In this document: positions 1 to 45,383 of the stretch, piece after piece
Numbering within the stretch: position 1 is the first letter of the stretch
Layout of the letters: each line of letters opens with the position of its first letter
Position numbers and translations under genes: made by a program
NCBI RefSeq assembly: GCF_003612055.1
Contig: NZ_RAWB01000011.1
Span: 1 to 45,383, forward strand
DNA length: 45,383 nt
DNA from: Corallococcus llansteffanensis
Lineage (GTDB): Bacteria > Myxococcota > Myxococcia > Myxococcales > Myxococcaceae
Direction of reading: 5' to 3'
The notes under the pieces: generated by a model
Told to the model about the DNA's origin: nothing
The model's input: only the letters and a program-made list of their open reading frames with translations
Databases searched by the model: none

Positions 1-28
1 GGGTTGGGGCGCGGCGCTCAAGGGGGCG

Positions 29-1360
29 TCAGACGGCGCGGGCGACGGCGAACAGGCTCATGCCCACGGGCAGCTTCACCTGCTGCTCGGCGCGGGCGAA
101 CAGGGGCGCCAGCGTGTCGTAGAGCTTGAGCTGGAGCTTGGGCACCGCGCGGCGGCGCAGCAGGCGGCTGTTGACGAACCAGCCGGGCAGGCCCACCAGG
201 TTCATCCACTCCAGCGTGTCCACGCGGAAGCCGTTCTCCTCCAGCACCGCGCGCAGCGACTCCTGGGTGTAGCGGCGGTAGTGGCCCACCGCCTCGTCGA
301 TGGCGCCGAAGAGCTGCGGCAGCGCCGGCACGAGGATGAGCACGCGGCCGTCCACCTGGAGGATCTGCCGGAAGCGGCGCACCGCGGACGCGTCGTCCGG
401 GATGTGCTCGAGCACGTTGGACAGCACGATGGTGTCCAGGTTCTCCGCCTTGAGCGACTCCCAGTCCGCGAGCGCCACGTCGGACAGGTAGGGGCGCACG
501 TGGGGCTTGCCGCGGAAGAGGTTCTTCAGGCGGTCCACGTAGAAGCGCTCCACCTCCAGCGCGACGAGCATCTCCGCGCCGGCCTCCAGCTCGCGGGTGA
601 TGGTGCCGATGCCGGCGCCAATCTCCAGCACGCGGCGGCCCATGTGCTCGCGGAAGCGGCGGCCCAGCCACTGGTTGTAGTGGGTGGCGCCGTCCATGCG
701 CTCCAGGGTGGAGTAGCCCTCGTGCTGGTTGTCCGCGTCGTCGCGCACGGTGGCGTAGCGCACCAGCGTGCGCAGGCGGGCCAGGTGCGCGGACGCCGGG
801 CGGCGCGGCACGGCCTGCAAGGGCGGCAGGGACACCTCCGTGAGGCGGAAGAGCTGCGCGGCCATCTTCACCACGAGCTCCGCGTCCACCGCGTCGTCGT
901 CGCTGGTGAGCTGGATGGAGCGCAGCGCGTCCGTGCGGAAGGCGCGCAGGCCGGTGAGCGGATCCACCAGCGCCACGTCGGTGACGAAGCGGGTGATGCC
1001 GCCCAGGGCGCGCTCGGCCATCATCTCCGCCGAGTTGCCGGGGCGGCGGCCGAAGACGCCGTCGGCGGTGTCGTCGCGCAGGGGCTGCACCAGCGCGTCG
1101 TAGCTGTCCGGCGAGTAGGCGGCGTCGGGATCCTGGAGGACCGTCATGCCGCCCGTGACGTGGGGGAGCGCGGCGCGGATGGCCGCTCCCTTGCCGCCCA
1201 GGGCGGAGAGGACGTGAACGTTGGGGCCGGGGGTGACGTCCACCGGACCTTCACCCGCGAGGACGACCTGGGCCTGGCCGGCCAGGGCATGGGCGAACCG
1301 CGCGGCAGCGGCGGCGGTCGCCGGGGTGTAGGGGAGGACCACGGAGAGAGCTGGAACCAT
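29..1360 (-). CDS. GT2 glycosyltransferase-SAM methyltransferase fusion
   Basis: A 443-residue two-domain protein. Residues about 1-195 resemble a dolichol-phosphate-mannose-synthase-like GT2 domain: a GGKGAAIRAAL stretch, a DxD-type QDPD motif, and DPLTGLRAFR downstream. The usual YNEE nucleotide loop near the N-terminus is degenerate (PYTPATAA). Residues about 240-400 are a class I SAM methyltransferase with motif I EIGAGIGT and a later LSNVLEHIPDD block. The ATG at 1360 is the first start that keeps the GT2 strand SVVLP. The gene diverges from wzc, with 219 bases between starts, so it probably has its own promoter there. A role in building or methylating a sugar of the neighbouring polysaccharide is inferred; donor and acceptor cannot be read from sequence. 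Confidence 0.85.
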   Translation of the reverse strand: MVPALSVVLPYTPATAAAAARFAHALAGQAQVVLAGEGPVDVTPGPNVHVLSALGGKGAAIRAALPHVTGGMTVLQDPDAAYSPDSYDALVQPLRDDTADGVFGRRPGNSAEMMAERALGGITRFVTDVALVDPLTGLRAFRTDALRSIQLTSDDDAVDAELVVKMAAQLFRLTEVSLPPLQAVPRRPASAHLARLRTLVRYATVRDDADNQHEGYSTLERMDGATHYNQWLGRRFREHMGRRVLEIGAGIGTITRELEAGAEMLVALEVERFYVDRLKNLFRGKPHVRPYLSDVALADWESLKAENLDTIVLSNVLEHIPDDASAVRRFRQILQVDGRVLILVPALPQLFGAIDEAVGHYRRYTQESLRAVLEENGFRVDTLEWMNLVGLPGWFVNSRLLRRRAVPKLQLKLYDTLAPLFARAEQQVKLPVGMSLFAVARAV

Positions 1361-1579
1361 GGCGCCGCTGACTACCACAGGCGCTTTCGGGGTGCGCGTT
1401 CGTGGACCGGAACGGATGGACGAGGGGCATCCAGGCGGCGTCGGTGCAATGGACAACCCGGCCGGGTCGTTGCACGCTCCGCCTGTTGTTCCCCCAGTGC
1501 GATGTGGGTGCAGGTCGGGGTCCGGAGGTATCGGGCCGGTGCGACCGCCCGCGACAGCCCCCTTCTGGAGAGACGCGAC
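1361..1579. other. Divergent intergenic region before wzc
   Basis: This gap of 219 bases separates the divergent GT2-methyltransferase and wzc genes, so promoters for both should lie here. I found no convincing sigma-54 or sigma-70 hexamers. The frames of both neighbours stay open across it, but those extensions have no start or codon support. Confidence 0.5.
1565..1570 (+). promoter_or_regulatory. RBS deciding the wzc start
   Basis: CTGGAG lies nine bases before the GTG at 1580. The downstream ATG pair at 1637/1640 has a purine-rich GGAGGAG only at an over-long distance, so the GTG is preferred. The rpoN ribosome site is very similar (TTCTGGAGA at 40411-40419). Confidence 0.6.
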
Positions 1580-3772
1580 GTGGAAGGAACGGTGTTGGAC
1601 CCGGCCGGAGGAGCTCCCGGCGCGACGTCCGCGAGCATGATGCACCGGGCGCGGGGGTTGTGGCGCAGGCGCTGGGTGATGTTGGGGGTGACCCTGGCGG
1701 TCACCGCGCTCACGGCCGCGTGGACCTTGCGGCAGCCGCGCATCTACGCGGCCAGCACGTCGCTCATCATCGACGTCACCGCCCCCCGCATCCTCGACGG
1801 CGACGTGAAGGAGGTCATGGGGGAGGAGCGCAGCAACTACTGGTTCAACAAGGAGTACACCGGCACGCAGAGCGAGGTCATCACGTCGCGCGCGGTGTCG
1901 AGCCGTGTGGTGGACCGGCTGGGGCTGGCCAACGATCCGGGCTTCCTGGGCCTGCCGGCGAACCAGGACGAGAAGGCGCGCGTGCAGGCGCTCCAGGGCG
2001 CGGACGCGGTGGGGCTCTTGCGCACGCGCATCCAGGTGATGCCCGGCAAGGACTCGCGGGTGATGAACATCGGGGTGGAGGACGTGGACCCCGAGCGCGC
2101 GGCGCTGCTCGCCAACGAGGTGGCTGCCGCGTACATGGCGGAGAACCAGGCGCTCAAGATGCGCGTCACGGAAGAGGCGCGCACGTGGTTGGAGGTCCGC
2201 CGGGACGAGCTGGGCCGTGAGGCGAAGGCCGGCGAGCTGGCCGTCTATGACCTGAAGAAGGACGCGGACATGCTGTCCACGTCGCTGGAGTCGCGGCTCT
2301 CCATCGTCAGCGAGCGCATCAACTCCTACAACCTGAAGCTCACCGACGTGCGCACGCGCATCGCGGCGCAGCAGGCGCGCGTGGACGCCATCCACCAGCT
2401 GCGCAAGGCCGCCGGCGACGACGAGACGTGGGCGGAAGCCGTGCCGGGCGCCAAGGATGGCCCCATCCAGGACATGAAGATGCGCTACGGCGAGCAGAAG
2501 GTCGCGTGCGCGGAGCTGTCGGAGCGCTACCTGCCGGAGCACCCGAAGCTCTTGGAGTGCAACCGCAAGCTGGCCGTGGTGCGCGAGGACCTGCTCAAGA
2601 GCCTGGGCAACGTGGTGCGCGCGGCGGAGTTGCAGCTCCTGGAGGTGAAGGGCGAGGAGAGGAACCTCAACAAGCTCCTGGACGAGACCAAGGCCGAGGC
2701 CTTCCTCGTGAACAAGAAGGCCATCGAGTACGGGCAGCTCCAGCGCGAGTCGGACGACAACCAGCGGCGGTACGAGGACGTGCTCAAGCGGCTCAAGGAC
2801 GTGGAGCTGTCGAGCCTGCTGCGCACGAGCAACGTGCGCGTGCTGGACGCGGCGCGGCCGGTGATGGTGCCGGTGCGGCCGCACACGCGGCGCAACCTCA
2901 TGGTGGGCTGGGTGATGGGCCTGCTCCTGGGGTTGGGCGTGGCGCTGATGCTGGAGCTGCTGGAGAACACCGTCGGGTCGCAGGCGGACGTGGAGGACGT
3001 GCTGGGGCTGGCGTTCCTGGGTGTGGTGCCGCGCATGGAGGCGGGCAAGGAGCCGGGCGAGCGCGACCTGTACGTGCACCGCTCGCCGCGCTCGGCGGTG
3101 GCGGAGTGCTGCCGCGCGGTGCGCACGAATCTTTTGTTCATGTCGCCGGACGACCCCTTCAAGACGCTGGTGGTGACGTCCAGCGGGCCGCAGGAGGGCA
3201 AGTCCACCACGTGCATCAACCTGGGCGTGGCCATGGCCCAGAGCGGCAACCGCGTGCTGCTGCTGGACACGGACATGCGCAGGCCCCGGCTGCACCGCGC
3301 GTTCGGCGTGCCCAACGACTTCGGCATCAGCTCGCTGGTGGTGGGCGAGGGCTCGCTGGACAAGGCGGTGAAGAGCACGGAGGTGCCCAACCTCTTCGTG
3401 CTGCCGTGTGGTCCGCTGCCGCCGAACCCGGCGGAGCTCCTGCACACGCGCGCCTTCAAGGAGCTGCTGCGGGCGGCGGCGGAGAAGTTCGACCGCGTCA
3501 TCCTGGACAGCCCGCCGCTCAATGCCGTCGTGGACGCGGCGGTGCTGGCCACGCAGGCGGACGGCGTGGTGATGGTGCTCAAGGCGGGCAAGACGGACCG
3601 CGGGGCCGCGCGTCGCGCGCTGCGCTCGCTGGCGGACGTGCAGGCGCGCATGTTCGGCGCCATCCTCAACGACGTGGACCTGCGCCAGCCGCGCTACGGC
3701 GACACGTACCTGGGCTACCAGGGCTACGGCCCGACCCAGGACGAGCCGAAGGGCGGGGTGGCGCGGTCGTGA
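1580..3772 (+). CDS. wzc: Wzc-type polysaccharide co-polymerase with tyrosine kinase domain
   Basis: A 730-residue inner-membrane protein of the PCP-2a class. TM1 is near residues 33-51 (WVMLGVTLAV) and is followed by a long periplasmic Wzz-type region rich in helices. TM2 is near 440-460 (VGWVMGLLLGLG). The cytoplasmic BY-kinase domain carries Walker A GPQEGKST near 536, Walker A-prime LLLDTDMRRPR and Walker B VILDSPP. The tail has a tyrosine cluster (RYGDTYLGYQGYG), the usual autophosphorylation site. Such proteins oligomerise to set chain length and gate export with an OPX partner, which is absent here. The GTG start at 1580 is chosen from its ribosome site; ATG at 1637 is the alternative. 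The stop overlaps the next GTG start (GTGA), so translation is coupled. Probably equivalent to M. xanthus WzcB, by recall. Confidence 0.93.
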   Translation: MEGTVLDPAGGAPGATSASMMHRARGLWRRRWVMLGVTLAVTALTAAWTLRQPRIYAASTSLIIDVTAPRILDGDVKEVMGEERSNYWFNKEYTGTQSEVITSRAVSSRVVDRLGLANDPGFLGLPANQDEKARVQALQGADAVGLLRTRIQVMPGKDSRVMNIGVEDVDPERAALLANEVAAAYMAENQALKMRVTEEARTWLEVRRDELGREAKAGELAVYDLKKDADMLSTSLESRLSIVSERINSYNLKLTDVRTRIAAQQARVDAIHQLRKAAGDDETWAEAVPGAKDGPIQDMKMRYGEQKVACAELSERYLPEHPKLLECNRKLAVVREDLLKSLGNVVRAAELQLLEVKGEERNLNKLLDETKAEAFLVNKKAIEYGQLQRESDDNQRRYEDVLKRLKDVELSSLLRTSNVRVLDAARPVMVPVRPHTRRNLMVGWVMGLLLGLGVALMLELLENTVGSQADVEDVLGLAFLGVVPRMEAGKEPGERDLYVHRSPRSAVAECCRAVRTNLLFMSPDDPFKTLVVTSSGPQEGKSTTCINLGVAMAQSGNRVLLLDTDMRRPRLHRAFGVPNDFGISSLVVGEGSLDKAVKSTEVPNLFVLPCGPLPPNPAELLHTRAFKELLRAAAEKFDRVILDSPPLNAVVDAAVLATQADGVVMVLKAGKTDRGAARRALRSLADVQARMFGAILNDVDLRQPRYGDTYLGYQGYGPTQDEPKGGVARS

Positions 3773-5022
3773 CGGGCGCGGGCCTGCGGGTGCTGCACCT
3801 GGGGAAGTTCTACCCTCCGGCCTCCGGCGGCATGGAGGCGCACGTGCGGACGCTGGCGCAGGCCCAGGCCGCGCTGGGCGCGCAGGTGGAGGTGCTGTGC
3901 GCGAACCACTCCGTGGACGGCACCGGCACGAGCCACGAGTTCCACGGGCGCAGCCCCACCCGTGAGGAGTGGGACGGCCCGGTGCGCGTCGTGCGCCTGG
4001 GGCGGCTTGCCTCTGTTGCGCGCATGGACGTGATGCCGGCGCTGCCGCTGGCCCTGCGTCGCGCGCTGGCGCGGGGCGTGGACGTGCTGCACCTGCACGT
4101 GCCCAACCCCTCCATGGTGCTGGCGCTGGACGCCGTGCCGCGCCTGCCCGCGGTGGTGGTGACGCACCAGAGCGACATCATCCGGCAGCGGGTCGCGGGC
4201 GCGCTCTTCCGTCCCTTTGAATGGCTGCTGTACACGCGCGCGGCGCGGCTGCTGGCCACGAGCGACGCGTACGTGCGCGGCTCGTCGCTGCTCTCCACGT
4301 TCAAGTCGAAGGTGCGGGTGCTGCCGCTGGGCATCGAGCTGGAGTCGTACCTGCGCCCGCTGTCCGAGGCGCCGCTCGAGGCGCGCGAGGCGCAGGCGCG
4401 GTGGACGGCGGAGGCGGCGGGGGGCCCGCTGTGGCTGATGGTGGGCCGGCTCGTCTACTACAAGGGCCTGTTCACGGCGCTGGAGGCGCTGGTGCACGCG
4501 CCAGGAAGGCTCGTCGTCGTGGGCGAGGGGCCGCTGGCCGCGGAGGGGCGTGAGCGGGCCCGGGCGCTGGGCATCGAGGACCGCGTGACGTGGGCGGGCT
4601 ACCTGTCGCCGGAGGCGCTCGCGGGCGCGTACCGGGCCGCCACCGCGCTGTGGTTCCCGAGCAACGCGCGCAGCGAGGCGTATGGCCTGTCGCAGGTGGA
4701 GGCGCTGGCGAGCGGGCTGCCCGTGCTCAACACCGCCGTTCCGGACTCGGGCGTGGCGTGGGTGAGCCTGCACGAGCGCACCGGCCTCACGGTGCCGGTG
4801 GGCGATGCACGGGCGCTGGCGGCGGCGGCGCGCCGGCTGGTGGAGGAGCCCGGGCTGCGGGAGCGGCTGTCGCGAGGGGCGAAGGAGCGCGCGCGGGCGG
4901 AGTTCGCCCATGACGTGATGGCGGCGCGCAGCCTGGACCTGTACTCGGAGGCGCTGGGACGGAGTCCTCTGGTGGAGGCCCGGCCTCCGGTGTCCGTCCG
5001 GCACGTCGCGGGCGGGGGCTGA
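3769..5022 (+). CDS. GT4-family glycosyltransferase
   Basis: A 417-residue GT-B fold retaining transferase. The N-terminal acceptor half starts LRVLHLGKFYPPASGG, where the Gly-Gly loop is the donor-phosphate contact typical of GT4. The C-terminal half has LWLMVGRLVYYKG, a family hallmark, and an EX7E motif in SEAYGLSQVEA followed by SGLPV. It is a soluble or peripheral cytoplasmic enzyme that would add one sugar to the lipid-linked repeat unit. The GTG start overlaps the wzc stop by four bases and there is no other start near, so the two are translationally coupled. Sugar specificity cannot be inferred. Confidence 0.9.
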   Translation: MTGAGLRVLHLGKFYPPASGGMEAHVRTLAQAQAALGAQVEVLCANHSVDGTGTSHEFHGRSPTREEWDGPVRVVRLGRLASVARMDVMPALPLALRRALARGVDVLHLHVPNPSMVLALDAVPRLPAVVVTHQSDIIRQRVAGALFRPFEWLLYTRAARLLATSDAYVRGSSLLSTFKSKVRVLPLGIELESYLRPLSEAPLEAREAQARWTAEAAGGPLWLMVGRLVYYKGLFTALEALVHAPGRLVVVGEGPLAAEGRERARALGIEDRVTWAGYLSPEALAGAYRAATALWFPSNARSEAYGLSQVEALASGLPVLNTAVPDSGVAWVSLHERTGLTVPVGDARALAAAARRLVEEPGLRERLSRGAKERARAEFAHDVMAARSLDLYSEALGRSPLVEARPPVSVRHVAGGG

Positions 5023-5032
5023 GGTCCGGCCC

Positions 5033-6157
5033 ATGCGCGTGCTGCACGTATCCAGCGGCAACCTGTACGGGGGCATCGAGACGTTCCTGCGCACGCTGGC
5101 GCTCGCACGGGCGCAGCGGGGCGAAGGGCCGGAGCACGCGTTCGCGCTGTGCTTCGAGGGGCGCATCGCGGAGGAGCTGCGCGCGGCGGGCGCTCCCCTG
5201 CACCTGCTGGGGCCCGCGAAGGTCAGTCGTCCGTGGCTGGTGTGGGAGGCGCGCCGCGCGCTGATGGCGCTGCTGGAGCGTGAGGCGTTCTCGGCGGTGG
5301 TGTGTCACGCGGCGTGGCCGCAGGCCCTCTTCGGGCCGGTGGCGCGCACGGCCGGGGTGCCGCTCGTCTTCTTCCAGCACGACGCGCTCACGGGCGCGCA
5401 CTGGGTGGAGCGCTGGGCGCGCGTCACCGTGCCGGAGCTGGCGCTGTGCAACAGCCGCTACACGGCGGGCACGCTGGCCCGGGTGTATCCGAGCACGCCG
5501 TGGCGCGTGCTTCATCCTCCCGTGCAGGAGGGCGGCGCCGGGCTCACGGCCTCCGAGCGCGCTTTGCTCCGAGGGGAACTGGGCGCGAGCGCGGAGGACG
5601 TCGTCATCGTCCACGCCAGCCGCATGCAGGAGTGGAAGGGACAGCGGTTGCTGCTGGAGGCGCTGGGCCGGCTGCGGCAGGTGCCGCGCTGGAAGGCGTG
5701 GCTCGTGGGCGGCGCGCAGCGTCCGGAGGAGGTCGCCTACGAGGACAGCTTGAAGGCCCAGGTCGCGGGGCTGGGGCTCTCTGGTCAGGTGCGCTTCCTG
5801 AGACAGCGCTCGGACGTGCCGCGCCTGCTGCGCGCGGCGGAGGTGCACTGTCAGCCCAACACCGGGCCGGAGCCCTTCGGCCTGGCGTTCGTGGAGGCGC
5901 TGTACGCGGGGCTTCCCGTGGTGACCACCGCGTTGGGCGGGCCGCTGGAGATCGTCGATGCGTCGTGCGGCGTGCTCGTGCCGCCGAAGCCGGAGGCGCT
6001 GGCCTCGGCGCTGCGCGGGCTCATCGAGGATGAAGCGGCGCGGCGGAAGCTGGGACGTGGCGGCCCCGCGCGGGCGAAGGCGCTGAGCGCGCCGTCCGTG
6101 TTCCTGACCGCGCTGGAGGATGCGGTGCGCTCCGTGGTCCGGGAGCCCCTGTCATGA
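5033..6157 (+). CDS. GT4-family glycosyltransferase
   Basis: A 374-residue GT4 enzyme. It begins MRVLHVSSGNLYGGIE, with the conserved Gly-Gly-Ile-Glu loop, and has VHASRMQEWKG at the start of the donor domain. The EX7E motif is in EPFGLAFVEA, followed by AGLPVVTT. The start lies ten bases after the previous stop and its own stop overlaps the next start (ATGA), so it is the third cistron of the wzc operon. It probably adds a sugar during repeat-unit assembly on the cytoplasmic face. Donor and acceptor are unknown. Confidence 0.9.
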   Translation: MRVLHVSSGNLYGGIETFLRTLALARAQRGEGPEHAFALCFEGRIAEELRAAGAPLHLLGPAKVSRPWLVWEARRALMALLEREAFSAVVCHAAWPQALFGPVARTAGVPLVFFQHDALTGAHWVERWARVTVPELALCNSRYTAGTLARVYPSTPWRVLHPPVQEGGAGLTASERALLRGELGASAEDVVIVHASRMQEWKGQRLLLEALGRLRQVPRWKAWLVGGAQRPEEVAYEDSLKAQVAGLGLSGQVRFLRQRSDVPRLLRAAEVHCQPNTGPEPFGLAFVEALYAGLPVVTTALGGPLEIVDASCGVLVPPKPEALASALRGLIEDEAARRKLGRGGPARAKALSAPSVFLTALEDAVRSVVREPLS

Positions 6158-7602
6158 AGGAGGCCCGCTCCGAACGTCCGCGACTGCGGGGACCCGGCGT
6201 GCTGCACCAGCGGTATGTGCGCCGTGCGGTGGTCGCTGCTGTTCCGCCCGCGCCTGCTGAAGTGGAGAAGCCGGTCGGGTTCCTCGGCTCGGGCCGCGTG
6301 GTGGTGGCCTTCATCGCGATGCTGTTCGTCTGTCAGCTCGCGCTGCTGGTGGAGGCGCTGTCCCCGTTGCGGGTCGTGTTCCGCATCCTGGCGTTCGGCA
6401 TGAGCCTCGCGTTGTTGGTGCTGGTGAAGGGTCGTCGCCTCAAGCACCCGGCGATGCCCTTCCTCGTGGCGTCGGCGGTGCTCACAGCGTTCAACTTCTT
6501 CCATCCCGGCACCAACAGCCCGATGGCGGCGGCTGCGCAGCTCGGCATCCAGGTGTCCGTGTTCGCGCCCGTCTTCTGGGCCAGCCGCCTGCGCATCGAC
6601 GAGAAGATGTTCGGGCGCATCGTCCTGCTGCTCTTCCTGTTCAACATGGCGAGCGCCGCGCTGGGCATCCTGCAGGTGACCTTCCCGGGCCGGTTCCAGC
6701 CCGCGCTGTCGACCATGGTCGAGAGCCAGGGTGAGGGCTACGTGCGCAGCCTCCAGTTCGAGACGGCGAGCGGCGAGCGCGTGTTCCGCCCCATGGGCCT
6801 GACGGACATTCCCGGCGGCGCCTCCACGGGCGCCTTCTACGTGGTGCTGCTCGGAGGCGCGTTCCTGTTGAGCCGTCAGGGCGCGCTCAAGAAGGTCCTG
6901 GGCGCGGCGGGAATCGGCGTGGGCTTGATCTGCCTCTACCTGGGGCAGGTCCGCGTCGCGGCGGTGACGCTGCTGGTGTGCATGGCGGCCATGGCACTGG
7001 TGCTCGTCGTGAGCGGCCGGTGGGTGCGCCTCGTGGCGCTGGCCGCGGTCGTGGGCGGGTTCGCCGTGGTGGCCTTCGGCTGGGCGGTCGCCGTGGGCGG
7101 CGACGCGGTGCTCACGCGCTGGAACACGCTCCTGTCCGACGACCCTTCGCAGGTGTACCAGAGCAACCGGGGCCGCTTCCTCGACAGCACCTTCGAGGAG
7201 GTCCTGCCGGAGTTCCCGCTGGGCGCGGGCCTGGGCCGCTACGGCATGGCCAACGCCTACTTCGGCGACAACAGCGACCGTGAGAACCCGCCCCTCTGGG
7301 CGGAGATCCAATGGACGGCGTGGGCCTATGACGGGGGATGGCTGGGGCTCGTCTGCTATCCGCTCGCGCTGCTGGTGACCCTGGGGTGGAGCTTTCAGAT
7401 GGCCCGCCGCCGGGACGAGGTGAGGAGCGAGCTCTGGCTGTGGGGCAGCCTGCTCTTCGCGTACGACCTGGGCGCGCTGGCGCAGACCTTCAGCTACCAG
7501 TTCTTCATGAGCCAGATGGGCATGGAGTTCTGGCTGCTCAACGCGGCCTTCTTCAGCGCGTACTGGAACCGGAATGCGGCCGTACACCCTCATCACCGGT
7601 GA
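6154..7602 (+). CDS. O-antigen polymerase/ligase-like membrane protein (Wzy candidate)
   Basis: A 482-residue polytopic membrane protein with about ten hydrophobic helices. A cytoplasmic leader of some 45 residues precedes the first helix (VVVAFIAMLFVCQ). A long periplasmic loop near residues 325-390 carries SNRGRFLDS and PLGAGLGRYG, the layout of the Wzy/WaaL polymerase-ligase superfamily. Its place between glycosyltransferases in the wzc operon suggests repeat-unit polymerisation. It competes for that role with the longer protein at 32638-35271. It shares ATGA with the gene before and overlaps the next gene by 29 bases. Confidence 0.82.
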   Translation: MKEARSERPRLRGPGVLHQRYVRRAVVAAVPPAPAEVEKPVGFLGSGRVVVAFIAMLFVCQLALLVEALSPLRVVFRILAFGMSLALLVLVKGRRLKHPAMPFLVASAVLTAFNFFHPGTNSPMAAAAQLGIQVSVFAPVFWASRLRIDEKMFGRIVLLLFLFNMASAALGILQVTFPGRFQPALSTMVESQGEGYVRSLQFETASGERVFRPMGLTDIPGGASTGAFYVVLLGGAFLLSRQGALKKVLGAAGIGVGLICLYLGQVRVAAVTLLVCMAAMALVLVVSGRWVRLVALAAVVGGFAVVAFGWAVAVGGDAVLTRWNTLLSDDPSQVYQSNRGRFLDSTFEEVLPEFPLGAGLGRYGMANAYFGDNSDRENPPLWAEIQWTAWAYDGGWLGLVCYPLALLVTLGWSFQMARRRDEVRSELWLWGSLLFAYDLGALAQTFSYQFFMSQMGMEFWLLNAAFFSAYWNRNAAVHPHHR

Positions 7603-8707
7603 CTTCGTCTCCACGGGAGGCATGGACCGCGCGAACCTCGCGCTGGCGGACTGGCTCGCGCGTCGGGGCGGGCCCGTGCGGCTCGTGGCGTACCGGGTGG
7701 AGGACTCGCTCCTGCGCTATCCCAACGTGCGCTTCATCCGCGTGCCCAAGCCCGCCAATGCGTACCTGCTGGGCGAGCCGCTGCTCGCTGCCGTGGGGCG
7801 CTTCTGGGCCGCCCGCACGCTGGCGGAAGGCGGGCAGGTGGTGGCGAACGGTGGCAACTGCCAGGTGCCCGCCGCCAATTGGGTCCACTACGTCCACGGC
7901 GCGCACACGCCCGAGCCGGTCGGTGGACCGCTGCGCCAGTGGAAGGGCCGCCTGAGCCACCGCGTGTACCTTCGCCGCGAGCAACGCGCGCTGCGCCGCG
8001 CGCGGATCATCATCGCCAACTCGGAGCGCACGCGGCAGGACCTGCTGGCGGCCACGGGCGTGGAGCCTTCCCGGGTCCAGGTCGTGTACCTGGGGAGCGA
8101 CCCCTCGCGTTTCCCGCCCACGTCCCCCTCGCTCCGGAGCGAGGCGCGGGCGTCGCTGGGCTGGCCGCAGGACCGGCGCGTGGCGCTGTTCGTGGGCGCG
8201 CTGGGGGACCGGCGCAAGGGCTTCGACACGCTCTTCGAGGCGTGGGCGCGGCTGTGCGTCCGCGAGGACTGGGACGTGGACCTGCGGGTGGTGGGCACGG
8301 GCGCGCAGCGAGAGGAGTGGGAGCGCGCGGCGCGGGGCCGGGGACTCGGGGAGCGGATCCGGTTCCTCGGATTCCGTGACGATGTCCCTCGCCTGCTGGC
8401 CGCCGCCGACCTGCTGGTGTCGCCCACGCGCTACGAGGCCTACGGCCTGGGCGTGCACGAGGCGCTGTGTGTGGGAATCCCCGCGCTCGTGAGCCGCACG
8501 GCGGGCGTGGCCGAGCGTTATCCGTCCACGCTCCAGGGCCTGCTGCTGGAGGATCCGGAGGACGTGGGAGCGCTGGTGCGACGCCTGGAGGAGTGGCGGG
8601 CCCGGGGCCCGGACCTCGCGCCCGCCGTGGCCGCGCTGTCGTCGGAGCTGCGCGCCTGGACGTGGGACGCGATGGCGGCGGAGCTGGTGGCGCGGCTGGA
8701 GGCGTAG
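7574..8707 (+). CDS. GT4-family glycosyltransferase
   Basis: A 377-residue GT4 enzyme, last cistron of the wzc operon. The N-terminus is MRPYTLITGDFVSTGGMDRAN with the phosphate-binding Gly-Gly. The donor domain begins VALFVGALGDRRKG and the EX7E motif is in YEAYGLGVHEA. The start overlaps the end of the upstream membrane-protein gene by 29 bases; an in-frame later start would remove the conserved N-terminal strand. The stop lies only three bases from that of the convergent operon, leaving no room for a separate terminator. Confidence 0.9.
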   Translation: MRPYTLITGDFVSTGGMDRANLALADWLARRGGPVRLVAYRVEDSLLRYPNVRFIRVPKPANAYLLGEPLLAAVGRFWAARTLAEGGQVVANGGNCQVPAANWVHYVHGAHTPEPVGGPLRQWKGRLSHRVYLRREQRALRRARIIIANSERTRQDLLAATGVEPSRVQVVYLGSDPSRFPPTSPSLRSEARASLGWPQDRRVALFVGALGDRRKGFDTLFEAWARLCVREDWDVDLRVVGTGAQREEWERAARGRGLGERIRFLGFRDDVPRLLAAADLLVSPTRYEAYGLGVHEALCVGIPALVSRTAGVAERYPSTLQGLLLEDPEDVGALVRRLEEWRARGPDLAPAVAALSSELRAWTWDAMAAELVARLEA

Positions 8708-8710
8708 GCG

Positions 8711-9859
8711 TCAGGCGCCGCGCTGGAGCACTTCGTCGAAGAAGTCCAGATGCGCCCGCGCCACCACCGGCCAGGCGAAGCGGGACACCGCGCGCTCCCG
8801 GCCTCGCACCGCCCAGGATTGGCGCGCGGCAGGGCTCTCCAGCAGGTCCGCGAGCGCCGCGGTCCAGGCGCTGACGTCCGCTTCCGGAAGGACTTGCCCG
8901 CCGTCGCCCACGGTGTGGGGCACCTCTCCGGAGTCACTGGCGAGCACGGGCACTCCGCACGCGAGCCCCTCCGTGAGCATCCGACCGAACTGCTCCTTCC
9001 AGAAGGACGTCGTCTGGCTGGGCGCGCAGAGCACGTCCATGGCGTTGAGCGCGCGAGGGACCTCCGCGTGCGACACGCCGGTGACGACCCGCACGCGGTC
9101 CGCATGGCGCGAGGCCCAGGCGCGCAGCTCCGCTTCCAGCGGGCCCCCGCCGACGAAGAGGGCGCGCCAGGGCGTGCGCAGTCCGTCGAGCGCGTTCATC
9201 AAGAGGCGCAGGCCCTTCTCCGGAACGAAGCGCCCCAGGTAGCCCACCACTGGAGGCCCTTCCTCCGTCCAGCCCACGCGCTCGCGGAAGGCCCTGCCCG
9301 CGGACGGATCCGGTCGGAAGTGCTCCACGTCCACGCCCACGGGGATGAAGCGCGAGGGCCGCTGCGCATAGCCCGTCCGGGCCTGGAGCGTGTCATGCAC
9401 CGTCTGTCCCCAGGCCACCCAGCCCGCGGCGCGGCGCACGACGAAACGCTCGGCCTGGGCGAAGGGCGGGGGATAGCGCTTGGCCAGGTTCTGGAACGTG
9501 CAGAAGACGAGCGGCACGTGGCGCGGCGTCAGCAGGGCCACCTCCAGGCCGGAGAACACGTAGGGCTCCTCCCACGCATGCACCAGCTCCGCGCCCGACA
9601 GCCGTGCGCGCAGCTCGGGCCCGTAGACGAAGCCGTGCAGGGAGCGGCTGAAGAAGGTGCGCACGCCCTCGATGTGCGCGGGCTCGTCGGGTTCGCGCTG
9701 GAGCACGAGCGGGCCCAGGTCTCCGTGGAAGGAGCGTGGCGCCACGGCGGTGACGTCCCAGCGGCCCGCGCCCACGCGTGTCATCTCATTGGCCAGCCGG
9801 CGGTTGAGGGTGACGACGTAGGAGTGGGAGACGGTGACGAGCTTCCGGGGCCGGATCAT
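8711..9859 (-). CDS. GT4-family glycosyltransferase
   Basis: A 382-residue GT4 enzyme, last gene of the minus-strand wzx operon. The donor half has VVGYLGRFVPEKG, matching the GRxxxxKG hallmark. EX7E is in KEQFGRMLTEG, followed by ACGVPVLAS. The N-terminal half lacks an obvious Gly-Gly donor loop (HSYVVTLNRRLANE), which is less typical. Its ATG overlaps the stop of the upstream GT4 gene (ATGA), so it is coupled to it. A repeat-unit sugar transfer role is inferred from context. Confidence 0.88.
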   Translation of the reverse strand: MIRPRKLVTVSHSYVVTLNRRLANEMTRVGAGRWDVTAVAPRSFHGDLGPLVLQREPDEPAHIEGVRTFFSRSLHGFVYGPELRARLSGAELVHAWEEPYVFSGLEVALLTPRHVPLVFCTFQNLAKRYPPPFAQAERFVVRRAAGWVAWGQTVHDTLQARTGYAQRPSRFIPVGVDVEHFRPDPSAGRAFRERVGWTEEGPPVVGYLGRFVPEKGLRLLMNALDGLRTPWRALFVGGGPLEAELRAWASRHADRVRVVTGVSHAEVPRALNAMDVLCAPSQTTSFWKEQFGRMLTEGLACGVPVLASDSGEVPHTVGDGGQVLPEADVSAWTAALADLLESPAARQSWAVRGRERAVSRFAWPVVARAHLDFFDEVLQRGA

Positions 9860-11100
9860 GAAGGCCCTTGTGACACATGCGCGGGGACAAGCTGGCGATA
9901 CACCGCGAGGATGTTCCGCGCGTAGCGCTCGCGGGAGAAACAGCGCACGGCGGTGTGGCGGGCCGCGCGGGCCAGGGTCGTTCGCAGGGCCTCGTCCTCC
10001 AGCAGCCGCCGCAGGGCCGCCGCGAGCGTGTTCGGATCTCCAGGGGTGATGGTCAGGGCATCCTCGCCGTCCAGGAGCGCTTCGGCCGCGCCGCTGTCCT
10101 TCGCGATGACAGCGGCCCGGCCGCAGGCGAGCGCCTCCGCGATGGTGAGGCCGAAGGGCTCGCGGCGGGTGCTCGCATGGACGAAGACATCCAGCGCCCG
10201 GTAGATGCCCGCGGGTTCGGACTGGAAGGGCACCAGCCCCACGCGGCCCGTGAGGCCATGGCGCTCCACCTGCTCGCGCAGCTCCGTGGCCGTGAACTGC
10301 GAATCCGCCGTGCGGTAGAGGGGCGCGCCCACCAGATAGAAGCGCACGGGCAGGCTCGGCACCTGCCGGGTCAGCAGTGCCGCGGCCTCCAGGAAGACGT
10401 CGTGCCCCTTCCAGCGCGCATACGTGGCCACGAGCCCCACGCGCAGCGTGCCCGAAGGCGCGGGTGACAAACCGGCGAGCGCATCCAGGTGCGCACCGTC
10501 ACCGGGACCCGGGGAGAACCGCTCCACGTCCACGCCGTTGGGCACGACATGCACGGGCACGTTGCCCAGCACCGTGCGTGCGTCGTCGCCCACGGCCCGC
10601 GAGTTCGCGATGGCGGCGGACACCAGCGGACGCAGCCCCGCGAGGGCGTGACGCACGAGCGGACGCTCGCCGAGGAAGTCATGCACGTGCCACACGCGCG
10701 GAATCGCGAGGCCGGCGGTGGCCGCGCTCAACAGGTGCGTCTTGATGCCATTGGAGTGCAGCAGGTCGGGCGCCACGTCCCGCACCGCGCGCCGCAGGGC
10801 GACGCCATGGCGGGCGAGCAGGAGGGGCGTGGGGGCGACGTCCCGCGCGAAGCGCCACGCTCCGGCCAGTCCCTGGTTCCGCAGGCCGCTGTCACCGAGC
10901 GCCGACAGTCGCTCCGGGAGCGGAAGCGCCAGGGCCCCCACGCCCAGGTCCCGGGCCAGCTCCACGAGCGGTCCGTCCGTGCCGGTGATCAGGTGCAACG
11001 ACAGCATTGGATCCAACGTGCGCAGACACGCGAGCAGATCCACGAGTGCGCGCTCGGCTCCGCCCAGGATGCCCACGGGATTCAGGAAGACGATGCGCAC
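9856..11100 (-). CDS. GT4-family glycosyltransferase
   Basis: A 414-residue GT4 enzyme. The N-terminus RIVFLNPVGILGGAERAL is a classic GT4 donor-loop start. The donor half includes VGLVATYARWKG and EX7E in REPFGLTIAEA. The start is GTG at 11100; the Shine-Dalgarno match is weak, but it preserves the first beta strand exactly and no better start exists. It lies 15 bases after the upstream stop and overlaps the next gene by four bases. It is a cytoplasmic glycosyltransferase of unknown specificity. Confidence 0.9.
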   Translation of the reverse strand: MRIVFLNPVGILGGAERALVDLLACLRTLDPMLSLHLITGTDGPLVELARDLGVGALALPLPERLSALGDSGLRNQGLAGAWRFARDVAPTPLLLARHGVALRRAVRDVAPDLLHSNGIKTHLLSAATAGLAIPRVWHVHDFLGERPLVRHALAGLRPLVSAAIANSRAVGDDARTVLGNVPVHVVPNGVDVERFSPGPGDGAHLDALAGLSPAPSGTLRVGLVATYARWKGHDVFLEAAALLTRQVPSLPVRFYLVGAPLYRTADSQFTATELREQVERHGLTGRVGLVPFQSEPAGIYRALDVFVHASTRREPFGLTIAEALACGRAAVIAKDSGAAEALLDGEDALTITPGDPNTLAAALRRLLEDEALRTTLARAARHTAVRCFSRERYARNILAVYRQLVPAHVSQGPS

Positions 11101-11115
11101 GCGCGAACGATGGAA

Positions 11116-12282
11116 TCAGACCCGTCCGGGAGGGTCAAGGTGATGCAGGTACGCGTCCAGCACGGTGCGCGCGTGCGCGCTCCAGGTGAAGCGTGCGGCC
11201 CGGGCGCGTCGTGTCTCTGGCGACGGCACGGGCCCCCGTCCCGCGAGCAGCGCGTCCACCGCATCCGCCCACGCCGCCACGTCTCCCACGGGGCAGTACG
11301 TACAGGCGTCGGCGCCCACTTCGCGCAGGACGGGCAGGTCGCTGGCCACCACCGGGATGCCACACGCCAGCGCTTCGATGACGGGCAGTCCGAAGCCCTC
11401 CGCCTCGCTGGGCACCAGCACCGCGCTCGCGCGCCTGTACAGGCCCGCGAGCGTGGCCCGCTCCTGTCGGGGCGGCCGCAGCAACGCGTCCTTCAAGCCG
11501 AGCCGCGCCACCTGCGCCCGCTGGGCCGCGTCCAGGTCGCCGCCCTGTTGCACCAGCATCAGGTCCGGGTGCCGCGCTCGCAGCGCCGCGAAGGTTTCGA
11601 AGAGCACGTCCAGGCGCTTGCGGCGGATGGCGCTGCCCACGTGCAGCAGGTACGGCCGTCCGTGAAGCGGCGCGAGCACGGCGTCACTGGCATCTCCGGG
11701 GACGGGGCCGGACCGGTACTCCGGCGACACGCCATAGGGTGCCCACACCAGCCGTTCGGGAGGCACCACGCCGTGCGTGAGCAGTTCCTCCCGCACCTGC
11801 CGCGTGCTGTGGAAGACGAGGGCCGCGCGCTCCAGTCCCTTGAGCGTGGCGCGCGCCATCCAGCGGAACCACGACGGCCTCGGTTCACGGTGGGGTTCCA
11901 GGACGCAGCGGAACGCATCCAGGTCGTGGCAGTAGACGCCAGTGCGGTCCGCCGGCAGCGTGTGGACGAGCTGCGCGTAGGTGTGATCCACGACGTGGAA
12001 GGCCTCGTGGTCCCAGCGCTCCCGCAGCAGGCGCGCCGGATAGAGGCCGAAGCGGGTGAGCAGCCGGTCCGCGTTGAAGGCCGCCTTGCGGCTTCCCAGC
12101 CGGGGCAGGCCGCGCACGGCGCGCGGAATCGGAGGCCTCACGCGTGTGACGGAAACCTCGGAAGGAAGCGCTTCCAGGCCCTCCACGAGCGCCTCGCCCA
12201 CCAGGTCCATGCTGGGCCAGCCCTCCTCGCGCGGATCCATCAGGACCTTCAATCGAGGAGGGGACGCACGCGGGGCCCTCAC
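11116..12282 (-). CDS. GT4-family glycosyltransferase
   Basis: A 388-residue GT4 enzyme. The donor half shows YLLHVGSAIRRKR, a late YRRASAVLVPSEAEGFG, EX7E in EGFGLPVIEA, and ACGIPVVAS. This pattern matches mannosyltransferase-like GT4 proteins. The GTG at 12282 is chosen because it overlaps the upstream stop as GTGA, the coupling used throughout this operon. The open frame runs 68 codons further upstream, but that part lies inside the previous gene and is Arg/Pro/Gly-rich shadow. Specificity is unknown. Confidence 0.88.
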   Translation of the reverse strand: MRAPRASPPRLKVLMDPREEGWPSMDLVGEALVEGLEALPSEVSVTRVRPPIPRAVRGLPRLGSRKAAFNADRLLTRFGLYPARLLRERWDHEAFHVVDHTYAQLVHTLPADRTGVYCHDLDAFRCVLEPHREPRPSWFRWMARATLKGLERAALVFHSTRQVREELLTHGVVPPERLVWAPYGVSPEYRSGPVPGDASDAVLAPLHGRPYLLHVGSAIRRKRLDVLFETFAALRARHPDLMLVQQGGDLDAAQRAQVARLGLKDALLRPPRQERATLAGLYRRASAVLVPSEAEGFGLPVIEALACGIPVVASDLPVLREVGADACTYCPVGDVAAWADAVDALLAGRGPVPSPETRRARAARFTWSAHARTVLDAYLHHLDPPGRV

Positions 12283-13448
12283 GCGCTGCCTCCTGCTTCG
12301 CCCGGGTCGCGGCGCAGCAGGTGCGCCACGGTGTGCTCCAGCGCGAAGTGCTCGCGATAGACGCGGGCCGCGCGCTCGCCCAGGGCCCGGCGGCCTTCCT
12401 CGTGTCGCAACAGGTCCTCGGCGAGCGCCAGCAACGCGGCTGGCGAGTCCCCGTCCGCGAGTGCCACCGGTCGCAGCTCGCGCCACAGCGGTTCGCTCAG
12501 GTGACCGGTGTTGGTGACCATGGGGAGGCCCAGGCCCAGGCCCGCCATCGCGCTGCTGCGTCGGGCACTGACCCCATCGGGGTAGGGCTGCACCAACAGC
12601 TCGGCCGCGCGCAGGTGTGCGGCCACGGCCTCCGGTGACAGCCCGTCCCTCGCATGGACGCGACTTGCAAGGGTCGGATGTCTTCGCGTCAGCGCCTCGT
12701 GAAAAGCACTGCTACCCCGGCCCAACAGCAACGCCTGTCGTCGCTCGTCCCGCTGCAACAGGGGAACGAGCACCGCTTCCAGGGGCCCCGCGATGGCCGC
12801 GCCGTAGGTGCCGAAGTGCGCCACGCAGGGGCCACCGCCCAGCGCTTCGCGTACGGCACGCACGTCTTCGGCCGGAGCATCGAGGGGCAGGGGACTGGGG
12901 ATGGGACACCACCGGGCCCGGGTGCGCAGCGGCTCGGGAAGGTACTCCGCCCAGGCGGGGATGGAGACGTAGGCGCGATCCACGCCGTGGGCCAGCGTGC
13001 GTAGCATGACGCGCGTGACGCCCGCGAGGACCTGGTGACGCCAGGGCGCACCCGGGCTCCACGGGTACACCGCTTCGTGGAGGAACAGCTCGCGCTCGTC
13101 CTGCCGCCTCGCGGCGAACCACGCGCAGAAGGGCACGTTCATCGCCTTCCAGCCGAACGCATGGGGCACGTACAGGAGCAGCAGCCTCCGGGGGCCCTGC
13201 AACGCGTCCAGCTCGCGCGTCAGGCGCACGAGGCCCGGCGGCGTGAAGAGGCCGGGCCACCGATGCACGATGACGTCCTGGTCGACAGACACTCCCTCGG
13301 CGCCAGGGGTCCACACCCGCACCGTCTCCCCCGCCTTCGCCAGCGCGCGCGCGACGCTCCGGGTGTGGTCGGAGACGCCGCCAGGGGCCGGCGGATACTC
13401 CCCGGTCAGCAGGTGCCAGGTGGGGGCGACTGGCGCCGGATGGCTCAC
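12279..13448 (-). CDS. GT4-like glycosyltransferase lacking the EX7E glutamates
   Basis: A 389-residue GT-B-like protein. The N-terminus HLLTGEYPPAPGGVSDHTR carries the Gly-Gly donor loop, and mid-protein HFGTYGAAI marks the donor domain. The place where EX7E should be reads YPDGVSARRSSAMAG (residues about 289-303), so the first Glu is Asp291 and the second is Ser299. I recall this DGVSxRRxSxMA pattern as a recurrent subgroup rather than a random mutation, so activity is still likely. The GTG start overlaps the wzx stop (GTGA). It is the second cistron of the wzx operon. Confidence 0.82.
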   Translation of the reverse strand: MSHPAPVAPTWHLLTGEYPPAPGGVSDHTRSVARALAKAGETVRVWTPGAEGVSVDQDVIVHRWPGLFTPPGLVRLTRELDALQGPRRLLLLYVPHAFGWKAMNVPFCAWFAARRQDERELFLHEAVYPWSPGAPWRHQVLAGVTRVMLRTLAHGVDRAYVSIPAWAEYLPEPLRTRARWCPIPSPLPLDAPAEDVRAVREALGGGPCVAHFGTYGAAIAGPLEAVLVPLLQRDERRQALLLGRGSSAFHEALTRRHPTLASRVHARDGLSPEAVAAHLRAAELLVQPYPDGVSARRSSAMAGLGLGLPMVTNTGHLSEPLWRELRPVALADGDSPAALLALAEDLLRHEEGRRALGERAARVYREHFALEHTVAHLLRRDPGEAGGSA

Positions 13449-14947
13449 GGGGGCGCCCGCCGGGCGCGGACGTGCTGGACGATGGCGCGCAGCTCGCCCA
13501 GCAGGGACAGGCCCCTCCGCGTGGCTTCACGCGCGAGCACCAGCGCGGTCAGCAGCCCCGCCGCCACCAAGGCCTGGACGAGCAGCCCGCCCTGTCCCGT
13601 CGCGAGGCGGGAGAGCCCCAACGCGAGCGCGAGCAGCGCACCCACCGTGAGGAAGGGCTCCATCACCTCGAACTCCAGGCGGGACAGCTCCGGGGCGCGG
13701 CGGGCCACCAGCCTCGCGGTCAGCCACAGCTCGGTCAGCGTGATGGCCGTCGCGCTGACCCCGACGCCGACGATGCCCCACTGCATCACCGCGAGCGTTC
13801 CCAACCCGAAGCGCAGGAGGCTGGAGAGGGTGGCGACGTACATCCGTTCGCGTGCGTGGCCACTGGCGTGCTGCTGGGAGAACAGCAGGCCCTGCACCGC
13901 CTGCATCGAGGCCTCGATGGTGAACCACTGGACCAGCGTGGACGCGAGGCTCCAGCGCGCGCCGAACACCACCGGGATGAACGGTGGCAGCGCGATGACC
14001 CCGAAGGGGATGACCAGGCACAGCAGCGCGCTGATGCGGCGGATGGAGGTGCGCAGGTAGTCCGCCAGCGCCGTCGAGTCCGCCTGCAAGCGGCTGTAGG
14101 CCGGGTAGGCGACGCGAGTGAGCACGCTGCTCAGCGCGAGCGGCACGGAGGCCAGGGCGGTGGCCCAGTTCACGAGGCCCACCGCGTCCTTGCCCTCCAT
14201 GCGCCCCACGACGAGGGGAATCCAACCGTTGAGGACCGCGGGGATGAGGCCGGTGAGCTGGAACCAGATGCCGAAGCCCAACAGGCGCTTCACGATGGTC
14301 CACCGGACCTTGCCGCGCGGACGCCAGCCGGCCGCGGACCAGAGCATCAGCATGCCCAGGCCGCCGCGCACCAGCCCGCCGCCGATGAGCGCCCACGCGC
14401 CCAGCCCCAGCCACGCCAGCAGGATGGTGCTCGCCGTCTGCGCAACGCCCTCGATGAGTTCGATGCGCGCGAGGGCGGGGAAGTGGAGCTGGCGCTCCAG
14501 CACCATGATGGGGATGACGCGCAGCGAGTGGAAGAACAGCCCCAGCGCCATCACGCTCACCATCGCGGTGCCAGAGGGCCCCAGCTCGTAGGAGCGCGAC
14601 AGCAGCGGCGCGAGCACCAGGAGGATGCCCACGACGCAGACGGTGAACGCCTGGTGGCTCCAGAACGAGGTGCTGATCTCATCCTGGGTGGGTTCGTGCT
14701 GCTGGCGCACCAGCGCCGCGCTCAACCCCAGGTCGCCCAGGAAGGCACCCATCGCGGCGGTGAAGGCCACGATGGCGAACGCGCCGTAGTCCCCGGGGAA
14801 CAGCAGGTGCGACAGGGCGAGCGAGCTCACCACGCGCAGGCCCAGGGAGCCGAGCGTCCGGAGGCCCAGGGCGATGATGGAGCGTTGGGCGCGGACCTTC
14901 ACGTCCGAGGTGCCAAGCTCCGGTGCGGAGGTGGAGGGACTGCTCAT
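13445..14947 (-). CDS. wzx: Wzx-type repeat-unit flippase (MOP/PST superfamily)
   Basis: A 500-residue polytopic inner-membrane protein with about 12-14 hydrophobic helices and the PST-family start RTLGSLGLRVVSSLALSHLL. FPGDYGAFAIVAFTAA and LGLSAALVRQQ follow, both typical of Wzx/MviN-like polysaccharide transporters. It would flip the finished lipid-linked unit to the periplasm. The ATG at 14947 is picked because the upstream extension of the frame is antisense to the ROK gene; no strong ribosome site precedes it. It leads a five-gene minus-strand operon. Possibly equivalent to M. xanthus WzxB, by recall. Confidence 0.9.
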   Translation of the reverse strand: MSSPSTSAPELGTSDVKVRAQRSIIALGLRTLGSLGLRVVSSLALSHLLFPGDYGAFAIVAFTAAMGAFLGDLGLSAALVRQQHEPTQDEISTSFWSHQAFTVCVVGILLVLAPLLSRSYELGPSGTAMVSVMALGLFFHSLRVIPIMVLERQLHFPALARIELIEGVAQTASTILLAWLGLGAWALIGGGLVRGGLGMLMLWSAAGWRPRGKVRWTIVKRLLGFGIWFQLTGLIPAVLNGWIPLVVGRMEGKDAVGLVNWATALASVPLALSSVLTRVAYPAYSRLQADSTALADYLRTSIRRISALLCLVIPFGVIALPPFIPVVFGARWSLASTLVQWFTIEASMQAVQGLLFSQQHASGHARERMYVATLSSLLRFGLGTLAVMQWGIVGVGVSATAITLTELWLTARLVARRAPELSRLEFEVMEPFLTVGALLALALGLSRLATGQGGLLVQALVAAGLLTALVLAREATRRGLSLLGELRAIVQHVRARRAPP

Positions 14948-15122
14948 GGAAGAAGCCTGAGCGTATATGCGTCCCCGCGCCCGGCGAACAGGGCCTGTCT
15001 GGAGCCCCGGGGGGCGGACGGGCAGCCACGGGTGTGCTCGGTGAGGTGGCGCTGGAGGACGGCAACGCTGCGCAGATTGAACGCGCGCGGGGAGTGGTGC
15101 CGCGAACCCACGGGGGCGGGAC
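14948..15122. other. Divergent intergenic region between wzx and ROK kinase
   Basis: These 175 bases should hold promoters for the wzx operon and the ROK kinase. A short AT-rich GTATATG sits at 14963-14969, close to the wzx start and perhaps too near to be its -10. A GGGGGCGGG ribosome site precedes the ROK ATG. Nothing else is recognisable. Confidence 0.4.
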
Positions 15123-16148
15123 ATGGCTGAGGCTTCAGCGAAGAACGGGCACGGGGCGGCGAAAGGGACTTCGAATGGCCGGGCCCGCATCTGGGGAGGC
15201 ATCGACCTGGGAGGAACCAAGATTGAAGCGGTCATCGTGGACGCGCGTGGCGAGGTGCTGGGCCGGGCCCGCCACGTGACGCCCGTGAAGGGCGGTCCGG
15301 GCGAGGTGGTGAAGGAGCTGTACGGCGCGCTGGGGGACGCGGCGCAGACGGCCGGTGTCGAGCCCACGAAGCTCGCGGGCGTGGGCGTGGGCGCGCCGGG
15401 GTCGGTGGATGCGAACAGCGGCACGCTCGCGCACACGAGCAACGTGGCGGGGGGCTGGGAGGCGCCGTATCCGCTCGCGTCGGCCCTGGGCGACCTCGTG
15501 GGCGGCAAGGTGGTGATGGGCAACGACGTGCAGGTGGCGGTCGCGGCCGAGTACAAGCTGGGCGCGGGCCGCAACTACCGCTCCGTGCTGGGCGTGTGGT
15601 GGGGCACGGGCGTCGGCGGAGGGCTGGTGCTGAACGGCGTGCCGTGGCGCGGGCAGGGCGCCGCCGGAGAAATCGGGCACATGGTGGTGAAGGCCAACGG
15701 TGCGCGCTGTGGCTGTGGCCGGCGCGGCTGCCTGGAGGCCTACGCGGGCCGGGCGGCCATGGAGCGCAAGGCGCGTGCAGCGGTGAAGCAGGGGGAGAAG
15801 ACGATCCTCTTCGACATCATGCACGACAAGAAGCGCACGCGGCTGGCGAGCGGCGTGTGGGCGCGGGCGCTGAAGGAGAAGGATCCACTCGCGACGCGGC
15901 TCATCGACCGCGCGATGGAGATGATGAGCGTCGCGATCGCCTCCGTCATCAACCTGCTGGACCTGGAGGCGGTCGTCATCGGCGGGGGGCTGGGGTCGCG
16001 GCTGGGCATGCCGTACGTGGAGCGCATCTCCGATGCCATGCACCCGCACCTGTTCAGCACGGAGCGCAATCCCGCGATGCACGTGGCGGAGCTGGGCGAC
16101 CTGTCCGGCGCCATCGGCGCGGCGCTGCTCGCGGGCCCGCAGATGTGA
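15123..16148 (+). CDS. ROK-family sugar kinase (glucokinase-like)
   Basis: A 341-residue cytoplasmic ROK protein. The ATP-phosphate loop GIDLGGTKIE is near residues 26-35, and the second phosphate region WGTGVGGG is near 160. A zinc motif (CGCGRRGCLEAY) follows a conserved GEIGH, all typical of ROK glucokinases and N-acetylhexosamine kinases. There is no N-terminal helix-turn-helix, so it is a kinase rather than a ROK repressor. About 22 extra residues precede the ATP loop. It diverges from wzx and could prime sugar precursors for the polymer, though it may be central glucokinase. Substrate is not resolvable. Confidence 0.9.
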   Translation: MAEASAKNGHGAAKGTSNGRARIWGGIDLGGTKIEAVIVDARGEVLGRARHVTPVKGGPGEVVKELYGALGDAAQTAGVEPTKLAGVGVGAPGSVDANSGTLAHTSNVAGGWEAPYPLASALGDLVGGKVVMGNDVQVAVAAEYKLGAGRNYRSVLGVWWGTGVGGGLVLNGVPWRGQGAAGEIGHMVVKANGARCGCGRRGCLEAYAGRAAMERKARAAVKQGEKTILFDIMHDKKRTRLASGVWARALKEKDPLATRLIDRAMEMMSVAIASVINLLDLEAVVIGGGLGSRLGMPYVERISDAMHPHLFSTERNPAMHVAELGDLSGAIGAALLAGPQM

Positions 16149-16343
16149 GGCGGAGGGCTGCTGCCGGTCCATCACTCAATTGATTGCCATTGGGTGCAGA
16201 AGCCTTGGCATGACCGGATTGACTTGGTGTTGAGGATCTGTCATTCCCCCCCTTCTTCTTGTAATGGCGATAGATGAAGCGAGGACCTGGCCTGAGGTGG
16301 TCAGCCCCTTCTCACGCCAGGTCATCCGGTTGAGGGGTAGGAA
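16149..16343. other. Intergenic region upstream of the RHS module
   Basis: This gap between the ROK kinase and the first gene of the RHS module is visibly less GC-rich than its flanks. A TTGACT hexamer at 16219-16224 could be a -35 element, but no good -10 follows at 16-18 bases. The next gene is preceded by GAGGGGTAGGAA, a fair ribosome site. I see no gene or strong terminator here. Confidence 0.4.
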
Positions 16344-16730
16344 ATGTTTGGTAGGGCGTTGTTGTCGCAGCGCGGCTTGCTGTTGGGGTTGTGTTCTTCA
16401 CTCCACGTCGGATGCAGCTCTCCTGACGAGAAGAGTCGAGAGCCAGCTGTCGTGGCCCAGGTCGCTCCGGTGGCCGTGGTAGGGGAGTGGCGCCCCTCTC
16501 CGTCAGCGGAGCCCGCCAGCAAATCCCTGGGGGAGGACTGCGGTTCGCATGGTGCCTCGGAATGTGTGACAGGGCTTTGCGTCCACGCCCGTGCACAGCG
16601 AGGAGCAGGCTATGTCTGCAGTCAACGCTGTGAGGGTGCCTCGGACTGCCCCTCCCCTTGGCGTTGCATCAGCGTCGTGCCAGGCGCGAAAGAGGCCGTG
16701 TGCCTGCCGCCTGTTGCGACCGACCCGTAG
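16344..16730 (+). CDS. Cys-rich probable lipoprotein upstream of rhs
   Basis: A 128-residue protein. It has a hydrophobic leader (LLLGLCSSLHVGC) ending at Cys24, a rather poor lipobox because of His at -3. After a Pro/Ala/Ser-rich linker comes a domain of about 60 residues with eight cysteines in a CxnECxnLCxnVCxxRCxnDCxnRCxnVC pattern, which fits four disulfides in the periplasm or outside. I recognise no named family; similar knots are common in myxobacterial surface proteins. It lies 63 bases before rhs on the same strand and is probably co-transcribed. A role in surface display or folding of the RHS protein is inference only. Confidence 0.72.
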   Translation: MFGRALLSQRGLLLGLCSSLHVGCSSPDEKSREPAVVAQVAPVAVVGEWRPSPSAEPASKSLGEDCGSHGASECVTGLCVHARAQRGAGYVCSQRCEGASDCPSPWRCISVVPGAKEAVCLPPVATDP

Positions 16731-16793
16731 AACCCATCCATTCATGTTGATGACGTTGCTGGAAATCCGGTCTTTCTAGAGGGAACGACGTTG

Positions 16794-19700
16794 ATGAACA
16801 TCCGTGTGTTGTGGTTGAGCGCGTTGCGATTGCGCGTGGCCTTCGTTGTGATGGGATGCCTGCTGGTGGCCGCAGGCGCCATCGCGCTCACCAACGATGG
16901 GGAGTACACTGAAGACGAGCTGAACGAGAAGGTCGCACAGGCGTCCCTCAATCCGTTGCCGGACCTGGGCGGGCCTGGCCAGTATGGCCTGTCCGACGTG
17001 AGTCCCGTGACGCTCGGTTCGCTCAAATCCAGCCACTCGCACACGGACCTCAAGATCGGGTCCCCCTTTGGAAAGATATCCTTCAGTCGCTCCTACACGG
17101 GCGCCACCAGCGCCTGGCGCGAAGGAAAGCCTTCCACCAAACTCAATTCACCTTTCGGAAAGATCGCGGCCACGGGCTCTTTCACGGGCGATGCATTGCA
17201 GTGGTGGCACGGCTGGCACAGTTTCATCCTGATACGTGAAACGACCGAATGCAATGATGAGCTGCCGCCGTATCGAGAGTGTGAGCAGGTTGTATGGTGG
17301 GATGTCCATGGCGGCCCAGCAGGAACGAAGAACAGCTTCAGGGCATGTGAAACGGAAGGATGTTTCGGTAACAACGAGTCCGAGCAGGTATTGAAGGTGC
17401 AGCGGTCCATGGATGGATTCGTGGTCCACTCCCCGAGCGGTCGCTATCACTACCGGGACTTTCGCGCGGTGGGCGCCATCCAGGACCTGCCCCTGGGGCG
17501 GCAGATCCTCTGGAGTGGTGCCTACTATCTGAGCTACGTGGAATCACCCCAATACGATGAACCTGCGTGCGCGCTCGAAGGAAAGGACGACGCCGGAACG
17601 GCAGTCAGCGCCTCGTGCCACCATCGGACGATCCGTTTCGACTACAAGGTTCCGGATGAGTGTGGGGGCCCCAACGCCTCACAGACCCTGGGCGCTGCGT
17701 TTCCTGTTCTCGCCAGTGCGACGAGCGCCAACGGCGCTCGCTTTGACTTCCACTACGTGGCCTTGCCGTCCCGGGTTCCTGCGCTGATTGGCAAGACGCA
17801 CGAATGCGTCCTCGCCTCCATTGACATCGTGGGGCGGGGCGGAGCCGTCGAACAAGGCGCCGTTCAGTACAGCTATTGGAACAACCAGGCCGGCCTCCTG
17901 TCGAAGGTGGAGTGGCTTGGAGCAGGCGGCACGCCAGGGACGACGTTGGAATACGCCTATGTGAATGGACAAGGCGCTCCGATCTGGGAAATCAAGCAGG
18001 ATGGCGCCCTGGTCGTCAGGCAGGAGATGAAGGACGCAGGGGGAGGCGAGCTCTATGTGATCCGCGACGTGACAGAGCACGAGGGGCAGACGATCAGTGT
18101 GTCAGGAACGGCCTGCGCGCCTGGCCATTTCGGGACTTCCCCCGGTTCTCCCTGTAGCCGGTCCCAGCAGCAGTTGTTCACCACCCTGGCGCCCAACCAG
18201 GGGGATGGCACGGGAACCACCGTGAACGCGGTGAACCGCAATTTCAACGTGGTCCTGGCAGGCGTCGAGCCCGTAGGAGATCAAGGCCCGCTTGTTCGGG
18301 AGAAGACGACCGTGGTCTTCTGCGAAACCGGGTGCGCAGCCATCAACGGTCAGCAGGTCACGACGGAGGCGTGGGGCTGGACCTCCCTTGGTACCGCGCC
18401 CTACGCGGGAACCATTGAAGTCGCGAGCAACGTCCGGGATCCCAACGGGAACTACACCGTCTATCAGCACTCGCTCAAGCGCGATGCTGGAGTCGGCTTC
18501 CTGCCACAAGTCGAGATGAACCGGGTCTACATGGGGGCCCAGTCGGATGGTGGTACCCCTCTCATCCAGCGTGACTACACCTATGCGTACGGTGGCGAAG
18601 CGATTCCTGCTGCCCGTCGTGCGTACGAGCAACTCGTCAAGAGTGATTTGGCCCCCTCCTCCTTCAGCGAGGAGGTGCCAGGGGCCCAGGTTGAAACCTC
18701 TCGGCAGTACGACCCCGCGACGAACAGGCTGATGGGCGTGGTGCGCACGGGGTTCTCCTGGGGGTTCTCCACACAGGCTCAGGCCTGGCAGCGCCAATCC
18801 CGATCCGTGGGTACCTTCTACCTGACGCATGATGCGTGTCTTGGCACTGGCTCCGTGGATGCGAAGGGACGGATGCGCACGATCATGGGTCCCTGTCAGG
18901 TGTCTGGGCCGACTGCCTCCAGCTGCGATGCGGGCGGGAACATCCCCCTGACCACGTATGAGTACTGGGACGACGCACAGTCTGATGACCGAGCGGGCCA
19001 CCTCAAGGCCAAGCGCGAGTATCCCCAGGGGTGTGGGTCCTCGGCCCTGGTGACGACATTTGACTCCTATGACCCCCGCGGGCGACTGGTGCAGAAGACC
19101 AACTCCAATCAGGTGGTGAGTCGGTTCGAGTACTCAAGGGATCGACTCGTCAGGTCCATCAATGCCTGGAATACCCCGCTCGAAGCCGTGACCGAGTATG
19201 GGTATGACGACAATGCAACGCACGGCGACTACGTCAAGAAGCCGAGTGGTCGCTACGAGGTGCTGTGCTTCCGGAGGAACACGCCGGCGGGACAGGGTTG
19301 CAAGGGCGGGAGTCGGTCCACGCTGTTGCAATGGAAAGCCAGCTCCACGACACCCGAGGGTGCGAACTACTCGGAGCGGGTCGACTACACGTATTACCTT
19401 GGAAGTCTCCAGAGCGAGACGTTCCGTGACGCCACGGGGCAGGTGCGCCGGACCCGTCACTACGAAGGCGACCCCCTCGGGCGCAAGACCTTCGAGGCTT
19501 GGGGCGCCACGGGACCGGCCACTGCGTCGGCGACGGTCTTCTCTCAGGTGAGCCTCTTCGACGCCGCAGGCAACCGTGTCGGCCTGGGGCTGCCCTACCA
19601 GGAGGAGATCGCGGCGCCTCCCCCGCTTTGCGAGGGTTTTGAAGCGGGCACGGATCGCCCGGTCAGTCCCTTTTGTAAGAGCTTTGCCTATGACAAGCTC

Positions 19701-22700
19701 AATCGCCTCGTGAACATGCTGGAGCCACTGCAGCCCGTGCTCGGCGATGGCATGTCCGCACAAATGTGCCTTGCATACGGGCCTGACGGGAACTTGAAGT
19801 CGGTCAAGCAGGGGTGCGACCGCTATCCAACGGGTGACTGCAGCAGCTGCAACCAGCCTGAGATTGAATACAAGTATGACGACTTTGGCAATGTCGTCCA
19901 GGTCCGCGCCCCATGGGGCAGGGGGCCGCAGGAAGTCGTGGGAGGCGGAGTTGGCCGGGGCCTCTTCCAGTTCGAATATGACGCGTCCTCGAACCTGGTC
20001 CGCAAGCAGACGCCGGTCATGTCGGAGGTCGCTTCCGCCCAGCAATGGATGGAATATGACTACGATGGACTGCGGCGGCCGCTGAAGGCGGAGCTGGTCA
20101 AGCGCGTCAGCGGGGTGGATTCCCGGGAAGCGCTCTTCACGTATGCGTATGACCATCAGGTGGCGGCCCCACAGGGATGCCCTGGTTATGACACCAGCCA
20201 TCCTGCTCTCGCCGAGGGACGAATCCAGGTCCAGAACGACTCCTTTGGTGACACCTGGTACCAGTACGACGTCCACGGAAACGTCATTGGCCTCTGGAAG
20301 ACCCGGGCCCAGTCGGGCGTGGCTCCCAGGAGCCAGGTCTGTATTGATGACAGCAGCGTCAACAGGCCCAACCGCTTCTTCTACTTTGACAGGGCCGGGC
20401 GTCTCGGCACCGAGCGCCTTCCGGGCGGACGGAGCATCCTCTACGGATACTACGGTATGGATACGGCGGACACCGAGCGCATCAAGGACGTCAGGGCATC
20501 CGTCTGGACGGGGTCGCATTGGGGCGGGATGCAGACCGTGGTGGAGGACGTGCGGTGGGAGCCTTTTGGCGGCTTGCGTTCGTACGTGCTGGTGGCTCCG
20601 GATGCGACGTCGGGCGCTCAGCGGGCGCGCGTGGAGTATCACCGAGACGGAACAAACCAGCCGCTGGCGCTCTGCTCCGCGGCTGGTTTGGGAGGCACGG
20701 GCGACACGACGGGCCGCCTGTTCGGGCTGACTGTTTCGAAGCAGGAGTCCGGTGGCGCCCTGGGGGACATCTTCAAGCGCATCTACACATGGAAGGCGGA
20801 CCAACTCGTGCAGGAGGACACCTGCCTGCTGGAGACGGGAAGTGTTCCTCCCGTGTCCATCCGTTACGCGGATCCCACCACCGGGAATGCCGGCTATGAC
20901 AGTCGCCAGCAGTTGCTGAGTGCGTTCCGGGCCGCAAATGCCTCCGCGGGCAAGGGGGGCGCCTTCGGCGCTCGCACGTACATGTACGATCTCCTGGGAA
21001 ATCGCACGCGGGATGTTCAGGAGGGGTGGGAGTTCAGGACGGAATACGGAGGTGACGGACCCAGGGTGGACCTGTTGACGGCGCGCTACCTGGCTGGACG
21101 GGATTGCTCGGGTGCGCTCTGTCCTCCCAGGTTCACGGTAACGCAGCGGTACACCTACGATGCGGACGGACGGCTGAAGAAGCTGTCGTCCTACAAGAAC
21201 GTGACGGATGCGACGTCGTCACCCCTGTCCACGTTGGATTTCGATGCCTCGACCGACGGCAGGACCGCCGCACTCGGTATGGTCTACCGGCAGGTGACGG
21301 ACAACGAAGGGCGGATGTATGAGTATTTCTACGACGCGAGTGGGCGGCGGCGCCTCAAGCGCTTCCCCGTGAGTTCGCCCAACAGGTTCCTTGAGGATGA
21401 ATACTTCTATGACGGCACCCGTCTTGTTGAAGACTGGGGACACACGAGCTTCGACCCGGATACGGCGGACTCGGTGCGCGACGAATACATCTGGCTGGAC
21501 CAACGTCCCATCGCGCTCTTCAAGGCGCGAGTCACCCAGGCGGGGGTGAGGTCGGTAGACCTCGTGGGTGATTGTCCGCGCAATGGCAATGCCGCGCCGT
21601 GTGGCCTCTACTTCATCGTCACGGATGAAGGCGGCAAGCCCGTGATGATGTTGGATTCGCATCGTCGGGTCGCAGGCGTTGGTGACTACGAACCTTATGG
21701 TCACGTGAACCGGACGACGCAGATCGCTGAATCACCCCTGATGTCCGTCAATCAGAGCGCGCTGCTGGCGACCGCCGAACTTCCGACATCCAGCACGCTG
21801 CTGGTTCAGGCCCGGGCGCGGCTGTCCGTCGTGGACGTTGGAGCGTCAAGTTCCGTCTACCCTACGGACGGTGAAGATATGGAGATGAACTCGGTGGATG
21901 GCAGCTCCGCCCGGGTGTCTTCGGTCAAGCGACACATGCTGGTCATGAAGTGGGTTCAACTTCCGCCTGGGGAGGTCCTGAAGGTCTGGATCTCCAAGGG
22001 CGCCCTCGCTCAATCGCGCAGTGACGCGGCGGTTGCGGGATTTGAGTACCGGCGTTTCCAGCCAGGGGCCACGCCCGTATGGACGCCTTTGCGGCTCCCC
22101 GGGCAATATCATGATGAAGAGACTGACCTGATGGAGAACTGGAACCGGTTCTATGATGCATCACTTGGCCGGTTCACCGCGCCGGATCCCCTGGTGAACT
22201 CACCTGGCAACCTGGCGAAGGGCGCTGGAAACGGAAATGCCCTGCGTGCGTACGCCTACGCGAATGGGAATCCCATCGGTGCCATGGATTCGGATGGATT
22301 GAAGATCGTGGTGTCTTCTGGCGATGGTGAACTCAGTGATGAGGATTGGGAGCGGTACTGGAAGGTTGTGGAAGAGGTCAGGGATATGATGAACGATCCC
22401 GTGGTGGGCGAGGAGGTGCGGGCGCTGAATGACGATGAAGACTATGTTCTCGTCATCAATGCCCTGCGGGACTCAGGCAAAGCGACCTCTGGAAGCGTCA
22501 CACCCGGAACCCAGGAGGGTGAGAATGGCGCCACGGTCATGAATCTCAACAAGAACTTCGAGAAGGGCAAGTATGGGCCTGTGGGGAAGGAACAGGCGAC
22601 GACTTTTCGTGAGACTGTCTGGCATGAAATGGGTCACGCGGTGTATGACTTCCAGAAACGTCCAGCGATGAGTCGAAGTGATAAAGGCGCGTTCATGGGG

Positions 22701-22808
22701 TATGTCGACCCAGAGGCAAGCAAGAAGAACAATGAGAAGGCGATTGAGTATATGAATAGAAGGCGCGCCTTGATTCCGGCTCCTCCAATAGCGGGACACA
22801 GGGATTGA
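16794..22808 (+). CDS. Exported RHS-repeat protein with C-terminal metallopeptidase-like toxin tip
   Basis: A 2004-residue protein. A positively charged start and hydrophobic stretch (residues about 14-32, VAFVVMGCLLVAAGAIAL) predict Sec export or an N-terminal anchor. The body carries many RHS/YD motifs such as YDPRGRLVQ, YDDFGNVVQ, YDADGRLKK and YDASGRRRLK, which form a beta-cocoon. The core ends with FYDASLGRFTAPDPL near 1790 and NPIGAMDSDGL at 1826-1836. The last 168 residues differ in style and contain WHEMGH (HEMGH at 1944-1948), a zinc HExxH site, with downstream Glu candidates in NNEKAIEYMNRR; this resembles NleD/M91-type RHS tips. There is no PAAR domain. The ATG at 16794 is preferred over TTG at 16791; AGAGGGA precedes both. 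Role inferred as contact-dependent antagonism. Confidence 0.88.
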   Translation: MNIRVLWLSALRLRVAFVVMGCLLVAAGAIALTNDGEYTEDELNEKVAQASLNPLPDLGGPGQYGLSDVSPVTLGSLKSSHSHTDLKIGSPFGKISFSRSYTGATSAWREGKPSTKLNSPFGKIAATGSFTGDALQWWHGWHSFILIRETTECNDELPPYRECEQVVWWDVHGGPAGTKNSFRACETEGCFGNNESEQVLKVQRSMDGFVVHSPSGRYHYRDFRAVGAIQDLPLGRQILWSGAYYLSYVESPQYDEPACALEGKDDAGTAVSASCHHRTIRFDYKVPDECGGPNASQTLGAAFPVLASATSANGARFDFHYVALPSRVPALIGKTHECVLASIDIVGRGGAVEQGAVQYSYWNNQAGLLSKVEWLGAGGTPGTTLEYAYVNGQGAPIWEIKQDGALVVRQEMKDAGGGELYVIRDVTEHEGQTISVSGTACAPGHFGTSPGSPCSRSQQQLFTTLAPNQGDGTGTTVNAVNRNFNVVLAGVEPVGDQGPLVREKTTVVFCETGCAAINGQQVTTEAWGWTSLGTAPYAGTIEVASNVRDPNGNYTVYQHSLKRDAGVGFLPQVEMNRVYMGAQSDGGTPLIQRDYTYAYGGEAIPAARRAYEQLVKSDLAPSSFSEEVPGAQVETSRQYDPATNRLMGVVRTGFSWGFSTQAQAWQRQSRSVGTFYLTHDACLGTGSVDAKGRMRTIMGPCQVSGPTASSCDAGGNIPLTTYEYWDDAQSDDRAGHLKAKREYPQGCGSSALVTTFDSYDPRGRLVQKTNSNQVVSRFEYSRDRLVRSINAWNTPLEAVTEYGYDDNATHGDYVKKPSGRYEVLCFRRNTPAGQGCKGGSRSTLLQWKASSTTPEGANYSERVDYTYYLGSLQSETFRDATGQVRRTRHYEGDPLGRKTFEAWGATGPATASATVFSQVSLFDAAGNRVGLGLPYQEEIAAPPPLCEGFEAGTDRPVSPFCKSFAYDKLNRLVNMLEPLQPVLGDGMSAQMCLAYGPDGNLKSVKQGCDRYPTGDCSSCNQPEIEYKYDDFGNVVQVRAPWGRGPQEVVGGGVGRGLFQFEYDASSNLVRKQTPVMSEVASAQQWMEYDYDGLRRPLKAELVKRVSGVDSREALFTYAYDHQVAAPQGCPGYDTSHPALAEGRIQVQNDSFGDTWYQYDVHGNVIGLWKTRAQSGVAPRSQVCIDDSSVNRPNRFFYFDRAGRLGTERLPGGRSILYGYYGMDTADTERIKDVRASVWTGSHWGGMQTVVEDVRWEPFGGLRSYVLVAPDATSGAQRARVEYHRDGTNQPLALCSAAGLGGTGDTTGRLFGLTVSKQESGGALGDIFKRIYTWKADQLVQEDTCLLETGSVPPVSIRYADPTTGNAGYDSRQQLLSAFRAANASAGKGGAFGARTYMYDLLGNRTRDVQEGWEFRTEYGGDGPRVDLLTARYLAGRDCSGALCPPRFTVTQRYTYDADGRLKKLSSYKNVTDATSSPLSTLDFDASTDGRTAALGMVYRQVTDNEGRMYEYFYDASGRRRLKRFPVSSPNRFLEDEYFYDGTRLVEDWGHTSFDPDTADSVRDEYIWLDQRPIALFKARVTQAGVRSVDLVGDCPRNGNAAPCGLYFIVTDEGGKPVMMLDSHRRVAGVGDYEPYGHVNRTTQIAESPLMSVNQSALLATAELPTSSTLLVQARARLSVVDVGASSSVYPTDGEDMEMNSVDGSSARVSSVKRHMLVMKWVQLPPGEVLKVWISKGALAQSRSDAAVAGFEYRRFQPGATPVWTPLRLPGQYHDEETDLMENWNRFYDASLGRFTAPDPLVNSPGNLAKGAGNGNALRAYAYANGNPIGAMDSDGLKIVVSSGDGELSDEDWERYWKVVEEVRDMMNDPVVGEEVRALNDDEDYVLVINALRDSGKATSGSVTPGTQEGENGATVMNLNKNFEKGKYGPVGKEQATTFRETVWHEMGHAVYDFQKRPAMSRSDKGAFMGYVDPEASKKNNEKAIEYMNRRRALIPAPPIAGHRD

Positions 22809-22810
22809 TT

Positions 22811-22840
22811 TGAGCCCGGTGCGCGGCATGGCCGGGTTCA
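22811..22840 (+). terminator. Hairpin directly after rhs
   Basis: TGAGCCCGG (22811-22819) pairs with CCGGGTTCA (22832-22840) over nine positions with one G-T wobble, leaving a 12-base loop. It begins two bases after the rhs stop and is followed by TTGTGT, a weak U-rich tract. It is a plausible intrinsic terminator or mRNA 3-prime stabiliser that would separate rhs from the downstream lipoprotein. Confidence 0.45.
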
Positions 22841-22862
22841 TTGTGTCGCAGCGGTGAGGCGG

Positions 22863-23006
22863 GTGAGCGCGCTTGCCCGGCTCGCGTGGTCGTCTGCGGG
22901 GATCGCACTGTCGTGGGGTCCCTGGGACGCGGAGGCGGTGGTGGAGCTCGTGCCGCATGGGGGGCTGGCGTCAGGCCCCCTCCCTCCTGCGATGATGCGA
23001 AGATAG
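22863..23006 (+). CDS. Candidate small ORF or gene remnant after rhs
   Basis: A 47-codon frame opening with GTG after GAGGCGG, ending in TAG just before the lipoprotein gene. The peptide begins VSALARLAWSSAGIALSW and is hydrophobic at first, then Pro/Gly-rich. By eye about four fifths of its codons end in G or C, higher than in the rhs tip just upstream. I recognise no family. It could be a real small exported peptide, the remains of a displaced immunity gene or old toxin tip, or chance in GC-rich DNA. Confidence 0.25.
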   Translation: MSALARLAWSSAGIALSWGPWDAEAVVELVPHGGLASGPLPPAMMRR

Positions 23007-23013
23007 GAATCAA

Positions 23014-23517
23014 ATGGGTGCGCTGCCTCGGTGGCTTGCGGTCTGGACGGTATTGGGAGTGGCTTTGGGAGGGACGGGCTGTGCCTCGTGGATACGAGGT
23101 GGCTCCGTCAAGGAGCGGATGGCGTGCTGGCGCAAGGACAACTGTGTCGTCCACGTTCCTTGTGAAGCCGTACGCTACGACTGGCCTCTGTCGGATGTAG
23201 ATGAGGCTCGCGCCCAGCAGGTGGCGGCTGGCATTCCAATGCTGCAGGGACGGTTCTTGACGGGCGACGGGAAGCCGTTGCCCGAGTTGGACTTCGTCCT
23301 GCTGGATGCGCCGAATGAAAACCCGGAGCCGGGCAACGTCGGTAGCCTGCCGGTAGGAACTCTGGAGATCTCGAAAGAAGGCTACTTTCGTTCCAACATT
23401 CCTAGACGCTACGCGGCGTATTACCTGGGTGTGATGGGAGGAAAATACCATCCCGTGGAGGTGCTGTTCAGCAAGGACACGTGTGTGGAAGTCTACCTTG
23501 TCCCCTACAAGCACTGA
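23014..23517 (+). CDS. Lipoprotein, candidate immunity partner of the RHS toxin
   Basis: A 167-residue protein with a signal peptide ending in a good lipobox (LGGTGC, Cys23). The mature part has two Cys pairs early (ACWRKDNC, VPCEA) and a later segment DGKPLPELDFVLLDAP followed by SKEGYFRSNIP that reads like a small beta-sandwich. I do not recognise a family. The start has AGGAA eight bases ahead. Its place directly downstream of rhs, and a periplasm-facing location matching a Sec-exported toxin, make immunity plausible but unproven. The gap of 205 bases and a hairpin suggest its own promoter. Confidence 0.7.
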   Translation: MGALPRWLAVWTVLGVALGGTGCASWIRGGSVKERMACWRKDNCVVHVPCEAVRYDWPLSDVDEARAQQVAAGIPMLQGRFLTGDGKPLPELDFVLLDAPNENPEPGNVGSLPVGTLEISKEGYFRSNIPRRYAAYYLGVMGGKYHPVEVLFSKDTCVEVYLVPYKH

Positions 23518-23547
23518 GCAGGCCCGCTCCTGGATCTCGGCTCCAGC

Positions 23548-24141
23548 CTACCGGTCGTTGCGGCGCATCACGGTCAACGAATCGTGCGTGTCCACGCGCT
23601 CGAACGCGGGGTCGTGGAGGATGACCTCCCGCGTGTAGCGCGCGCTGCCCGTGGTGTTCATCGGGCGTGAAGGACTGGCGTGGGTGTCGTGCAGCGCGAT
23701 GATGGCGCCCGGTGCCACCAGCGGGCTCCAGCCGGTCCAGTCACCCTGGAGCCCTTCGTAGGTGTGGTCCCCGTCGATGAAGACGAAGTCCACCGGAGGA
23801 AGGCCGCGCTCGCGGTGCCGTTTCGCGGCGCCGACGCCGGTGTCGCGCACCCAGTCCACGCGGCCGTTGCGCACGCTGTTCACCTCACGGTGCGCGATGA
23901 GCTGCTGGAAGCTCACGCGCAGGCGCCCCACCGGGTACGGGTCCACGGCCCACAGCGTCGCGGTGGGGTCCATCACCGCGCGCAGCACCCGCGTCGTCAC
24001 GCCGTGCCACACGCCGATCTCCACCAGTCGCTGTCGCCCCGCTGCATGCCGCGCGAGGCAGGCGCGCTCCCCCGCCGTTGTCTGCGTCTCCGCCTGGGCG
24101 AGGCCCGCCATCCAGAGGGCGAAGTGGGTGCTGACGCGCAT
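23548..24141 (-). CDS. Class I SAM-dependent methyltransferase (Methyltransf_24-like)
   Basis: A 197-residue cytoplasmic enzyme. Motif I appears as LVEIGVWHGVTTRV, and VDFVFIDGDHTYEGLQGDW with a following LVAPGAIIALHDT is characteristic of the Methyltransf_24/CmcI-like group that modifies sugars and natural products. The ATG at 24141 has AGGA seven bases upstream; the open frame extends much further but lies antisense to the neighbouring GT4 gene. It diverges from that GT4 with 108 bases between starts. Decoration of polysaccharide sugars is inferred from location. Confidence 0.85.
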   Translation of the reverse strand: MRVSTHFALWMAGLAQAETQTTAGERACLARHAAGRQRLVEIGVWHGVTTRVLRAVMDPTATLWAVDPYPVGRLRVSFQQLIAHREVNSVRNGRVDWVRDTGVGAAKRHRERGLPPVDFVFIDGDHTYEGLQGDWTGWSPLVAPGAIIALHDTHASPSRPMNTTGSARYTREVILHDPAFERVDTHDSLTVMRRNDR

Positions 24142-24249
24142 GGATCCATCCTGGTGGGAGACGACCGCCGAGGGCGGCAGCCTGCCAGGGTCGTGGCCAC
24201 GAAGGCCACCCCTGCCCACGCCAGGATGCCCTGCTATGAAGCGCCCTCC

Positions 24250-25398
24250 ATGCGCGTGCTCCTCGCCATCCACCATCCGCTGTCCCAGGACCTGGGCGCT
24301 CCCGGCGTGACGCTCGCGCTGGGCCGCGCGCTCCAGGCACAGGGCTGCACCGTGGACTACTACGGCTATGGAGACGCCTTCCCCGGGGAGCAGCACCACA
24401 GCGCGCTCCACAACCTCCGCTTCCCGTGGAAGCTCTCCGCGCACCTCACCCGCGTGGCACGCAAGTACGACGTGCTCGACGTCACCACCGGCGATGCGTG
24501 GCCGTGGGCGCGGGCCGGACGCCCCGGCGCTTCGCGGCGTCACGCGCTGGTGACGCGCAGCCACGGTCTGGAGCACACCGTCTCCGAACAGCTCCGCGCC
24601 GACGCGCGTGAGGGCAAGGCGCACCTGAGCTGGAAGTACCCGCTGTACCACGGGGGCTTCCGTCTCTGGGAAGTCGCCCAGTCGCTGCGCCTCGCGGATC
24701 GCTCCGTGCTCCTCAACGAAGCGGACGCTGCCTACGCGCGCGAACGGCTGCACGTCCCCGCGTCGAAGCTGAGCCTCATCCCGCATGGGCTCGGTGAAGC
24801 CTTCCACGGGCTTTCCCTGCCAGCGCCGCTCGCCGACGGCCCCCTGCGACTCGCGACCGTGGGCACCTTCATCCAGCGCAAGGGGCGCGAGGACGTCATC
24901 GCCGCGGTGGGCCGCCTGCACGCGCTGGGACTGCCCTTCACGCTGACCCTCTACGGCACCGGCACCCCCGAGCCCGAGGTCCGCGCGGCCTTCCCCTCGT
25001 CCGTGCAGGCCCACCTGCGCGTGGTGCCGCACTACGCCCACGCCACGCTCCCAGGTCTGCTCGCGCACGAAGAGGTGCTCCTCTTCCCCAGCCACGCGGA
25101 GGGCCATGGCATGGCCCTGGTGGAGGCGATGGCGTCGGGCCTCGTGCCCATCTCCACGCCCGTGGGCGTGGCCCCTTCCATCGTGCACCCCGGCCGCACG
25201 GGCCTGCTCGTGCCCATCGGGGACGTGGACGCGCTGGTGGAGGCGGTGCGCTCACTCGCGGCGGATCCCTCCCAGCGGTACGCGCTGCGCCGCGCGGCCC
25301 AGGCGGAGGTCCAGCGACTCACCTGGCCCGACATCGCCTCGCGGACCCGCGCGGTTTACGAAGAAGTCCTGCGTATCCGTTCTGCTAGCGGCAAGTAG
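24250..25398 (+). CDS. GT4-family glycosyltransferase
   Basis: A 382-residue GT4 enzyme. It starts MRVLLAIHHPLSQDLGAPG, where Gly-Ala-Pro-Gly replaces the usual Gly-Gly loop. The donor half opens LATVGTFIQRKG and EX7E is in AEGHGMALVEA, followed by GLVPIST, slightly off the usual GxPV. The ATG at 24250 keeps the first strand; ATG at 24226 is an alternative with a poorer ribosome site. An 85-base gap follows before the WecA-like gene on the same strand, so they may share a transcript. Confidence 0.88.
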   Translation: MRVLLAIHHPLSQDLGAPGVTLALGRALQAQGCTVDYYGYGDAFPGEQHHSALHNLRFPWKLSAHLTRVARKYDVLDVTTGDAWPWARAGRPGASRRHALVTRSHGLEHTVSEQLRADAREGKAHLSWKYPLYHGGFRLWEVAQSLRLADRSVLLNEADAAYARERLHVPASKLSLIPHGLGEAFHGLSLPAPLADGPLRLATVGTFIQRKGREDVIAAVGRLHALGLPFTLTLYGTGTPEPEVRAAFPSSVQAHLRVVPHYAHATLPGLLAHEEVLLFPSHAEGHGMALVEAMASGLVPISTPVGVAPSIVHPGRTGLLVPIGDVDALVEAVRSLAADPSQRYALRRAAQAEVQRLTWPDIASRTRAVYEEVLRIRSASGK

Positions 25399-25483
25399 GC
25401 AGGCGCGTTGTTTGTATTCGCGGCTCCAGGACGTTGACGCGTTGCACTGTTGGCCGTCACGATAAGGGGCTGATTCCCCCTGA

Positions 25484-26971
25484 ATGATCACCTTCTTCGT
25501 CGCCTTCCTCGTTTCGCTCGTCGTCGCGCTGGCCCTCACCTGGGTCGTCCGCGAACGCGCGCTCGCGTGGGGCTGGCTCGATCAGGCGAACTCCAGTCGC
25601 AAGGTGCACGTGCGGCCCATCCCGCGGCTGGGGGGCATCGGCATCGTGGGCGGCTTCTTCGCGCCGCTGTGCGCGCTGTTCCTCGTGGACTCGGGGGTGG
25701 GCCTCCAGTTCCGCGCGCAGACGGCCCTCATCGTGGGCCTCTTCGTCGGCGGCGCCATCATCGCGGCGCTCGGCCTCTACGACGACCTCCGGGGCGCGGG
25801 CGCGAAGCTGAAGTTCTCCGTGCAGCTCGCGGTGGCGCTGGGGCTGTACGCGCTGGGCTTCCGCATCGAGGTGCTCGCCAACCCCTTCGGCGCGGAGCTG
25901 ACGCTGGGCTTGCTGAGCCTGCCACTCACGGTGCTGTGGGTGGTGGGCGTCATCAACGCGCTCAACCTCATCGACGGGCTGGACGGGCTGGCGGGCGGGG
26001 TCGCGTTCTTCGGCGTGGGCACCCACTTCCTGCTCGCGCTGATGCGCGGGGACGTGCTGCTGTGCCTGCTGATGATCGCGCTCGCGGGCGCCATCCTCGG
26101 GTTCCTGGTGTTCAACTTCAACCCGGCCTCCATCTTCATGGGGGACACGGGCAGCATGTTCCTGGGCTTCGTGCTCGCGGCGGTGTCCATCAAGACGTCG
26201 TCCAAGAGCGGCACCGCCGTGGCGCTGCTCGTGCCCGTGATGGCGCTGGGCCTGCCCATCATGGACACGCTGCTCGCCATGGTGCGCCGCTCGCTGCTGG
26301 GCAGACCCATGTTCAGCGCGGACAAGGAACACATCCACCACCGGTTGATGAGCCGCCTGCTGCTCACCCACCGCACCACCGTGCTCGTGCTCTACGCGCT
26401 GTGCACCCTCTTCATGGTCACCGCGCTGGGGCTCCACTTCGCCAACAGCATGCAGAGCGCGCTCCTGCTCTGCGGCATGGGCGTCGTCATCGTGGTGCTG
26501 ATGCGCAAGCTGGGCTACCTGGACATGCGCCACGCGGGCACCGTCCAGCAGACGCGCCAGCGCAACCAGCAGCTGCGCACGCTGGTGAAAGCCGTCACCG
26601 GCGCGGTGCGCGAGGCGGGCTCGCTGCAGGAGGTGTGGAACGCCGTGCGCCCGCTGGCCCTGGGGATGGGCGCGGCCTCGCAGGAATTGCGCCTGCGCCG
26701 ACCGCACGAAGACCTCACCGCGGGCGTCACCTTCGAGGCGAAGCGTCCGGAGGCCGGCGCCTCCTCGCCGCTGGAGGTGCGCGTCGAGGTGAAGGACGGC
26801 GACGTGCTGCTCGGCACGCTGCGCCTGTGCTGGCGCGACGGACGCGACGCCATCGACCGCGACGAGGAGCTGGCGCTGGGAGTGGTCGCGGACGCGGTGG
26901 CCGAACGCACCGTGCAGCTCGCGGACCTGGAAGCCGCGGAGCCCGAGCGCATCATCGCAATGCGGCGGTGA
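25484..26971 (+). CDS. WecA/MraY-type polyprenyl-phosphate sugar-1-phosphate transferase with soluble C-terminal extension
   Basis: A 495-residue protein. Residues 1-340 form a polytopic PNPT enzyme with all family signatures: the Mg-binding pair in LYDDLRG (Asp100-101), NLIDGLDG (161-168), FMGDTGS (219-224) and the carbohydrate-recognition loop HIHHRL (283-288). This enzyme class moves a HexNAc-1-phosphate (often GlcNAc) from UDP-sugar to undecaprenyl phosphate, the first step of repeat-unit synthesis. Residues about 350-495 are a soluble, cytoplasmic, GAF-like alpha/beta region absent from E. coli WecA. It is probably the initiating transferase of this locus and, by recall, may match M. xanthus MXAN_1043. 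The start MITFFVAFLV begins directly at TM1. Confidence 0.92.
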   Translation: MITFFVAFLVSLVVALALTWVVRERALAWGWLDQANSSRKVHVRPIPRLGGIGIVGGFFAPLCALFLVDSGVGLQFRAQTALIVGLFVGGAIIAALGLYDDLRGAGAKLKFSVQLAVALGLYALGFRIEVLANPFGAELTLGLLSLPLTVLWVVGVINALNLIDGLDGLAGGVAFFGVGTHFLLALMRGDVLLCLLMIALAGAILGFLVFNFNPASIFMGDTGSMFLGFVLAAVSIKTSSKSGTAVALLVPVMALGLPIMDTLLAMVRRSLLGRPMFSADKEHIHHRLMSRLLLTHRTTVLVLYALCTLFMVTALGLHFANSMQSALLLCGMGVVIVVLMRKLGYLDMRHAGTVQQTRQRNQQLRTLVKAVTGAVREAGSLQEVWNAVRPLALGMGAASQELRLRRPHEDLTAGVTFEAKRPEAGASSPLEVRVEVKDGDVLLGTLRLCWRDGRDAIDRDEELALGVVADAVAERTVQLADLEAAEPERIIAMRR

Positions 26972-26975
26972 GCCC

Positions 26976-27989
26976 GTGAGCCCGGCCGCGTCCCCGACCC
27001 TGCTGACGCTGCTCCAGGCCTGGCCGGCCGCACCCGCCGGGCCCGCCCCCACGGAGTCCGCCGACGCGCTGGTGAAGGACGCCGTGCGCCACGGCCTCGC
27101 GGGCTTCGTCGAGCACGCCCTGGCCCGCGCGCACTGGCCCCTGCCGGAGGACGCCCAGGCGCTGCTGCGCCGCGAGTCCCTGTCCGGCGCGGCCCGGGGC
27201 ATGCGCGTGCGGGCGCTGCTCTCGCGCAGCGTGGAGGCCCTGGCCGCGGTGGGCGTGGTGCCGGTGCTGCTCAAGGGCTATGGCCTGTCCCGCAGGCTCT
27301 ACCCGGAGCCGCTCCAGCGGGCGACCACCGACGTGGACCTGCTCGTGGCCCGCGACCGGGTGCTGTGCTCCGTGCACGCGCTCGAAGGGCTGGGCCTGAC
27401 GACGAAGCCCGGCGACGCGGACCGCGACGACACCCACCACGTCGAGCTCACCGGGCCCGCGGGGCTGGTGGAGCTGCACTACCGCGCGCTCGCGGGCTAC
27501 GGCCAGGCGCTGGAAGGCGACGCGCTGGTGGCCCGCGCCGAGGACGCGGAGCTGGACGGCCAGCGCGTCCGCTTCCTGTGCGCGGAGGACGAGGCCGTGT
27601 ACCTGGCCCTGCACGCGAGCAACCACCTGTTGCAGCGGCTGGCATGGCTCTTCGACCTGAAGCTGCTGGCGCTTGCCCGGCCCATGCTCGACTGGGACGT
27701 CGTGGTGACGCGCGCGAAGCAGACGGGCCTACCCCACCTCGTGTGGTACGCGTGGGACGCCGCGCGCCGGCTGCTGGACGCGCCCGTGCCGGAGCGGGTG
27801 CTCCAGGCCCTGGCCCCGCCCGTCTGGCAGCGCGCGCTGGCGACCCGGTTGTTCTCCGGGCCCCGGCTGCTGGACGCGGAGCTCGCCCGGAACAAGCCCG
27901 CGTGGGTCGCCGCGAAGCTCGCGCTGGCGCCCCGGGCCCGGCCCATGGTGCGCTATGCGCTCCGCCGGCTGCGGGGCCTCCGAAGGTAG
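26976..27989 (+). CDS. Nucleotidyltransferase-family protein (PF14907-like), catalytic residues intact
   Basis: A 337-residue cytoplasmic protein. The core reads VPVLLKGYGLSRRLYPE then ATTDVDLLVARD: Lys100-Gly101 plus the metal-binding pair Asp119/Asp121 match the nucleotidyltransferase pattern KG-x-n-R-x-n-DxDLLV seen in the uncharacterised family often found near polysaccharide genes. A later VELHY could supply the third acidic residue. Helices fill the C-terminal half. The GTG start lies four bases after the wecA-like stop, so they are probably co-transcribed. The reaction and target (nucleotide or sugar transfer) are unknown. Confidence 0.8.
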   Translation: MSPAASPTLLTLLQAWPAAPAGPAPTESADALVKDAVRHGLAGFVEHALARAHWPLPEDAQALLRRESLSGAARGMRVRALLSRSVEALAAVGVVPVLLKGYGLSRRLYPEPLQRATTDVDLLVARDRVLCSVHALEGLGLTTKPGDADRDDTHHVELTGPAGLVELHYRALAGYGQALEGDALVARAEDAELDGQRVRFLCAEDEAVYLALHASNHLLQRLAWLFDLKLLALARPMLDWDVVVTRAKQTGLPHLVWYAWDAARRLLDAPVPERVLQALAPPVWQRALATRLFSGPRLLDAELARNKPAWVAAKLALAPRARPMVRYALRRLRGLRR

Positions 27990-28074
27990 ATTTCCGGCCC
28001 GTCCGGTCGCCTGGGCAACAGGAAGCCCGTCCCGGTGTCGACCCGTCCAGCGCGCGCCCCAAGACGGTCATTGC

Positions 28075-28091
28075 GGCGGGCGTGCTCCGCC
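28075..28091 (+). other. Small hairpin before the second nucleotidyltransferase gene
   Basis: GGCGG (28075-28079) pairs with CCGCC (28087-28091) around a seven-base loop, followed by CATTAAAGG, which contains the ribosome site of the gene at 28110. The stem is short and could occur by chance in this GC-rich gap of 120 bases; no other element was seen there. Confidence 0.25.
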
Positions 28092-28109
28092 CATTAAAGG
28101 TGCCGCACC

Positions 28110-29081
28110 ATGGCGCCCAGCCTCCTCGACACCTTCCGGGTCCTGTCCTCCTTCGAGCCTCCGCGCGGAAAGCTCCGGGGTGCGCCCTGGGAGGCCTACG
28201 TCGACTGGGCCATCTCCCAGGGGCTGGCGCCGCTCGCCGCGTACAACCTGGAGTACCGGATGGGCGGGGGCGAGGCGCCCGAGTGGGCCCGCGACCGGAT
28301 GATGGCCATCTACACCGGCTCCGTGAACGACAACGTCATGAAGCTGGTCCACTTCAAGCGCATCGTGGATCAGCTGGAGGGCCGGAAGATTCTCCTGCTG
28401 GGCGGCGCCGCCTTCGCGGAGGCGCTCTACCCCCACGTGGGCTTCCGCCCCGTGCTGGACATCCAGGTGCTGGTGCGCCGCATGGACGTGGACGGCTTCG
28501 CCGGCTACCTGTCCAACCACGAGTTCGTCCCGGAGAAGGACGACACGAACAGCGGCGCCGCGCGCGTGGTGTCCGACGGCCGCACCCCCATCTACATCTA
28601 CTCGGACGTGCTGGGCGCGAACCGCCGCGAGCAGCTGGCCGGCATCTTCGACCGCGCCCGCCCCATGAAGGTCTACGGCGCGTCCGTCTTCCGCCCGGAG
28701 CTGGAGGACGCGCTGCTGCTCACCGCGCTGGACCAGGCGCACCACGGCTACGACGTGCCGTGGCTGTCCTACGTGGACCTGCGGGAGCTCATCACCGGGG
28801 CCACCTGGATGGGCGGCGTGTACTCGCGCCCCCTGGACGTGCCGGCCCTGCTGGCGCGCGCGGAGGCGTTCGGCCTGGAGCGCGCCCTCTACACGTCGCT
28901 CGCCATCGTCGCGCGGCTGTTCCCGGACGCGGAAGCGCAGGCCACCGCCGCCTTCCCGCCCCTGCGCCGCGCCACCCGCGAGCTCCTGGACCGGGGGGTG
29001 GTGGGTCCCGTCAGCACCCCTGGCCGCGCCTCCGCCCTGCGGGGCGTGGACCGGCTGCGACGCCTCCTTACAGGGCAATAA
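28110..29081 (+). CDS. Nucleotidyltransferase-like protein with degenerate active site
   Basis: A 323-residue protein that looks like a distant paralogue of the gene just upstream. The region matching the active site reads ILLLGGAAFAEALYPHVGFRPVLDIQVLV: the Lys-Gly has become Gly-Gly (98-99), and the metal pair is Asp117/Gln119 instead of Asp/Asp. A VxVR-type continuation and the helical C-terminal half are kept. It may be a non-catalytic partner or regulator of the intact paralogue, or a carbohydrate-binding derivative. The start has AAAGG nine bases ahead. Function unknown. Confidence 0.75.
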   Translation: MAPSLLDTFRVLSSFEPPRGKLRGAPWEAYVDWAISQGLAPLAAYNLEYRMGGGEAPEWARDRMMAIYTGSVNDNVMKLVHFKRIVDQLEGRKILLLGGAAFAEALYPHVGFRPVLDIQVLVRRMDVDGFAGYLSNHEFVPEKDDTNSGAARVVSDGRTPIYIYSDVLGANRREQLAGIFDRARPMKVYGASVFRPELEDALLLTALDQAHHGYDVPWLSYVDLRELITGATWMGGVYSRPLDVPALLARAEAFGLERALYTSLAIVARLFPDAEAQATAAFPPLRRATRELLDRGVVGPVSTPGRASALRGVDRLRRLLTGQ

Positions 29082-29185
29082 GCCTGTCTGCTCGCTGTGC
29101 GTTCAGGGCCCCCGGGCTTTCTTTCGGTGCGCCTGTCGGCGTATGAGTTCATGACGCCACCTGTTGAAACCAGGACCTTTCAAGA

Positions 29186-30484
29186 ATGCGTATTGCCATC
29201 ATCGGATCGGGCTACGTCGGACTCGTCGCGGGCACCTGCTTCGCGGACTCCGGAAACGACGTCGCGTGTGTGGACATCGACGAGCGGAAGATCCGCATGC
29301 TCCAGGACGGGCAGGTGCCCATCTATGAGCCGGGTCTGGAAGAGCTGATCCGCAAGAACGTGAAGGAGAAGCGCCTCACGTTCACCACCAACCTGGCCGA
29401 GGGCGTGGCGAACGCCCAGGCCGTGTTCATCGCGGTGGGCACCCCGGAAGGCGAGAGCGGCGAGGCCGACCTCCAGTACGTGCTCGCGGCGGCGCAGGCG
29501 GTGGGCCGCGCGATGAAGCAGTACACGGTGGTGGTGGACAAGAGCACCGTGCCGGTGGGAACGGCGGACAAGGTCCGTGACGCCATCGCCAAGGTGACGA
29601 AGGTGGAGTTCGACGTCGTCTCCAACCCGGAGTTCCTCAAGGAGGGCGCCGCGCTGGACGACTTCTTCAAGCCGGACCGCGTCGTCATCGGCGCGGACAC
29701 CGAGCGCGCCCGGCAGCTCATGGGGGAGCTGTACGCGCCCTTCGTGCGCACGGAGAACCCCATCCTCTTCATGGACACGCGCTCCGCGGAGCTGACGAAG
29801 TACGCGGCCAACGCGATGCTCGCCACGCGCATCTCCTTCATGAACGACGTGGCCGCGCTCTGCGAGAAGGTGGGCGCGGACGTGGACTTCGTGCGCAAGG
29901 GCCTGGGCGCGGACAAGCGCATCGGCTACCCGTTCCTCTTCCCCGGCGTGGGCTACGGCGGCTCCTGCTTCCCCAAGGACGTGAAGGCGCTCGTCACCAC
30001 GGCGCGCGAGTACGGCCTGGAGCTGGACCTGCTGCGCGCGGTGGAGCGCACCAACGAGCGGCAGAAGAAGCTGCTCGTGAACAAGGCCGTGAAGCACTAC
30101 GGGTCGCTGGAGGGCAAGAAGTTCGGCGTGTGGGGCCTGGCCTTCAAGCCCAAGACGGACGACATGCGCGAGGCGCCGGCCATCGAGGTCATCGAGGGCC
30201 TCATCGGCAAGGGCGCGCAGGTGATTGCGCATGACCCCGTGGCCGCGCACGCGTCCAAGCGCGTCTTCGGCGACCGCATCCGCTACGCGGAGCTGCCCTA
30301 CGACGCGCTCGAGGGCGTGGACGGCCTGTTCGTCGTCACCGAGTGGAACGAGTTCCGCCACCCGGACTTCGACCGCATGAAGTCGCTGATGAAGACGCCC
30401 GTCGTCTTCGACGGCCGCAACATCTTCCAGCCCGCGCGCATGCGCGAGCAGGGCTTCACCTACTTCGGCATCGGCCGTCGATGA
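29186..30484 (+). CDS. ugd: UDP-glucose 6-dehydrogenase
   Basis: A 432-residue cytoplasmic dehydrogenase making UDP-glucuronate from UDP-glucose with two NAD+. The N-terminal Rossmann motif is GSGYVG (7-12). VGTPEGESG and SNPEFLKEG are conserved family blocks. The catalytic Cys261 sits in GYGGSCFPKD, and a C-terminal Rossmann-like domain contains WGLAFKPKTDD. The sequence favours Ugd over ManNAc dehydrogenases, which have a different Cys context. Length is usual. The stop overlaps the next start (ATGA). It implies the polymer, or another cell glycan, contains a uronic acid or a derivative. Confidence 0.96.
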   Translation: MRIAIIGSGYVGLVAGTCFADSGNDVACVDIDERKIRMLQDGQVPIYEPGLEELIRKNVKEKRLTFTTNLAEGVANAQAVFIAVGTPEGESGEADLQYVLAAAQAVGRAMKQYTVVVDKSTVPVGTADKVRDAIAKVTKVEFDVVSNPEFLKEGAALDDFFKPDRVVIGADTERARQLMGELYAPFVRTENPILFMDTRSAELTKYAANAMLATRISFMNDVAALCEKVGADVDFVRKGLGADKRIGYPFLFPGVGYGGSCFPKDVKALVTTAREYGLELDLLRAVERTNERQKKLLVNKAVKHYGSLEGKKFGVWGLAFKPKTDDMREAPAIEVIEGLIGKGAQVIAHDPVAAHASKRVFGDRIRYAELPYDALEGVDGLFVVTEWNEFRHPDFDRMKSLMKTPVVFDGRNIFQPARMREQGFTYFGIGRR

Positions 30485-31659
30485 AGCAGGGCGGTTCGCT
30501 GGATTCCCTGACGGGGCTGCGCTTCCTGGCGGCCCTGCACGTGGTGTTGTTCCACTTCGGCACCGGGTGTCTGACGTGGGCGCCGGAGTGGCTGTACTAC
30601 CTGGTGGGTTCCGGCTACGCGTCCGTGGGGTTGTTCTTCCTGCTGTCGGGCTTCGTGCTGGCGTACAACTACTTGGACGTGGACGGCAGGATGGAGACGC
30701 GCCCGCGCGCCTTCTGGAGCGCCCGCGTGGCGCGCGTCTACCCGGTGTTCCTGCTGACGTTCCTGCTGTCGGCGTGGCCCACCATGCATGTCTCGCTGGG
30801 GGTGAACACGCTGCCCATGGCGACCGCGAAGCTGGGCACCGCGGGCTTCACCACGCTGGCGCTGCTCCAGGCGTGGGTGCCCAAGCTGGCGCTGTACTGG
30901 AACCCGCCGGCCTGGTCCGTGTCGGTGGAGGCCTTCTTCTACTTCCTGTTCCCCGCGCTGGCGCGGCGGCTGGTGGGGCTCAAGGGCACGCGCCTGAAGG
31001 CGGCCCTCGTGGGCGTGTGGGTCCTGGGGCTCGTGCCGCCGCTGCTCTACGTGGCGCTGCGCCCGGATGGGCCGGGGCCGCTGGACGTCACGTCCGGAGG
31101 CCTCTGGCTGGCGGCGTTGAAGTTCAACCCGCTCTTGCGCCTGCCGGAGTTCCTGATGGGCGTGCTGCTGGGCCTGGTCTTCGTGCGCGAGCGCGCGGCG
31201 GCCGCCTCCCGTCCTCGCTCCGGTGGGGTGATGGCGGTGGCGGGCGCGGCGCTGCTGCTCGTGGCCTTCATGCTGGGCGGACGGATTCCCTATCCGCTGA
31301 TGCACAACGCGCTGCTCGCGCCCGCGTCGGCGCTGCTCGTCTATGGCCTGGCGCGCGGCGGCGGTCCGCTGGGGCAGTTCCTGTCCCGGCCGTGGCTGGT
31401 GCACCTGGGCGGGGCCAGCTACGCGCTGTACCTGCTCCAGTACCCCGTGAGCGAGCTCGTCATCTGGGGAGCGAAGCGCGCGGACCTCACGTCACCGTGG
31501 GGCCTGCTGGGGGTGCTGCTGGTGCTGGTGGTGCCCGCGTCGCTGGCGGTGCACCGGTGGGTGGAGACGCCGTGGCGCTCGCGCGTGAAGCGGGGGCTCC
31601 AGCCGTGGGTGGATGGGGCTGCGTCACCGGCTCCGGCACGCGTGGCCCCGGGCGCCTGA
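30481..31659 (+). CDS. Membrane O-acyltransferase (acyltransferase 3 family)
   Basis: A 392-residue polytopic membrane protein. It opens LDSLTGLRFLAALHVVLFHFG, with the conserved Arg and His pair of the Acyl_transf_3 family, and continues VGLFFLLSGFVLAYNY, then FWSARVARVYPVF with the second family Arg motif. About ten helices follow. Such enzymes O-acetylate or O-succinylate surface sugars using acyl donors from the cytoplasm. The ATG at 30481 overlaps the ugd stop, so the two are translationally coupled. It is likely to decorate the polysaccharide made here. Confidence 0.9.
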   Translation: MKQGGSLDSLTGLRFLAALHVVLFHFGTGCLTWAPEWLYYLVGSGYASVGLFFLLSGFVLAYNYLDVDGRMETRPRAFWSARVARVYPVFLLTFLLSAWPTMHVSLGVNTLPMATAKLGTAGFTTLALLQAWVPKLALYWNPPAWSVSVEAFFYFLFPALARRLVGLKGTRLKAALVGVWVLGLVPPLLYVALRPDGPGPLDVTSGGLWLAALKFNPLLRLPEFLMGVLLGLVFVRERAAAASRPRSGGVMAVAGAALLLVAFMLGGRIPYPLMHNALLAPASALLVYGLARGGGPLGQFLSRPWLVHLGGASYALYLLQYPVSELVIWGAKRADLTSPWGLLGVLLVLVVPASLAVHRWVETPWRSRVKRGLQPWVDGAASPAPARVAPGA

Positions 31660-31665
31660 GCGGGT

Positions 31666-31707
31666 CTTCCGGAGCCTTCCGGCAGCCTTCCGGAGCCTTG
31701 CGGAACC
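31666..31707. repeat. Four-unit CTTCCGG short tandem repeat
   Basis: Four units beginning CTTCCGG (the last is CTTGCGG) start at 31666, 31676, 31687 and 31697, with periods of 10, 11 and 10 bases, just after the acyltransferase stop. Near-helical spacing and the TCCGGA palindromes could allow pairing or protein binding, but simple slippage is enough to explain it. Confidence 0.6.
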
Positions 31708-31713
31708 TCGGGG

Positions 31714-31739
31714 GCGCCGTCGTCAGCGGGAGACGGCGC
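31714..31739. terminator. Perfect hairpin between convergent genes
   Basis: GCGCCGTC (31714-31721) pairs perfectly with GACGGCGC (31732-31739) around a ten-base loop. It ends one base before the stop codon of the minus-strand lipoprotein gene and 54 bases after the acyltransferase stop. No T tract follows on either strand. It is a likely bidirectional terminator or 3-prime stabiliser. Confidence 0.55.
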
Positions 31740-32015
31740 TCAGCGGGCGAGGCCGCAGGCCTTCTTGCCTTCCTCGGTCTCGATGGCGCGGCAGTCGCAG
31801 GCGTCGATCTTCGCCTCGCACGCGATCTCATCCTCCGGGGTGGGCTCGACCCGGGCCTCTTCGTCGGCGGCGCGCTGCTGGCAGGCCTGCTTCTCCACCG
31901 AGTTCAAGGCGCACTCGCAGAGCTTCTCGGACAGCTCGCGGCAACTCGTCTTGCACGCGGTGAGTCCGGAGAGGGAGGCGCAGAGGACGGCGGCGGTGAG
32001 CAATAGGCGACGCAT
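31740..32015 (-). CDS. Small Cys-rich lipoprotein
   Basis: A 91-residue protein with a clear lipoprotein signal (MRRLLLTAAVLCASLSGLTAC, modified Cys near 21). The short mature domain is rich in Cys, Glu and Lys, with CRELSEKLCECA and IDACDCRAIE segments that look like helical disulfide hairpins. I recognise no family. ATG at 32015 is used because the upstream extension has no signal-peptide character. It faces the acyltransferase gene convergently inside the polysaccharide locus; a link to the polymer is not shown by sequence. Confidence 0.8.
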   Translation of the reverse strand: MRRLLLTAAVLCASLSGLTACKTSCRELSEKLCECALNSVEKQACQQRAADEEARVEPTPEDEIACEAKIDACDCRAIETEEGKKACGLAR

Positions 32016-32298
32016 GGGCTTGGGCGAAGATGCCAGATGGGTCCCCGGATGCAAGCGATGTCCCGGCGCGCCCGCCCTCCGGGAGACCCCGTGCCGCCTG
32101 GCTGCCCTCCGGCCCCGGCGCCCCTGCCTGTGCCCCCGCTGTAACGAAACCCGCTACAGCCCCGGGTGGGGCCGTAACCCAGCGTGTCACGGCTCGTCTG
32201 GCTGTCCGGTGATTGCAGGGAGATACGTTCTGGCGTGATTCGTGCTCCAATAGGCCCGGTCACTCGCAGTCGTCCCGGGCCCCGGGTTGAGGTCTCCG
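32016..32298. other. Divergent intergenic region between two small exported-protein genes
   Basis: These 283 bases separate the minus-strand lipoprotein from the plus-strand exported peptide. One short hairpin is visible: GCTGTA (32138-32143) with TACAGC (32155-32160). A TGGCTG...TTGCA pair near 32200 looks like sigma-54 at first sight, but the GG-GC spacing is too long. No gene is supported. Confidence 0.4.
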
Positions 32299-32547
32299 AT
32301 GATCGTCCTCCGATATTTTCCGCTTCGAGGTGCGCTCATCACGCTGGCCATCACCTGTGCGGTGGGGACGGCGTTCGCGGGCTGGACGCCTGCCCCGGAG
32401 CCTTCCGCGTCGCTGTCGTCGGCTCCGGAGAACATCACCCTCAACGACGACCCCGCGAAGCGGTGCGACGAGTCCCCGGGCGCCGCCAGTCCCTTCGACG
32501 ACGTGAGGGCGCCCTCCGCGGGGCTGGACACGCTCGAGATGCCCTGA
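32299..32547 (+). CDS. Small exported protein of unknown function
   Basis: An 82-residue protein. A hydrophobic segment (ALITLAITCAVGTAFA) ends in a signal peptidase I site after AFA, leaving about 55 mature residues rich in Pro, Ser, Ala, Asp and Glu, probably disordered and acidic. The ATG has GAGG seven bases upstream; a TTG four codons earlier is also possible. It sits 90 bases before the TPR-containing polymerase-like gene on the same strand. No family recognised. Confidence 0.6.
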   Translation: MIVLRYFPLRGALITLAITCAVGTAFAGWTPAPEPSASLSSAPENITLNDDPAKRCDESPGAASPFDDVRAPSAGLDTLEMP

Positions 32548-32637
32548 GCGAAGGGGCCTCCTGCCTCCTGTGCGGGGGGACGGCCCGGGCGCGAGTGCCG
32601 GCGCGCGTGGAGGGCGTGACATACTCGCGCCCCTCCC

Positions 32638-35271
32638 ATGGCTCCCGAGTCCCGTCGCGCCTCCCGGTACACCCTGTCCGCCGAGGCCGCGCTCGCGGCG
32701 CTGCTGGTGCTGGGTCCGGTGGCGCTGGGCGGCGCGGCGCGCTGGGTGTCCTGGCCCCTGGGCGTGCTGGCCGGGCTGGCCGCGGTGCTCGCGGTCCTGG
32801 GCGCGCGGCGGCAGGGGGAGTCCCCGCGCGTTCCGCTCCTCGCGGCGCCGCTCGTGGGGGGCGTGCTGCTGTGCGCGCTGCAGCTCGTGCCGCTGCCGCC
32901 AGCGGTGCTCGGGTGGGTGAGCCCGGAGGCCGCTGCGCTGCGCGAGGACGTGCTGGTGCCGCTGGGCCTCACGGGCTTCCGGCCGGTGTCGCTGGACCCC
33001 TCCGCCACCTGGCGCGAGCTGGCGAAGCACGGGGCCTATCTGCTGACGTTCCTCGCGGCGGTGCAGGTGTGCCGCGTGCGTGCGTCGCGCAAGCGGCTCT
33101 TGACGGTGCTGGCCTTCACGGGCGCGGCGGTGGCGGCGGTGGGCCTGGGGCACGCGCTCTTCGGCGTGGAGACGCTGTTCGGCCTCCGGGCGTACGTGCA
33201 CGCGCGGCCGCCGCTGGTGACGCCGTTCGGCAACCCCAACCACCTCGCGGGCTTCCTGGGGCTGGCGGCGACGGTGGCGGTGGGCCTGGCGCTGTCGAAG
33301 CAGTCACGCGCGCAGGCGTGGCCCTTCGCGGCGGCGGCGCTCGTCTCCGGCGCGGGCGTGCTGCTGTCGCTGTCGCGCGCGGGCATCGTGTTCTTCGTCT
33401 TCGGGCAGGTGCTGCTCGCCGGCTGGCTGTCGAAGCAGCGGCGTGAGGCGCGCACGCCCGCGAGGCCTTCCTGGGGCCGGGGCGCGGCGGTGCTGCTGGG
33501 GCTGCTGGCGACGCTGTCGGTGGGCGTGTACCTGGCGGCGGATCAGCTGTGGGCGGAGGCGCGCACGGCGGACAGCGTGGAGTCCCTTCGCCACGGCAAG
33601 GTGGAGCCCTGGCCGATGATGGCCCGCGCGGCCCGCGCCTTCCCGGTGCTGGGCATGGGGCGCGGCGCGTTCGAGGCCGCGTTCCCGCGCTACCAGACGG
33701 AGCCCAACCCCAACACCTTCACGCACCCGGAGAACGCGGTGCTCCAGGTGGCGACGGAGTGGGGTGTGCCGGGCGTGCTGCTGCTGGCGCTGGGCCTCTG
33801 GGGCTTCGTGCTCCTCGTGCGGCGCGAGGGCCACGGGCCGGTGGACCTGGCGGCGCTGTCGGGCGTGGCGGCGCTGGCGCTGCACAACCTCTTCGACTTC
33901 AGCCTGGAGCTGCCCGCGTGCGCGGTCGCCGTGGCGGTGGCGCTGGGCGCGGTGGCGCGGCCTCGCGACGCGGAGCGCATGTCCGCCCGGCGCACGCGGA
34001 CGGGCGCGCTGCCCACCGGCCCCGCGCTGGCCCTGGCGGCGGGGCTCGCGGCGGTGGTGCTCGTCGCGCTCGTGCCGGGCGCGCGGAGGATGGCGGACGC
34101 GGAAGGACTGCTGGCGGACCGCGTGTCGGCCCGCGCACCCGGAGCGGAGGTCCGCGCGCTGGGGCTCTCACTCATCGACGCGCACCCGGCGGACTACCTG
34201 CTGTACCGGCTGGTGGCGATGGCCTCCGTGCGGGACGGGGCGGCGGGCGCGCAGGAGGCGTTGGCGTTCGTCAACCGCGCGCTGTACCTGCGGCCCCTGG
34301 ACGCCCCGTCGCACCGCGTGGCGGCGCGCGCGCTCCTGCACCTGGGCCGGCGCGCGCAGGGCTTCCTCGAGTACCGCCTGTCGCACGAGGCCGGCGACAC
34401 GCGCGTGCTCCTCTCCGAAGCGCTGCCCCTGGCCCGCACGCCGGAGGAGCTGCGGACGCTCACGCCCGAGGCGCCCGGACAGGCCCCGGAGCTGGCCGCC
34501 GCGCTGCTCGCCGTGCCCGAGCGTCGCGCGCTGGGACTGGCCTGGCTCGCCTGGGCGCGAGAGCACTTCGAGGGACGGCCCGAAGCGACAGCGCTGTGGA
34601 TGCACGAGACGCGCGGCCGGCTGGCGCAGGGGGAGCTGCCCGCGGCGGAGGCGGCGTGCGCGGAGGTGGAGCGACGCGCGCCGGACGCCCTGGCCACGCA
34701 CCTGCTGCGCGCGGACGTGTGGCGCGCGCAGGGCAGGGGGGCTGAAGCGCTCCAGGCCCTGGAGGCCCTCGCGAAGCGCTTCCCCCATGAGGTGGAGCTG
34801 GCCTTCACCCTGGCCGCGCGGCAGCAGGAGGCGGGGCTGACGCGGCGGTCGCGCGACACGCTGGACGCGGTGGCTCCCTTCCTCACGAACCTCCAGCAAC
34901 GCGCGCGGCTGCTCTCACTGGAGGCGGACTGCTTCGAGCGCGAGGGGCTGCTGGCCCGAGCGCTGGAGCAGCGCCGCTCGGTCGTGGGACTGCAGCCTGG
35001 CCCGGACAGCCACTTCGCGGTGGCCCGCTTGCAGGAGCTGCTGGCGCGCTACGACGCGGCGGCGCGGTCGGTGCACGAAGGTCTGAGGCTGATGCCACCG
35101 GGAGCAGGCAGCCGGCGCGCGGAGGCCGAGGCCTGGGCCACGCGGCTGGAAGCCCACGAGCGTGCTCGGGTGGACGCACGTCGGCGGGAGCGGGTGGAGG
35201 ATCCACGAGCGCGGGAGCTGGAGCCTGCTCCTCCCGGCTCGATGCGGGTCAGCGACTCCCCCGCACCTTGA
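32638..35271 (+). CDS. Wzy/O-antigen ligase-like membrane protein with TPR-like C-terminal domain
   Basis: An 877-residue protein. Residues about 1-480 are a polytopic Wzy/WaaL-type membrane domain, with TPFGNPNHLAGFLG and SLSRAGIVFF as typical blocks and a periplasmic loop with GRGAFEAAFPRYQTEPNPN followed by THPENAVLQVATEWG. After a last helix near 465-480, some 390 residues form helical, TPR-like repeats (ALAFVNRALYLRPLD, LLRADVWRAQGRG, ALEALAKRFPHE), probably periplasmic. I recall that M. xanthus WzyB of the BPS pathway lies in this position near rpoN. It is the main polymerase candidate, competing with the gene at 6154. Its stop is four bases from the convergent YbaK gene. Confidence 0.87.
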   Translation: MAPESRRASRYTLSAEAALAALLVLGPVALGGAARWVSWPLGVLAGLAAVLAVLGARRQGESPRVPLLAAPLVGGVLLCALQLVPLPPAVLGWVSPEAAALREDVLVPLGLTGFRPVSLDPSATWRELAKHGAYLLTFLAAVQVCRVRASRKRLLTVLAFTGAAVAAVGLGHALFGVETLFGLRAYVHARPPLVTPFGNPNHLAGFLGLAATVAVGLALSKQSRAQAWPFAAAALVSGAGVLLSLSRAGIVFFVFGQVLLAGWLSKQRREARTPARPSWGRGAAVLLGLLATLSVGVYLAADQLWAEARTADSVESLRHGKVEPWPMMARAARAFPVLGMGRGAFEAAFPRYQTEPNPNTFTHPENAVLQVATEWGVPGVLLLALGLWGFVLLVRREGHGPVDLAALSGVAALALHNLFDFSLELPACAVAVAVALGAVARPRDAERMSARRTRTGALPTGPALALAAGLAAVVLVALVPGARRMADAEGLLADRVSARAPGAEVRALGLSLIDAHPADYLLYRLVAMASVRDGAAGAQEALAFVNRALYLRPLDAPSHRVAARALLHLGRRAQGFLEYRLSHEAGDTRVLLSEALPLARTPEELRTLTPEAPGQAPELAAALLAVPERRALGLAWLAWAREHFEGRPEATALWMHETRGRLAQGELPAAEAACAEVERRAPDALATHLLRADVWRAQGRGAEALQALEALAKRFPHEVELAFTLAARQQEAGLTRRSRDTLDAVAPFLTNLQQRARLLSLEADCFEREGLLARALEQRRSVVGLQPGPDSHFAVARLQELLARYDAAARSVHEGLRLMPPGAGSRRAEAEAWATRLEAHERARVDARRRERVEDPRARELEPAPPGSMRVSDSPAP

Positions 35272-35275
35272 CCCG

Positions 35276-35803
35276 TCAGGCCGGCGCGCCCGACTCCTCG
35301 ATGGAGCCGGAGTAGGGCTCGTCCCTGCGCGACTCGGAGGGAGGCTGGATGAACGTCGCGACCAGCGGCCACTCCAGGCGCGCGAAGTCCTGGAAGCGCA
35401 GCTCCAGGGCCTCCTCGTGTGAGCCCGCGCGGAAGAGCAGGCGCTCGTTGAGGCTGAGCGACTCATCCATCGCCACGGGCATGCCGTACAGCTCTCCGAA
35501 GGGAGGCTCCGCGCCGGGCTCGCAACCCGGGAAGTGGTCGACGAACTCGGCCTCCGTGGCCAGTCGCACGGAGTGCGCGCCCAGCATGTCGCGCACCTGG
35601 CGCAGGTCCACCGTCGCCAGCGCGGGCACGACGACGATCCACGGTTGCCGGTTCGCCTTCACGATGACGGACTTCGCCACGCGCCAGCTCGGCACGTTCA
35701 GGACTTCCACCAGCTCCATCGCGGACTCGGCCCGAGGGTGGGCATACCGCTCGAAGGGGACGCGATGGCGCCGGAGGTACTGCTGGATGGCGATCGGGAT
35801 CAT
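35276..35803 (-). CDS. YbaK/EbsC-type aminoacyl-tRNA deacylase-like protein
   Basis: A 175-residue cytoplasmic protein of the YbaK/ProX family, which hydrolyses mischarged aminoacyl-tRNA in trans. It has the conserved Lys in WRVAKSVIVKAN (about 44) and a GCEPGAEPPFG loop that corresponds to the GxxxGxxPPFG substrate loop. The C-terminal 25 residues (PPSESRRDEPYSGS) are an extra disordered tail. It converges on the Wzy-TPR gene with four bases between stops, and lies 135 bases downstream of astB on the same strand. Substrate specificity cannot be told. Confidence 0.87.
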   Translation of the reverse strand: MIPIAIQQYLRRHRVPFERYAHPRAESAMELVEVLNVPSWRVAKSVIVKANRQPWIVVVPALATVDLRQVRDMLGAHSVRLATEAEFVDHFPGCEPGAEPPFGELYGMPVAMDESLSLNERLLFRAGSHEEALELRFQDFARLEWPLVATFIQPPSESRRDEPYSGSIEESGAPA

Positions 35804-35874
35804 GGGGACGTCACCTCCTTGCCTTGAAGGTGTGTCCGGACGACGCGTGGGGCCAATCGCCTCCAGGCTCAGGG

Positions 35875-35900
35875 CGGACGTGCCTGCTGGTGCCCGTCCG
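35875..35900 (-). terminator. Possible hairpin after astB
   Basis: CGGACG (35875-35880) pairs with CGTCCG (35895-35900) across a 14-base loop in the gap between astB and the YbaK gene. There is no T tract on the minus strand. It may attenuate read-through from astB, or be chance. Confidence 0.25.
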
Positions 35901-35938
35901 GTGTTTCGGAGGGCAGGCAGGCAAGGCTTGCGCCCGGC

Positions 35939-37261
35939 TCACTGCTGGAAATCGTACACGCTGCCCAGCTTGAGCAGGCGGGTCAGCTCGTCGAGCGCGG
36001 TCATCGTCTCGCGCGCCAGCAGCGGATCCCTCACGTCCTCGGGGCGCAGCACGTCGCGGTAGTGGCGCCGCACCCAGGTGGCCAGCGTCTCGTGCAGGGC
36101 GGGCGAGTAGAAGACGTCCGCGGTGATGGCGGCCCGCTCCGCGTCCGTCAGGGAGATGCGCTGTCGCAGGCACGCCGGGCCGCCGCCATTGTTCATGGAC
36201 TGCCGGACGTCCAGGTAGTGCACCGCCTTCACCGGGTTGTCCTCGGCGACGACGCGCTCCAGGAAGGCGCGCGCATGGGGCGTCTCGCGGCTCTCGATGG
36301 GCGCGATGATGGCCATGGTGCCGTCCGGCAGCGACAGCACCTGCGAGTTGAACGGATAGGCCTTCACCGCGTCCTTCACCGGCAGCTCGTCGTTCGTCGC
36401 CACCACGGAGCGGAAGTCTGGCCCCAGCTTCTGGCGCAGCGTCTGGAGGAGCGCGGGGTGGTCCACGAACGCCAGCGCGTGCAGCATGAGGAAGCGCTCG
36501 TTGCCCACCGCGAGCACGTCGGTGTGGAACGCCCCCGCGTCGATGCCGTCCGGATGCTGCTGCGGAAGGACGACCTGCGCGGGGTCCAGCTGGTGCAGCC
36601 GCGACAGGGCCTGGCTTGCCTCCAGCGTCTGGCGCGCGGGGAAGCGCTGGGGCCCCTTCACGTCCTGCCACGCGCTGCGGCCCCAGGCGAGCAGGTGCAC
36701 GGCCTTGTGCCCCGGCGTCGCGAGGCGCGTGTGGTTCGCCGCGCCCTCGTCCGCGAAGTGCGCGGCGCCCGGCAGCGGGGCGTGGACCTGGAAGTGCTTC
36801 GGATCCGCGAAGATGGCGCGCAGCACCGCGTGGGTGGTGTCCGCCTCGATGGCGCGGTGGAACATCTGCGTGAGGTTCGCGGGCGTCAGGTGCACCCGGC
36901 CGTCCGCCGTGTCCGCCGACGGCGCGACGGTGGCCGCGTTCGCCGTCCACATGGCGGAGGCGCTGGAGGTGAGGCGCAAGAGGTGCTCCGCGTCGCGCGC
37001 GGCGCGGGTGATGACCTCCTCGTCGGTGCCCGTGAAGCCCAGCGTGCGCAGCGTGCGCAGGGACGGACGCGGCTGGGGCGGCAGCACCGCCTGCCCCACG
37101 CCCAGCTCCGAAACGAAGCGCATCTTCTCCAGCCCCTGGAGCGCCGCCTCCCGGGGGCGGCTCGGCTGGCCCCCGTGGGTTTGTGACGCCAGGTTGCCCG
37201 GCGAGAGGCCAGCGTAATTGTGGGTCGGACCAATGAGGCCGTCGAAGTTGTATTCGCGCAT
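35939..37261 (-). CDS. astB: N-succinylarginine dihydrolase
   Basis: A 440-residue enzyme of the amidinotransferase fold that converts N2-succinylarginine to succinylornithine, CO2 and ammonia (second step of the AST pathway). It matches AstB end to end: FDGLIGPTHNYAGLSPGN at the N-terminus, then MWTANAATV and AANHTRL, HTDVLAVGNER with a catalytic His, and a C-terminal NNGGGPACLRQR with the catalytic Cys. Length is usual. No other ast gene is in the window, so the pathway must be completed elsewhere or the enzyme has been recruited. Its ATG is 18 bases from the divergent lpxL-like start. Confidence 0.94.
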   Translation of the reverse strand: MREYNFDGLIGPTHNYAGLSPGNLASQTHGGQPSRPREAALQGLEKMRFVSELGVGQAVLPPQPRPSLRTLRTLGFTGTDEEVITRAARDAEHLLRLTSSASAMWTANAATVAPSADTADGRVHLTPANLTQMFHRAIEADTTHAVLRAIFADPKHFQVHAPLPGAAHFADEGAANHTRLATPGHKAVHLLAWGRSAWQDVKGPQRFPARQTLEASQALSRLHQLDPAQVVLPQQHPDGIDAGAFHTDVLAVGNERFLMLHALAFVDHPALLQTLRQKLGPDFRSVVATNDELPVKDAVKAYPFNSQVLSLPDGTMAIIAPIESRETPHARAFLERVVAEDNPVKAVHYLDVRQSMNNGGGPACLRQRISLTDAERAAITADVFYSPALHETLATWVRRHYRDVLRPEDVRDPLLARETMTALDELTRLLKLGSVYDFQQ

Positions 37262-37279
37262 GGGATATGGAGACGCGTC

Positions 37280-38233
37280 GTGGAGCGTCCTCCTCTAACA
37301 AAGCGCCTGAAGCGTACCCTGCGCTACCTGCTCATCGCCGGGATGTTGCGCCTGCTCCAGTTCCTCTCGCTGGGCGCGGCCCGCACCCTGGGGATGACGC
37401 TGGGCGGCTGGGCCTACGCCATCGCCGGGGGCGAGCGGCGCAAGGCCCTCAAGTCGCTCGCCCGCGCCTTCCCCGACCGGAGCGACGCCGAGCGTGACGC
37501 GCTCGCCCGTGACGCCTTCCGCCACCTGGCCGCCGCCGCCCTGGAGGTGGCCTCCACGCGCGCGCTGGATGCCGGGCTGGAGACCCTGGTGTCCTGGCCC
37601 CCGGAGGACCGGCGGGTGCTGGAGGCGGCGCTGGCGAAGGGGAAGGGCGTCGTCTTCGTGTCCGGCCACGTGGGCAACTGGGAGCTGCTCGCCCGGCGCG
37701 TGGCGAAGGCGGGCTACCCCAGCCAGAGCATCGCGAAGGAGACCAGCGACCCGCGCCTCACCGCGCTCGTGGAGGACTTCCGGGCGAAGGGCGGGGTGCG
37801 CAGCATCTGGCGCGGCCAGGAGGGCGCGGCCCGGGCCATGCTCCGGGCCCTGCGCAGCGGGGAGATTCTGGGCATCCTCATCGACCAGGACACCAGGGTG
37901 CAGTCCGTCTTCGTGCCCTTCTTCGGAGAGCTGGCCGCCACCCCGCGCGCGGCGGCGGACCTGGCGCTGCGCACCGGCGCGGCGGTGGTGGTGGGCTTCT
38001 GCCAGCGCGAGGGCAAGGGCTACCGGCTCACCATGGAGGAGGTGCCTGGCCCGGACGTGGCGGACCGCGAGCAGGCCGTCCAGGCCCTCACCGCCGCCCT
38101 GTCGCAGCGCATCGAGGCGGCCATCCGCCGGGCGCCCGAACAGTGGGTGTGGATGCACCAGCGGTGGAAGACGCGTCCTCCCGAGGACGCTCGCCCGGCC
38201 CTCGCCGACACAGCGGCCGCCCCGGCGCGGTGA
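37280..38233 (+). CDS. LpxL/HtrB-type lysophospholipid (lipid A) acyltransferase
   Basis: A 317-residue inner-membrane acyltransferase that adds a secondary acyl chain to the lipid A precursor. A hydrophobic N-terminal segment (LLIAGMLRLLQFLSL) serves as anchor. The catalytic HX4E is in SGHVGNWE, and the family-typical ending WVWMHQRWKTR is present. The GTG at 37280 has GGAGA seven bases before it; extension further upstream would run into astB. It heads the run to lptC, lptA and lptB, with 13 bases before lptC, so lipid A finishing and LPS transport are linked. Confidence 0.9.
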   Translation: MERPPLTKRLKRTLRYLLIAGMLRLLQFLSLGAARTLGMTLGGWAYAIAGGERRKALKSLARAFPDRSDAERDALARDAFRHLAAAALEVASTRALDAGLETLVSWPPEDRRVLEAALAKGKGVVFVSGHVGNWELLARRVAKAGYPSQSIAKETSDPRLTALVEDFRAKGGVRSIWRGQEGAARAMLRALRSGEILGILIDQDTRVQSVFVPFFGELAATPRAAADLALRTGAAVVVGFCQREGKGYRLTMEEVPGPDVADREQAVQALTAALSQRIEAAIRRAPEQWVWMHQRWKTRPPEDARPALADTAAAPAR

Positions 38234-38246
38234 TAAGGAAGATCTC

Positions 38247-38798
38247 GTGTCGCGCCTGCTTGCCTTGAGCTTCCTGGGACTCCTCGCCACCGCCTGCGCA
38301 CCGCGCCGTCCCGCCGAGGGCGCCGCGAACGAACCGCGCCCGGACGTGGTGCTGGAGGGCGCGCGCCTGCGCTCGTTCGAAGGCGACAAGCTGCTGGTCT
38401 CCGGCACCGCGGCGCGCGTCCTGTACCGGCGCGCGGGCGGCGAGGTGCAGGCCACGGACGTTGTCGTCCGGCTGCCGCCCGGCCAGGGCTCGCGGGGCTC
38501 ACCCCTCCCCATGGCGAGCGGCACGGAAATCACCGCGCCGAATATGGACGGCAGCCTCGCGTCCAGACAGTGGGTGGGCACCGGGGGCGTCGTCGTGCGC
38601 ACGGGTGACGGCATGGTGGCCCGCACGCCGAGGCTCACCTACGACGCCACGGTGCAGCGGGCGCATGGCGAGGAGGGCGTGACGGTGAAGGGCCCCGACT
38701 ACCAGATGCGGGCGGACCGCTTCGTGCTGTCCGCCCCGGACGAGACGTTCACCTTCGAGGGCGCGGTCGAGACCGTGCTGGGTGGAGCGACGCAGTGA
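38247..38798 (+). CDS. lptC: LPS export component LptC-like lipoprotein
   Basis: A 183-residue protein with a signal sequence ending in a lipobox (LLATAC, Cys about 17), followed by a beta-jellyroll-type domain with LptC features (VVLEGARLRSFEGDKLLVSG, then GVTVKGPDYQMRADRF). E. coli LptC keeps a TM anchor, so a lipoprotein anchor is a variant, apparently common in this group. It would pass LPS from LptBFG to LptA in the periplasm. The GTG start has AAGGAAG in front. The stop overlaps the lptA start (GTGA). Confidence 0.82.
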   Translation: MSRLLALSFLGLLATACAPRRPAEGAANEPRPDVVLEGARLRSFEGDKLLVSGTAARVLYRRAGGEVQATDVVVRLPPGQGSRGSPLPMASGTEITAPNMDGSLASRQWVGTGGVVVRTGDGMVARTPRLTYDATVQRAHGEEGVTVKGPDYQMRADRFVLSAPDETFTFEGAVETVLGGATQ

Positions 38799-39436
38799 TT
38801 GAGTTCCTCGTGATGGCGCTGTTCCTGGCCCAGCCGACGCCCGCGCAGGCGGCGCAGCCCACGGCTCCGGGTACGCAGGCCGTGGCCCCGAAGCCCGGCT
38901 CCGTGACGCCGAAGCCCGGTGCCCCGAAGCCCCTCGACGCGGGCACGCCGCCAGCCCCGGTTCCCGCGCCGGGCGCGTCGCTGGCCCCGGTGGACCTGCG
39001 CAACCCGGTGGACCTCTCCGCGGACCACGTCACCGGCGACCGTGCCCAGGCGGTGCTCACCGGCAACGTGCGGGTGAAGCACCAGACCATGGACATCCGC
39101 TGCGACAAGATGACCGCCTACTACAACCAGCCGCGCCAGGTGACGCGCGTGGTGTGCGCCGGCAACGTGCGCGCCGTGGATGGCGACCGGCAGGCCCGGG
39201 GCGAGCGCGCCGACTACGACGTCCCGTCCGGCGTGCTGGTGGTGACGGGCTCCCCGGAGGCCCGCCAGGGCAACACCTACGTCACCGGCACCAAGGTGCG
39301 CCTCGTCCTGGGCAACGAGCGCGTGGAGGTGGAGAACGCCCGCATCCTCGTGGAGTCCCCGAACTCCACCGCCGTCCCCGGCACCCGCAAGAAGACCCCC
39401 GCGACGCCCAAGCCCGGCGCAGGCACCGCCCCATGA
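38795..39436 (+). CDS. lptA: LptA-like periplasmic LPS bridge protein
   Basis: A 213-residue exported protein. The signal peptide is short ([19 protein letters not shown]). It is followed by a Pro/Ala-rich linker of about 50 residues with repeated PKPG ([14 protein letters not shown]). The OstA/LptA beta-jellyroll core begins at [19 protein letters not shown], with [17 protein letters not shown] as the family signature. It would polymerise into the periplasmic bridge carrying LPS. The linker is unusual for LptA and may span peptidoglycan. The GTG start overlaps the lptC stop and the stop overlaps the lptB start. Confidence 0.85.
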
Positions 39437-40176
39437 GCGATGGCGCGAAGCTCTACGCGGAAGGGCTCCAGAAGGCCTTCCGCCGCCGCCAGGTGGTGCA
39501 GGCCGTCTCCTTCAACGTCGCCCCGGGCGAGGTGGTGGGCCTGCTGGGCCCCAACGGCGCCGGCAAGACGACGAGCTTCAACATGGTGGTGGGCCTGGTG
39601 ACGCCGGACGCGGGCCGCGTGCGTGTGGGCGATGAGGACCTCACCCACCTGCCCATGCACCGCCGCGCGCGCCGGGGCGTGGGCTACCTGCCACAGGAGG
39701 CCTCCGTCTTCCGCAAGCTCACGGTGCGCCAGAACTTCCTGTCCGTCCTGGAACTCCAGAAGGGGCTCGGCCGCGCGGAGCGGGAGAAGCGCGCCGACAC
39801 CCTCCTGGAGGAGTTCGGCCTCACCCACGTGGCCGAGTCCTGGGGAGAGACGCTCTCCGGCGGCGAGCGCAGGCGCGCGGAGATCGCCCGCAGCCTCATC
39901 CCCGCCCCCCGCTTCATCCTCTTCGACGAGCCCTTCGCCGGCGTGGACCCCATCAACGTGGGCGACCTCCAGCGGCAGATCCACCTGCTGCGCGAGCGGG
40001 GCCTGGGCATCCTCATCACCGACCACAACGTCCAGGACACCCTGGGCATCTGTGACCGGGCCTACATCATCGCACAGGGGCAGATCCTCGAAGAGGGCAC
40101 CCCCGCGCAGATCGCCGGGTCCGCCCGCGCCAGAGCCGTCTACCTGGGAGACCGTTTCCGTCTCCAGGCGCCCTGA
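39433..40176 (+). CDS. lptB: LPS export ABC transporter ATPase LptB
   Basis: A 247-residue ABC ATPase. Walker A is GPNGAGKTT (39-47), the Q-loop is YLPQEASVF (Gln88), the signature is LSGGERRR (141-148), Walker B is [13 protein letters not shown] (161-173) and the switch His is in TDHNVQDTL. The DHNVQDTL and GVDPINV blocks are LptB hallmarks. It powers LPS extraction with LptFG, which are not in the window. The ATG overlaps the lptA stop. Length is usual. Confidence 0.96.
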
Positions 40177-40350
40177 CAATCCAGCCTCCCCGTATGCCTC
40201 CAGCTGCTCCGGGTGAAGTTGGCCCCGGTTTTGCGTCGACGTTTGAACATCGGGCAGGCAGGCGGGGGTTACGGCAACCTTCTGGATTTCTTGCGGATTT
40301 CTCACAATGCAATCCAGGAACCACGCAGGGGGGCACTGGACGTGGCCGAG

Positions 40351-40378
40351 GGTCCTTGTTAGGTTGGCACGGTCCTTG
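40351..40378 (+). repeat. GGTCCTTG direct repeat upstream of rpoN
   Basis: GGTCCTTG occurs at 40351-40358 and again at 40371-40378, exactly 20 bases (about two helical turns) apart. It spans the sigma-54-like element. It could be a binding site for a dimeric regulator. Confidence 0.5.
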
Positions 40379-40380
40379 AT
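40364..40380 (+). promoter_or_regulatory. Near-consensus sigma-54 promoter-like element before rpoN
   Basis: TTGGCACGGTCCTTGAT keeps the full -24 element TTGGCACG and the correct ten-base spacing to the -12 position, but has GA where GC is expected. It lies 48 bases before the rpoN ATG. It may be an active but weak promoter or a binding-only site giving autoregulation. Confidence 0.45.
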
Positions 40381-40413
40381 TGGAAACTCCATTCAAGTGG
40401 CATGCCCGTCTTC

Positions 40414-40419
40414 TGGAGA
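40414..40419 (+). promoter_or_regulatory. RBS deciding the rpoN start
   Basis: TGGAGA precedes ATG at 40429 by nine bases. The earlier in-frame ATG at 40402 has no such site, and the nine residues it would add do not look like the RpoN N-terminus. Confidence 0.65.
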
Positions 40420-40428
40420 CGCCCCCTC

Positions 40429-41949
<1,521 letters not shown>

Positions 41950-41963
41950 CGAAGGTCGCGCTC

Positions 41964-41984
41964 CGGCCCTGCACGTCAGGGCCG
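41964..41984 (+). terminator. Hairpin after rpoN
   Basis: CGGCCCTG (41964-41971) pairs perfectly with CAGGGCCG (41977-41984) around the five-base loop CACGT, 15 bases after the rpoN stop. No T tract follows. This is a likely terminator or stabiliser separating rpoN from the GNAT gene. Confidence 0.6.
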
Positions 41985-42006
41985 AAGTGGGGCATGAAGC
42001 GGGTCC

Positions 42007-42654
42007 ATGAACCCTTCGGACTCCCTGCCCCCGACCGACGCCGAGGTCCCCCGCCGCGACCCCGTGCCCCTCGTCGTTCCGCCCGTCACCCTGGAGGGGA
42101 CGGCGGTGCGGCTGGTGCCCCTGTCCACGGCCCACGTGCCCGCGCTCACGGCGCTCTGCGAGCCGGAGCTGTTCGCGCACTTCTCGCGTGTGCTGCGCAC
42201 GGAAGCCGACGTGGCGGACTACGTCGCCGTCGCGCTCCGGGCGGCGGACGCGGGCACGGAGCGCCCCTTCGCCATCTGTGAGCAGGAGAGCGGGGACGTG
42301 GTGGGCACCACGCGCTTCCTGGAGATTCAACGCGACTTCCGCACGCTGGAGATCGGCTCCACCTGGCTGGGGCGGCGCGTGTGGCGCTCGCGGGTGAACA
42401 CCGAGTGCAAGTACCTGCTGCTGCGCCACGCCTTCGAGACCCTGTCGGTGATGCGCGTCCAGCTGAAGACGGACCGACGCAACGAGCGCTCGCGCGCGGC
42501 CATCGCCCGCCTGGGCGCCACGTTCGAGGGCATCCTGCGCAACCACATGCTGGTGCGCGGCGGCATCGTGCGCGACAGCGCGTACTACAGCGTGCTCGAC
42601 ACCGAGTGGCCGGCCGTGAAGCAGCGTCTGTCCGGACTGCTCGCGCGGGAGTGA
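42007..42654 (+). CDS. GNAT-family N-acetyltransferase (RimJ/RimL-like)
   Basis: A 215-residue acetyl-CoA-dependent enzyme. After an N-terminal tail of about 25 Pro-rich residues, the fold begins LEGTAVRLVPLSTAH. GTTRFLEIQRDFRTLEIGSTWLG and a later RVQLKTDRRNERSRAAIARLGATFEG match the RimJ/RimL subgroup, including the Asn in NERSRAAI that contacts acetyl-CoA. The substrate (protein N-terminus, antibiotic or small molecule) is unknown. It lies between rpoN and hpf, with 16 bases before the next lipoprotein gene. Confidence 0.88.
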   Translation: MNPSDSLPPTDAEVPRRDPVPLVVPPVTLEGTAVRLVPLSTAHVPALTALCEPELFAHFSRVLRTEADVADYVAVALRAADAGTERPFAICEQESGDVVGTTRFLEIQRDFRTLEIGSTWLGRRVWRSRVNTECKYLLLRHAFETLSVMRVQLKTDRRNERSRAAIARLGATFEGILRNHMLVRGGIVRDSAYYSVLDTEWPAVKQRLSGLLARE

Positions 42655-42670
42655 TAGGGTCTGCCGCGCT

Positions 42671-43471
42671 ATGTCCCTTCCTGTGCTCTTCGCGCGTCGG
42701 ACCGTGGGTGGAATCCGGGTCCTCGGTGTGGTTGGAACCCTCGTGTCGCTCATCGGCTGTAGCGGCGGCGAGACGAAGGTCATGTCGCTCGCGGAGATGT
42801 CGGACCGCACGCTCACCTACGCGCTGGCGGACGTGGACGACGTGGTGACACCGGACGCGCAGGGCGCGCACCGCTTCACCGTCAGCTACTCGGTGTCGAA
42901 GGACGGCGCCCCGTGCTCCCGCTTCGCCGACGACGTGACGGCCACCTTCAACGGCGAGCCCATGACGCTGGTGCCGGGCGGCGCGTCGGACGTGGGGGGC
43001 CGGGCGGACACGTGCGAGAACAGCCGCGCCTTCTTCAACTACGACCCGGCCGCCTGGGGCCGTGAGCCGGTGGGCGACATCATCGTGCAGCTCCAGGACG
43101 CCACCCACACCGTGCGCCTCGTGCTCCAGGGCGCCAAGGCCAAGCGTCAGTTCACGTTCCAGGGGGAGGGCACCGCGGACCGGCTGCGCGTGGGGCAGAC
43201 CTACGCGTTCCTCTGGGAGCCGGCGACGGAGGTGCCCGGCCCCATCGAGGTCGTCCTCTTCCGCGAGGGCGGCCGGGCGCCCACCAACCTCACCGCCACG
43301 CAGGAGGGGGGGAAGGTGAGCATCACGGTGCCGCCCAACACCCCGCAGGCGAACCACACCCTCACCCTGGGCGCGGACCTGGCCGGCGTCGTGCGCGAGT
43401 GCGTGGGCGTGGCGTCGTGCGACGGCGGCATCTTCCACTCACAGGACTTCCTGGTCTCCGTGGTGCCCTGA
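42671..43471 (+). CDS. Lipoprotein of unknown function
   Basis: A 266-residue protein. The long signal region (RVLGVVGTLVSLIGC) ends at a lipobox Cys near residue 30. The mature part looks all-beta with two Ig-like stretches: HRFTVSYSVSKDGAPC, which includes a Cys pair, and GQTYAFLWEPATEVPG, followed by KVSITVPPNTPQANH. A second Cys pair is near the C-terminus (ECVGVASC). No family recognised. It is probably co-transcribed with the GNAT gene. There is no evidence for function beyond cell-envelope location. Confidence 0.8.
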   Translation: MSLPVLFARRTVGGIRVLGVVGTLVSLIGCSGGETKVMSLAEMSDRTLTYALADVDDVVTPDAQGAHRFTVSYSVSKDGAPCSRFADDVTATFNGEPMTLVPGGASDVGGRADTCENSRAFFNYDPAAWGREPVGDIIVQLQDATHTVRLVLQGAKAKRQFTFQGEGTADRLRVGQTYAFLWEPATEVPGPIEVVLFREGGRAPTNLTATQEGGKVSITVPPNTPQANHTLTLGADLAGVVRECVGVASCDGGIFHSQDFLVSVVP

Positions 43472-43537
43472 CGCCGTGCCTTGAAGCGGGCGGGCAGGCG
43501 CACCTGGCGTCATTGCCGCTCCGCGCCAGCGGCTCCA

Positions 43538-43564
43538 CCGTGAGGGAACCTTTTTCCCTCACGG
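43538..43564 (+). promoter_or_regulatory. 11-bp perfect hairpin at the SDR ribosome site
   Basis: CCGTGAGGGAA (43538-43548) pairs perfectly with TTCCCTCACGG (43554-43564) around the loop CCTTT. The last two bases of the 3-prime arm are the first GG of the GGAG ribosome site (43563-43566) of the SDR gene at 43574. It may terminate the upstream lipoprotein transcript, or shield the ribosome site. Confidence 0.65.
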
Positions 43565-43573
43565 AGCAAGCCC

Positions 43574-44455
43574 ATGGCCCGCAACCCCGATCCCCGCAGC
43601 GCTGGCCCCAAGCCGCCCTTCCCGGAGCAGACACAGCCCGCGCCCGGCCACGAGGGCGCCATGTCTCCGGAGCCCGATTACGGCGAGCAGTCGTACAAGG
43701 GCCTGGGCCGGCTGAAGGACCGCGTCGCGCTCGTCACCGGAGGCGACAGCGGCATTGGCCGCGCGGTGTGCCTGGCCTTCGCGCGCGAGGGCGCGGACGT
43801 GGCGTTCGCCTACCTCAACGAGAGCGACGACGCGAACCACACCCGCCGCGTGGTGGAGGCGTCCGGCCGGCAGGCGCTGGCGCTCGCGGGCGACATCGCG
43901 CTGGAGGCCACCTGCAAGAAGCTGGTGGAGGACACGGTGAAGCGCTTCGGGCGCATCGACGTGCTCGTCAACAACGCGGCCTACCAGGGCAAGTCGGTGG
44001 AGAAGTTCGAGGAGCTGGACGCCGAGCGCGTGGAGCGCACCTTCCGCGTCAACATCCTCGCGATGTTCCACCTGGTCCGCTACGCGCTGCCGCACATGAA
44101 GGAGGGCTCCACCATCATCAACACCGCGTCCATCCAGGCGTATCAGCCCTCGCCCAACATCCTCGACTACGCCACCACCAAGGGCGCCATCGTCGCCTTC
44201 ACCAAGGGCCTGTCCCAGGAGCTCATCAGCCGCGGCATCCGCGTCAACGCCGTGGCGCCCGGGCCCGTGTGGACGCCGCTCATCCCGCAGTCCTTCGACG
44301 GGGAGAAGGTCAAGGAGTTCGGCAAGAGCAACCCCACGGGCCGACCCGCACAGCCCGCGGAGCTGGCGCCCTCCTACGTGTTCCTCGCCTGCGACGAGTC
44401 CCGCTTCGTCACCGGCGACATCCTGGGCGTCACGGGCGGCATGCTGCTGGCATGA
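43574..44455 (+). CDS. SDR-family oxidoreductase (YghA-like)
   Basis: A 293-residue NAD(P)-dependent short-chain dehydrogenase. It has an N-terminal Pro-rich extension of about 45 residues that is usual in the YghA/GsiB-like subgroup. The cofactor loop TGGDSGIG follows, then the NNAA motif (VLVNNAAYQ), a catalytic Ser region (INTASIQAY) and the YxxxK pair in DYATTKGA. A final VTGGMLLA matches the family end. Substrate is unknown; the subgroup is often stress-associated. A strong hairpin sits at its ribosome site. Confidence 0.92.
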   Translation: MARNPDPRSAGPKPPFPEQTQPAPGHEGAMSPEPDYGEQSYKGLGRLKDRVALVTGGDSGIGRAVCLAFAREGADVAFAYLNESDDANHTRRVVEASGRQALALAGDIALEATCKKLVEDTVKRFGRIDVLVNNAAYQGKSVEKFEELDAERVERTFRVNILAMFHLVRYALPHMKEGSTIINTASIQAYQPSPNILDYATTKGAIVAFTKGLSQELISRGIRVNAVAPGPVWTPLIPQSFDGEKVKEFGKSNPTGRPAQPAELAPSYVFLACDESRFVTGDILGVTGGMLLA

Positions 44456-44512
44456 AGCGGGGATTCCGCGAGGTCCCGGACAGGAAAATGGGGCCCGGGT
44501 CGGAATCCCGCT
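44456..44512 (+). terminator. Large hairpin after the SDR gene
   Basis: AGCGGGGATTCC (44456-44467) pairs with GGAATCCCGCT (44502-44512) with one bulged G. Inside the loop CCCGG (44475-44479) can pair with CCGGG (44495-44499). It starts at the first base after the SDR stop, so it is a probable terminator of that gene, although no T tract follows. Confidence 0.6.
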
Positions 44513-44527
44513 CTCGTGGTGGGCAGC

Positions 44528-44544
44528 GGACACAAGACGTGTCC
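44528..44544 (+). other. Short hairpin between SDR and hpf
   Basis: GGACAC (44528-44533) pairs with GTGTCC (44539-44544) around AAGAC. It is one of three hairpins in this gap of 220 bases. Alone it has little meaning; together they may form a structured leader or stacked terminators. Confidence 0.4.
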
Positions 44545-44620
44545 TCTGGCGGTCGCTTGCGCGAGCGCGTGTCGTCGACAGGAAATGCCAACCTGGAGGG
44601 ACGGGTTGCTTTCGGCGTGG

Positions 44621-44646
44621 GCTCCGTCTCTGATCTGTGACGGAGC
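44621..44646 (+). promoter_or_regulatory. Hairpin in the hpf leader
   Basis: GCTCCGTC (44621-44628) pairs perfectly with GACGGAGC (44639-44646) around a ten-base loop, ending 14 bases before the AGGAGG ribosome site. If within the hpf transcript it would be a stable leader structure; it could instead be a last terminator before an hpf promoter. Confidence 0.5.
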
Positions 44647-44660
44647 TTACCTCTCTCCCT

Positions 44661-44666
44661 AGGAGG
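44661..44666 (+). promoter_or_regulatory. Consensus RBS of hpf
   Basis: A perfect AGGAGG lies nine bases before ATG 44676. It fixes the start there rather than at an earlier in-frame start near 44637, whose extra residues are not HPF-like. Confidence 0.8.
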
Positions 44667-44675
44667 CGGCCACGC

Positions 44676-45353
44676 ATGCAGCTCAACATCACCTTCCGTC
44701 AGTTCGGAGCGTCGGATTCCCTGAAGGAGTACGCCCGTGAAAAGGTCGATCGGGTGAACCGACTGCTGGACCGGGCTGGAGAGGCCCACGTGGTCCTGTC
44801 GTTGGAGCGGCACCTGCACCACGCGGACATCACCATCCACTCCGGCGCCTGGATCCTCCGGGGGCGTGAGAAGAGCGATGACATGTACGCGTCCATCGAC
44901 CTCGCGATGGACAAGATCGAGCGCCAGCTGCGCCGCTACCGCGACAAGCTCAAGTCGCACCACGGCAAGGAGAAGGTCCACCACCGCCAGGACCTGGTGA
45001 ACACGCTGAAGGTCCGCCACGACGTCTTCGAGGTCTCCGAGTCCCTGGACTCCACCGAGGCCTCCGAGGCGTCCGTCACGCCGGTGACGCCGGTCACCGC
45101 CGGGTCCCGGACCGACACCGCGCAGGCGGCCGAGGCAGGCATCGCGCGCCTGGTGCGCACCACGCACCTGGCCATCCAGTCGCTGTCGGTGGACGACGCG
45201 GTGATGCAGATGAACCTGATGAACAACGACTTCTACGTCTTCCAGAACCAGCAGTCGCAGGCGCTGTCCATCGTCTACCGCCGCAAGGAAGGCGGGTTCG
45301 GCCTCATCGAGCCGCACCTGCCGTCCGAACCGGTGGCCGCCACCGGCACCTGA
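44676..45353 (+). CDS. hpf: Long-form ribosome hibernation promoting factor
   Basis: A 225-residue ribosome-associated protein. Residues 1-105 are the HPF/RaiA core (MQLNITFRQFGASDSLKEY, then YASIDLAMDKIERQLRRYRDKLK) that occupies the decoding site of idle 30S subunits. An acidic/Thr/Val linker follows at about 115-155. The C-terminal domain (LVRTTHLAIQSLSVDDAVMQMN to QALSIVYRRKEGGFGLIEP) is the long-form dimerisation module that drives 100S formation. In many proteobacteria hpf sits next to rpoN; here three genes intervene. A hairpin-rich leader of 220 bases precedes it. The start is fixed by AGGAGG. Confidence 0.95.
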   Translation: MQLNITFRQFGASDSLKEYAREKVDRVNRLLDRAGEAHVVLSLERHLHHADITIHSGAWILRGREKSDDMYASIDLAMDKIERQLRRYRDKLKSHHGKEKVHHRQDLVNTLKVRHDVFEVSESLDSTEASEASVTPVTPVTAGSRTDTAQAAEAGIARLVRTTHLAIQSLSVDDAVMQMNLMNNDFYVFQNQQSQALSIVYRRKEGGFGLIEPHLPSEPVAATGT

Positions 45354-45383
45354 CGTCCAGGTGTCCGGCCCACCCCCCGCGTT
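45354..45383. other. Window end after hpf
   Basis: Only 30 bases follow the hpf stop. They contain no recognisable gene or hairpin; the next gene (often ptsN in proteobacteria) would lie outside the window. Confidence 0.4.

Follow-up and report, generated by a model that had tools for sequence, protein, structure and literature searches.

A locus of the soil bacterium Corallococcus llansteffanensis bears on how Gram-negative bacteria may bring large RHS toxins with signal sequences to their surface, and deliver them, when no secretion machine takes part. In it the gene of an RHS protein (P2) lies between the genes of two probable lipoproteins, P1 upstream and P3 downstream. The window, that is the whole stretch of DNA analysed, comprises the 45,383 nucleotides of contig NZ_RAWB01000011.1. 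A first-pass annotation had read the three genes as one ordered unit for export, toxicity and immunity. Our analysis favours a two-gene polymorphic toxin unit, a Sec-exported RHS protein with a swapped tip together with a dedicated lipoprotein partner, P1, and we regard this as reasonably probable.

Layout of the locus

The open reading frames of the window agree with the annotated order on one strand, P1, P2 and P3 being read in this order from the + strand at 16344-16730, 16791-22808 and 23014-23517. The frame of P2 opens with TTG at 16791 and would code for 2005 aa from there, and an ATG follows at 16794. The features of the site are as follows.

15123..16148, + strand: gene which we take from its sequence to be ROK-type kinase-like; conserved left border of the site
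16344..16730, + strand: P1, probable outer-membrane lipoprotein and RHS partner, 128 aa, with lipobox and cysteine pattern
16794..22808, + strand: P2, RHS/YD-repeat protein, about 2004 aa, with Pfam and NCBIfam matches
22302..22805, + strand: variable C-terminal tip of P2, putative toxin domain, after the border AMDSDGLK; G+C 54%
22623..22637, + strand: HEMGH, an HExxH zinc-metallopeptidase motif within the tip
22809..22957, + strand: 3' tail of the RHS unit, right edge about 22958
23014..23517, + strand: P3, second probable lipoprotein, 167 aa; candidate immunity gene or locus resident
23548..24141, - strand: methyltransferase (Methyltransf_24), right border of the site

The polysaccharide-locus setting proposed earlier fits a scan of 10 surrounding ORFs, which gave one match to Wzz/GNVR/AAA_31, five to GT4-type glycosyltransferases and one to a methyltransferase, three ORFs being without match. 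The ROK gene has a single match (82-91% identity) in each of the 15 other genomes of the genus, and it is the left neighbour of a P1-RHS pair in seven genomes belonging to three genera. The module is also low in G+C, a feature absent from the earlier annotation: the RHS core has 62% and the tip 54%, while the genes that flank the module reach 72%. A flanking direct repeat was considered as a mark of insertion and rejected; the alignment of the left and right junctions was reached by 158 of 500 shuffles, so no claim of a mobile element is made. PADLOC gave no match for P1, P2 or P3.

The P1-RHS pair and its exchanged tips

Signal peptides, lipoboxes and most tip names were assigned by eye. The N-terminus of P1 is hydrophobic up to Cys24, the lipobox cysteine. 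At least 90% of the 45 homologues compared keep this residue, and eight more cysteines are invariant in the set. The description of P1 as a cysteine-rich probable lipoprotein therefore holds. It had in addition been called Cys-knot-like, a label that was dropped because P1 matched no family in the Pfam and NCBIfam searches; only the eight invariant cysteines are retained from it. No description of this lipoprotein was found in the open-access papers searched.

P2 matches Pfam RHS_repeat (E 9.1e-11), NCBIfam Rhs_assc_core (E 6.2e-15, residues 1765-1837) and YD_repeat, and has weak sequence matches to the solved Rhs proteins 8h8a, 8h8b and 7q97. The Pfam search gave no PAAR at E<=1 and no teneurin domain. 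By eye, residues about 1-32 form a Sec-type signal, and a hydrophobic start is clear in P2 and many homologues; a cysteine lies within the hydrophobic stretch of P2 and hydrophobicity runs on beyond it, and the signal was taken as SPI. Thus, for the claim of a Sec-signalled RHS protein without PAAR, the domain content agrees with the family searches, while the Sec signal is an assignment by eye. Such proteins are a recognised class (PMC10433427) and many RHS toxins are placed in the T2SS export class of another collection (PMC3482391), going by the parts of both sources available to us, so the combination is not unusual.

It was found that P1 and the RHS gene travel together. Linkage was counted on the same strand within 4.5 kb from match to match, so that another gene may lie between them at some loci. 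The first count used 53 P1 matches (E down to 3.0e-5, weaker ones excluded) and 53 RHS matches (weaker and short tail-only ones excluded). An RHS gene lies downstream at 42 of the 46 P1 places with E<=1e-7, and the remaining four are 0.5-0.9 kb from a contig end. Seen from the other side, P1 is just upstream in 40 of 41 evaluable long RHS homologues, the one without P1 by profile being in genome G020. A held-out count followed the same pairing in genomes that were all outside the first RHS search, with 44 P1 and 51 RHS matches. The weakest tail-only RHS matches were excluded, as were four P1 matches (G127:C128, G160:C405, G161:C630 and G162:C70; E 5e-10 to 5e-9) within open frames of 612-740 aa. 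Here P1 was upstream of 38 of 40 evaluable RHS genes and absent from two, and 40 of the 44 P1 genes were paired with an RHS gene. By sequence comparison, P1 and P2 are a conserved ordered pair that recurs across myxobacteria; for these two genes the annotated grouping is supported. The presence of P1 ahead of the RHS gene in nearly all relatives points to a partner not yet described.

The pair is constant and the end of the RHS protein differs. Most homologue alignments to P2 stop at about residue 1837-1845; beyond a DPxG-type border, which closes the conserved core, come unrelated tips of about 100-180 residues that differ between most loci. Among 44 tips compared, which are not fully independent (L080 and L084 are near-identical, L058 and L059 related), identity to the window's tip was 10-22%, and HExxH occurs in 15 against about 0.15 expected (P about 1e-24). 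In the core the motif occurs twice in 79,616 residues. Family matches among the 44 included Tlde1 (two tips), DUF6973 (one) and Aspzincin_M35 (one). At a single chromosomal location shared by three genera the core stays the same and the tips differ, and L069, L088, L094, L101 and L108 are followed downstream by RHS stubs that have other tips. Judged from its sequence, P2 is built like a polymorphic toxin whose tip can be exchanged, and its toxicity is putative.

The C-terminal HEMGH of P2 was absent from the earlier annotation. For the tip that carries it, neither Pfam (at E<=0.01) nor NCBIfam (at E<=0.001) gave a family; the best NCBIfam match, flagellinolysin, reached E 0.0027 and 17 bits with a cut-off of 205. 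In the available part of PMC3482391, RHS proteins are among the carriers of HExxH tips, the domains being Tox-MPTase1-5 and Tox-HopH1; these share the motif with the window's tip, which fits no Pfam or NCBIfam model. A single-sequence structure model of the tip (mean pLDDT 42.8) was too poor for use. No close relatives of the tip were found in 98 genomes, 195 Myxococcota genomes, plasmids or phages by direct tip searches, which also missed the weakly similar HEMGH tip of genome G138 (25%, E 0.005), reached via its core. In the search of genome contigs a single match, 15 residues long, turned up in a Chlamydiales bin.

P3 and the question of immunity

P3 begins with a lipobox-like signal, GTGC with Cys23, by eye, in keeping with a second lipoprotein downstream; its four orthologues read STGC. 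The ordered three-gene unit, on the other hand, did not survive the comparison of sites. P3 stands at the ROK site without P1-RHS in four sister species (G007, G009, G013 and G015), and it is absent beside six orthologous P1-RHS pairs at the ROK site of two other genera, which led us to reject it as a fixed third part. A further genome, G002, has neither P3 nor the pair at this site. The annotation had named neighbours that vary around the same RHS core as the observation that would count against the unit; such variation was found downstream of the core and was not found upstream. From these sequence comparisons, P3 does not belong to the unit in any fixed way and may be an immunity gene that can be orphaned or a resident of the locus.

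In a grouping based on one stretch per RHS, the ROK-site copies of the three genera fall together with good support, and the copy of G142, from another site, is nested among them. The pair was therefore probably at the ROK site in the ancestor. An insertion in the window's lineage only was considered and dropped, the pair being at the ROK site in four genomes of the third genus. Within the branch of the genus to which the window belongs, each of the two subclades has P3, so the ancestor of that branch may have had ROK-P1-RHS-P3.

Two readings of P3 follow. According to the first, P1 would be an export partner, the RHS protein the toxin and P3 its cognate immunity lipoprotein acting in the periplasm, the sister species having lost P1-RHS and kept an orphan P3. 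The probable ancestry of the pair at the ROK site and the distribution of P3 over both subclades favour it; a lipoprotein is what would be expected if the target is periplasmic, and the four orthologues of P3 are 84-98% alike in the first 60 residues and 37-74% in the C-terminal part. At the G138 locus, with its weakly similar HEMGH tip, the RHS gene is followed after 10 nt by a gene for a signal-bearing protein of 135 aa. Yet P3 begins 205 nt past the RHS stop, where other immunity candidates lie at -31 to +102 nt, it diversifies where the site has no RHS, and its 5 clear places in 96 Myxococcaceae genomes include none beside another RHS. Nor is it detectably similar to the G138 downstream protein in a one-sequence search (E 0.12, not significant), and a likeness of pattern between the two seen by eye was rejected on this value. 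On balance this reading falls just short of an even chance. The single-sequence structure model of P3 was poor (mean pLDDT 46.8).

The second reading takes P3 for a polymorphic lipoprotein that is resident in the polysaccharide locus and has a role of its own, the linked immunity of P1-RHS being absent or its immunity lying elsewhere. It would explain the ROK-P3 layout without RHS in four species, the lack of both in G002 and a C-terminal variation that is independent of RHS. It is also in line with the segment 22809-22957, which holds no plausible immunity ORF on the + strand; from about 22958 onwards, 41 bp align with the ROK-P3 spacer of the four sister species. Against it stand the rarity of P3 and its G+C of 60-67%, below that of the surrounding genes, neither of which resembles a core gene of the locus. 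We hold it to be nearly evenly balanced as well, on the lower side.

At many RHS loci no convincing adjacent immunity gene was seen, and at several the downstream gene overlaps the RHS stop by 4 nt. Where a gene lies within about 100 nt, it appears membrane- or signal-bearing after all five HExxH tips and after 5 of the 13 tips of other kinds (one-sided Fisher P 0.029, in a small sample with cut-offs set post hoc). L085, with a transposase-like neighbour, and the window itself, with its 205-nt gap, were excluded from this test. Membrane- or signal-bearing genes after HExxH tips fit a peptidase that would act in the envelope.

Known systems and the likely function

By analogy, P1-P2 is best read as a polymorphic RHS toxin and its partner, displayed in the envelope or on the surface and belonging to the Sec-exported class of WapA and M. 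xanthus Rhs4/5. In the available text of PMC10433427, Rhs4, Rhs5 and Bacillus WapA resemble P2 in having RHS repeats, an N-terminal signal (in P2 assigned by eye), no T6SS part and a variable C-terminal toxin (in P2 putative), and Rhs4/5 act in kin discrimination without T6SS. The surface display and contact delivery suggested earlier are compatible with these large Sec-signalled M. xanthus proteins. Contact-dependent antagonism has been demonstrated for Rhs4/5 and WapA; Rhs4/5 are about 4000 aa and prophage-borne, unlike P2, and the available text mentions no lipoprotein partner for them, whereas P2 is accompanied by P1 (PMC10433427). Bacterial teneurin-like proteins (TLPs), frequent in Myxococcaceae including Corallococcus, share the YD shell and polymorphic C-terminal toxin and have a downstream immunity gene; Gram-negative TLPs are themselves predicted SPII lipoproteins, while P2 appears SPI by eye and has a separate lipoprotein (PMC13018210, available part). 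The SitBAI system of outer-membrane exchange is likewise a myxobacterial polymorphic toxin with an upstream accessory gene and is envelope-targeted, but its lipoprotein is the toxin itself, SitA, and SitB is a Sec protein, whereas here the accessory P1 is the lipoprotein and the putative toxin a 2000-aa RHS protein (PMC5562445, available part). Imm65, called the sole lipoprotein immunity protein of its collection, pairs with Tox-JAB-1 and not with an HExxH toxin (PMC3482391, available part). The addition here is a probable lipoprotein partner; the class of Sec-exported RHS toxins itself was already known from WapA and M. xanthus Rhs4/5.

Under the preferred two-gene reading, P2 would be exported by Sec and would fold as an RHS/YD shell with its C-terminal tip as cargo. 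P1, as a disulfide-rich outer-membrane lipoprotein, would be dedicated to P2, most probably as its anchor on the cell surface or as an aid to its folding or its passage across the outer membrane; that export is the job of P1 is a guess. The tip would be released upon contact with a neighbouring cell, and the window's tip, a predicted zinc metallopeptidase, would most likely be active in the envelope of the target. Sister cells could be protected by a tip-specific immunity gene downstream, for which P3 is the sole candidate in the window.

In contact-dependent inhibition (CDI; CdiB/CdiA), the TpsB transporter is encoded adjacent to the toxin. No TpsB stands beside P1-P2, whose neighbours are the ROK gene, P3 and the methyltransferase. 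An extension of the preferred reading, tentative and somewhat less than evenly balanced, is a two-partner display system of myxobacteria in which the eight-cysteine lipoprotein would be the dedicated anchor or outer-membrane gateway of a family of Sec-exported RHS toxins, in the place of TpsB, with interchangeable tips that would often be envelope-acting metallopeptidases.

The RHS protein could instead serve predation, adhesion or motility rather than being mainly a kin weapon, its tip being a secreted enzyme. Disruption of the M. xanthus rhs gene MXAN_6679 alters predation and motility (PMC10433427, available part), and an obvious adjacent immunity gene is missing at many loci; tip exchange, orphan tip modules and the 4-nt overlap at the RHS stop are nevertheless typical of toxin-immunity systems, and we regard this as unlikely. 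Delivery as T6SS cargo, the route of the majority of studied Gram-negative Rhs effectors (PMC10433427, available part), is highly improbable for a protein with a Sec-type N-terminus, no PAAR match and a lipoprotein as partner in place of an Eag or VgrG gene.

No obvious delivery machinery is reported for TLPs in the available part of PMC13018210, and further study of myxobacterial Rhs is called for in that of PMC10433427. P1, the companion of nearly all such RHS genes, offers a direct handle on how these proteins are delivered to the surface, and the ROK-P1-RHS site of three genera provides a natural series in which tip exchange can be followed at a fixed position.

The P1-RHS pair and its setting

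The window is a complete contig from a genome of 10.5 Mb. An ORF check found the three genes claimed by the first-pass annotation, all present as described:

16344-16730: P1, small cysteine-rich probable lipoprotein with a lipobox-like start
16794-22808: P2, RHS protein with a hydrophobic Sec-type start and RHS family matches
23014-23517: P3, second probable lipoprotein with a lipobox-like start

The polysaccharide-type locus proposed as their setting was borne out by a family scan of the surrounding ORFs. G+C content in the window is 62% for the RHS core, 54% for its tip (the variable C-terminal end, a putative toxin domain) and 60% for P3, compared with 72% in the genes that flank the module. 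Such low G+C is typical of the RHS family: across 43 RHS loci the RHS ORF averages 62.9% and its final 480 nt 57.1%, with the flanks at 68.8%.

P1 and RHS belong together as a pair. At E<=1e-3, weak tail-only matches being counted in, 44 of 98 relatives carry an RHS homologue; at E<=1e-20, 57 of 96 Myxococcaceae genomes do. P1 homologues were found at 46 places (E<=1e-7), with RHS downstream on the same strand in 42; at the remaining four the contig ends 0.5-0.9 kb away on the RHS side. P1 accompanied 39 of 45 long RHS hits at first count. Four of those without it are truncated by a contig end and at another (L095) P1 was recovered by profile search (E 7e-14), which leaves 40 of 41 evaluable hits with P1 and a single one (L101, genome G020) without it, profile search included. 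In held-out Myxococcaceae genomes P1 occurred at 38 of 40 long RHS hits and RHS at 40 of 44 P1 hits. The homologue alignment of the P1 domain has eight invariant Cys, not counting that of the lipobox. Weak P1-like matches were also found within proteins of at least 600 aa, which shows that the distribution of the Cys motif extends beyond P1. The window's own genome has a second P1-RHS pair (L067, G000:C524), its tip bearing HEAVH and a small membrane-anchored protein directly following.

The swapped RHS tip and the genes behind it

Homologue alignments mostly end at about residue 1837-1845, right after the RHS border (AMDSDGLK in the window), and 44 tips share 10-22% identity with the window tip in forced alignment. 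These comparisons show that the tip is swapped between loci. Pfam matches were obtained for Tlde1 (Tlde1_dom, 2 of the 44), DUF6973 (1) and Aspzincin_M35 (1), plus three marginal ones, and NCBIfam gave no match for any of the 44. By motifs read by eye, the L087 and L097 tips resemble Tlde1-type L,D-transpeptidase domains. Of the 44 tips, 15 contain HExxH (about 0.15 expected). Many HExxH tips are Cys-rich, which suits an oxidising compartment; the window tip, with HEMGH, has zero Cys. Behind the full RHS genes at L069, L088, L094, L101 and L108 there are short RHS stubs with different tips; they resemble orphan toxin cassettes, as known from other polymorphic toxin systems. Transposase- or resolvase-like ORFs, named by eye, were seen near the tips at L065, L071, L072, L074, L076, L085, L086 and L088.

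At several loci the next gene has a 4-nt overlap with the RHS stop or sits close behind it. By eye, the close downstream gene is membrane- or signal-bearing in 5/5 cases with HExxH tips versus 5/13 with other tips (one-sided Fisher P 0.029; a small, post hoc comparison). No close downstream gene was called in 10 of 15 HExxH loci, the window among them. In genome G138, found after the 44-tip comparison, the tip also contains HEMGH, and a gene with a signal starts 10 nt after it. From about 22958 the window realigns over 41 bp with the ROK-P3 spacer of four sister species; the stretch from the RHS stop to there therefore contains nothing resembling an immunity gene.

The ROK site and the origin of P3

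The ROK-type kinase-like gene is single copy in 16/16 genomes of the genus. It is followed in the window's genome by P1-RHS-P3-methyltransferase, in the nearest relative by ROK tree (G002) by the methyltransferase only, in G007, G009, G013 and G015 by P3 without P1-RHS, and in G005 by an acyltransferase-like gene; the remaining genomes have other content or a layout that was not resolved. Within the polysaccharide locus, the slot between ROK gene and glycosyltransferase is a site of variable cargo, its contents differing between species of the genus (L132-L146). The same ROK gene followed by P1-RHS, without P3, was found in two other genera (G047 and G032; G150, G146, G137 and G138). In the RHS tree the cores at the ROK site are mutual closest relatives and cluster by genus, and the G142 RHS, from a different place, nests within them. 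The simplest reading of these sequences is that an old P1-RHS unit would have occupied the ROK address, its tips and downstream genes undergoing exchange, and that most of the genus would have lost it; transfer of the unit between genera via flanking homology may also have taken place.

Four P3 orthologues are 84-98% alike over the first 60 residues and 37-74% over the remainder (G015 versus G009: 98% N-terminally, 37% C-terminally). This C-terminal divergence is seen in species whose ROK site lacks RHS (L133, L134, L135 and L137), and the P3 family would seem to be a polymorphic lipoprotein in its own right. P3 could be a cognate immunity lipoprotein, retained as an orphan where the toxin was lost, or, with equal probability, a resident polymorphic lipoprotein.

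A possible envelope toxin

The gene-level facts are observed; the mechanism that most likely combines them is one in which P2 would be exported via Sec, the RHS shell would enclose the tip, P1 would serve as outer-membrane anchor or as folding or export partner of RHS, delivery would occur on contact and the window tip would act as a metallopeptidase in the envelope. In published work, M. xanthus has large Rhs proteins with signal sequences that play a T6SS-independent role in kin discrimination (PMC10433427), Myxococcaceae often carry teneurin-like toxins (PMC13018210) and RHS carriers with HExxH tips are already known (PMC3482391). The lipoprotein partner is the element of which the open-access library searched yielded no description.
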